Shown: in pieces, positions 1-49,129 of the stretch | How positions within the stretch are numbered: the first letter of the stretch is position 1 | Layout of the letters: each line of letters starts with the position of its first letter | Assembly (NCBI GenBank): GCA_031284905.1 | Contig: JAITXI010000162.1 | Location: 1 to 49,129 of the forward strand | From: Bacteroidales bacterium | GTDB lineage: Bacteria; Bacteroidota; Bacteroidia; Bacteroidales; ML635J-15 | Direction of reading: 5' to 3' | DNA length: 49,129 nt | The notes under the pieces: generated by a model | Database searches by the model: none | What the model was told of the DNA's origin: nothing | What the model saw: only the letters and a program-made list of their open reading frames with translations | Translations under genes and position numbers: made by a program

Positions 1-140
1 TAACTAAATCTCATATTGACTTATTAATTTTTGATAAGAAAAAAGTAAATAATAGTATTGATTTTGTTTTTTTAACTGACGTCGGTGAACCAAAAATTGT
101 AAAAACCAAAATTAATAAAATATTAGATTTTCTTTCGTGA
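1..140 (+). CDS. aroB: 3-dehydroquinate synthase, C-terminal fragment (truncated by window start)
   Basis: Open frame from position 3: TKSHIDLLIFDKKKVNNSIDFVFLTDVGEPKIVKTKINKILDFLS*; resembles AroB C-terminus and abuts aroA. Confidence 0.6.
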   Translation, partial: TKSHIDLLIFDKKKVNNSIDFVFLTDVGEPKIVKTKINKILDFLS

Positions 141-1399
141 AAACTGAAATAAAAAATTTATCATTAAAAGAAAAAATTCAAGCAATTCCATCGAAAAGCT
201 ACGAACAACGTGTTTTGCTGGGAGCTTTATTTGCAAGAAAAACTGAAATTCAAAATTTTGGACAATCGAAAGATATTCTTGCAGCGAGAAATATTTTATC
301 CGAATTGGGTTGTAAATTTACTTTTTTTGAAAATAAATTAATTATTAATAGTGAAATAAAAACTTTTCCAAAAATTATAAATTGCAAAGAATCAGGGTTT
401 TTAGCAAGAAGTATAGTTTCAATTATTTCACTTTTCCAGAATAATTTCATTATTACAGGAGAAAATTCTCTTTTACAAAGAAAAATTGCAAATGATTTTG
501 ATTTTTTTCAACAAATGAATTGGGATTGGTCGCATAACAATAATTGTCTGCCAATAATTTTTAAAAATGCAGTTCTTAAAAATGGAAAATATAAAATCCA
601 AAATCCAAAAACTTCTCAATTAATTAGTGGCTTACTTTTTGCGCTACCACTTTTGAGCCAAGATTCCGAATTGTTGATTAAAAATGTTGTAAGTGTTCAA
701 TATATTTATTTAACGATAGAAATATTGAAAAAAGTTGGGATAATAATTGATGATGTAAATAATGAAAAAAATTTTAATATTTTCATTAAAGGTAATCAAA
801 AATATAATTCTGAAAGTTTTAAAATTGAAGGAGATTGGAGCGGAACATCAATCTTAATGGTAGCTGCCGCCTTATCAAAAGATATTTGTATTTCAGGATT
901 AAATAAAAATTCATATCAAGCAGATAAAGCAATTTTAGATATTTTTGATTTAGCAAATATAAAATATTTTTGGGAAAATAAAAATTTGAAGATTTTTCAA
1001 TCTGAAATAAAATCCTTTCAATTTGATGCGGAAAATTGTCCTGATTTAATTCCGGCGCTTTGTGTTTTAGCCTTATTTGCAGAAGGACAATCAAAAATAT
1101 ACGGAGCAAATCGTTTGTTCAATAAAGAATCTTCACGAGGAGAAATTATTGTGAAAGAATTTTTAAAAATTGGAGCAAAAATATTTTTAGATAATAATAA
1201 AATTTGTATTATTGGCAACCAAAAATATAAATCTGCAACTTTGTCATCTCACAATGACCATCGCATAGCAATGGCAGAAATAATTCTTGCACTTAAAATA
1301 AAAAACGGAATTACTATTGATGATACAGAATGCCTTAATAAATCATTTCCTGATTTTTTAAAAAATTTTGAAAGTTTGAGAAAAACAGTAAAATGTTGA
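137..1399 (+). CDS. aroA: 3-phosphoshikimate 1-carboxyvinyltransferase (EPSP synthase)
   Basis: PSKSYEQR near the N-terminus, CPDLIPAL and SHNDHRIAMA motifs; GTG start overlapping the aroB stop. Confidence 0.9.
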   Translation: MKTEIKNLSLKEKIQAIPSKSYEQRVLLGALFARKTEIQNFGQSKDILAARNILSELGCKFTFFENKLIINSEIKTFPKIINCKESGFLARSIVSIISLFQNNFIITGENSLLQRKIANDFDFFQQMNWDWSHNNNCLPIIFKNAVLKNGKYKIQNPKTSQLISGLLFALPLLSQDSELLIKNVVSVQYIYLTIEILKKVGIIIDDVNNEKNFNIFIKGNQKYNSESFKIEGDWSGTSILMVAAALSKDICISGLNKNSYQADKAILDIFDLANIKYFWENKNLKIFQSEIKSFQFDAENCPDLIPALCVLALFAEGQSKIYGANRLFNKESSRGEIIVKEFLKIGAKIFLDNNKICIIGNQKYKSATLSSHNDHRIAMAEIILALKIKNGITIDDTECLNKSFPDFLKNFESLRKTVKC

Positions 1400-1573
1400 A
1401 ATTTTTTAAATTGAATCGTTGTCTGTCGTCCGACAAAGTAGTTTACGCCGTTGGCAGATAAAGACATATATTTCAAGTTCAAAAATCAAAAACAATGTTT
1501 TTTGTTACGTAAATTTATCATTTTCAAAAAACGATAATTTGTTGTAATTTTGCAATTTATTTATAATTCATTA

Positions 1574-2902
1574 ATGAATCAAAAAATATATATTGAAACT
1601 TATGGCTGTCAAATGAATGTCGCTGATTCTGAAACAGTTATGGCTATACTTAAATCAAAAGATTTTTTTGCCGAACAAAATATCGAAAATGCTGATGTTA
1701 TTATACTAAACACTTGTTCTGTACGTGAAAATGCAGAACAACGAATTTGGAATAGATTAGATTTTCTGAAAGGACTAAAAAAACGAAATAAAAAAATTAA
1801 AATCGGAATTATTGGTTGTATGGCTCAACGAATCAGCGAAAAACTTTTAGAACACGAAGCTGTTGATTTCGTTGCAGGACCAGATTCATATCGCTTTTTA
1901 GTTGATTTAATTAACGAAGCCGACTTACATACAAAGGTATCTAACACAAATTTTGATATCAACGAAACTTATTCAGGAATAGAATCTATCAAAGAAAATA
2001 AAAATAAAATTTCCTGTTTCGTCTCAATTACAAGAGGTTGTAATAATTTTTGCACTTATTGTATTGTCCCTTATACCAGAGGGCGAGAACGTAGCCGTAG
2101 TTTAGAAGATATTCTTCACGAAATAAATATTCTTAAATCTTTAAATTATAAAGAAATTACTCTTCTTGGGCAAAATGTCAATTCTTATTTATATAGTACT
2201 TCAAATCAAGATATTAACTTTCCAAAATTAATCTGTAAAGTTGCAGAAACTCTTCCAGATTTAAGAATACGATTTACAACTTCTCACCCAAAAGATATTT
2301 CCAATGATTTGATTTATGCAATTGCCGAAACTCCAAACATTTGTAATCACATTCATTTACCTGTCCAATCCGGAAGTAATAAAATTTTAGATTTGATGAA
2401 TCGAAAATACACCCACGAATTATATCTTGAACGAATAGAAAAAATAAAAACCATAATTCCAAACTGCGGGCTTTCAACAGATATGTTTTGCGGATTTTCA
2501 AACGAAAGCGAACAAGATTTTTTAGAATCTCTGAATTTATTAAAGACTGTTGAATTTGATTCCGCTTTCCTTTTCAAATATTCTGTTCGTGAAGGAACTT
2601 ATGCAGCAAAAAATTTTATTGATGATGTTCCCGAAGAATTAAAAATGGAACGTCTTAATGAAATGATAAAACTTCAAACTTCAATTTCTTTAAAAAAGAA
2701 TACAGAAAAAATTGGAGAAAATTTTGACGTTTTAGTTGAAGGTTTTTCAAAACGTTCTGAAAATGATATGTTTGGAAGAACTGAACATAATAATGTTGTT
2801 GTTTTTCCAAAAAATAACTGTAAAATTGGAACTATTGTTAAAACAAAAATTATTGAAGCGACTTCTGCAACTTTATTAGGTAAAGTAGTTATTGATAAAT
2901 AA
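1574..2902 (+). CDS. miaB: tRNA-2-methylthio-N6-dimethylallyladenosine synthase
   Basis: IYIETYGCQMNVADSE N-terminus, radical SAM CNNFCTYC motif, TRAM-like C-terminus. Start placed at the internal ATG (MNQKIYIETYGCQ). Confidence 0.93.
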   Translation: MNQKIYIETYGCQMNVADSETVMAILKSKDFFAEQNIENADVIILNTCSVRENAEQRIWNRLDFLKGLKKRNKKIKIGIIGCMAQRISEKLLEHEAVDFVAGPDSYRFLVDLINEADLHTKVSNTNFDINETYSGIESIKENKNKISCFVSITRGCNNFCTYCIVPYTRGRERSRSLEDILHEINILKSLNYKEITLLGQNVNSYLYSTSNQDINFPKLICKVAETLPDLRIRFTTSHPKDISNDLIYAIAETPNICNHIHLPVQSGSNKILDLMNRKYTHELYLERIEKIKTIIPNCGLSTDMFCGFSNESEQDFLESLNLLKTVEFDSAFLFKYSVREGTYAAKNFIDDVPEELKMERLNEMIKLQTSISLKKNTEKIGENFDVLVEGFSKRSENDMFGRTEHNNVVVFPKNNCKIGTIVKTKIIEATSATLLGKVVIDK

Positions 2903-2917
2903 ACTAATGATGAAAAA

Positions 2918-3031
2918 TTTTGTGTTGCGTAAATTATTAGTCCTACAAGGACAACATTTTATTATCAGTAGATTTCAGCCTACGGATATGAAGTAACCAT
3001 ATCGCATAAATTCTGTAAGAACAGCACAAAA
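2918..3031. repeat. MITE-like intergenic element with imperfect terminal inverted repeats and internal hairpins
   Basis: TTTTGTGTTG (2918-2927) vs CAGCACAAAA (3022-3031): 9/10 inverted match; internal GTCCtacaaGGAC and CTGTaagaACAG hairpins. Confidence 0.45.
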
Positions 3032-3079
3032 TATCAATATATGTAAAAAATTTGCTTAAACAATCCGAAAAAATCACAA

Positions 3080-4123
3080 ATGTATAACTTTAGGAATATT
3101 ACTCTTTCTCACATAACTAAAATCATTGAAGATTTTGGAGAAAAAAAATTTCGAGCCACTCAAATTAACGAATGGATTTGGAAAAAAAATATTTCTGATT
3201 TTAATCAATTGTCAAACATTCCTGAAAACCTCATTAAATTTCTACAATCAAATTATTTTTTAGATAATTTAAAAATTGATTTTCATATCTCATCAAAAGA
3301 TCGAACTACAAAATGCCTTTTTAAAACTATTGACAATCTTTTCCTCGAAGGAGTTCTTATCCCTTCTGACGACAGAATTACTGCCTGTATTTCTTCTCAA
3401 ATTGGCTGTGCTTTGAATTGCGATTTTTGTGCAACCGGCAAACTCGGATTTTCAAGAAATCTTAGTATCGGAGAAATTTACGATGAAGTTTTTATTATAA
3501 ATAGTTTATCTATATCTCTATTTAACAAACAATTATCAAATGTTGTAATAATGGGAATGGGCGAACCTTTATTAAATTATGAAAATATATTGGCTGCCAT
3601 AAACATTATTACTTCTAATATTGGAATGAATATGTCGCCACAAAGAATTACACTTTCAACTGCAGGAATTGCTCCAAAAATTATTCAACTTGCCGATGAT
3701 AATATTAAATTTAATCTCTCTATTTCGCTTCATTCTGCCGACAATATAATTAGAAGTAAAATTATGCCCATCAACAACAAATATTATCTTCAAGATTTAT
3801 CGGATGCTATTTCCTATTTTTACAAAAAAACGAATATCAGAATTACATACGAATATTTGTTGCTCAATAATATAAACAATAGCATTGATGATGCAAAAAA
3901 ACTTGCAAAATTTACAAAAATTTCGCCATGTAAAATAAATTTGATAAATTATAATTCAACTGAAAAGAGTAATTATTCAAAATCTGAAGAAGAAAAAACT
4001 GAAAAATTTAAAGATTTTCTTGAATCAAAAAATTTGATTGTAACTGTCAGAAAATCAAAAGGTAGCGATATAGCTGCTGCTTGTGGACAATTAATAGCTC
4101 AAAAAAATAATCTTTTAATTTAA
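3080..4123 (+). CDS. rlmN: 23S rRNA (adenine(2503)-C(2))-methyltransferase
   Basis: GCALNCDFCATGKLGFSRNL radical SAM motif, VVIMGMGEPLLNYENI, RITLSTAGI. Confidence 0.93.
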   Translation: MYNFRNITLSHITKIIEDFGEKKFRATQINEWIWKKNISDFNQLSNIPENLIKFLQSNYFLDNLKIDFHISSKDRTTKCLFKTIDNLFLEGVLIPSDDRITACISSQIGCALNCDFCATGKLGFSRNLSIGEIYDEVFIINSLSISLFNKQLSNVVIMGMGEPLLNYENILAAINIITSNIGMNMSPQRITLSTAGIAPKIIQLADDNIKFNLSISLHSADNIIRSKIMPINNKYYLQDLSDAISYFYKKTNIRITYEYLLLNNINNSIDDAKKLAKFTKISPCKINLINYNSTEKSNYSKSEEEKTEKFKDFLESKNLIVTVRKSKGSDIAAACGQLIAQKNNLLI

Positions 4124-5781
4124 TGATAGAATATTTGAAAAATATTTTCCTTTTTGACCCAAAAACACCTTTAGGCTTTACAAGTTTATATTTTTGGATA
4201 TTTTTTACAATTGTATTTCTTGGTTATTATCTTATTAATAAAAATAATTTCATTCGCTCTCTATATTTATTATTAGTAAGTTTATTTTTTTATTATAAAA
4301 CTAGCGGTGTATTTTTTATTCTCTTAATATTCAGTACATTATTTAATTATTGGTTTGGAAATATCATTTATAATAAAGAAAAAATAAGTTCAAAAAAAAT
4401 ATTTTTAGCATTAAGTATATTTGTAAATTTATTAGTTTTATCATATTTTAAATATACTTTTTTTATTATTGGAACGATAAATCATATTTTTGGGACAAAT
4501 ATTATTCCCTACGATTATATAATGGATTTTGTGAATATTTTTAGTGGTTCAAATTTTAATGTTTCAAAAATTTTATTACCTGCAGGAATATCTTTTTATA
4601 TGTTTCAAACGATGTCATATACCATTGATATTTACAAAAACAAAATTGTTCCGGTAAAAAATATTGTGGATTTTGGTTTTTTTGTGTCTTTTTTCCCTTT
4701 ACTTGTCGCGGGTCCAATTTTACGAGCTTCCGAATTTATTCCTCAAATATATAAAAAATTCCAGCTTTCAAGATATGAATTTGGAATGGCAATTTTTTTA
4801 ATCCTGAAAGGCTTTGTAAAAAAAATAATGATTGGCGACTATCTTGCCGTAAATTTCATTGATAGAGTTTTTTCAAATCCGGCTCGTTATTCGGGTTTTG
4901 AAAATTTTATGGCAACAATTTCATATTCTTTACAAGTTTATATGGATTTTTCAGCTTATTCAGATATTGCAATTGGTATCGCTTTATTAATGGGTTTCCG
5001 GATTCCTGCAAATTTTAATTCTCCGTATAAAGCTAAAAATGTTGGTGATTTTTGGAAACGTTGGCATATTTCGCTATCATCTTGGTTAAAAGATTATTTG
5101 TATATTCCTTTAGGTGGAAATAGAAACGCTTCTACCGGAACGTTTGTAAATATAGGATTGTTTTTTTTGATTTTCGGATTAATGGCTAAAAATTTATATG
5201 TCAGTTTAATTTTATTAATAATTCCGCTATTTTTATTCATTTTATCTTATTTTGTACCAAAAACAAAAAAATTCATTATAACAAATACTAATTTAATGAT
5301 TACCATGTTATTAGGTGGGTTATGGCATGGTTCAAGTTGGAATTTTTTAATTTGGGGCGGATTAAATGGCGCTGGGATTGTTGTATATAAATTATGGAAA
5401 AAAATTAGTCCTTATGAAAAGATAAATCGTTGGTGGGCATATGTAATAAAAATAGTTATTACATTTTCGTTCATCACTTTTACAAGAATCTTTTTCAGAG
5501 CAAAAGATTTAGAAACGGCAAAATCACTTATGTCGCAAATTTGGAATAACTTCAATATTTCCGGAATTTCTAAAATAATTACAGGCTATTACAAAATTTG
5601 GATAATTTTAATTTTAGGATTTGCTTCTCATTGGTTAAGTTATGATTTAAAAAATAAATGGAAGGATAAATTTATAAATGCTCCACATTGGGTTCAAGTA
5701 ATAATTGTTGTTTTAACAATTTTTATTGTTTATCAATCCATTTGTTCTGATATGCAAGCATTTATTTATTTCCAATTTTAA
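4123..5781 (+). CDS. MBOAT family O-acyltransferase (AlgI-like)
   Basis: Multi-TM protein with PLLVAGPILRASEFIPQ, FWKRWHISLSSWLKDYLYIPLGGNR, LGGLWHGSSWNFLIWGGLNG. Confidence 0.88.
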   Translation: MIEYLKNIFLFDPKTPLGFTSLYFWIFFTIVFLGYYLINKNNFIRSLYLLLVSLFFYYKTSGVFFILLIFSTLFNYWFGNIIYNKEKISSKKIFLALSIFVNLLVLSYFKYTFFIIGTINHIFGTNIIPYDYIMDFVNIFSGSNFNVSKILLPAGISFYMFQTMSYTIDIYKNKIVPVKNIVDFGFFVSFFPLLVAGPILRASEFIPQIYKKFQLSRYEFGMAIFLILKGFVKKIMIGDYLAVNFIDRVFSNPARYSGFENFMATISYSLQVYMDFSAYSDIAIGIALLMGFRIPANFNSPYKAKNVGDFWKRWHISLSSWLKDYLYIPLGGNRNASTGTFVNIGLFFLIFGLMAKNLYVSLILLIIPLFLFILSYFVPKTKKFIITNTNLMITMLLGGLWHGSSWNFLIWGGLNGAGIVVYKLWKKISPYEKINRWWAYVIKIVITFSFITFTRIFFRAKDLETAKSLMSQIWNNFNISGISKIITGYYKIWIILILGFASHWLSYDLKNKWKDKFINAPHWVQVIIVVLTIFIVYQSICSDMQAFIYFQF

Positions 5782-5859
5782 TGGAAAATTTCAACAAATA
5801 ACTATAAAAAATGCTAATAAGTTACGAAATTTTGTAATATTAAAGGTCTGCTTCCAATA

Positions 5860-6150
5860 CTGTTTTCAAGGTCAATCATGGCAATCGTTCCGAAAACAGA
5901 ACGTTTGCACATCCATCGCATTCCTTGCCCCGAACCCGTTCTTCTTTGAATTGTTGTTTTTGCAATTGTGCTTTTTCCGATTCTACAAAGCTGTCTGTTT
6001 CGGTGATTTCCCCAATAATTTTTCGGTTATCTTGACCGACCATTTTTTCTCGGGCTTCCATTTGCTGGTAACTTCATACAAATAATAGTTTCTATTGATG
6101 CAACGCTGTTCTGTGCCTTCGCGTTTTTGGTATAACAGCAAATCCGGCTG
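5860..6150 (-). pseudogene. Decayed transposase fragment (IS4/IS1634-like N-terminal region)
   Basis: Minus-strand frames pieced across frameshifts: LLLYQKREGTEQRCINRNYYLYEVTSKWKPEKKWSVKITEKLLGK / ITETDSFVESEKAQLQKQQFKEERVRGKE; locally higher GC; no intact ORF. Confidence 0.5.
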
Positions 6151-6295
6151 TGTTGATTTTTTCGGTTACACATTTTTTTATTTTTTTAACAATATTACGT
6201 AAATACATGATTATTAAATTACAAAAAAAAATTATAACTCCAAATAGATTAACGACTCTTTTTTACTATTACGTATTAGTGGAAAATGTTAGGGT

Positions 6296-7495
6296 TTAAA
6301 TTTTATCAGCAAAATTCCGACCAAAATTTACCAATTCTTCAATTTGGTTAGTATCAGGTTTGAATTTCATTTTTATCAACGGAATTTCAGTTTTTAGTTT
6401 TAATAAATTTAGATTTGCCGTAATAATTTCTGCTGCTTCTCCACTCCAACCAAACGAACCGAAAGCAACGGCAAGTTTTCCTTTATCGCGAATAGGATTT
6501 ATAATTGCAAAAAGTTTATAAACTTGAAGTAAAGCGTTTTGATTAATTGTCGGGCAACCAACTAATAAAGCATCTGCTAAAACAATTTTCTGTTCAATTT
6601 CGCCTAAATCCATTTTCTCAATATCTAAAACTTCAACGTTGATATTAGCTTTTTTGATTCCTATTGCAATATTTTCAGCCATTATTTTTGTATATCCGTA
6701 AGCCGAAACGTAAAGTATTAATGCTGTTTTTGAATTATGTTCGGTTGTTGCCAAATATTCTTTAGATAATTTTTTTGATAAGTCAATAATTTTCTTTGAA
6801 TAAGAGCGAAGAATAGGACCGTGTCCAGGAGCTATCATCTTGATTTCTAAATTTTCAATTTTTTCAATTGCTTTAACAAAAAATTTACTAAAAGGTTTCA
6901 GAATGCAATCAAAATAATATTTAAAAGCATCGTAATAATCGCCTGCTAAATCGTCAAACATTTCATCTTTACAGAAATGAGCGCCAAAAGAATCACAAGT
7001 AAAGAGAATTTTATCTTCCACTAAATATGAGTAAATTGAATCAGGCCAATGTAAATTTGGAGCAGAAATAAATTTTATTGTTGCATCGCCTAAATCTAAT
7101 TCATCTCCTTCTTTTACAATTTGATATTTAAATTTTGTTTCATGTAAATCTTGTAAGTATCTGATAGCCTGACCACTACCCAAAATAATTGCATTCGGAC
7201 AAATTTCTAAAAGTTTACTTAAACTTCCGGAATGGTCTGGTTCTGTATGGTTTAAAATTATGTAAGAAACTTCAGCCGGATTACAAACTTTTTTTACTTT
7301 CTCAAGGTAAATATCTGAAAATTTTGCCTTAGCAGTTTCAACAATTACTTTTTTCTGTGCATTGATAAAATATGAATTATATGTTGTTCCATATTTTGTT
7401 TCCATCACAACATCGAAAGTTGTTATATCATAGTCATAAATTCCAATCCAAGATACTCTTTCGTTAAGTTTTAGAATTTTATTTATATCTTTCAT
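6296..7495 (-). CDS. FprA-type flavodiiron protein (A-type flavoprotein; O2/NO reductase family)
   Basis: Metallo-beta-lactamase HTEPDHSGS diiron motif, PGHGPILR, C-terminal flavodoxin domain (ALILYVSAYGYTKIMAENIA). Confidence 0.9.
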   Translation of the reverse strand: MKDINKILKLNERVSWIGIYDYDITTFDVVMETKYGTTYNSYFINAQKKVIVETAKAKFSDIYLEKVKKVCNPAEVSYIILNHTEPDHSGSLSKLLEICPNAIILGSGQAIRYLQDLHETKFKYQIVKEGDELDLGDATIKFISAPNLHWPDSIYSYLVEDKILFTCDSFGAHFCKDEMFDDLAGDYYDAFKYYFDCILKPFSKFFVKAIEKIENLEIKMIAPGHGPILRSYSKKIIDLSKKLSKEYLATTEHNSKTALILYVSAYGYTKIMAENIAIGIKKANINVEVLDIEKMDLGEIEQKIVLADALLVGCPTINQNALLQVYKLFAIINPIRDKGKLAVAFGSFGWSGEAAEIITANLNLLKLKTEIPLIKMKFKPDTNQIEELVNFGRNFADKI

Positions 7496-7529
7496 ATCTT
7501 TAATTTAATAAATATTATTTTTTAATTTG

Positions 7530-7537
7530 CAAATTTA
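7530..7537 (-). promoter_or_regulatory. Bacteroidetes -7 promoter element (TAAATTTG) upstream of flavodiiron gene
   Basis: Plus-strand CAAATTTA, reverse complement matches TAnnTTTG. Confidence 0.5.
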
Positions 7538-7553
7538 CTGTAATTTTATAATA

Positions 7554-7585
7554 ATTACAAATTTATTTATTGATAAATTTGTAAT
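7554..7585. promoter_or_regulatory. 13-bp perfect inverted repeat containing an FNR-like half site (TTGATAAAT)
   Basis: ATTACAAATTTAT-TTATTG-ATAAATTTGTAAT upstream of the flavodiiron gene. Confidence 0.5.
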
Positions 7586-7720
7586 TATTTTAGATAAAAA
7601 TTATAAAAACATAAGTTTATAAAACGCTGATTATTGCGAGGAAACAGTTTGATGCTGTGTTTTTTATATTTAATATTTTTGCTTGTTTTCATAAAATACC
7701 TGTCTCCCTTAAAAATCTTT

Positions 7721-8836
7721 TTATCCAATATTACTAAAGAGTTTCAGAGTTTCCGGTTTCAAAATTTCAATAGCCTTATTATTGATAGCAATAATATTAT
7801 CTTTTTTCAATTCGGCGAGTATTCTAACTAAATTTTCTGTTGCCAAACCCGAAAATTCTGCAATTTCTTTTCTTGAAATTATTGTGTCGATAAAATTACT
7901 CTCAAAAACTTTTTCAGACAAATATAATAAAGTATCACAAACTCTTCCTAATGCCTGTTTGTTTGAAATTGCTCCAAGTTTATTATAAACATTTTGTAAA
8001 GAATTTGAATATAATTTCATTATTTCCATAGCAAATTTCGGATTCGATTTTATAATTTTATCAAAATTAGATCTTTCAATTATATAAACTTTCGAAGTAA
8101 CCATTGCCACACAACTAAAATGATAATAATTATCTCCATACAAACTCGAAAGTCCGATTATACTATAAGGTTTTGTAATTTTAAAAATATGATTTTTATG
8201 AGAATTTTCAACAAGAGCTTTTAATAAACCTTCCTTTAAAATCATTATGAAAGAAGCAAAAGTTCCTTGTTTGCAAATAATTTCATCTTTTTTTAAATCA
8301 ATAGGAACTTTAATTATTTTTTCAATATCTTTATCCGTTAAAAATAAATCTTTTAGATAATTAGTAAAATTTGTTTCTTGAAAATTTTCATTATTTTTAC
8401 CTTCCGATTTTTTTGAAAATAATTCTTTAAGTTTTCTGTAAGATATATATTGGTTAATTTTTTCAACAATAGTTTGAAACAAACGATTTTCTTCATCAAG
8501 GAAAATACGTTTTTCAGTTCTTACAGGCTTTACGTAACATAAAGAAATTTCACCGACAACAGAATCGTTAATAATTAAATCGGCAGAAACATTTAATTCC
8601 GATTTTTTATAATTTTCCGATTCAACTTCCAGATTGAAAATTGAAATTTTTATTTTACAAATATCCGGATAACGCCAACCAATAGGAATGACTTTAATCA
8701 ATTGTGATAAAACAGAAAATAAATCAGAATTAAAATCTTTAAGAACAAAATCTACATTATATAGACACTCTAATTCTTTTTCCTTTTTATCCAAAAGGTT
8801 TACAACGTTATCAAAATTTTCATTGTTATTGAACAT
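7721..8836 (-). CDS. Crp/Fnr family transcriptional regulator with an additional N-terminal domain
   Basis: cNMP-binding-like region (LKKDEIICKQGTFASFIMILKEGLLKAL) and C-terminal Crp HTH (TIISRKEIAEFSGLATENLVRILAELKKDNII); ~150-aa N-terminal extension with GWRYPDICKIKI. Start moved to the ATG at 8836 (MFNNNENF). Confidence 0.85.
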   Translation of the reverse strand: MFNNNENFDNVVNLLDKKEKELECLYNVDFVLKDFNSDLFSVLSQLIKVIPIGWRYPDICKIKISIFNLEVESENYKKSELNVSADLIINDSVVGEISLCYVKPVRTEKRIFLDEENRLFQTIVEKINQYISYRKLKELFSKKSEGKNNENFQETNFTNYLKDLFLTDKDIEKIIKVPIDLKKDEIICKQGTFASFIMILKEGLLKALVENSHKNHIFKITKPYSIIGLSSLYGDNYYHFSCVAMVTSKVYIIERSNFDKIIKSNPKFAMEIMKLYSNSLQNVYNKLGAISNKQALGRVCDTLLYLSEKVFESNFIDTIISRKEIAEFSGLATENLVRILAELKKDNIIAINNKAIEILKPETLKLFSNIG

Positions 8837-8853
8837 AAAAAACAATTTCAAAG

Positions 8854-8861
8854 CAAAATTA
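8854..8861 (-). promoter_or_regulatory. Bacteroidetes -7 promoter element (TAATTTTG) of the Crp/Fnr regulator
   Basis: Plus-strand CAAAATTA just upstream of the 8836 ATG. Confidence 0.45.
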
Positions 8862-8890
8862 CATCAAAAAAATGAAAATTAAAAATTTTG

Positions 8891-8908
8891 AATTGATAAA
8901 TATCAATT
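8891..8908. promoter_or_regulatory. FNR-type palindrome AATTGAT-AAAT-ATCAATT
   Basis: Exact match to the Crp/Fnr-superfamily FNR consensus TTGAT-N4-ATCAA, in the divergent intergenic region. Confidence 0.6.
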
Positions 8909-8961
8909 GAAATTATTAAAAAGAAGATATTGAAAATTATATTATATACAAAAATAAGTGT

Positions 8962-8969
8962 TAAATTTG
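8962..8969 (+). promoter_or_regulatory. Bacteroidetes -7 promoter element (TAAATTTG) upstream of gdhA
   Basis: TAnnTTTG match 17 nt upstream of the start codon. Confidence 0.5.
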
Positions 8970-8985
8970 CATAAAATTTTACAAA

Positions 8986-10323
8986 ATGAACGTAGAAAAA
9001 ATTTTAACACATTTAGAAAAAAAACACCCTGGAGAAGTTGAATACTTACAGGCTGTAAGAGAAGTTTTAGAAACAATCGAAGAAGTTTACAACGAAAATC
9101 CTAAGTACGAAGAGTACAAAATTATTGAAAGATTAGTTGAACCGGACAGAATTTTAACATTCAAAGTTCCATGGATTGACGATCAAGGAAATACACAATT
9201 AAATCTAGGTTACAGAGTTGAGTTCAACAATGCAATCGGACCATACAAAGGAGGTTTAAGATTTCACCCAAGTGTAAATTTAAGTATATTAAAATTCTTA
9301 GGTTTTGAACAAATTTTTAAAAATTCTTTGACATCTCTTCCGATGGGTGGTGGTAAAGGAGGTTCGGATTTTGACCCAAAAGGAAAATCAGACAAAGAAG
9401 TTATGCGTTTTTGCCAATCATTCATGACAGAGTTAGTAAGATTAATCGGACCTGACACAGATGTTCCTGCTGGAGATATCGGCGTTGGTGGTCGTGAAAT
9501 AGGTTACTTATTCGGATATTACAAAAAATTAACTCGTCATCATGACGGCGTTTTAACCGGAAAAGGTTTAAATTGGGGCGGAAGTTTAATTCGTCCGGAA
9601 GCAACAGGTTTTGGTGGCGTTTATTTTGTTCACCACATGTTGGAAAATGCAAAAATTGATATTAAATGCAAAAGAGTTGCTATTTCAGGTTTCGGTAACG
9701 TAGCTTGGGGTGCTGCTTTAAAAATGACTGAATTAGGTGCAAAAGTTGTTGCTATTTCAGGTCCTGACGGATATATTTTAGACGAAGCAGGAATCAGTGG
9801 CGAAAAAATCAATTATATGTTGGATTTAAGAGCTTCTAATCAAGATATAGTTGCTCCTTATGCTCAAAAATTTGCCGGTGCAAAATTCTTCGCAGGTAAA
9901 AAACCTTGGGAAGCAAAATGCGAAATAGCACTTCCTTGTGCAACACAAAACGAACTTAACGGCGACGATGCTAAATTATTAGTATCAAATGGTTGTATTT
10001 GTGTAGGTGAAATTTCTAATATGGGTTGTACTCCTGAAGCAATAGAATTTTTACAAAGCAAAAAAATTCTTTATGCTCCGGGTAAAGCTGTAAACGCAGG
10101 TGGTGTTGCTGTTTCAGGTTTGGAAATGACACAAAACTCTGCTCACTTAAATTGGTCTGCTGAAGAAGTTGACAAAAAATTATTCGACATTATGACTAAC
10201 ATTCATGTTGCTTGTATTAAATACGGAACAGGGAAAGATGGTTATGTAAACTATGTCAAAGGTGCAAATATTGCCGGTTTCTTAAAAGTTGCTGATGCAA
10301 TGTTAGACCAAGGAATTATTTAA
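8986..10323 (+). CDS. gdhA: NADP-specific glutamate dehydrogenase
   Basis: GYRVEFNNAIGPYKGGLRFHPSVN, LPMGGGKGGSDFDPKGKSD, DVPAGDIGVGGREIGYLFG. Confidence 0.95.
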   Translation: MNVEKILTHLEKKHPGEVEYLQAVREVLETIEEVYNENPKYEEYKIIERLVEPDRILTFKVPWIDDQGNTQLNLGYRVEFNNAIGPYKGGLRFHPSVNLSILKFLGFEQIFKNSLTSLPMGGGKGGSDFDPKGKSDKEVMRFCQSFMTELVRLIGPDTDVPAGDIGVGGREIGYLFGYYKKLTRHHDGVLTGKGLNWGGSLIRPEATGFGGVYFVHHMLENAKIDIKCKRVAISGFGNVAWGAALKMTELGAKVVAISGPDGYILDEAGISGEKINYMLDLRASNQDIVAPYAQKFAGAKFFAGKKPWEAKCEIALPCATQNELNGDDAKLLVSNGCICVGEISNMGCTPEAIEFLQSKKILYAPGKAVNAGGVAVSGLEMTQNSAHLNWSAEEVDKKLFDIMTNIHVACIKYGTGKDGYVNYVKGANIAGFLKVADAMLDQGII

Positions 10324-10341
10324 TAATAAATCCAAATAATA

Positions 10342-10382
10342 AAAAAAAGACTGTCCAAATAAATTTGGACAGTCTTTTTTTA
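10342..10382. terminator. Bidirectional rho-independent terminator after gdhA
   Basis: Perfect AGACTGTCCAAAT-AA-ATTTGGACAGTCT stem flanked by A and T runs. Confidence 0.85.
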
Positions 10383-10682
10383 TGTAAAAATATAAAAAAG
10401 GAGGAACGGTAAACGTACGAATGCAACTAATTTCGTTCTAACAAAAATATTAACTATAATGAAAATGGTGAACGGAAAAAGGGCAAAAAGAGGAGGCTGT
10501 CTAAATTATGTAAATCCTATAGTGGGGATTTCTTTTTGTGTTCTTAGTCTTTATTTATTGATATTTATATTCTAACGGACAGTTATTGAACAAATTATTT
10601 TTTGTAGCATATTTTTGTAAAAACTTACTTCAAAAAAGTTCTATTGTTTTTTATCCCAAATATCAAAATAGAGCCACTTAAA

Positions 10683-10717
10683 AATCAAAAAAGAGACTGC
10701 CTTTTGGACAGCCTCGT
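10683..10717 (-). terminator. Terminator of the atpDC operon
   Basis: Minus strand GAGGCTGTCC-AAAA-GGCAGTCTC (G-U wobbles) followed by a U run; downstream of atpC. Confidence 0.7.
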
Positions 10718-10754
10718 TTTTTTAAATTTTAAAAATTATCATTATACAAAAAAA

Positions 10755-10994
10755 TCAACTTTCAACTAAAATGTTAATTACATTTTTATTACATTCAATT
10801 AATCCATTGTTAATTTCAAAAATTATTTCCGTATTATCAGTCTTTCTAATAATAACAGAGCCTTTACTTAAAGTTGAAACAATAGGAGCATGATTTTTTA
10901 AAATTTGGAAAGAGCCTAAAGTTCCGGGTACTCTGACCATCGAAACTTCGCCAACAAATAATTTTTTTTCCGGTGTAATAATTTCTAATTTCAT
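10755..10994 (-). CDS. atpC: ATP synthase F1 epsilon subunit
   Basis: LEIITPEKKLFVGEVSMVRVPGTLGSFQILKNHAPIVSTL; downstream of atpD. Confidence 0.9.
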   Translation of the reverse strand: MKLEIITPEKKLFVGEVSMVRVPGTLGSFQILKNHAPIVSTLSKGSVIIRKTDNTEIIFEINNGLIECNKNVINILVES

Positions 10995-11029
10995 AATTTA
11001 TTTATTAAACTAAGGAATCATAGAATTAA

Positions 11030-12562
<1,533 letters not shown>

Positions 12563-12578
12563 TTATCAAATTTGATAA
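12563..12578. promoter_or_regulatory. Perfect 16-bp palindrome TTATCAAATTTGATAA at the predicted atpD transcription start
   Basis: Directly follows (minus strand) a TAATTTTG -7-like box at 12579-12586. Confidence 0.4.
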
Positions 12579-12691
12579 CAAAATTATCATTTTTTTTTAA
12601 TAAAACAAATATTTTTTACAAAAGTTTTTATTTTTTTTTATTTTTTTCGTTATTTCAATCTAAAATATTACTTTTACAAAAAATTATTTTA

Positions 12692-13933
12692 ATGATTTTA
12701 ATCAAAAATATTAAAGAATTAATAGGAATTAGAGTTGATAAAAAAATAATGATAAAAGGCAAGGAAATGTCTGAATTACAAACTATTAAAGACGCTTTTT
12801 TGTTAATTAACAAGAATAAAATAGAAAATTTCGGAAAAATGTCTGATTTGAATTTTTCTAACGAAAATTGTGAAATAATTGATGCTTCCGGAAAAATGGT
12901 TTTTCCATCTTTTTGTGATTCTCACACTCATTTAGTTTATGCAGGAAGTCGAGAAATAGAATATAGTGACAAAATTCGTGGTTTAAGTTACGAAGAAATT
13001 GCTAAAAGAGGTGGAGGAATTTTAAATTCAGCAAAATTATTACACGAAACTTCCGAAAACGAACTTTTTACACAAAGTTTAAAAAGAATCAACGAAATTA
13101 TTAAACAAGGAACAGGAGCTGTTGAAATTAAAAGTGGTTATGGACTTAATACTATTGATGAAATAAAAATGTTAAGAGTTATTAGGAGATTGAAAGAGAC
13201 TACTCCTATTATTATTAAATCAAATTTTCTGGCTGCTCATGCTTTTCCTATGGAATATAAAAATAATCAAGATGAATATGTAGATTTAATAATAAATGAA
13301 ATGATTCCTTTAGTTGCTACTGAAGATTTAGCTGATTATATTGACGTATTTTGCGACAAAGGATTTTTCTCAACAACGCAAACAGAAAGAATTTTAATGG
13401 CAGGTTTGAAATATGGAATGCGACCGAAAATTCATGCAAATGAATTAGCAAAATCGGGTGGTATTCAAGTGGGAGTGAAATATAATGCATTATCAGTTGA
13501 CCATATTGAATATACTGGTGATGAAGAAATTGAAGTTTTACTAAATAGTGAAACTATGCCAACGATTTTAGCCGGAGCAGCTTTTTTCTTAAATATGCCT
13601 TACGCACCTGCAAGAAAAATGATTGAGGCAGGATTACCGCTAGCATTTGCTTCCGATTATAATCCGGGTTCTTCTCCGTCCGGAAATATGAAATTAATAA
13701 ATTCTTTTGCATGCGTAAATTACAAACTTTTACCTGAAGAAGCAATTAATGCAACAACGATGAATACCGCTTATGCAATGGGAGTTAGCGACATTGTTGG
13801 TAGTATAACAAAAAATAAAATTGCAAATATTTTTATCACAAAAGAAATTTCTACCATCCAATTTCTACCTTATGCTTATGGCTCTGATATTATTGATACG
13901 ATTATTCTAAATGGAAAAATAATTAGTGAATAA
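12692..13933 (+). CDS. hutI: Imidazolonepropionase
   Basis: FCDSHTHLVYAGSREIEY, GGGILNSAKLLHETSENEL, AFASDYNPGSSPSGNM. Start placed at internal ATG (MILIKNIKEL). Confidence 0.92.
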   Translation: MILIKNIKELIGIRVDKKIMIKGKEMSELQTIKDAFLLINKNKIENFGKMSDLNFSNENCEIIDASGKMVFPSFCDSHTHLVYAGSREIEYSDKIRGLSYEEIAKRGGGILNSAKLLHETSENELFTQSLKRINEIIKQGTGAVEIKSGYGLNTIDEIKMLRVIRRLKETTPIIIKSNFLAAHAFPMEYKNNQDEYVDLIINEMIPLVATEDLADYIDVFCDKGFFSTTQTERILMAGLKYGMRPKIHANELAKSGGIQVGVKYNALSVDHIEYTGDEEIEVLLNSETMPTILAGAAFFLNMPYAPARKMIEAGLPLAFASDYNPGSSPSGNMKLINSFACVNYKLLPEEAINATTMNTAYAMGVSDIVGSITKNKIANIFITKEISTIQFLPYAYGSDIIDTIILNGKIISE

Positions 13934-14132
13934 CATGTAATGAAATGGGGTTCTATAACGAATTAAGGTGGGTAATCAAAGAAATATTATATTTGTAAAA
14001 TGAATAGTGAAGCCATATTAAAATTAGCATTGTGTTTACAAACTCCATTATATGTAATGATGTTTCGAAAAGTATCAGACTACAGATTTTTTTATGAACA
14101 ATTTATGTTATCAACTTAAACAGTCAATTATT

Positions 14133-15284
14133 TTATTTTCTAATTTTCAGAATTTCTTTTACAACTTCTGGAGTAATATTTTGTTTTTCGCCAAGAATCC
14201 AATTTCTATCTTTAAGTCTTTTTACTATTATTTCGATAGTTTCATCAGGGACATTATAATCAGATAGGTGTGTTGCTATTCCTAAGGATTGAAAAAAATT
14301 ATCAACTGCGGAAATTGTCTTTTTTATAAATGTTTCATCATCTTTTTCTATTATTCCAAAAACATTTTTTCCCATTTGGATAATTTTTTCTTTTTTATCA
14401 TTTTTCATAATTTCCATAACACCCGGCAAAATTATAGCAAGTGTTTGTGCATGATCGATTCCATGAATTGCAGTGAGTTCGTGCCCTATCATGTGAGTAC
14501 TCCAATCTTCGCTTTGTCCTTGAGCAATCCAGCCGTTTAATCCCCAAGTTGAAGCCCACATTAAATTTGCTCGAATATCGTAATTTTCTAAATCGTCAAA
14601 AACTTTTAAACCTTCTTCTATCAACACTTTTAGAATACTTTCAGCAAAATAATCTTGAATTTTTGCATTTTCACAAGTTGTTAAATATTGTTCAGTAACG
14701 TGTACGAAAGTATCTATAATTCCATTTGCAATTTGAATTTTTGGAAGCGTAAAAGTGGTTGTTGGGTCTAAAATTGAAAATTTAGGATATACTTTATCAC
14801 TGTGAAAAGCAAGTTTTTCGTGAGTCGCAGCTTTTGTAATTACAGCACCTTTGTTCATTTCAGAAGCTGTAGCCGGCAGAGTTAAAATGGAGCCAAAAGG
14901 AAGAGCTTTTTTGATATTAGCTTCTTCATTCATAATTTTCCAAGGGTCATTTTCAAAAAAAGTAGCAGCTGCAATAAATTTCACGGCATCTATCACAGAC
15001 CCACCTCCAACTGCCAAAAGAAAATCAACATTTTTTGCTTTAATTTTTTCAACACATTTTAAACAAGTTTCATAATGAGGATTTGCTTCAATTCCGGCAA
15101 ATTCTACAAATTCAATCCCGCTTAGAGCATCTATAACTTGTTGATATACACCATTTTTTTTTATACTACCACCTCCATAAATAATCATAATTTTGCTATT
15201 TTTTGGAATCTCTTTTGAGAGTTTTGATATTGTATTTTTTCCGAAAATTATTTTTACAGGATTATAAAATGAAAAGTTGTACAT
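14133..15284 (-). CDS. Iron-containing alcohol dehydrogenase (BdhA/YqhD-like)
   Basis: MYNFSFYNPVKIIFGKNTI, IIYGGGSIKKNGVY, LAVGGGSVIDAVKFIA, HELTAIHGIDHAQTLAIILP. Confidence 0.92.
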   Translation of the reverse strand: MYNFSFYNPVKIIFGKNTISKLSKEIPKNSKIMIIYGGGSIKKNGVYQQVIDALSGIEFVEFAGIEANPHYETCLKCVEKIKAKNVDFLLAVGGGSVIDAVKFIAAATFFENDPWKIMNEEANIKKALPFGSILTLPATASEMNKGAVITKAATHEKLAFHSDKVYPKFSILDPTTTFTLPKIQIANGIIDTFVHVTEQYLTTCENAKIQDYFAESILKVLIEEGLKVFDDLENYDIRANLMWASTWGLNGWIAQGQSEDWSTHMIGHELTAIHGIDHAQTLAIILPGVMEIMKNDKKEKIIQMGKNVFGIIEKDDETFIKKTISAVDNFFQSLGIATHLSDYNVPDETIEIIVKRLKDRNWILGEKQNITPEVVKEILKIRK

Positions 15285-15453
15285 AATTTTATTAAGTTTA
15301 TTGAATAATTTATCCTACAAAAATATTGCCAAATAAAATATTATAAAATAGTGAAAATATTTGTTTTGTATTTACATTTTAATGGGAAATAAAATACCTA
15401 AATGGTATCAATATAAATTAGTATATACGTAAGGAAAAGTGCATATTTTTTTA

Positions 15454-15461
15454 TACCTTTG
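15454..15461 (+). promoter_or_regulatory. Bacteroidetes -7 promoter element (TACCTTTG) upstream of the MFS gene
   Basis: TAnnTTTG match 24 nt upstream of the ATG. Confidence 0.5.
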
Positions 15462-15484
15462 CATAAAATTTTACGGAAAGCACC

Positions 15485-16681
15485 ATGGGAAAAGATAAGT
15501 TGATTAGCATAAGCTATTGTTTTATTCTGATAGCTAATTTTCTATTGTATTTTGGATTTTATTTGTTAATGCCAATTTTACCGTTTTACTTGACTGAAAT
15601 TTTTCAAACTAGTAAAGGTGCTATTGGTCTGGTACTTTCTTCTTATACAATTGCTGCACTTACCATTCGTCCATTTTCAGGTTATTTACTTGATACTTTT
15701 GCACGAAAACCGTTGTATATTTTAGCTTTTTTTGTTTTTACTGCTGTTTTTGCAGGTTATCTTGTTGCCGGAACTTTGTTTGTTTTTACATTATTACGGA
15801 TTATGCACGGATTTTCTTTTGGTGCGGTTTCGGTTGCCGGAAATACTATCGTAATTGATATTACACCATCTTCAAGACGCGGAGAAGGATTAGGATATTA
15901 TGGATTATCTAACAATTTAGCTATGGCAATTGGTCCAATGACCGGACTTATGTTGCACGATAATTATTCGTACAATACGATTTTTATATGTGCATTAATA
16001 GTTTGTACAATTGGATTTATCATAGCTTTTTTTGTAAAAACCCCAATTAAACAACCGCTCAAAAAAGAACCGATTTCGTTAGACCGGTTTATTTTGTTAA
16101 AAAGTTTGCCTATTGGTATTACTTTAATATTAATTTCGATACCTTATGGAATTACAACAACTTATATTGCAATGTATGGAAAATCAATAGGAATAGAAAG
16201 CGGAATAGGTTTATTTTTTACCTTAATAGCTGTTGGAACAGCCATTTCACGATTATTTTCGGGACAAATGGTGGATAAAGGAAAAATTACCCAAATAATT
16301 ACTTATGGCTTATTTATCGTTTGTATCTGTTTTTTCTTTCTTGCCGGCTGTGAAAAAATTATGCTATTGAATCCTGAAATTGGTAAAATTATCTTTTTTG
16401 GAATTGCGCTTTTTCTGGGAATTGGATTTGGAAGTATGTTTCCTGCTTTCAACACTATGTTTGTAAACATGGCTACTAACAACCAACGGGCTACAGCTAC
16501 TTCTACTTACCTAACTAGTTGGGACGTAGGAATTGGTGTCGGACTTGCACTCGGAGGTTATATTGCACATTTTTTCGGTTTCCAAACCGTTTATCTTTTC
16601 GGAGGTTGTTTGATTATCGTTGCTACGTTGTATTTTATTCTAAAAATTATTCCATATTTTAATAAGTATAAATTGAGATAA
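15485..16681 (+). CDS. MFS transporter
   Basis: 12-TM-like protein with LTIRPFSGYLLDTFARKPLYI and DITPSSRRGEGLGYYGLSNNLAMAIGPMTG. Confidence 0.88.
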   Translation: MGKDKLISISYCFILIANFLLYFGFYLLMPILPFYLTEIFQTSKGAIGLVLSSYTIAALTIRPFSGYLLDTFARKPLYILAFFVFTAVFAGYLVAGTLFVFTLLRIMHGFSFGAVSVAGNTIVIDITPSSRRGEGLGYYGLSNNLAMAIGPMTGLMLHDNYSYNTIFICALIVCTIGFIIAFFVKTPIKQPLKKEPISLDRFILLKSLPIGITLILISIPYGITTTYIAMYGKSIGIESGIGLFFTLIAVGTAISRLFSGQMVDKGKITQIITYGLFIVCICFFFLAGCEKIMLLNPEIGKIIFFGIALFLGIGFGSMFPAFNTMFVNMATNNQRATATSTYLTSWDVGIGVGLALGGYIAHFFGFQTVYLFGGCLIIVATLYFILKIIPYFNKYKLR

Positions 16682-16765
16682 AATACGTCTGTCCCATAAA
16701 ATTACATAACAATTTTTTATATAAAATATTCGTAATTATTTAGGTGGGTATAAAACATCATTATA

Positions 16766-19700
16766 TTAACGTTTTATAGTTACCGAACCTTTGACAGAAG
16801 TACTTTCTTTTTGACCAAAATCAACTACATACCAATAAGTATCGCTTGGGACAGGTTGACCTGAATATGTACCGTTCCAACCTTGTTGTCCGCTTTTAAA
16901 TGTAAATAATAACTTTCCATATCTATCAAAAACAGAAGCAACTGCATTTGGAAATAAATGAAATCCGTAAATTTCCCATGTATCATTAAAACCGTCATTA
17001 TTTGGAGTAAAAAAGGAAGGTATTCGATAGTTTGGATTTATGCGGATAAATGTATCTGAAATACATTTATTATAATCCATTATATAAACTTGATGATTTC
17101 CTTCGGTACAATTATAAAAAGCATTAGTTTCTTGCCAATTATTAATATCGTCCATCGCATACATGTATGGTGCTTGTCCGTTTTGAGCAGTTACCGTAAT
17201 ATTTCCAAAATTCTCGGTTACATCTGCGAAACTTGGAGAATCTTCATATAAAATAACTATTTGATCCGAAGCAGAACAGCCAAAATCATCGCTTACGGTA
17301 ACTCTGTATGTCCCGGGTAAACTTATTAACAAATTGCCGGCAATACTTCCTGTGTTCCATAAATAATTATCATAAAAATCATTAGGTTTAAGTAAATATT
17401 TTATACCAAGGCATAAAGTTGTATCATTTCCAAGAAATGGTGTTGATACCGAATGAACAGTTACTTCAACAGAATCTTCGGCATAACAGCCTATGTTATT
17501 TCTAGTCAGAACATATACTATTTCATTCTCATTTACAACTATCGAATTATTATGCGAGCCTGTCATCCATAAAATATAAGGCAGACTTCCATCAACAGTG
17601 AATGTTATACTTTCTCCGTAACAAATATCTTTATCCGGTCCTAAATCTATTACAAAATCAGGATATATTTGGACATTGATAGTATCAGAAACTACGCAAG
17701 CATTATATGTACTTGTTATTTGAATCCAATATGTTCCTGATGTGGCAACATTTATTGTATTGGAGGTTGAGCCTGTGCTCCAAAGATAGCTTATGCCATA
17801 AATTGAATTTATAGGATTTAAAATTATTTTTTCAGAACAAACTATTGTGTCGTTACCTAAAAAGGGATTTGGTTTATCAACTACTTTTACATATACAGTA
17901 TCACTACTATGGCAACCGTTAATATCTGTTACATAGACATAATAATCTCTATCTTGAGTTGCAAAAAAAGTGCTTGTAGTAATACCGTTTGTCCAATGAT
18001 ACTCTTCAAAAGTAAGATTAGTTGATAAAATTGCGGTATCGCCAGAACAAATTATTCTGTCCGGACCTAATGAAACGTTTATTATTGGAAATTCTGTAAT
18101 AACAATCGTATCTAAAAAATAACAATTTCCGTCAAAAACTATCAAATTTATTTCAGCAGGGTTTTGTACGTATATATCCTCACCTGTTTCTCCGTTAGAC
18201 CATAAATAAATTTGATAGTCTCCGGCATAAATATTTGTTGTCATTCCTGTACAAAAGAAAAGTGTATCTGCTAATAAATTAATATTTGGATTTTTTTGAA
18301 TATTTACCGTTGTCGAAGATGTGCAACCATTTGCGTCTGTAACTGTAACAGAATATGGTCCTTCTGCTGTAACTGTTATAGTTTGTGATGTTTCTCCGGT
18401 ACTCCAAAAATAATCTGAAAAATTTCCTGCATTAAGTGTAGTCGTATCGTAGAAACAAGTTTGTATTAATGGCGGTAAATCTATAGATGGTCCTGAGGGA
18501 AAAACTGTTTGTGTAGTTTTTGAAATAATGCAACCGGCATTGTCAGTAACTATAACATTAAAAGTTCCAATGCCAAGACCGGATATACTTTGTGTTGTAG
18601 CACCTGTATCCCAACTGAAACTATAGGGTGGGACTCCTCCAAAAACTTCTGCAAATAAAGAAATACTTGTCGAACTACAGCCGATACTTGTTTGAATTAT
18701 ATCTCCAAAATAAAAATCATTTGCAATTTTAACAAAATATGCATCAGAGGCGGTGGTGGAAGTTAAAATTTGTGTCTCAAAATTCATTGAATTTTCATAA
18801 CTACCTGCAATAATAATATTTCCATATTTATGGAAACAAAGCGCATTACAATATCCAACAGGTGGCGTCCCTGAATAAGTTGGAATTATTACATCAATTA
18901 TCATTCCAATAGAATTAAATTTTAGTAAAAATGGAAGTGTTGCTGAATAAGAATTAATAGGACTTAATCCAACAAAATTTATTGTTCCGGAAAATTCTCC
19001 TGCTAAATAAAAAAAGCCTAATTCGTCTGCAACAATGTCGTTTACGTGTAAGAATCCTCCTGTACCACCATTGCCTAAATCAATTGTTAAAGTACTTGAA
19101 CCACCTGAATCGAAGCGTTGTAGAAACGTATTAGTTCCATTAATATACGAAATATATGCATTTTGATTTTTATCTACGAATACTCTTGAAATCTTTGAAT
19201 CTGCTAAAATGTCAATTTTTTTTGCATAAATTATTCCTCCATCGTTATTTAATTTTAATAAATATTCTGCTTGATTTGTGGCAACTAATCCATAACTTTG
19301 TGCATAAAGTGTTCCTTGAAATTTTCCAATTACATATATATTTCCTGCTGTATCGCAAGTAACATCACCTGCAACATCCCAAGAAGAATTTGAAATGTAG
19401 TATTGATTCCAAATATAATTGCCGTCATTATCTAATTTTACTATAAAATTATCATATACTCCGAGACTGTAAGGAAAAATTGAAGTGCCGGCAATTGCTA
19501 TTGGACTCTGAAATGTACCAGTAATAATAACTTGATTATTCTTGTTTACAGCAATTCCTCCTGCATATTCGTCTTGATTTGTCTGATATTTTGTTGCAAT
19601 TTGTGAATTTCCGGAAGAAGATAATTTTAGAAAGAAAATATCATAATTTGTTGAATTGGTGCAAAATATTTGTGTACTTTCTATAAAAAAATAATTTCTA

Positions 19701-20056
19701 AAGGAACCAATTGCAAAAATATTTCCTAAGTTATCTACAGCAATTTTATAATCTGCAATTTCTGTATTTCCTGTTTTTGCATATTTTATCCAAATTTGAT
19801 TCCCAAGATTATCATATTTTGCTATAAAAAGTGTTAACGTATCGACCGGATTTAAAGTTGAATTATTATATCCAATTGAATAAATGTTGCCATTATTATC
19901 GCTCTGAACATCTGTAATCGCATCTTTATTTGCATTGCCAAAAGTCCTTGCCCATTCAACATTTAATGTTTCGTTACAATTAACTTGCGATAATAATTTT
20001 CCGGAAAAGAAAAATATTATTCCTATTGTTAATAATATGTAATATTTTTTTTTCAT
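16766..20056 (-). CDS. Large secreted protein with beta-propeller-like N-terminus, seven Ig/SprB-like repeats and T9SS type B (gliding motility-associated) C-terminal domain
   Basis: SBBP-like repeats (GNIYSIGYNNS...), repeated 'LWSTGxTS..I.V...G.Y.V.VTD..GC' units, C-terminal IPSFFTPNNDGFNDTWEIYG...YDRYGKLLF-like CTD. Start placed at MKKKYYILL. Confidence 0.85.
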   Translation of the reverse strand: MKKKYYILLTIGIIFFFSGKLLSQVNCNETLNVEWARTFGNANKDAITDVQSDNNGNIYSIGYNNSTLNPVDTLTLFIAKYDNLGNQIWIKYAKTGNTEIADYKIAVDNLGNIFAIGSFRNYFFIESTQIFCTNSTNYDIFFLKLSSSGNSQIATKYQTNQDEYAGGIAVNKNNQVIITGTFQSPIAIAGTSIFPYSLGVYDNFIVKLDNDGNYIWNQYYISNSSWDVAGDVTCDTAGNIYVIGKFQGTLYAQSYGLVATNQAEYLLKLNNDGGIIYAKKIDILADSKISRVFVDKNQNAYISYINGTNTFLQRFDSGGSSTLTIDLGNGGTGGFLHVNDIVADELGFFYLAGEFSGTINFVGLSPINSYSATLPFLLKFNSIGMIIDVIIPTYSGTPPVGYCNALCFHKYGNIIIAGSYENSMNFETQILTSTTASDAYFVKIANDFYFGDIIQTSIGCSSTSISLFAEVFGGVPPYSFSWDTGATTQSISGLGIGTFNVIVTDNAGCIISKTTQTVFPSGPSIDLPPLIQTCFYDTTTLNAGNFSDYFWSTGETSQTITVTAEGPYSVTVTDANGCTSSTTVNIQKNPNINLLADTLFFCTGMTTNIYAGDYQIYLWSNGETGEDIYVQNPAEINLIVFDGNCYFLDTIVITEFPIINVSLGPDRIICSGDTAILSTNLTFEEYHWTNGITTSTFFATQDRDYYVYVTDINGCHSSDTVYVKVVDKPNPFLGNDTIVCSEKIILNPINSIYGISYLWSTGSTSNTINVATSGTYWIQITSTYNACVVSDTINVQIYPDFVIDLGPDKDICYGESITFTVDGSLPYILWMTGSHNNSIVVNENEIVYVLTRNNIGCYAEDSVEVTVHSVSTPFLGNDTTLCLGIKYLLKPNDFYDNYLWNTGSIAGNLLISLPGTYRVTVSDDFGCSASDQIVILYEDSPSFADVTENFGNITVTAQNGQAPYMYAMDDINNWQETNAFYNCTEGNHQVYIMDYNKCISDTFIRINPNYRIPSFFTPNNDGFNDTWEIYGFHLFPNAVASVFDRYGKLLFTFKSGQQGWNGTYSGQPVPSDTYWYVVDFGQKESTSVKGSVTIKR

Positions 20057-20057
20057 T

Positions 20058-21077
20058 TTAAAAATCGTAATAAAAATTAGGGACTTTAAAGTCATTCCAA
20101 TATTTCCAATCGGTATGAATTAATTTAAAAGCCAATAAAATTTGCATTGTTCCATAGTTATATTTTTGCAATGGACTTAATGTAATTTCATATAATAAAG
20201 CTATTGAATATTTTGTATGTGTATAACCAATAACCGGAGCTACAGATAATGGAGATAAATTTCCTCTGTCTAAAGTTTGTTTAAAATTTACCCCTCCCCA
20301 AATTTCATTTTGATATCTTACATGTTTCGATTTTGCCGATTGATTATATAAGTAATAATATCTTAGGTTTCCTTCAACTTGATGTTGTATCTTAAAATCT
20401 GATTTATAACTAAGTGAAACTCTGATTTGATTAAAGTCTAAAATTTCCCAAACTTTTCCAAGATGAAAATTATGAAGGAAATTTGGTTTTGGTTCGTTTT
20501 TTGATTTGTATAATTTATCTGAAAAAGGTAATAAATTATCTATTGAATAGCCTGCAAAAAAACGAGTGGTTGAATATAATATACCGGCATTTGAATTGAA
20601 TATTATTGAGTATTCTTTACCATATTTTATTATTGGGTCGTAAATATCTCGTTCAAAATTTGATTCATCCAATAAATGATATTGAGTTTTAAAAGATAAT
20701 CCAAATGATAAAATATGTTTTCTTGTTCGATTACTTTTCAACATTAAATGGTACGAGCCTGATACTTGGATTCCATAACGAGAATTTGGTCCGTTTTGGT
20801 CTGAATAGATATATCCTCCTAATCCTAAATTTGTATCTTTAAATCTATGACGTGCCAATGCAAATGTTGTATTTGGAGGATCTTTCACTCCAAACCATTG
20901 CTGACGATGAGATAATTTTATTATTGTTGCGTCAGTTAATCCAATGAAACTCGGATTTTCTAAACTATAATCAAAAACATATTGTTCATGAATTGGCAAA
21001 CTTTGTGCTTTAATGTTTTTTGTTATTATTAAAACAATTGCAAAAAATAATAATATATATACTTTATTTGATTTCAT
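20058..21077 (-). CDS. PorP/SprF family type IX secretion system membrane protein
   Basis: LPIHEQYVFDYSLENPSFIGLTDATIIKLSHRQQWFGVKDPPNTTFALARH; immediately upstream of the type B cargo gene. Confidence 0.88.
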   Translation of the reverse strand: MKSNKVYILLFFAIVLIITKNIKAQSLPIHEQYVFDYSLENPSFIGLTDATIIKLSHRQQWFGVKDPPNTTFALARHRFKDTNLGLGGYIYSDQNGPNSRYGIQVSGSYHLMLKSNRTRKHILSFGLSFKTQYHLLDESNFERDIYDPIIKYGKEYSIIFNSNAGILYSTTRFFAGYSIDNLLPFSDKLYKSKNEPKPNFLHNFHLGKVWEILDFNQIRVSLSYKSDFKIQHQVEGNLRYYYLYNQSAKSKHVRYQNEIWGGVNFKQTLDRGNLSPLSVAPVIGYTHTKYSIALLYEITLSPLQKYNYGTMQILLAFKLIHTDWKYWNDFKVPNFYYDF

Positions 21078-21083
21078 AAGAAT

Positions 21084-21755
21084 CTAGTAATTCCTTTCTC
21101 CAAATATTTGTGTACCTATTCGTATCATTGTGCTTCCTGCTTCTATTGCTATTTTCCAATCGTTACTCATACCCATACTAATTTCATGAAAATTAAAACT
21201 ATGAAAATAATATTTTTCTTTTAAAAAATCAAATATTTTTTTCAATTTATTAAATTCTATATAAATTTTTTTCAAATCGTCTGTAAATGAAGCCATTCCC
21301 ATTATTCCGCAAATTTCTATATTCTGCATCAATTTATATTCTTCACTGTCTAAAATTTCTATTGTTTTTTCTAAATTTAATCCAAATTTCGTTTCTTCTT
21401 CTGCAATATGAAATTCTAAAAGACATTTTATTTTTCTATTTTGTTTAATAGCTTGATTGTTAATTTCTTGTAATAATTTTAAATTATCTACACTGTGAAT
21501 ATATTCTACGAAATTTGCTATATATTTTACTTTATTTGTTTGTAAATGTCCGATTAAATGCCAACAAATATCAAGGTTTTGTAATTCTTCTTGTTTTTGC
21601 AATAATTCTTGAATTTTATTTTCTCCAAAATCTCTTTGTCCCGCATTGTAAGCAGTTATAATTTCTTCTGTAGAATGATATTTTGAAACAGCAATAAGTC
21701 TCACATTATCCGGTAATTGAGATTTAATATTTTCAATATTTTTTGCAATATTCAT
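21084..21755 (-). CDS. YggS family pyridoxal phosphate-dependent protein
   Basis: LIAVSKYHSTEEI, GQRDFGENKIQELLQK, WHLIGHLQTNKVKYI, SMGMSNDWKIAIEAGSTMIRIGTQIFG. Confidence 0.93.
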   Translation of the reverse strand: MNIAKNIENIKSQLPDNVRLIAVSKYHSTEEIITAYNAGQRDFGENKIQELLQKQEELQNLDICWHLIGHLQTNKVKYIANFVEYIHSVDNLKLLQEINNQAIKQNRKIKCLLEFHIAEEETKFGLNLEKTIEILDSEEYKLMQNIEICGIMGMASFTDDLKKIYIEFNKLKKIFDFLKEKYYFHSFNFHEISMGMSNDWKIAIEAGSTMIRIGTQIFGERNY

Positions 21756-21758
21756 TTC

Positions 21759-22631
21759 TTATTCTTTTACTTTTCCTAAAATTTGATTTTCGGGTATGAA
21801 ACCGTATCTGCGAGAATCGTTAATTTCATATCTATTATCACTCAAAACAAAATAATAATTTTGTTTAAATGTATATTTATCTGCTTTTTGTCCGTTGATT
21901 TCAATTTTTGAATGGTCGAAAAGCAATTCATTATCTTCATAAACATCAATAATATTTTTATATAAATTTATGTTATTTACTGATAATGAAACAGTTGTTG
22001 ATTTCTTCGGAATAATAACATATTTATATTGGTCTTTATTTCTGGAATTTTTTGTATCGCCCGGAAAAACATCATAAGAAAAATATCTGTCATCAATAAT
22101 TAGCTTTCTAATGTTCACAATTTTATCTGTTTTTAATAATTCGTCTGCTTGTCTTTGATTTGCAATAAATTGGCACGAAAAATTATTAATTATTTTTTCA
22201 ATTTTTAAAACTTTATCTTTTAATAATTCATTAAAATCTGTTGAATCCGACATTGTTAAAATATATAGGAAAAATAAATCATAATTCGGTATTAATAAAG
22301 AGTCGTTTAAAAAAACTTGAGAGTTTATTATTTCAAATTTTTCTCCGGGTCTTGCTATTATTCTTCCCAAAATGTTAGGTTTATCTGAAAAATCATCATC
22401 AAATAATAATGGATTTTTATATAATACTAAATTGTTTGTTTGTAAACATTTTTCAGGATTTTGTTTAATAAAATTAAATAGCGTATTTTCATTTTTTATT
22501 TTTTCGACTAATACGGTTTCTTCTTGTTCTTGAAAATTAGTTATTTTTGTTATTACATACCTGTTAAATGTTAAAAATATTGATAGTAATAAAATAATTA
22601 AAAGTATAATAAATATTGTTTTTTTTCTCAT
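21759..22631 (-). CDS. Signal peptidase I (S26)-like protein, apparently lacking the catalytic dyad
   Basis: N-terminal TM; ILGRIIARPGEKFEIINSQVFLNDSLL and YYFVLSDNRYEINDSRRYGFIPENQILGKVK boxes; no SMxPT box. Confidence 0.75.
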   Translation of the reverse strand: MRKKTIFIILLIILLLSIFLTFNRYVITKITNFQEQEETVLVEKIKNENTLFNFIKQNPEKCLQTNNLVLYKNPLLFDDDFSDKPNILGRIIARPGEKFEIINSQVFLNDSLLIPNYDLFFLYILTMSDSTDFNELLKDKVLKIEKIINNFSCQFIANQRQADELLKTDKIVNIRKLIIDDRYFSYDVFPGDTKNSRNKDQYKYVIIPKKSTTVSLSVNNINLYKNIIDVYEDNELLFDHSKIEINGQKADKYTFKQNYYFVLSDNRYEINDSRRYGFIPENQILGKVKE

Positions 22632-22671
22632 TGTAATGTTATTTTTTAATATTGATATATATTTTCAATTA

Positions 22672-23511
22672 TCATAAAATAATTAATTCTTTTAGTGTAA
22701 AATATAAAAAGACAAATGGAATGGAAAAAATGAAACTGTCTAATCTATCCAATAAGCCACCATGTCCAGGTAGTAATTTTCCTGAATCTTTTACGTTGAA
22801 ATGTCTTTTAAACATTGATTCTATCAAATCGCCTAATGTGCCAAAAACGATTGCAATGATTGCAATTATTATCCAATCTATTTTTGAAAAATATGAAAAG
22901 CAAGGAATAATATTGATAAAATATGCTATTATTATTGTAATAAATCCTCCTCCAATTGATCCTTCCCAAGATTTTTTTGGTGAAATTCTTTCAAATAATT
23001 TGTGTCCGTTTTTTTGTCCAAATGCTGTTCCAAATAAATACGCAAAAGTGTCATTAGCCCAAATTAAAATAAATATACCTAATATTAAATATTTTTGAGT
23101 ATTAAAATTTTCTCCGATTGTTAGCAAACATACAAATGTTAATGATAAAGTTAAATAGCTGTATGATAAAATTGATGTTGCTATATTTTTGATAGGATTT
23201 TTGTTTTTTTTGAATAATTCTTCTATAAATACTATAAAAAATAATGGAAAAATAATAAGTATGCCGCTTAAATTATAATTGAAATAACAAATAACAAAGC
23301 TAATGATTATTGAAAATGTTGTAATAATTATTGTTGAAATAAAATTTGGATTTTGTTCTTCGTTTTTAAATAATCTTAAAAATTCAATTGATAACCAGAT
23401 ATTTGCAATTACAAGAAAAGCTAATAACGTCCAATCGTTAATGAGAATTAGACAAATAGTTATAACGACGAAAATTGTGCCGGTCAATAATCTGGTAAGT
23501 AATTTTTTCAA
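22672..23511 (-). CDS. cdsA: Phosphatidate cytidylyltransferase
   Basis: C-terminal signature SPKKSWEGSIGG...GDLIESMFKRHFNVKDSGKLLPGHGGLLDRLDS. Confidence 0.95.
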   Translation of the reverse strand: MKKLLTRLLTGTIFVVITICLILINDWTLLAFLVIANIWLSIEFLRLFKNEEQNPNFISTIIITTFSIIISFVICYFNYNLSGILIIFPLFFIVFIEELFKKNKNPIKNIATSILSYSYLTLSLTFVCLLTIGENFNTQKYLILGIFILIWANDTFAYLFGTAFGQKNGHKLFERISPKKSWEGSIGGGFITIIIAYFINIIPCFSYFSKIDWIIIAIIAIVFGTLGDLIESMFKRHFNVKDSGKLLPGHGGLLDRLDSFIFSIPFVFLYFTLKELIIL

Positions 23512-23536
23512 AATTTATTCGTTATGAATTATTTTC

Positions 23537-25594
23537 TTATTGATTTAAGTTAATAAAAATTTCTTCTTTTTCTAAATTTTCGGTATTATTTTCGTCATTC
23601 TGAATTGAATCTACGTTTGTTCCTTTGCGTTTTCCGAAAATTTCTTCAAGGTCATCACTAAAAACGACTTCTTTTTCCAATAGTCGTTCGGCTAATTTTT
23701 TCATTCCGTCTAAATTATCTGATAATACTTTTTTAGCTCGAATATATTCAATTTCTATAATTTGTTTTATTTCCGAATCAATAATTTCTGCAGTTTTTTC
23801 GCTAAAAGGTTTTGTAAAACCATATTCGTTTTGACCTGTTGAGTCAAAATAAGAAATATTTTTCAGAGAATCTGTCATTCCAAAATAAGTTACTATAGCC
23901 ATGGCTTGTTTTGTAACTCTTTCAAGATCATTAAGAGCTCCTGTAGAAATTTCTCCGAAATTTATTTCTTCGCTGGCTCTTCCTCCAAGTGTTGCACAAA
24001 GTTCGTCAAGAATTTGTTCTTTTGTGGTAATCTGACGTTCTTCCGGCAAGTACCAAGCTGCACCTAATGCTTTTCCTCTTGGAATTATTGTAACTTTCAA
24101 CAATGGATTTGCATATTCCAAAAGCCAGCTTACTGTTGCGTGTCCTGCTTCGTGATATGCAATTGTTTTTTTCTCTTTGTCAGTAAAAATTTTGTGTTTC
24201 TTTTCTAATCCGCCAATAATTCTATCAACAGCATCTAAAAAATCTTGTTTTTCAATTGATTTTTTATCGTTTCTTGCAGCAATAAGCGCTGCTTCGTTAC
24301 AAACATTTGCAATATCGGCACCACTAAATCCGGGTGTTTGTTTTGCCAAAAATTCCGGATGGACAGTTTCCGCCATTTTAAGATCTTTTGTGTGAACTAA
24401 GAAAATTTCTTCTCTTTCTTTAATATCAGGAAGTTCCAAATGAATTTGGCGGTCAAAACGTCCTGCTCTTAAAAGTGCACTATCAAGAATATCTGCTCGG
24501 TTTGTCGCTGCTAAAATGATTACACCACTGTTTGTATCAAAACCGTCCATTTCTGTAAGTAATTGATTTAGTGTATTTTCTCTTTCATCATTACCACCAA
24601 AATTTGCATTTTTCCCTCTTGCTCTACCTATTGCATCAATTTCGTCAATGAAAATAATGCAAGGAGCTTTTGATTTTGCTTGTTGAAATAAATCTCTAAC
24701 TCTTGAAGCTCCAACTCCTACAAACATTTCAACAAAATCCGAACCACTTAACGAAAAAAATGGAACATCAGCTTCTCCTGCAACTGCTTTTGCTAATAAT
24801 GTTTTTCCTGTTCCGGGAGGACCTATTAACAAAGCGCCTTTTGGAATTTTTCCTCCGAGTGTTGTATATTTTTTAGGATTTTTTAAAAAATCCACGATTT
24901 CCATCACTTCAACTTTTGCTTCTTCTACTCCTGCAACATCTTTAAATGTGATTTTTACTTTTTTTTCTTTGTCAAAAACTTGTGCTTTTGATTTTCCAAT
25001 GCTGAATATTTGAGAACCGGTACCGGCACCGCCTCCGCTCATACGTCTGAAAACAAAATACCAAATTCCAAGAAAAAATATTATTGGAAGGATATAGATT
25101 AAAATCCCTCCCAAAATATTACTTTCAGTACTGTTAGACAGATATATTTTATCAGTTTCCGAAAATTGTTCTTGAATTTCATCTAATTGTTTTTGGAAAG
25201 TTGCATAGTCTCCAATTGGAAATTTGAATTGTGGACTTGAATTTGCTATACCAATAAAGTTTGTATTTTTTACTTCAGGATAATTTTTTATTTTGTCTAT
25301 TTTCAAATAAATATCTGCACGTTCCTTATTAACAATAATAATTTTTTCGACATCATGATTTTCAATAATGTCTTTTAATTTTCTGAAATCAATTTCGTTT
25401 GAGCCTCGTTTAAAATCGGAAAAAAATGTAAAAATTGTGAGTATTCCTAATACTACGATGAAAATCCATATTCTTGAATTTTTGCCTTTTGGCGCCTGTA
25501 TTTTTTTTTCAGCCATTTTCTGTTTTCTGTTTTCTTTTTTTACTAACGATAATTTTTCTTGATTATTACAATTAGATTCATTTTTACTTTTCAA
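23537..25594 (-). CDS. ftsH: ATP-dependent zinc metalloprotease
   Basis: [21 protein letters not shown]-like AAA region, HEAGHATV zinc motif. Confidence 0.97.
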
Positions 25595-25943
25595 TTTTAA
25601 TAGTTTCAGCGTCAGCCCAGAGTTGCTCTATTTTATAGAACTGTCGGCTTTCCTCCTGAAAAATGTGTACCACTACATCAACATAATCCAAAAGTATCCA
25701 TTCGCTATTTTCAAAACCTTCTTTATGCCAAGGTTTTTCTTTCTGATTTTCACGAACAAAATCTTCAACAAAAGCAGCTAAAGTATTTCCATGAATTTTT
25801 GAATTTGCGGTACATATTACAAAATATTTAGTTATTGTGTTTTCTATTTTGCCAAAATTAATATTTACTAAATTTTCTCCTTTTTTTTCTGTAAGAGCAG
25901 AATTTATTAATTTTAATAGCATTTCTGTATTTTTCGATTGCAT
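25584..25943 (-). CDS. rsfS: Ribosome silencing factor
   Basis: DUF143/RsfS signature: YFVICTANSKIHGNTLAAFVEDFVRE...WHKEGFENSEWILLDYVDVVVHIFQEESRQFYKIEQLWADA. Confidence 0.93.
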   Translation of the reverse strand: MQSKNTEMLLKLINSALTEKKGENLVNINFGKIENTITKYFVICTANSKIHGNTLAAFVEDFVRENQKEKPWHKEGFENSEWILLDYVDVVVHIFQEESRQFYKIEQLWADAETIKIEK

Positions 25944-26118
25944 TTTTGTTATTTTTCTGTATTAAAAAGTAATAATACTACTACCTTTCTTATTTTTATT
26001 ATTTTGTTACAAAAATAATGTTTTATTGGCAAAATAAAAAATTAAAAAAATTATCATTTTTTTTTGTAATATTAAAAATAATGATTACTTTTACGGAAAA
26101 TTTAAAAAATATACTTAA

Positions 26119-28026
26119 ATGAAAAAATTTTTATCGTTATTATTATTTTTAATTAGTTGTGTTATGATTTTTGCACAAACACCAACAATTGTTTCTACTA
26201 CTCCTAGTAATAAAAATATAGTGTTGGAAGAATACACAGGAATACATTGTACGTATTGCCCTGATGGTCATAAAAGAGCAAATCAACTTGCAGCTGCAAA
26301 TCCCGGAAGAGTTGTAGTTATAAATATCCATCAAGGAGAATATGCTGCTCCCGGTCCAGGGGAGCCTGATTTTAGAACATCTTTTGGGAACGCTCTTGCT
26401 AGCCAAATAGCACTGACCGGTTATCCAACCGGAACAGTAAATAGGCGTAATTTTTCGTCGCTTGCAGAAGGAGGAAGTACAACAAGACTTGCTTTGAGTA
26501 GAGGTGATTGGGCTGCTGCTGCAAATATAGTTAAAGTAGAACCATCGGTTGTAAATGTTGCAGCGTCTGCAACTATTGATGTCGTTACAAGAGAACTAAC
26601 TGTTTTAGTTGAAGCGTATTACACAGGGGAATATTCTTTATCAAATTTTAACTTTTTAAATGTAGCTGTTTTACAAGATAATATTTTTGGTCCTCAAACT
26701 GGTGCCAGTTCTTATTATCCTGCAATGATTTTTAATGGTCAATATAAACATAATCACATGTTGCGACATCTCTTAACCGGTCAGTGGGGAGATACAATAT
26801 CCGGAAACGGTTCAAAAATTCCTTCGGGAACTTTTTATTCTAAAGTTTGTACATATCAACTTCCCGATCATATTAATAATATACCATTAGAATTGGTTGA
26901 TTTAAAAATAGCTGCTTTTGTAGCAGAAGGACATAAAAATATTATTACAGGAGTTGAGATTATTCCTACTTTAGAAAATCTTCCTGCTCTAGATGCTTTG
27001 CTGTCTTCTTATAAATTAACAAGAACTGCATGTTCTGGTGATGTAACAGAAACAATCAAAGTAAAAAACTTAGGTAGTACACCAATCACGTCTATTACTT
27101 TTGACATTTCCACAGGAGAAGATTCAACTCAATTTATTTGGAATAATTCTACAGGTATTGCATTTTATGCAACTCAAACTATTACTTTACCTGTTTTAAA
27201 TTTGAATCAGACAACAGCTCATTCTGTTACTGTTACTATAAATAAGTTGAATGAAGATACACTTGATATTCCGTTACAAGTCTCAGAAAATATTGCTGCA
27301 CAACCTGTTGGTCAAGGAACAGTTACTCTTAACTTGTGGTGCGACAGATATGGTGAAGAAACAACTTGGAATGTAAAAAACTCATCCGGAACTACTGTTG
27401 CTTCAGGAGGCCCATACACTCAGTTATCCACTAATACCACTAGTTTAAAAACTGTTGTTCTAACTAATGTTACTACAGATGATTGTTATTTATTTACAAT
27501 TAATGATTCGTTTGGAGATGGTATTAATTGCGGTTTTGGAGCAGGACATTTGGAAATCAAAGATGGAAACAACACAATATTAGTTCAGAATGATGGAACA
27601 TTTACTACTGGTTATTCTCAATATTTCAAATATTCTACGGAAATTATTGAGAGCCCGAGTTCAAACATCATTTCTGTCGAAAATTCAAATGTAAAAGCTA
27701 ATGCAGCTCAAACAAACTCTTCAAAAGCAGGAACATTTGAACCGTTTGATTGTACTGTTTATAATTCAAATTTAGTTACTATTGGAATTTCTGATAATAA
27801 CAACAATAACAATATTTCAATTTTTCCAAATCCTTCAACAGGTTTAGTAAACATTGTTACAAATGAAAATTCAAATGTGAAAGTTATTGATATTACCGGC
27901 AAAATTATTGATACTTTCAAAGTTAATGCAATGGAAACTACTACTTTTACTCAAAGTGCAGGTATGTACTTTATCGAAATTGAATCTAACGGTAAAATTT
28001 CAAACCATAAAATTGTTATTCAATAG
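26119..28026 (+). CDS. Omp28-related secreted protein with T9SS type A sorting domain
   Basis: Signal peptide; VLEEYTGIHCTYCPDGHKRANQLA; C-terminal ISIFPNPSTGLVNIVT...KVIDITGKI...GMYFIEIESNGKISNHKIVIQ. Confidence 0.88.
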   Translation: MKKFLSLLLFLISCVMIFAQTPTIVSTTPSNKNIVLEEYTGIHCTYCPDGHKRANQLAAANPGRVVVINIHQGEYAAPGPGEPDFRTSFGNALASQIALTGYPTGTVNRRNFSSLAEGGSTTRLALSRGDWAAAANIVKVEPSVVNVAASATIDVVTRELTVLVEAYYTGEYSLSNFNFLNVAVLQDNIFGPQTGASSYYPAMIFNGQYKHNHMLRHLLTGQWGDTISGNGSKIPSGTFYSKVCTYQLPDHINNIPLELVDLKIAAFVAEGHKNIITGVEIIPTLENLPALDALLSSYKLTRTACSGDVTETIKVKNLGSTPITSITFDISTGEDSTQFIWNNSTGIAFYATQTITLPVLNLNQTTAHSVTVTINKLNEDTLDIPLQVSENIAAQPVGQGTVTLNLWCDRYGEETTWNVKNSSGTTVASGGPYTQLSTNTTSLKTVVLTNVTTDDCYLFTINDSFGDGINCGFGAGHLEIKDGNNTILVQNDGTFTTGYSQYFKYSTEIIESPSSNIISVENSNVKANAAQTNSSKAGTFEPFDCTVYNSNLVTIGISDNNNNNNISIFPNPSTGLVNIVTNENSNVKVIDITGKIIDTFKVNAMETTTFTQSAGMYFIEIESNGKISNHKIVIQ

Positions 28027-28059
28027 AAAATATTTTTTTCTTCATAATTTTTTTAATGG

Positions 28060-28088
28060 AGGCTGTTCTTTTTGAACAGCCTTTTTTT
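28060..28088 (+). terminator. Rho-independent terminator
   Basis: AGGCTGTTC-TTTTT-GAACAGCCT followed by a T run. Confidence 0.85.
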
Positions 28089-28267
28089 GTATTCATACCA
28101 AATTAGGAAGAAACGCTACACTCGCACTCACTGTAATAAACAATTTAGAATAAACGTTTTTTTCGCTGTATTTTAGCGACACACGTATTTTATACAATAG
28201 TTTGAATGCTACTGAAAAATATTATTGTTTATATTGTTTATTAGAAAATATTCAAAAAGTAGATAAT

Positions 28268-28564
28268 CCTGAAATATTCATATCGGCTCGAACGTCTTAA
28301 AAAAGAACGAGTTCGTAAAGTTATTGAGCCTTAGGAGAAGATTTTGTTGGCAGATTATCAGATAATTATTCATACGTAAAAGATTTGGGCTTAATAACAG
28401 AAACAAATAATAAATTAGGAATTTCAAATCCAATTTATACCGAAGTCATTACACGAATTCTAAATGTTAGCTCGCTTTATTCAACAGAAACCCAAATATT
28501 AGCTGGAATATATATGAAACAAGAAATTGTTTCCGGAAAAACTGTTACTCTTGTCGGATTGTAA
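28268..28564 (+). pseudogene. Decayed AAA-type ATPase (archaeal/bacterial ATP-binding protein family) remnant
   Basis: RLERLKKERVRKVIEP (stop/frameshift) GEDFVGRLSDNYSYVKDLGLITETNNKLGISNPIYTEVITRILN...IVSGKTVTLVGL*, resembling RVRRVIEP...YVRDLGLI...IANPIYxEVI of that family. Confidence 0.5.
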
Positions 28565-28569
28565 GAAAA

Positions 28570-29814
28570 TTATTCATAATGTAAAGCTTCTATCGGGTCA
28601 AGTTTGGAAGCCTTCACTGCCGGAAAATATCCGCAAAAAATTCCTACAATAAAACAAGTAACAAATCCAATAATAATCCACAAAATTGGAACAACAAAAT
28701 TTGTTTTCATAATTAAAGAAACAATATTCCCCGTAGAAATTCCCATAATAATTCCTAAAATTCCACCTAATTGTCCAATAATAATTGATTCTAATAAAAA
28801 TTGTTGTTTTATTACGGAAGATTTTGCTCCGAGTGCTTTTCTAATTCCGATTTCATGAGTTCGTTCCGAAACCGAAACTAACATAATATTCATCAAACCT
28901 ATTGCTGCTCCCAGAATAGTCAAGAAACCAATTACTGATGCACCTATAGTAATTACAGCGATATTTTCCATAAGCATTTTTATCAAACTGTCACTTTTTC
29001 GGATTTCAAAATTATTTTCATCATAAACAGATAAATTTCTGATATTTCTAAAAATTCCTTCTGCCTCACTAATAGCTATTTCCAATAAATTTGGGTCATT
29101 TGGCATTACACTTATTTTAAAGTTACTATTTTGAATATCAAAATTTTGGCGTGCATTATTTAAAGGTATAAAACAAATATTATCGCTATTTCCACCAAAA
29201 GAAGCTCCTTTTGATTTTAATACCCCTATAATTTTATATTTAACATTTCCTATTTGGATAAATTTATCAAGAGAATTCTCTCCAAATTCGAATAATTTAT
29301 CTTGAAGTTGTGAACCGATAATTACAAAATTACAACTTTCATTTATTTCCGAATTAGAAAAATTTCTTCCTTTTTCAATTTCGAGTGCAGAAATTAACAT
29401 ATAATTTTCATCTGTACCTGTTACTGAAATAGTTGGCGTTGTTTTTTCCTCATTATACTTTACAATAGCATTTCCTGCAACATTTACACTCAAAGAAATT
29501 CTTGCAGGAAAATTATAATCTTTTTTAAAACGAACGACTTCATTATATTGGATTTTTTTATTTTCAATTTTTCTACCGCCATTAATTATATTTCCATATA
29601 TTCTATTGATACTAAACGAATTAGCTCCTAAAGCAGAAAATTGTTCAGCCATTGTTGATTTTAAAGATTCCACAGCTGTCATTATTCCTGTGAGAGCCAT
29701 AATTCCAATTGCAATAATCAACACAGTTAAGATAGTTCTTAATAAATTTGTCCGAATAGATTTTACAGATATTTTAATATTTTCTAATAATATGGTTAAT
29801 TTAATTTTCAACAT
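28570..29814 (-). CDS. ABC transporter permease (MacB/FtsX-like)
   Basis: IRTNLLRTILTVLIIAIGIMALTGI N-terminus; SERTHEIGIRKALGAKSSVI; GYFPAVKASKLDPIEALHYE. Confidence 0.9.
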   Translation of the reverse strand: MLKIKLTILLENIKISVKSIRTNLLRTILTVLIIAIGIMALTGIMTAVESLKSTMAEQFSALGANSFSINRIYGNIINGGRKIENKKIQYNEVVRFKKDYNFPARISLSVNVAGNAIVKYNEEKTTPTISVTGTDENYMLISALEIEKGRNFSNSEINESCNFVIIGSQLQDKLFEFGENSLDKFIQIGNVKYKIIGVLKSKGASFGGNSDNICFIPLNNARQNFDIQNSNFKISVMPNDPNLLEIAISEAEGIFRNIRNLSVYDENNFEIRKSDSLIKMLMENIAVITIGASVIGFLTILGAAIGLMNIMLVSVSERTHEIGIRKALGAKSSVIKQQFLLESIIIGQLGGILGIIMGISTGNIVSLIMKTNFVVPILWIIIGFVTCFIVGIFCGYFPAVKASKLDPIEALHYE

Positions 29815-29826
29815 TTTCTCCCAAAT

Positions 29827-30834
29827 TTAATTTATAAGAACCATTGTCGCTCCAAATCCATATTCTCGATAAGACGCATCTTCAAATTTCAAATGATAAA
29901 CATTCGTAAGGGCTTCACGAATCAAATTTTTTAATGTTCCTGCTCCTATTCCATGAATTAAAATTAATTTTTCAATATTTTTATTCATAACGGCTTCAGT
30001 AACTGCTTTGTTAAATTCTTTTAACTGAATTTCAACAATTTCTGCATTAGATAAACCAACAATACTTTCAACTAAACTTGTAATATGCAAATCAACTTCT
30101 AAAACTTCTTTTTTCTTTCTCGGAGCAAATCGTTTACTTTTATCTTCTTCCGCTTCTTCTCTCAAAATTTCTTTCACTTTTTCAAATCCTAAAACATTTT
30201 TTTCTTGATATTTGAAATTTTCTCTCTCAATATCAAATAAATATGCCTTTTCATCAATAAAATCATTATCAACATAACGATGGTCTTGCCAAAAATTCAA
30301 AGGAACAATTTTTATATTTTTTTCAATTTGAGATCTGTAAATATCTGTTGGATGATCACAAAACTGCAACTGAACAATAATTTCATCTGAATGATTTATC
30401 TGTTCGATACTTAATTCTGAAATTTCTATTTTTGTATTTTCTTCTAATTTATCCGAATCTAATTTTTTATATTTAAGATTTTCTTTCAAAATAATGTTAT
30501 AAAAAAATGTATAATTAGAATCATTTATTAGAAAAAGTTTCAAGGAATTTTTAACTTCATCTTTCACAAAAGCTAAAAAAATGTTCGTAATATTATTTTT
30601 TTTGTAGAATTTTTCTTTAATTGCTTCTTCTACTTTAATATTATTTTCTACTTGCGAAATAATATTTATTTTTTTTTCAGCTTTTTTTATTACAATCAAT
30701 TCTTTTGCCACGACTTGATATTCAAAGCCATCATCATCACAAACCATCACCATTTGTTTTGACAATATTTTAACAACAACGGCTTCACCAACATCATTTA
30801 AAAATCTTACTCGGTCTCCTATATTAATTTCCAT
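29827..30834 (-). CDS. DUF2027 / Smr domain protein
   Basis: IGDRVRFLNDVGEAVVVKI N-terminus; Smr-like VDLHI...LILIHGIGAGTLKNLIREAL. Confidence 0.88.
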   Translation of the reverse strand: MEINIGDRVRFLNDVGEAVVVKILSKQMVMVCDDDGFEYQVVAKELIVIKKAEKKINIISQVENNIKVEEAIKEKFYKKNNITNIFLAFVKDEVKNSLKLFLINDSNYTFFYNIILKENLKYKKLDSDKLEENTKIEISELSIEQINHSDEIIVQLQFCDHPTDIYRSQIEKNIKIVPLNFWQDHRYVDNDFIDEKAYLFDIERENFKYQEKNVLGFEKVKEILREEAEEDKSKRFAPRKKKEVLEVDLHITSLVESIVGLSNAEIVEIQLKEFNKAVTEAVMNKNIEKLILIHGIGAGTLKNLIREALTNVYHLKFEDASYREYGFGATMVLIN

Positions 30835-30886
30835 AATTTTTATTATTTTTGTAAATATTTTTTATTTTGTAAATGTACAAAAAATA

Positions 30887-32128
30887 ATGGGAAAATTAAA
30901 GAAAAATTTTAATTTAGAAGAATATAATTATTTTCTTCCTGACGAAAAAATTGCAAAATATCCTTTAGAAAAAAGAGATAACTCTAAATTATTGATTTAT
31001 CAAAATTCGGAAATTATATCTGATTTTTTCTATAATATTCAAAATTATTTCACTGAAAAAATTTTAATAATTTTTAACGATACGAAAGTTATTAATGCAA
31101 GGATATTATTTGAAAAAGAAACAGGAAGTAAAATCGAAATTTTTTGTTTGGAGCCAATTTATCCGTCTGATTATTATTTGGCTTTTTCTCAAAAAAATAA
31201 ATGTTCGTGGAAATGTTTTGTTGGAAATAATAAAAAATGGAAGTCAGGAATTGTAACTCGAAAAATCAATATCAACGAAATTGAAATTATTTTGACAGCA
31301 ACTCGAATTTCTGAAATCGGGAATAGTTTTGAAATTGAATTCTCGTGGAATAATCCCGAAATTTGTTTTTCCGAAATTTTAAATACAATTGGAGAAATTC
31401 CAATTCCTCCATATTTGAATCGTAATTCGGAAGATATTGATAAATCACGTTATCAAACTGTTTATTCAAAATTTGAAGGCTCAGTTGCTGCTCCAACAGC
31501 CGGTCTGCATTTTACAAAAAATATTTTAGACAATCTAAAAAGTAAGAATAATTTGATTGATAATGTAACTTTACATATTGGGGCAGGTACTTTTCAACCA
31601 ATAAAATCTAATAATATTTCCGAACATTTAATGCATCGTGAAAAATTTATTATTTCAAAATCAACTTTACAAAATATAATTGAAAATTTCGGTAATATTT
31701 GTGCAGTTGGAACTACTTCTGTACGTACTCTTGAAAGCATGTATCAAATTGGTAATCAAATTTATAAGAATGGCAATATTAATAATAATTTATTTTTTAT
31801 AAGTCAATTTGAAGCATACGATTCTAAAAAAAATAACGTTCCGCCTATTGAAATTTTAAAAAATTTACTTTCTTGGATGAAAAAAAATAACTTTTCAGAA
31901 CTTCATTGTGAAACTCAAATCATGATAATTCCCGGTTATGACTTTAAAATAGTTAATAAAATTATTACTAATTTTCATCAGCCAAAAAGTACTTTGTTGT
32001 TATTAATTTCGGCTTTTATAGGAGAAAAATGGGAAAAAATTTATGATTATGCTTTAAAAAATGATTTTAGATTTTTGAGTTACGGAGATTGCTGTTTATT
32101 AGAGATTAATAGAGAGTGTTTAGAGTAA
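30887..32128 (+). CDS. queA: S-adenosylmethionine:tRNA ribosyltransferase-isomerase
   Basis: YFLPDEKIAKYPLEKRDNSKLL, YQTVYSKFEGSVAAPTAGLHFT, VGTTSVRTLES. Confidence 0.93.
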   Translation: MGKLKKNFNLEEYNYFLPDEKIAKYPLEKRDNSKLLIYQNSEIISDFFYNIQNYFTEKILIIFNDTKVINARILFEKETGSKIEIFCLEPIYPSDYYLAFSQKNKCSWKCFVGNNKKWKSGIVTRKININEIEIILTATRISEIGNSFEIEFSWNNPEICFSEILNTIGEIPIPPYLNRNSEDIDKSRYQTVYSKFEGSVAAPTAGLHFTKNILDNLKSKNNLIDNVTLHIGAGTFQPIKSNNISEHLMHREKFIISKSTLQNIIENFGNICAVGTTSVRTLESMYQIGNQIYKNGNINNNLFFISQFEAYDSKKNNVPPIEILKNLLSWMKKNNFSELHCETQIMIIPGYDFKIVNKIITNFHQPKSTLLLLISAFIGEKWEKIYDYALKNDFRFLSYGDCCLLEINRECLE

Positions 32129-32281
32129 TAATCCTTAGAAGAAAATTATCAAAGGAAAAATTGAAATTTTCAACTAATTCAGAAACTTATTATTATTTTG
32201 AAAACGCATTATAAAAATTGGAAAGGAATTAAAGAATGAATAAGTATTAAAAGAATTAATAAAAAATTTCATCAAAATCTG

Positions 32282-33364
32282 TTATAATTTTAAAACCGCC
32301 TTAAAAACAGTTTCCGGTTTGATGTCATTCATGCAAGGAATTTTTCGTTTGCAAGTATTTCCAAAATAGCAATCGCAACCGGTTGACGGTTCCACAATTA
32401 TTCCTCGATTATAAAGATAAAATTCATTAATATTGAAAATGTTATTCATTAAAACAATTTTTTTCTGTAAAGCAACAGCAATATTTAGCATCATAGAAAC
32501 TTGCGTAACAATAATATCGCAAGCAGAAGCTATAGAAAAAAATTCTTCTAACGAGAATGTACCCGGATAATAACAATTAGTTTGTTTGGAAAGAAAAATA
32601 TTTTTGCTGTTTTCTTGTTCCCCGCCGAGAACTATTGGAAAATAATTGTTTTGTTGAAGAAGTTTTATTAATTCAATCCAATATTTCTCATTCCAAAGTC
32701 TAGTACTCCATCTGTTTCCACAGCCTGTATTTAATCCAACAATAGTTTTTCCACAAGATTTTGATTTGAAAATTTCAGTCCATTTTTGGACTAATTCTTC
32801 ATTAATATTCAACAAATATTTTTCATCATTGAAAGTTAGATGACAAATTTCAAAAATTTCTTCAACATAATGTTTTTTGTTTTGTTTTGAATAATTATCA
32901 AAAAAACCGGTAAGTAATTTATGCTCAGCGGCTTGAGTGGCAGGAGCAATATGATTATCTTTCCAAATAAAACCATATTTTTCTTCAGCTTCAACATTTG
33001 CTAACAGCATACAGACTTCTTCTTCTTTGTCAAGATTTATTGCAATGTCAAATTTTGTATTCGATAAAGTAAAAAAAGAAATAAAATCATAATTAAAAAT
33101 TTTATCAATTATTTGTTTAGGCAATACACTTGTAAATTGAGTTAGCCAAGAAATTTGGCAATTTGGATATAATTCTTTAAATTTCTGAATTAATGGCGTT
33201 GTTCTGATAACATCTCCAATCGCACCTAATTTTATTATTAAAATTTTCTTGTCAATAGGAATATATTCATTGCAATTATTACAAGTAAAATCATTATTTT
33301 TGTTTGGTTTACAAGGAAATGCACCTTTAAAGTTTTTACAATCGTATTTAATAAAATCCAACAT
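32282..33364 (-). CDS. Glycosyltransferase family 9 protein with Cys-rich termini
   Basis: ILIIKLGAIGDVIRTTPLIQKFKELYP; VGLNTGCGNRWSTRLWNEKYW; Cys clusters at both ends. Confidence 0.82.
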   Translation of the reverse strand: MLDFIKYDCKNFKGAFPCKPNKNNDFTCNNCNEYIPIDKKILIIKLGAIGDVIRTTPLIQKFKELYPNCQISWLTQFTSVLPKQIIDKIFNYDFISFFTLSNTKFDIAINLDKEEEVCMLLANVEAEEKYGFIWKDNHIAPATQAAEHKLLTGFFDNYSKQNKKHYVEEIFEICHLTFNDEKYLLNINEELVQKWTEIFKSKSCGKTIVGLNTGCGNRWSTRLWNEKYWIELIKLLQQNNYFPIVLGGEQENSKNIFLSKQTNCYYPGTFSLEEFFSIASACDIIVTQVSMMLNIAVALQKKIVLMNNIFNINEFYLYNRGIIVEPSTGCDCYFGNTCKRKIPCMNDIKPETVFKAVLKL

Positions 33365-33442
33365 AAAAAATATATTACAACAAAATTAATATTTTTATTT
33401 TAGAAATTCAAACTTATATTTTATATTTGTAATAAAAATACA

Positions 33443-34684
33443 TTGATTTTCTTACGAATATTTTATGAAAGTTTAATTTTTGCCTTTTCGTCACTGTTAA
33501 GGAACAAATTACGAACGATATTATCGCTGTTGGGAATAACAGTAGGCATTTTTTGTATAATTTCTATAATGTCGCTTATTGATTCTGTTAAACAATCAGT
33601 TATTTCAAGTTTAGAGTCATTAGGCGGTGATGTAGTTTTTATTCAAAAATTTCCATGGACTTTTGAACAAGGACAAGAATATCCGTGGTGGAAATATGTT
33701 AATCGTCCCAATACATCTTTGATAGAATTTAAAAAATTGGAAGAAAATTGTACGTTAGCAGAAAAAATAGCTTACGAGGCTGACGTATCCATGTCTGTAT
33801 CATATTTGGAAAATAAAATCGAAGAAACATCAATAGGCTTTATTTCTCATGATTACAATGTATTACAAAATCTGAATGTTGAAAAAGGAAGATATTTTTC
33901 TCAAATGGAATCAAATTATGGTCATAATGTTGCATTAATTGGAAATATGGTTGCAGTTGATTTATTTAAAAAAGAATCACCTTTAGAAAAATATATTAAA
34001 ATTGGAAATAAAAAAGTGTTAATAATAGGAGTATTAGAAAAAGTAGGACAATCTATGACATCAAATTATGATCATTTGATTTTATTACCATTAAATTATG
34101 GAAAAACAATATTTAATGTTGAAAAATGTAATCCAACAATATTAGTTTCTGTAAAAAAAGGTTATTCTATTGAAAATTTATCTGAAGAATTAACAGTTTT
34201 AATGCGAGGATTGCGAAGATTATCACCTTATGATGAAGATAATTTTGCTCTAAATAAAGCAAGTATGATTATGAAATCAATGGAAAGTATTTTTCAAATG
34301 TTAAATGTAGTAGGAATATTTGTCGGAGGTTTTGCAATGTTAGTAGGAGGTTTTGGAATTGCAAATATTATGTTTGTTTCTGTGAAAGAACGAACAAAAC
34401 AAATCGGTATCCAAAAAGCAATTGGAGCAAAATCGTATATAATTTTATTTCAATTTTTGTCAGAATCTGTAATTTTATGTCTTATAGGTGGAATTGTTGG
34501 ATTAATATTAGTATCCATATTAATGCATATAAGTACGCTTTTCTTACCATTTAAATTTAGTTTAAGTTTTTTTAATATTATTATAGGAATAGTCGTATCT
34601 GTTGCAATTGGATTAATCAGTGGATTTGCTCCGGCACGAAAAGCTGCAAAATTAAATCCGATTGATGCTATAAATTATATATAA
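33443..34684 (+). CDS. ABC transporter permease (MacB/FtsX-like)
   Basis: LLRNKLRTILSLLGITVGIFCIISIMSL; KERTKQIGIQKAIGAKSYII; GFAPARKAAKLNPIDAINYI. Confidence 0.92.
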   Translation: MIFLRIFYESLIFAFSSLLRNKLRTILSLLGITVGIFCIISIMSLIDSVKQSVISSLESLGGDVVFIQKFPWTFEQGQEYPWWKYVNRPNTSLIEFKKLEENCTLAEKIAYEADVSMSVSYLENKIEETSIGFISHDYNVLQNLNVEKGRYFSQMESNYGHNVALIGNMVAVDLFKKESPLEKYIKIGNKKVLIIGVLEKVGQSMTSNYDHLILLPLNYGKTIFNVEKCNPTILVSVKKGYSIENLSEELTVLMRGLRRLSPYDEDNFALNKASMIMKSMESIFQMLNVVGIFVGGFAMLVGGFGIANIMFVSVKERTKQIGIQKAIGAKSYIILFQFLSESVILCLIGGIVGLILVSILMHISTLFLPFKFSLSFFNIIIGIVVSVAIGLISGFAPARKAAKLNPIDAINYI

Positions 34685-34762
34685 TTTATCTTTGTTAATA
34701 AAATCATTTTTTGAAAGTTGAAAAATATTTGTAAAAATATTATATTTGTAGAATAAAATATT

Positions 34763-35056
34763 ATGGAAAAAACAGATTTTAAATCTTTAGACAATATTAT
34801 TAGTAAAATGATAGAGCAGACTCCAAATTTACAAGATGATATTGATAGAGCAAAAATACCTGAAATTTGGAAAGAAGTTGTTGGTCCAACTATTAGTGAT
34901 TCAACACAAGAAATAAAGGTAAATAGATATAAAATATTTGTAAAAATAAATAATCCGATAATAAAACATGAAATATTATTGATGAAACATTCAATTTTAT
35001 TTGATATAAATAATAAATTAGGTAGAAAATTAATAACAGAATTAATCTTAAGATAA
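34763..35056 (+). CDS. DUF721 domain-containing protein
   Basis: IPEIWKEVVGPTISDSTQEIKVNRYKIFVKINNPIIKHEILLMKHSIL. Confidence 0.75.
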   Translation: MEKTDFKSLDNIISKMIEQTPNLQDDIDRAKIPEIWKEVVGPTISDSTQEIKVNRYKIFVKINNPIIKHEILLMKHSILFDINNKLGRKLITELILR

Positions 35057-35058
35057 TT

Positions 35059-35610
35059 ATGGAAGAAGAAATTTTAGAAATTCAAGAATTGGGAATTGGA
35101 ACACGTGTGAAACATAAAGATTATGGAAATGGTGTTGTAATACAAATAAAATCAATAAGTTACATAATCACTTTTATTGATTATGGAAATCGGGAAATAG
35201 CCAAAACAAATGAAGATTTGGAAGTAATAGATTTATTAGAATCGCCGGAAGATATGATTAGTTTTGATACGGTTGAAATGATTTTGACAAAAATATTGAG
35301 AAAACATTTAGATATTCAAGAAGTTGTTCAAATGTCTGAAAGATGGTCAGGCGGCACGCTTATCCTAAAACCTGCAAATCCGGATTTGAAACCTTATGAA
35401 ATTCCAATTTCAAATTTTTTCAATAAAATAATTTTAATTCGCGATCGCTTGAGAGTTATGGAACAAAAAATTAATTCCAGTAATTTAAGCGATGAAGAAA
35501 AAATTACCCTCCAACAATACATAACTCGTTCTTATGGTAGTCTAACATCTTTTAATGTTTTATTTAAAAATAAAATAGATAATTTTGTCGGTGAAGCAGG
35601 CGGAAAATAA
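35059..35610 (+). CDS. Conserved hypothetical protein
   Basis: Intact 183-aa ORF directly after the DUF721 gene; IGTRVKHKDYGNGVVIQI resembles a small beta-barrel (CarD/UvrD-tail-like) segment. Confidence 0.7.
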   Translation: MEEEILEIQELGIGTRVKHKDYGNGVVIQIKSISYIITFIDYGNREIAKTNEDLEVIDLLESPEDMISFDTVEMILTKILRKHLDIQEVVQMSERWSGGTLILKPANPDLKPYEIPISNFFNKIILIRDRLRVMEQKINSSNLSDEEKITLQQYITRSYGSLTSFNVLFKNKIDNFVGEAGGK

Positions 35611-35637
35611 TTTTTTCAATAATTAAAAATATTTAAT

Positions 35638-36639
35638 ATGAAAAATGTTTATCTTTTGATAAAATTGAACCGACTTATTAAAAGTGTTTGGATTAAGAAT
35701 TTAGGTATTTATTTTCTTCATATCACAGGAAAAAGATATTATGCCGTGTTTCTTGATCCTATCGTAATGTGTAATCTTCGTTGCAGGATGTGTTATTTTA
35801 GCGATGAGAACTATCGTAAAACTCATCAAAGTCGGAAATTTACAGATGATGAAATTGAAAAAATTGCAAATGTTTTTTTTAAAAGAGCTTTAAAATTGCA
35901 AATTGGTTGTGGAGCAGAACCTTCTCTTTTCCAGAATAATGAAAAAATTATTCGATTGGCAAAAGAAAAAAAAGTACCTTATATTTCCATGACAACTAAT
36001 GCCAATCTTTTGAAAGATGAAGATTGGAAAAGTTTTATTGACTCTGGTCTTGATGAAGTTACTTTGTCGTTACATGGAGTAAAAAAAGAGAATTATGAAT
36101 ATTTCATGACTAACGCCTCCTACGAACTATTTCTTGCTTCATTACAAGCATTAACAAAGTTAAAAAAACAAAATCCGCAATTTAAAATTAGAATAAATTA
36201 TACAGTAAATAAAGATAATTTAGAAGAATTAGCTTATTTTTTTGAAATTTTTAAAAATTATCATTTTGACATTTTGCAGATTCGTCCAATTCAAAAAATT
36301 GGCGATTCGGATTATAATGATTTTTCGTGGAATTCAATTATTGAACAATATGATTCTATAATTGGAAAACTTCGTCAAGAAGCAATTATAAGACAAATTA
36401 CTTTTATAGCTCCTGAAAAAAAAGATTTAACAAAATCAGAAAATGAAAATAGTAGCATTGCTGATTCCACAAATTTTTATGTTTCGTCTAGAAGTTGCTG
36501 GGAAGACGGTTTTGATTTACAAAAAGATACTTATGAATCTTATTCAAAACGAACCCATTTAGGACGAAGACTTTTTAAAAGAATTTTTCAGAAAAGCAAC
36601 AACAAAACAAAAAAGATTCTTAATTATAAAATAAACTAA
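35638..36639 (+). CDS. Radical SAM protein
   Basis: DPIVMCNLRCRMCYFSDE (CxxxCxxC) and GCGAEPSLFQNNEKIIRLAKEKKVPYISMTTNANLL. Confidence 0.88.
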   Translation: MKNVYLLIKLNRLIKSVWIKNLGIYFLHITGKRYYAVFLDPIVMCNLRCRMCYFSDENYRKTHQSRKFTDDEIEKIANVFFKRALKLQIGCGAEPSLFQNNEKIIRLAKEKKVPYISMTTNANLLKDEDWKSFIDSGLDEVTLSLHGVKKENYEYFMTNASYELFLASLQALTKLKKQNPQFKIRINYTVNKDNLEELAYFFEIFKNYHFDILQIRPIQKIGDSDYNDFSWNSIIEQYDSIIGKLRQEAIIRQITFIAPEKKDLTKSENENSSIADSTNFYVSSRSCWEDGFDLQKDTYESYSKRTHLGRRLFKRIFQKSNNKTKKILNYKIN

Positions 36640-36665
36640 CAATATTAAACATATTGTTAGTTTAT
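36631..36665 (+). terminator. Hairpin overlapping the stop codon of the radical SAM gene
   Basis: Perfect 15-bp arms ATAAACTAACAATAT-TAAAC-ATATTGTTAGTTTAT. Confidence 0.55.
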
Positions 36666-36785
36666 AAAATATTGTATAAAATTACCTCTTTAAGATTTGC
36701 CAAGCAGCGGTAATTTTGTTGTTGCTTTTATAATAATTAACTTTGAAATTTGCAAATCAACATAAATATGCGTAGTAATGAATAT

Positions 36786-36818
36786 TAAAAAGCCCATAAA
36801 AAATTACAGGCTTTTTTG
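36786..36818 (-). terminator. Terminator downstream of tRNA-Ser
   Basis: AAAAAGCC...GGCTTTTTT stem-loop. Confidence 0.65.
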
Positions 36819-36832
36819 TTTTCAAATAATTG

Positions 36833-36919
36833 CGGAGAGAAAGGGATTCGAACCCCCGGAACTCGTAAGAGTTCAACGGTTTTCGAGACCGCCCCATTCG
36901 ACCACTCTGGCATCTCTCC
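36833..36919 (-). tRNA. tRNA-Ser (anticodon CGA)
   Basis: Reverse complement GGAGAGATGCCAGAGTGGTCGAATGGGGCGGTCTCGAAAACCGTTGAACTCTTACGAGTTCCGGGGGTTCGAATCCCTTTCTCTCCG folds as class II tRNA with long variable arm. Confidence 0.95.
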
Positions 36920-36931
36920 AAGAAAACTTTG

Positions 36932-36939
36932 CAAATTTA
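36932..36939 (-). promoter_or_regulatory. Bacteroidetes -7 promoter element (TAAATTTG) of tRNA-Ser
   Basis: Plus-strand CAAATTTA, 12 nt upstream of the tRNA 5' end. Confidence 0.5.
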
Positions 36940-37221
36940 CTATAAAATTGGAAATTTCACAAATCTTTTATGTTGAATTTTATATTAAAGCATAAAAAAT
37001 GTATTTTACAAAAAAAGTATTAATTCCTAACTCTGCCTCAATTTACATAACAAGCATTAGATTAAGTTTGGGACAGACATATTTTATGGAGAGAAAGCAA
37101 AAATATTGTGAAGTATAAAAGAGGAAAAAAAAGTTATTTAATCGAAACTTAATTATTTATCGGGGGAAAAATATTTGACTAATTTTTAGCATTATATTAT
37201 ATTTTCCCCTTTTTTAAAACA

Positions 37222-37851
37222 CTATTTTAATCGTCCCGCAAACAAATATCGACTAGTCCAATATTCATATTGAGAATAATCATTTATTATTACACCTTTG
37301 CTTGTGGTGGCGTGAATCATTTTAAAATCAGAACCGGAAACTTCTATAATTAAAGCTACGTGCCCGATGCTGTTATTTTTAATATCACTTCCTTTGAAAA
37401 ACACGAGGTCTCCTCTTTTGATTTGATTTTTTTCAATTTTTTTGCACTGATTTGCTAAATCGACAGCATTTCCTTTCGCATTTACATTATGCTTCTGAAA
37501 AACATAAACTAAAAATCCGCTACAATCAAACCCTTCCGGAGTTACTCCTCCATATTTATACGGGACACCAATAAAAGTCTTTGCATCTTCAATTACTGCC
37601 TTAATAGTTTGTTCAGACATCTCACCTGAAGTTGATGAATTTTGTGTTTGTGAATTATTTGTATTGCTATTATTTTGAGACGAATAATTATCCGTCTTTA
37701 CTTTATTTTTTGCTTTTGTATTAGATTGTTCCCGTTTTGCAACTTTTGCATTATCTTCTACAGTATAATATATTTCTTCAGATATATAAGTGTGTTTTGA
37801 ACACGAAAACAATGTAATTAAAATTATTACAATAAATATTGATTTTTTCAT
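37222..37851 (-). CDS. C40 (NlpC/P60) family peptidase, lipoprotein
   Basis: Lipobox (LITLFSC); GVPYKYGGVTPEGFDCSGFLVYVF; KRGDLVFFKG...GHVALIIE. Confidence 0.92.
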   Translation of the reverse strand: MKKSIFIVIILITLFSCSKHTYISEEIYYTVEDNAKVAKREQSNTKAKNKVKTDNYSSQNNSNTNNSQTQNSSTSGEMSEQTIKAVIEDAKTFIGVPYKYGGVTPEGFDCSGFLVYVFQKHNVNAKGNAVDLANQCKKIEKNQIKRGDLVFFKGSDIKNNSIGHVALIIEVSGSDFKMIHATTSKGVIINDYSQYEYWTSRYLFAGRLK

Positions 37852-37856
37852 ATCTT

Positions 37857-39458
37857 TTAAAAACCGTTTATATTAAAAAAAATTGTTGGTATCAATAATA
37901 AAAAGCCTAAAATTATCAGTATTAAAACTATTTTCCAAATAAATTTAAACCAAATATTATAAGGAATTTTTGCTATTCCCAAGCAACCTATTAAAACGCC
38001 GGAAGCTGGAGTAATCATATTTGTGAAGCCATCTCCAAATTGGAAAGCAAGTACTGCTGATTGTCTCGAAATATTGATTAAATCAGCAAATGGAGCCATT
38101 ATTGGCATTGTCAAGGCTGCTTTTGCCGACCCTGACGGTATAATAATATTCAATCCTGTTTGAATTAAATACATTATTCCTAAGGAAGTAATTTTTGAAA
38201 CATCGCTCATTGTTGAAGATAATCCATACATTATTGTATCAATAATTTTTCCTTTTTCCAATATTACGATTATTCCGCCTGCTAATCCGACAATAAATGC
38301 TGCCGAAAAAATATCTTTTGCTCCTTCAATAAATTGTTTTGTAATTTCATTTGCTCCTTGATTAATAGCTATTCCGGCTGCAATTCCCATTCCAAAAAAT
38401 AAAGCTCCAATTTCAAATACATACCAATCGTAGCCAATAACTCCTATCAACAGAAAAGCTACTGTAAATCCTAATAATGTCAAAATATAAAAATGCACTG
38501 ATTTTCTTAACATAAAAAAAGATATTGTGATAAAAGCTATTGTAGCTATTGGTAAAGCATAACAAATAAATCCCGAATTACCGATTTTTAAAGTAGATAT
38601 TGGAAATTTTATTGAAAACAAAATTAGCACAATAGATACTAAAATAAAGCTAATCCACGATTTTTTACTTGTATAATATACAATTTTTTCATTATTTGAA
38701 GTTGCAAGCCTGTTTCTCCAATATGAATCAATATTATAGGTTAAACTTATTTCAGGATTCTTTTTAATTTTTCTTGCATATAAGAGAATAAAAGTAAAAC
38801 TTATTAAATTTATTATAGCCCAACAAATTAATCGATATTCCCAACCGCTAAAAATTGGTAAATTTGATAAACCTTGGGCAATTCCGATTGTAAATGGATT
38901 GAAAATTGCAGATGCAAAACCAATATGAGTTGCTACATAAACCAAACAAAGTCCAATAATAGAATCGTAGCCCATAGAAATTGCTAACGGAACAAAAATT
39001 ATTACAAAAGCAATTGTTTCTTCGCTTAATCCGAAAATTGCTCCGAATAAACTAAAAATTATCATTATTAATATCATTACGATATTATTTACTCCAATTT
39101 TTTTTAACAATTTTCGATTTTCAGCTCTTTTAATAATATTTAGAAGTGTAATTATTCCAACATCAAGTGCTTTTGTTGTGTTTAATATCCAAAAAGCTCC
39201 GCCAATAAAAAGAATAAAGACAATAATATTTGCTTGTCGAACAAAACCGTTAAATATAGAAGTGAATATTTGCCAAGTTTGAGGTGATTTTTCTACATAA
39301 TGAAAAGAATTTGGAACAATAACAGTTTTTGAATTTCCTTCTGTAGTTTTTACTTCTTGTCTGGTAAATTCTCCGGACGGGATTATCCACGTAAGTATTG
39401 CAGCAAAAACAATTATTGCAAAAACTATAACGTAAGTATGCGGAATTTTCTTTAACAT
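37857..39458 (-). CDS. YfcC-family transporter
   Basis: MLKKIPHTYVIVFAIIVFAAILTWIIPSGEFTRQ; FLFGAIFGLSEETIAF-type motif; IIPSGSAKAALTMPIMAPFADL. Confidence 0.87.
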   Translation of the reverse strand: MLKKIPHTYVIVFAIIVFAAILTWIIPSGEFTRQEVKTTEGNSKTVIVPNSFHYVEKSPQTWQIFTSIFNGFVRQANIIVFILFIGGAFWILNTTKALDVGIITLLNIIKRAENRKLLKKIGVNNIVMILIMIIFSLFGAIFGLSEETIAFVIIFVPLAISMGYDSIIGLCLVYVATHIGFASAIFNPFTIGIAQGLSNLPIFSGWEYRLICWAIINLISFTFILLYARKIKKNPEISLTYNIDSYWRNRLATSNNEKIVYYTSKKSWISFILVSIVLILFSIKFPISTLKIGNSGFICYALPIATIAFITISFFMLRKSVHFYILTLLGFTVAFLLIGVIGYDWYVFEIGALFFGMGIAAGIAINQGANEITKQFIEGAKDIFSAAFIVGLAGGIIVILEKGKIIDTIMYGLSSTMSDVSKITSLGIMYLIQTGLNIIIPSGSAKAALTMPIMAPFADLINISRQSAVLAFQFGDGFTNMITPASGVLIGCLGIAKIPYNIWFKFIWKIVLILIILGFLLLIPTIFFNINGF

Positions 39459-39674
39459 TAATTTTTTACAAATGTAATAAAAATTTTAATTAAAAAAAAG
39501 ACTGTTAAAAATGAGTAAAGAAAAATATTCTTATATATTATTTTTAAAGTACAAGACAAAAATTTAAAAATATTTATATTTGACCTATAATCAGAGCTTA
39601 ATAACGATTTTTTAATAAAATACAAACCATATCTGTGAAACTTTTAGTCATTTTGTCATCGTTTTTAATTATGA

Positions 39675-40787
39675 TTGTACCGATATAAATTCATAATATC
39701 CAAATTAATCATAATTCATCCTTTTTTTTTACTATTTTTTTTACTATTTTTGTATAACTTGAATTTAATAGATAACATATTACAATACAATAGCTTGTCG
39801 ATTATCGGTACTGAAAAAAATACCGGTAAAACCGAATGTTTGAATTTTATTTTAAATAAATTACAAAATTGTCAGAAAAAGATAGCTGTAACGTCTATAG
39901 GAGTTGATGGTGAAAAAATTGATATTATAAAACAAACTCATAAGCCGGAAATTTTTCTCATAGAAAATACTGTTTTTGTTACAAGCGAGAAACATTTCAG
40001 AGAAAAAAAAATTAATGCCGAAATTCTTGATATTTCCGAACAAAATACTTCTTTAGGACGTTTGGTAACTGCAATTTCAAAATCAAAAGGAAAAGTAATA
40101 CTTTCAGGTCCGACAACAACTAAATGGGTGAAAGAAACAATTTCAAATATGAAATTGTACAATGTTGATTTAACAATTATTGACGGAGCACTTTCTCGAA
40201 AATCTTTTGCCTCGCCAACAATTACAGATGCCTTTATTTTGAATACCGGAGCTGCTTTATCTGTAAATATTCCTAATCTTATTAAATCTACAAAATTTCT
40301 TTTAAATTTAATAAATATTGAACAAGTAAATTCAACTATTTTTCAAAAATTAACAGAACTTAATGAAACAAAAAACGGAATTTGGACTGTTGATAATCTA
40401 TTAAATATTAACGATTTAGAAATACAATCTGCTTTATTGATAGATAAATTTAAAGAAAAATTTTCAAATAGTTATAATTACTTGTATATCAATGGAATAA
40501 TAACAGATAAACTATTAAATTTTTTAAGGATTCAAAAAGATATAGGAGATAAAATTTTAATTGTAAATGATTTTACTAAAATTTTTGTAGAATCTGATAA
40601 TTATTATTCTTTTATCAATAGAGGTGGAAAAATTAATGTTTTATATAAACCAAATTTAATAGCAGTATGTGTAAATCCGATTTCTCCGGATGGATATAAA
40701 CTAAATTCTAAAGAATTAACCGAAAGAATGAGCCAAGAATTAAATATAAAAATTTACGATATAAAAAAATCAGAAAATGAAATATAA
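39675..40787 (+). CDS. P-loop protein resembling lysine 5,6-aminomutase reactivase subunit KamB
   Basis: Walker A SIIGTEKNTGKTECLN; AVTSIGVDGEKIDIIKQTHKPEIFL; LTIIDGALSRKSFASPTITDAFILNTGAAL. N-terminal ~35 aa of the ORF doubtful (true start may be internal). Confidence 0.5.
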   Translation: MYRYKFIISKLIIIHPFFLLFFLLFLYNLNLIDNILQYNSLSIIGTEKNTGKTECLNFILNKLQNCQKKIAVTSIGVDGEKIDIIKQTHKPEIFLIENTVFVTSEKHFREKKINAEILDISEQNTSLGRLVTAISKSKGKVILSGPTTTKWVKETISNMKLYNVDLTIIDGALSRKSFASPTITDAFILNTGAALSVNIPNLIKSTKFLLNLINIEQVNSTIFQKLTELNETKNGIWTVDNLLNINDLEIQSALLIDKFKEKFSNSYNYLYINGIITDKLLNFLRIQKDIGDKILIVNDFTKIFVESDNYYSFINRGGKINVLYKPNLIAVCVNPISPDGYKLNSKELTERMSQELNIKIYDIKKSENEI

Positions 40788-41949
40788 TTTTGATGAAATA
40801 ATTGATAGAGAAAATTCGAATTGTGTAAAATATGATTTAAGAGAAGAAGTTTTTCATAATAAAGATATTATTCCAATGTGGGTTGCCGATATGGATTTTA
40901 AAACTCCTGATTTTATTCTTCAATCTATTCAAAAGCATTGCGAACACCAATGTTTTGGATATTCTATTATTCCAAAAGATTTTTATTCCTCAATCATTTA
41001 TTGGCAGGAAAAAATCCATAATTGGAGAATTGAACCTGAATGGCTTGGTTATGTTCAAGGAATTGTGCCTTCGTTGTCATTTGCAGTTCAAATATTTTCA
41101 AATCCTGACGATGAAATTATCATACAAACTCCTGTATATCATCAATTTATATATGCAGTAGAAAAAAATAATCGTAAATTAATAATTAATCAATTAAAAG
41201 AAATTGATGGAAAATTTGAAATGTATTTTGAATATTTACAACAAAAAATTACTCCAAAAACCAAAATATTTTTATTGTGTAATCCGCATAATCCCGGTGG
41301 GAGAGTATGGTCTGAAAATACTTTAAAAAAATTAGCAGAAATTTGTTATAAAAATAATATTCTTGTCGTTTCTGATGAAATTCATGCAGATATGACTTTT
41401 TCGCAATTCAAGCATATTCCATTTGCAAGTGTTTCGGAACTAGCAAAAAACAATTCAATTACATTGACTGCACCTACAAAAACTTTTAATATGCCTGCAT
41501 TTCAAACAGCTGAATTTATTATTCCAAATCAGGAAATTAGAAATAAATTTATAGCTTTTTTAGATAAAAATGAAATCATGCACGGAAATATTTTAGGACA
41601 AATAGCTTCTATTTCAGCATATTCCTTCGGAAACGACTATCGACTACAAATGCTTAATTATTTGCAAAATAATATTAATTTTGCCGTAGATTATTTTAAA
41701 AGAAATATTCCTCAAATTCTTCCTATGCTTCCTGAAGCATCATTTTTAATTTGGTTGAATTGCGAAAAATTAAATATTTCACCTGAAAATTTATGTAATT
41801 TCATGGTTGAAAAAGCAAATGTAGGTTTAAATGACGGCAGAATGTTTGGAAAAGGAGGAGAAAACCATCTTCGTATGAATATTGCTTGTCCTAAAAGTAT
41901 GTTAATCAGAGCATTGGACAATATAAGATTTGCAGTTGAAAAACTTTGA
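40777..41949 (+). CDS. PatB/MalY family C-S lyase (aminotransferase class I/II fold)
   Basis: DIIPMWVADMDFKTPDFI, LLCNPHNPGGRVW, VVSDEIHADMTF, SLTAPTKTFN-type PLP lysine motif. Confidence 0.93.
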   Translation: MKYNFDEIIDRENSNCVKYDLREEVFHNKDIIPMWVADMDFKTPDFILQSIQKHCEHQCFGYSIIPKDFYSSIIYWQEKIHNWRIEPEWLGYVQGIVPSLSFAVQIFSNPDDEIIIQTPVYHQFIYAVEKNNRKLIINQLKEIDGKFEMYFEYLQQKITPKTKIFLLCNPHNPGGRVWSENTLKKLAEICYKNNILVVSDEIHADMTFSQFKHIPFASVSELAKNNSITLTAPTKTFNMPAFQTAEFIIPNQEIRNKFIAFLDKNEIMHGNILGQIASISAYSFGNDYRLQMLNYLQNNINFAVDYFKRNIPQILPMLPEASFLIWLNCEKLNISPENLCNFMVEKANVGLNDGRMFGKGGENHLRMNIACPKSMLIRALDNIRFAVEKL

Positions 41950-42255
41950 CAATTTGTAAATAAATCAGTACGTAATTTTTTCAAATACATACCATAGACT
42001 TCTATTATGATTTATATTTATTATGCAATTCTAAAATAATTACCGACCATGAAATTTTTATTAAATAAACGTATATTAAATCATATTTAAATTTTAATAA
42101 TTTTAGATGAATTAACTAAAGCTATATTAGTTTTTAAAGGAAAAAACAAATATATTGGTTTAGCACTTAGATAAAAAAAATATATATAAAACTTTTTATT
42201 GTTAATAAAAAATGTTAACTTTGTAAAAAAAGTAACCAAGAAAATTTAATATATT

Positions 42256-42966
42256 ATGAAAAAAATCAGTTCGTTTTTAGTATTAATATTCATTTTAGTA
42301 ACTTCATTTGCACAAAAAGTAGAAGTAAAAGAACAATTTCACGCATTTGGAAAAGATAATAATCATAATGCTTTAGTAACAAATGTGTATTTCAATGACC
42401 AAAAAACTGTTGAAAAAGAATTAGAAACTTTTCTGAAAACTTATAAAGGAAAAATTTCAAACAAAAAAGGATTATTTACTACTGATAAATCTGTAGTACC
42501 TTCACTATCAACAAGTACCGTTAACATTTATGCTACTGTAAATGATACAAAAGGAAATAATAAAGAAATTGAAGTAGCTTTTGCTTTTGATTTAGGTTTA
42601 GGATATGTTTCTTCAGCAGATTATCCCTCTCAATATGAAAGTGCTAAAACAATGGTTCTAAATTGGGCAAATTCTTTAACCGAAAAAACTTTTATTCAAT
42701 TAGTTAAAGATAATGAAAAAGAAATTGAGAAATTTCAAAAAAAATTAGACGGTTTCACTAGTAATAAAACTTCTTTAGAAAAAGAAAATTCTGATTTGAA
42801 TGCTAAAATTACCGATTATAACAATAAAATTAATGATTGTAAATCAAAAATTTCAACAAACGAATCAAAAATGACTAATTTAGAGCAACAAATTCAAGAC
42901 CAATCAGCAGCAGTAAAACAACAAAGAGAAGCTCTTGAAGCTATTAAAACAAATTATGGAAAATAA
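42256..42966 (+). CDS. Secreted protein with C-terminal coiled coil, unknown function
   Basis: Signal peptide MKKISSFLVLIFILVTSFAQ; heptad-like C-terminal region. Confidence 0.75.
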   Translation: MKKISSFLVLIFILVTSFAQKVEVKEQFHAFGKDNNHNALVTNVYFNDQKTVEKELETFLKTYKGKISNKKGLFTTDKSVVPSLSTSTVNIYATVNDTKGNNKEIEVAFAFDLGLGYVSSADYPSQYESAKTMVLNWANSLTEKTFIQLVKDNEKEIEKFQKKLDGFTSNKTSLEKENSDLNAKITDYNNKINDCKSKISTNESKMTNLEQQIQDQSAAVKQQREALEAIKTNYGK

Positions 42967-42986
42967 TTTTTTTTATTAAAATAATT

Positions 42987-43014
42987 AAGGTAATCTTTTT
43001 GGTTACCTTTTTTT
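42987..43014 (+). terminator. Rho-independent terminator
   Basis: AAGGTAA-N9-TTACCTT followed by a T run. Confidence 0.75.
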
Positions 43015-43106
43015 ATTTCTTTTCTCAAAAAAGACGTATAATTGTGCGTCTATACTTTTATAAAAAAAATAAAAAAATTTGTTTTATATTTGTAAAAAAA
43101 TAAAAA

Positions 43107-44132
43107 ATGAACGATGGATACTCTCACTTTAGCAGTAAAGTATATTTAATAATAATATTTTTATTTTCAATCATTTCTATTGGCTGTAATAATAATAAAT
43201 TGAAAAAAAATGTATCCAATATTAATGTTAATATTACTATTGAAAGATTTGATTTAGAATTAAATACAATAAAAAATGGAAATGAAATTGAAAAAATTGT
43301 TAATTTACAAGAAAAATATAATAATTTTTTTGAAATTTATATTGAAAAAATAATAAATATTGGAAATACAGATAATGTATCGTTTATAACATATTTGAAT
43401 CTCTTTTTGAATGATTATGCTGAAATTCAGGCAAATAAAGAAGTAGCGGCTGTTTTTTCTAAAGTCAATAATATCGAAAAAGAATTAAATGATGGGTTCA
43501 AATATCTGAAATATTATTATCCTAATTATGAAATTCCAAGAATTGTAACTTTTACTTCAGGTTTCAATCATTCTGTTGTAATTCTCAATGATTTTATTGG
43601 TATTGGTTTAGATAAATATCTTGGAGAAGATTGCAAATTATATGAAATGTTAAATATCGAAAAATATTTACGTTTTGAGATGTCGCCGGAATTTATTAAC
43701 ATTGATATTATGCAAATAATTGCAGAAGATTTGTTTCCAAATAATATTGAAAATAAAAATTTACTTTCAGAAATTATTTATAATGGAAAAATTTTATATT
43801 TTATAAATGCAATGTACCCTAATATTCAAGATTTTAGATTAAATAAATATTCAAAATATCAAATAGAATATTGTAAAAAATTTGAAAAAGATATATGGAC
43901 AGGTTTAATTGAACAAAAATTATTATTTAATACAGATGTTTTTACAATAAGAAAATTAACACAAAAATCTCCTTATACAACACAATTCGGACCTGATTGT
44001 CCGGCAAGAATTGTTAATTGGATAGGCTTACAAATAGTACGTTCCTATATGAATAACAATGCGGATGTAACACTTCAAAAGTTGATGGAAGAAAAAGATT
44101 TTCAGAAGATTTTACAATTATCACAATATTAG
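43107..44132 (+). CDS. gldB: Gliding motility lipoprotein GldB-like
   Basis: Lipobox IISIGC; IERFDLELNTI; HSVVILNDFIGIGLDKYLG; PARIVNWIGLQIVRSYM. Confidence 0.75.
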   Translation: MNDGYSHFSSKVYLIIIFLFSIISIGCNNNKLKKNVSNINVNITIERFDLELNTIKNGNEIEKIVNLQEKYNNFFEIYIEKIINIGNTDNVSFITYLNLFLNDYAEIQANKEVAAVFSKVNNIEKELNDGFKYLKYYYPNYEIPRIVTFTSGFNHSVVILNDFIGIGLDKYLGEDCKLYEMLNIEKYLRFEMSPEFINIDIMQIIAEDLFPNNIENKNLLSEIIYNGKILYFINAMYPNIQDFRLNKYSKYQIEYCKKFEKDIWTGLIEQKLLFNTDVFTIRKLTQKSPYTTQFGPDCPARIVNWIGLQIVRSYMNNNADVTLQKLMEEKDFQKILQLSQY

Positions 44133-44166
44133 CATAATACTTGTTAGAAAAAATAGTTTTGATATA

Positions 44167-46206
44167 ATGAATTTATTAAAAAACAGTTTAAAAATAAAAA
44201 TAGTTTTAATTATATTAAGTTTGGGATTTTATTTTAATACTAGCTCACAGAATATCAACAATGAAGAATTTTGTAACGAAATTGATAATAATAAAATTAT
44301 TAAAGATTACCGGAAGGCAATTGAATTATTAATTTCAAAAAAATATAAAGAATCTGAACTTTTATTAAATAAAATTGTTACTGAAGAAGAAAATTTTACA
44401 GAAGCTTATGTTGCATTAGCAGAAATACAATATATAAAATATGAAAATTCGTCTGATACAAGAGCAAAAGATGCCAATATGTCAAAATATAAAATTTTAC
44501 TTGAAAAAATAGTTTCTATTTGCCCAACTTTTGAAAATTATCAACTTTATTATATTCTCGGAAAACTTTATTATAATGATAAAAAATATGATAAATCAGT
44601 ACATAATCTAAATATTTTTACTACAAAAATTATAAATGGAGAATTTTTTGATGATGCAAAACAAATTTTAGAAAAAATAGAAGAATATAATAGTTTGATA
44701 ACTAAAAAAGTAGAATATAATCCGGTATTAATAAAAAATGTTTCATCTGAAAATGATGAATATTTGCCATTTATTTCTCCTGATGGAACTTTAATGTTCT
44801 TCACACGTGCGTATATGAAAAAAGATAAATCATCAGCATATCTGACAAAATTTGTTGAAGAATTTTCGGTTGCTCATAGCGAAGACGATTCAGAAATTAA
44901 TTATTCAAAAATTCAAGAAATGCCTTTACCTTTTAATTCCGGACGAAATCAAGGAGCAGCAGCTATTAATATAAATAATAGCGAATTATTTATAACAATT
45001 TGTGAATATTCACGAAGCGATTATAATAATTGTGATATATTTTATTCGACACGAAATAATAATGGTTGGTCTGATTTAAAAAATATGGGAAGTAATATCA
45101 ACGGACAATTTACTTGGGAAAGTCAACCATCAATTTCAGGAGATGGAAAAACGCTTTATTTTTCAAGCATTCGTCCTGAAAATATTGGTTTCGACCCAAA
45201 TAATCCAACTACCGATATTTATTCATCAACACGAAATTCTAATGGAACTTGGTCAAAAGCAAAAAATTTAGGGTCAATAATTAATACGCCCGGAAATGAA
45301 AAATCTCCATTTATTCATACAGATAGTCAAACCTTGTATTTCTCTTCCGATGGACATGTAGGTATTGGCGGTTATGATATTTTCTTTTCCAAAATTATTG
45401 ATAATACTTTCACTAAACCCAAAAATATAGGGTTTCCAATAAATACGGAAAATGATGATATTGGCTTTGTTGTGAATACAAGTGGATCAAAAGCATATTT
45501 TGCATCAAATAAATTGAAAGGAATAGGAGGCTGGGATATTTATTCAATTAGCCTTTTTGATGATATTAAACCTGAGAAAGTAGTTTTATTAAAAGGACAA
45601 ATTTCAGATGATGAAGGGCATAGTATTTCTAATGCAAAAATTGATGTTGTAAAAGTTGATAATCAAGAGCTTACAGAAGGTATTGTAAATCAACATTCCG
45701 GTCAATATGCTGTAGCAATTCCTCAAAAAGATAATAATGAAGAATATTTAATGGTTGTCAGAAAAGAAGATTATAATTTTACATCGGCTTTAGTTGATAT
45801 TTCAAAAGAAAATTCTGACAAACCTATTACTATAAATTTTGATGTTAAACCGATTGAAGCAGGTGTTTCTGTAAAATTAAATGATATTTATTTTTCAACA
45901 GCTTCTTTCCAAATTGATAAAAAAAGTTTTGTAGTTTTAAATAATTTTATCATTTTTTTAAATGAAAATCCGAAAATAAAGATAGAAATTCGTGGTCATA
46001 CCGACAATATTGGCAATTTACAATCAAATATTACACTATCTGAAAATAGAGCAAAATCAGTTTTCGATTATTTAATAAAAAACAAGGTCGATAGTGCACG
46101 CTTGCAATACAAGGGATACGGACCAAATATGCCAATTGATTCAAACGAAACAGAAGCCGGAAGAGCAAAAAATAGAAGAACTGAATTTTTTATTTTAGAA
46201 AAGTAG
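44167..46206 (+). CDS. TPR - PD40 beta-propeller - carboxypeptidase-regulatory-like - OmpA protein (PorE-like architecture)
   Basis: PFISPDGTLMFFTRAY, SISGDGKTLYFSS repeats; OmpA C-terminus IEIRGHTDNIGNLQSNITLSENRAKSVFDYLI. Confidence 0.82.
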   Translation: MNLLKNSLKIKIVLIILSLGFYFNTSSQNINNEEFCNEIDNNKIIKDYRKAIELLISKKYKESELLLNKIVTEEENFTEAYVALAEIQYIKYENSSDTRAKDANMSKYKILLEKIVSICPTFENYQLYYILGKLYYNDKKYDKSVHNLNIFTTKIINGEFFDDAKQILEKIEEYNSLITKKVEYNPVLIKNVSSENDEYLPFISPDGTLMFFTRAYMKKDKSSAYLTKFVEEFSVAHSEDDSEINYSKIQEMPLPFNSGRNQGAAAININNSELFITICEYSRSDYNNCDIFYSTRNNNGWSDLKNMGSNINGQFTWESQPSISGDGKTLYFSSIRPENIGFDPNNPTTDIYSSTRNSNGTWSKAKNLGSIINTPGNEKSPFIHTDSQTLYFSSDGHVGIGGYDIFFSKIIDNTFTKPKNIGFPINTENDDIGFVVNTSGSKAYFASNKLKGIGGWDIYSISLFDDIKPEKVVLLKGQISDDEGHSISNAKIDVVKVDNQELTEGIVNQHSGQYAVAIPQKDNNEEYLMVVRKEDYNFTSALVDISKENSDKPITINFDVKPIEAGVSVKLNDIYFSTASFQIDKKSFVVLNNFIIFLNENPKIKIEIRGHTDNIGNLQSNITLSENRAKSVFDYLIKNKVDSARLQYKGYGPNMPIDSNETEAGRAKNRRTEFFILEK

Positions 46207-46335
46207 TAAATGTGAAAAAAAAAATATATATTTGTAAAATATTTTATTCAGGCAACGAAAAGTAAATTTTTATTGTCTTATATATAAATGGTGATGTTAA
46301 AAATAAAAAAAATATTATATTAAAATTTTAAAGTT

Positions 46336-46998
46336 ATGAAAAAGATAGCTATTTTAACCTTTATGTTAGTTGCAATACTAACTGCAAATGCTGAAAATAT
46401 TATTAAAAAAAATTTTACAATTTCTGACATTAAAGAATTGGAAGTTTCTAATAATTTTACAGTTAGATTATATCAAGGAGAAACCGAAAGTTTAACAATC
46501 CAAGCAGAAGAAAATATGATGGATTATGTTATGGTTAATATTGTAGATAACAAATTAAACATTTCATTAGCAAAAAATGTTCCAAACGACAGTCGTTTTT
46601 TCTATGTAGATTTAACAGTAAAAAATTTGGATATTATTAAATTGAGTGGTTCTTGTTTGTTGGTAACCAGAAATCAAGTAAATTTTCCGGAAATTGCTTT
46701 GAACATAAGTGAAAATGCTCAAGTTAATTTAAAATTGAAATCTATTAATACCCATATTAATACATCAGGAAATAATACTTGTGAATTTGAAGGAGATGTT
46801 GAAAATTGTGAAATCATTACTTCAGGGAACGCTGTAATAAAAGCAGAAAAATTTATTATTAATAATATTAATATTGAAGCATCCGGTTCTTCTATTGCGA
46901 ACTTGAATGTTATTAATACAGCTAACACGAAAAAACTTGATTCATCAAAAATCACATTTCTACAAAATCCTAAAATTGTAACAGGTAATTCTTATTAA
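46336..46998 (+). CDS. GIN domain (DUF2807) protein
   Basis: Signal peptide; ISDIKELEVSNNFTVRLYQGETESLTIQAEENMMDYV followed by beta-helix-like repeats. Confidence 0.8.
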   Translation: MKKIAILTFMLVAILTANAENIIKKNFTISDIKELEVSNNFTVRLYQGETESLTIQAEENMMDYVMVNIVDNKLNISLAKNVPNDSRFFYVDLTVKNLDIIKLSGSCLLVTRNQVNFPEIALNISENAQVNLKLKSINTHINTSGNNTCEFEGDVENCEIITSGNAVIKAEKFIINNINIEASGSSIANLNVINTANTKKLDSSKITFLQNPKIVTGNSY

Positions 46999-47010
46999 AA
47001 ATTAAAGATA

Positions 47011-47073
47011 TTATAACATAAAAATCCCATACCAAATTAAAAATTGTTTTGGTATGGGATTTTTATGTTATAA
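47011..47073. terminator. Very long perfect inverted repeat, presumptive terminator
   Basis: 26-bp perfect arms TTATAACATAAAAATCCCATACCAAA / TTTGGTATGGGATTTTTATGTTATAA, 11-nt loop. Confidence 0.7.
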
Positions 47074-47165
47074 TTGTATTAAAATTTATTTTGATATTTT
47101 GTACAAATATTTACGAAAAAATTATTAAATAACTAATTTTATTTTGAAAAAAACAAAAATTTAAT

Positions 47166-47173
47166 TACTTTTG
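47166..47173 (+). promoter_or_regulatory. Bacteroidetes -7 promoter element (TACTTTTG) of tRNA-Lys
   Basis: TAnnTTTG 10 nt upstream of the tRNA 5' end. Confidence 0.5.
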
Positions 47174-47183
47174 CAAAATCTTT

Positions 47184-47256
47184 CGGCTCATAGCTCAGTA
47201 GGCAGAGCACGTGACTCTTAATCTCGGGGTCGAGGGTTCGAATCCCTCTGAGCCGA
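47184..47256 (+). tRNA. tRNA-Lys (anticodon CTT)
   Basis: CGGCTCA/TGAGCCG acceptor, GCTC/GAGC D-stem, CTCTTAA loop, GAGGG TTCGAAT CCCTC T-arm. Confidence 0.92.
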
Positions 47257-47284
47257 CAGCCTTTCAAGTAAATTTTAATGTAAT

Positions 47285-47944
47285 TTATTTTGCAATATTT
47301 ATTATTCCCAAAGTTGCTCCTGAAATTGCAAATCCTGCTAACATTCCAAAGGCAGTATTTTTTAAAATCTTTATTCTCGCTTTCCGTTGATAACCATAAG
47401 CGAATAATGCATCTCCTGCAAATTGTGGATATTTACGATAAACATTTGATTTTGAAGGTTTTACAAAAATCATTCCAGCAAAATATCCTACAGGAACAAC
47501 TATTTTTACGGTTCCGTAAGTTGGCAAAAACAAAGAACCTCCTGCGACTGCTGTTCCGGCTACAAACGCCCACCACGGTTTGAAATGTTGCTCTGCTTCT
47601 TGCATTCCGAACACAACTCTTCCCATTTCTTCGATATTATAAGATTCTTCATTTTCCGGTACATAAAATATCGAATCTTTTCCTCCAATATTCATCGAAT
47701 AAATGTCGTTATAATCGCTGTAAAATTTTCTGGTTTTTCCTGAATGTTTTTGATAATTATATTCCAAAATAGCGTCTTCTTCATGTTTTACATAAGATTC
47801 TAATGACAGTTTCCTACCATTTAACAAACTTAATGTAATTTGTGAGAAACTATAAGTCGTTACTAACGTGAATATTATAATTAAATAAAATGATTTCATT
47901 TTCACTGCAAAATTATTACTTTGATAATCATTAATATTAAACAA
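47285..47944 (-). CDS. Hypothetical membrane-associated protein
   Basis: Signal-like N-terminus and two glycine-rich TM segments; intact ORF. Confidence 0.65.
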   Translation of the reverse strand: MFNINDYQSNNFAVKMKSFYLIIIFTLVTTYSFSQITLSLLNGRKLSLESYVKHEEDAILEYNYQKHSGKTRKFYSDYNDIYSMNIGGKDSIFYVPENEESYNIEEMGRVVFGMQEAEQHFKPWWAFVAGTAVAGGSLFLPTYGTVKIVVPVGYFAGMIFVKPSKSNVYRKYPQFAGDALFAYGYQRKARIKILKNTAFGMLAGFAISGATLGIINIAK

Positions 47945-48012
47945 AAATAATACAAAAAAATGAATTAAAAAATTCTATTTTTTTGCTTTTTGACAACAAA
48001 TTTTTCTGAAAA

Positions 48013-48251
48013 CTAAATAGAATATAAAAATTCCGGTGAAAATTCTGCTCCATTATACCATTCAAGCGTCCAATCTGTTAATGCAAATTGAATGAAATTA
48101 TCTTTTTCTTTCAAAGGCTCAAATAATTTTCCTTTTAAAAGTGGGAAAAAATCTATTATTTTTTTTTGCCGTCATTGAATTCTAAAAGCATTGTAAAATC
48201 TTTCAAATATTCCACATCAACGACTCTTTTTAAAAAAATATCTTCATGCAT
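48013..48251 (-). pseudogene. DUF2442-like protein split by a -1 frameshift at an A9 tract
   Basis: MHEDIFLKRVVDVEYLKDFTMLLEFNDGKKK* then in the next frame IIDFFPLLKGKLFEPLKEKDNFIQFALTDWTLEWYNGAEFSPEFLYSI*. Confidence 0.6.
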
Positions 48252-48285
48252 TGTTTTTTATTTTAATATTTCTATGATAATTTCT

Positions 48286-49129
48286 CTATTTTAAACACTT
48301 TTTCATATTAAATTCTTTTGAATTTTGTATTCGTTTAGCAGTCTTAAAAAATTCTAATACATTTTCAATTTCCTGATAATTTTCTTTGTATGAGAAATCA
48401 AATAAAAATTTAGTAAATCCTTTTCCAATTAATTTATTTGAGAAATGCGTTAAACTAACAGGATTTTTATCAATTATTATTGTAAAACCATTAAAATTTA
48501 TTTTTTTATAGGCATTTTTTTCTTCATCTTTTAGCTCCTCTCCTACTTTAACCGGAACTCTCGAAAAAAATAATTCAGGATAAAAATAAATTGGTACAAT
48601 TCCATTTCTATCTCTTCCTGAAATTAAATTAGGATAATCGTTTTCATACGGATAAATATATTCGGAAACTCCATTATTTTTTGCGAAATTAACTGATAAA
48701 TCATTTAACAAATAAATATTTTCATTTGAAAAAATTTTTGATTTTTGAGGTAAAATTTCAATCTGTGAAAGATGAGAAATAGAAAATACATTAAATTTAT
48801 TATCAGACAGTTGTCTTAAAATATTTTTATAATTTTGAATTTCAAGTTCGCTAATGAATTTTGGTAATTCAATAACTATTTTTGATTTTAGATTGTTACG
48901 CTTCGCTCCACGAGGGCTAAAGCCGTTGTTATGCTTCGCTCCATAAGGGCTAAAGCAGTTTACGGTATTAGATATATTATTCAAAAAAAACTTCAAATCG
49001 TGAAATTGAAATTTTAAAAAAACAGCAGAAAATTTTTGAAAATCAATATCATTTATATTTTCTAAATTTGAGATTCTTAAAAAATATTTAATTTCCGAAT
49101 TTATTTTTTTCTCAATTTTAAATGAATTA
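48286..49129 (-). CDS. Peptidase U32-like protein, C-terminal part (truncated by window end)
   Basis: Frame stays open to position 49129, so the ORF track's TTG start at 48996 is not the true start. ISGRDRNGIVPIYFYPELFFSRVPVK resembles the collagenase-like U32 C-terminal region. Confidence 0.55.
   Translation of the reverse strand, partial: NSFKIEKKINSEIKYFLRISNLENINDIDFQKFSAVFLKFQFHDLKFFLNNISNTVNCFSPYGAKHNNGFSPRGAKRNNLKSKIVIELPKFISELEIQNYKNILRQLSDNKFNVFSISHLSQIEILPQKSKIFSNENIYLLNDLSVNFAKNNGVSEYIYPYENDYPNLISGRDRNGIVPIYFYPELFFSRVPVKVGEELKDEEKNAYKKINFNGFTIIIDKNPVSLTHFSNKLIGKGFTKFLFDFSYKENYQEIENVLEFFKTAKRIQNSKEFNMKKCLK
48893..48958. repeat. Two tandem 33-nt repeat units within the U32-like CDS
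   Basis: ttgttacgcttcgctccacgagggctaaagccg / ttgttatgcttcgctccataagggctaaagcag, 29/33 identical. Confidence 0.8.

Follow-up and report, generated by a model that had tools for sequence, protein, structure and literature searches.

A conserved palindrome between a divergent Crp/Fnr-family regulator and gdhA in Bacteroidales suggests dedicated control of glutamate dehydrogenase

Described relatives of the regulator and organization of the locus

The class I series of E. coli CRP runs through positions -72.5 and -93.5. Class I activation typically has its dyad at a fixed, helically phased position upstream of a promoter that in most cases has no -33 element; it also involves contact of the activator with the C-terminal domain of the RNA polymerase alpha subunit, and expression is lost when the activator is absent. 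The Bacteroidales regulator analyzed here has its fold and helix-turn-helix (HTH) in common with CRP and FNR of E. coli, and the site that accompanies it, TTGAT-N4-ATCAA, is of the FNR type. Unlike these proteins, it has an extra GAF-like N-terminal domain, lacks the cysteines of the FNR cluster, carries Leu229 at the position of CRP Glu72, and appears to have one main target with a Bacteroidota-type -7 box rather than a global regulon. Among solved structures, CrpPg of Porphyromonas gingivalis (PDB 2gau), a Crp from the Bacteroidales reported to be cAMP-independent (PMC12040651), is nearest to the regulator, both by sequence profile (E 3e-28) and by fold. CrpPg (232 aa) is without the GAF-like extension and is 24% identical to the regulator in the fold alignment, and the paper describing it does not mention glutamate or gdh (PMC12040651). 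One-component control of redox or nitrogen genes is shared with HcpR, DNR and NtcA, and the structures of NtcA and DNR were matched by profile, but the target of the present regulator is different and no hcp or nor gene was seen adjoining it. The best folds for its N-terminal domain are the GAF domains of the sigma-54 activators NifA and Nlh1, whereas in this regulator the GAF-like domain is fused to a Crp module instead.

Glutamate dehydrogenase is where ammonia enters the metabolism of Bacteroidota, and knowledge of its control in this phylum is sparse. In the literature searched, the coverage of which is incomplete, we found no report of a Crp/Fnr regulator of gdhA in Bacteroidota, and the regulator that Bacteroidales keep beside gdhA is to that extent previously undescribed. 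We now propose a concrete regulator, operator and promoter geometry, kept over many families including rumen species, which provides a test case for helically phased class I activation at the TAnnTTTG promoters found in Bacteroidota.

The window, by which we mean the whole stretch of 49,129 nucleotides that was analyzed, is a single contig (C125) from a draft genome totalling 2.75 Mb, whose nearest named relatives are uncultured Bacteroidales. A gene for a flavodiiron protein (399 aa; 6296-7495, minus strand) is followed by the gene for the Crp/Fnr-family regulator (371 aa from the ATG at 8836; 7721-8836, minus strand) and, divergently, by gdhA (8986-10323, plus strand). The gdhA product, a glutamate dehydrogenase of 445 aa, matches PF02812/PF00208 and scores 842 bits with NF010633, over the cut-off; gdhA would be the main target of the regulator, and the flavodiiron gene is judged to be a neighbour outside the regulatory unit. 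Directly after gdhA lies a terminator-like hairpin, a perfect 19-nt inverted repeat ending in T-runs (10342-10381).

The regulator protein

The regulator is placed in the Crp/Fnr superfamily by a cNMP-binding-type beta-barrel (PF00027, residues 180-265) followed by a Crp-type HTH (PF13545, residues 297-365), and alignment indicates that its recognition helix retains E334 and R338. The earlier note on this DNA had proposed an FNR-type regulon controlled in response to O2 or NO. Sensing of O2 or NO by an FNR mechanism finds no support in the protein, because both the FNR cysteines and the glutamate through which CRP contacts cAMP are absent. FNR holds its [4Fe-4S] cluster with four cysteines, three close to the N-terminal end of the Crp module and one in the barrel, and the alignment shows no cysteine cluster before the barrel that could correspond to them; the invariant cysteine is C188 (ICKQG), and C24 and C60 lie in the GAF-like domain. 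The cAMP contacts Glu72, Arg82 and Ser83 of CRP are not kept either, with Glu72 aligning with Leu229 and the Arg-Ser pair not conserved. Searches with curated models gave 45.6 bits for FNR (PRK11161, cut-off 228) and 28.2 bits for NtcA (TIGR03697, cut-off 244.95), the dyad also differing from GTA-N8-TAC, the site of the 2-oxoglutarate-binding NtcA, and every match to the NCBIfam models of named Crp/Fnr subfamilies fell far under its cut-off. The regulator is a Crp/Fnr protein by fold, and by the features tested it is not an FNR.

The N-terminal domain (residues about 1-140; 8417-8836, minus strand) has no Pfam or NCBIfam match across its 140 residues. Its predicted fold (pLDDT 88.6) is nearest to the GAF domains of NifA and Nlh1 (E about 1e-3, TM 0.57-0.63, 12-13% identity). 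We describe the domain as GAF-like, an assignment based on structure prediction and moderate TM-scores, since the sequence models remained below threshold. Both Cys24 and Cys60 are invariant within it in the regulator alignment. In the tree a single clade of long forms contains every gdhA-linked regulator, and the short forms from the rumen are nested inside this clade, indicating that the GAF-like domain was lost there. We also noted a 260-aa protein (L153:284-1066) that starts with the same GAF-like domain, has no Crp module at that end and is encoded a few genes away from a GAF-Crp regulator. At a further locus (L157) a GAF-Crp regulator without the dyad is divergent from a class III aminotransferase resembling ornithine aminotransferase, suggesting that the GAF-Crp family stays near glutamate metabolism.

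The dyad and its distance from gdhA

A perfect 18-bp palindrome, AATTGATAAATATCAATT, is present between the divergent regulator and gdhA at 8891-8908, as the earlier note had described, and its core (8893-8906) matches TTGAT-N4-ATCAA exactly. It is the one perfect match to this pattern in the whole window and also the best-scoring site there (22.4 bits, the next reaching 11.8) when the window is scanned with a matrix built from the sites of relatives. Genome-wide there are 18 perfect matches, compared with 5 for the reversed control pattern; 15 of them lie inside coding sequence and 2 between convergent genes, leaving the regulator/gdhA dyad as the sole perfect site in a promoter region. A broad regulon in the source genome was therefore rejected as far as perfect sites are concerned, the remaining 17 lying outside promoter regions. 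The palindrome itself is real and functional-looking.

Further support for the dyad is provided by its conservation. We searched for the regulator in 60 relatives and, as a separate check, in an independent named collection, some of the same organisms being represented in both. Among the 60 relatives almost every full-length orthologue has the palindrome upstream, as does the shorter rumen form, with gdhA as the divergent neighbour. In the named collection the dyad, with at most one mismatch, occurs in 28 of 29 regulator/gdhA divergons across Bacteroidales, the exception being the gdhA-linked locus L159. In 23 genomes where no such regulator is linked to gdhA, 30 regions upstream of gdhA were examined; a perfect dyad was present in none of them and a one-mismatch version in a single one. 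Long-form regulators that do not adjoin gdhA lack the dyad at five loci of the named collection and at all four new ones; L177 is exceptional in having the dyad without gdhA. Across 26 genomes of the genus the 16-mer site is found about once per genome and the reversed pattern not at all. In a later test, two further searches produced 12 new gdhA-linked loci whose regulators are less than 80% identical to any earlier one, and 11 of these divergons carry the dyad (L276 does not). This co-conservation lends weight to the earlier suggestion that the dyad is a Crp/Fnr-type operator tied to this regulator, and it is consistent with recognition of TTGAT-N4-ATCAA by the regulator, which we infer from the genome comparisons to be the protein that binds it. 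Another Crp/Fnr protein of the source genome, C51, could in principle bind the same dyad.

To describe promoter geometry we took the -7 box as a match to the consensus TAnnTTT[G/A] and expressed the distance as the number of bp separating the dyad centre from the box end. In the window this distance is 70 bp to the 3' end of the gdhA box TAAATTTG (8962-8969, plus strand) and 46 bp to the regulator box TAATTTTG (8854-8861, minus strand). A distance of about 46 bp to a TAnnTTTG box, emphasized previously, is correct for the regulator and for the flavodiiron gene, but the distance that is conserved is the 70 bp to the gdhA box. It measures 69-71 bp in 16 of 20 non-redundant loci, while in 2000 shuffles no more than 4 loci ever had this spacing. 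In the rumen clade and in L158 the dyad is 91-92 bp from the gdhA box, two helical turns further upstream. The newly found loci behave similarly: 9 of the 11 dyads fit the 70/91 rule, six at 69-71 bp and three at 91-92 bp, with two located elsewhere (L271, L275). The intervening DNA has reached saturation (mean identity 0.36, compared with 0.33 after shuffling), so that selection, rather than recent common ancestry, keeps the spacing constant. A TTTG at -33 spacing is present in only 3 of 16 gdhA promoters. The dyad is thus located as at class I promoters, upstream of the core promoter at a helically phased 69-71 or 91-92 bp, and by analogy its two positions, two turns apart, resemble the -72.5 and -93.5 of the E. 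coli CRP series.

The mechanism we propose builds on what is directly observed, namely a conserved site that co-occurs with the regulator at a fixed, helically phased spacing. A regulator dimer would bind ATTGATAAATATCAAT in the shared intergenic region, upstream of gdhA and with 70 bp between the dyad centre and the -7 box end, and from there would activate gdhA in a class I-like manner, at a promoter that usually has no -33 element. Binding may also tune the promoter of the regulator itself, where the geometry differs between lineages, and a metabolic ligand would presumably act through the GAF-like domain or the cNMP pocket. We consider it likely that a dedicated regulator of this GAF-like-Crp/Fnr type activates gdhA from a class I-like position and that the flavodiiron gene is incidental; it is the spacing by itself that points to activation of gdhA rather than repression. 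The emphasis of the earlier note, in which gdhA was named as a possible target, is reversed by these data, with gdhA as the conserved target at a fixed promoter distance.

Alternative readings and dyads at other genes

Autoregulation had also been proposed, and it is possible at this locus, but the geometry on the regulator side is not conserved. The dyad lies 22 bp from the regulator's -7 box in the rumen clade, where it overlaps the -33 region, and about 43 bp from it in the genus, beside a good TTTG -33 element, as would be expected if the dyad served mainly the regulator's own promoter and gdhA merely shared the intergenic region. We regard this as quite improbable, since the regulator-side distance varies from 22 to 203 bp across loci while the gdhA side is constant at 70 or 91, and since long-form regulators located away from gdhA have no dyad. 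It is unlikely that the dyad-bound regulator represses gdhA, whether through looping, obstruction of an activator or some similar means. Crp/Fnr proteins can repress, and class I spacing is an indirect sign of activation; however, a dyad phased at 70 or 91 bp upstream of promoters that usually miss the -33 element would correspond, by analogy, to the usual layout of class I activation.

The original proposal, that an FNR-type regulator responds to O2 or NO and acts on its own gene, on the flavodiiron gene and perhaps on gdhA, now appears very improbable. While the dyad does fit the FNR consensus, the flavodiiron gene adjoins the regulator and a half-site in front of it is likewise 46 bp from a -7 box, the adjacency is confined to the source genome, and no flavodiiron gene was found beside the regulator at any of the related loci searched. 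Scanning of the full genome and of related genomes indicated that the dyad is kept at regulator/gdhA divergons but not at flavodiiron orthologues, a perfect dyad being found upstream of none of 20 close orthologues. The site reported on the flavodiiron side, TATTGATAAATTTGTAAT, does exist at 7568-7585 within an inverted repeat, but it is a half-site at chance level: the window contains ATTGATAAAT four times, and in the matrix scan of the window the half-site, with 1.4 bits, ranks 104th. The regulator lacks the FNR cluster cysteines, as described above. Finally, a 209-bp remnant of a repeat lies within 5830-6250, immediately downstream of the flavodiiron gene. It has no intact ORF and is matched at 96% identity on contig C3 and more weakly on C85, suggesting that a rearrangement may have brought the flavodiiron gene to this position. 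With no conserved adjacency or site, we rejected the flavodiiron gene as a target of the regulator. It is probably an incidental neighbour in the source genome, and the case illustrates how poorly a regulon is predicted from the genes that adjoin a regulator in one genome.

The inverted repeat in the gap between the regulator and the flavodiiron gene (7547-7592, minus strand) consists of 20-nt arms at 7547-7566 and 7573-7592 that are 95% complementary and nearly all A/T. It is present once in the genome and would form a strong A/U RNA hairpin (z -5.1) between two genes of the same direction. With one genomic copy and no conservation at orthologues, it was rejected as a second type of site for the regulator, and we judge it to be a hairpin or an unrelated site, belonging to another factor.

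Preferring gdhA as the main target of the regulator in the source genome, we also recorded dyads at other genes of its relatives. In five congeners (L101, L102, L108, L113 and L118) a second dyad, with at most one mismatch, is located upstream of an operon in which a small ferredoxin-like protein is encoded together with a NuoF-like flavoprotein (PF01512), and in 5/5 it is exactly 156 bp from the -7 box of the operon. Between dyad and -7 box the same five genomes share a conserved TTATTTAGAAT element, and TAACA/TGTTA repeats similar to a Rex operator are found there as well. The NuoE/NuoF-like operon is probably of the HydABC (hydrogenase) type. It is present in the source genome without the dyad and was rejected as a target there. 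A tentative possibility, about which we are more doubtful than confident, is that the GAF-Crp lineage responds to a metabolite of nitrogen or redox metabolism (2-oxoglutarate, an amino acid, or the thiol redox state via the conserved Cys24/Cys60) and thereby couples gdhA, and in some relatives the NuoE/NuoF-like operon, to the redox state of fermentation. In that case the circuit would have persisted in the rumen clade despite loss of the GAF-like domain, its operator displaced by exactly two helical turns.

The other extra sites across the genus are mostly inside genes. Four more distant Crp/Fnr regulators (L182, L184, L198 and L200) are divergent from multihaem cytochrome c or cytochrome b561 genes, with the TTGAT-N4-ATCAA dyad at L184, L198 and L200 and a one-mismatch version at L182, and this wider Crp/Fnr clade may share the dyad specificity. 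In two closely related rumen genomes (L105 and L107) a perfect dyad is located about 160 bp upstream of a rho-like gene.
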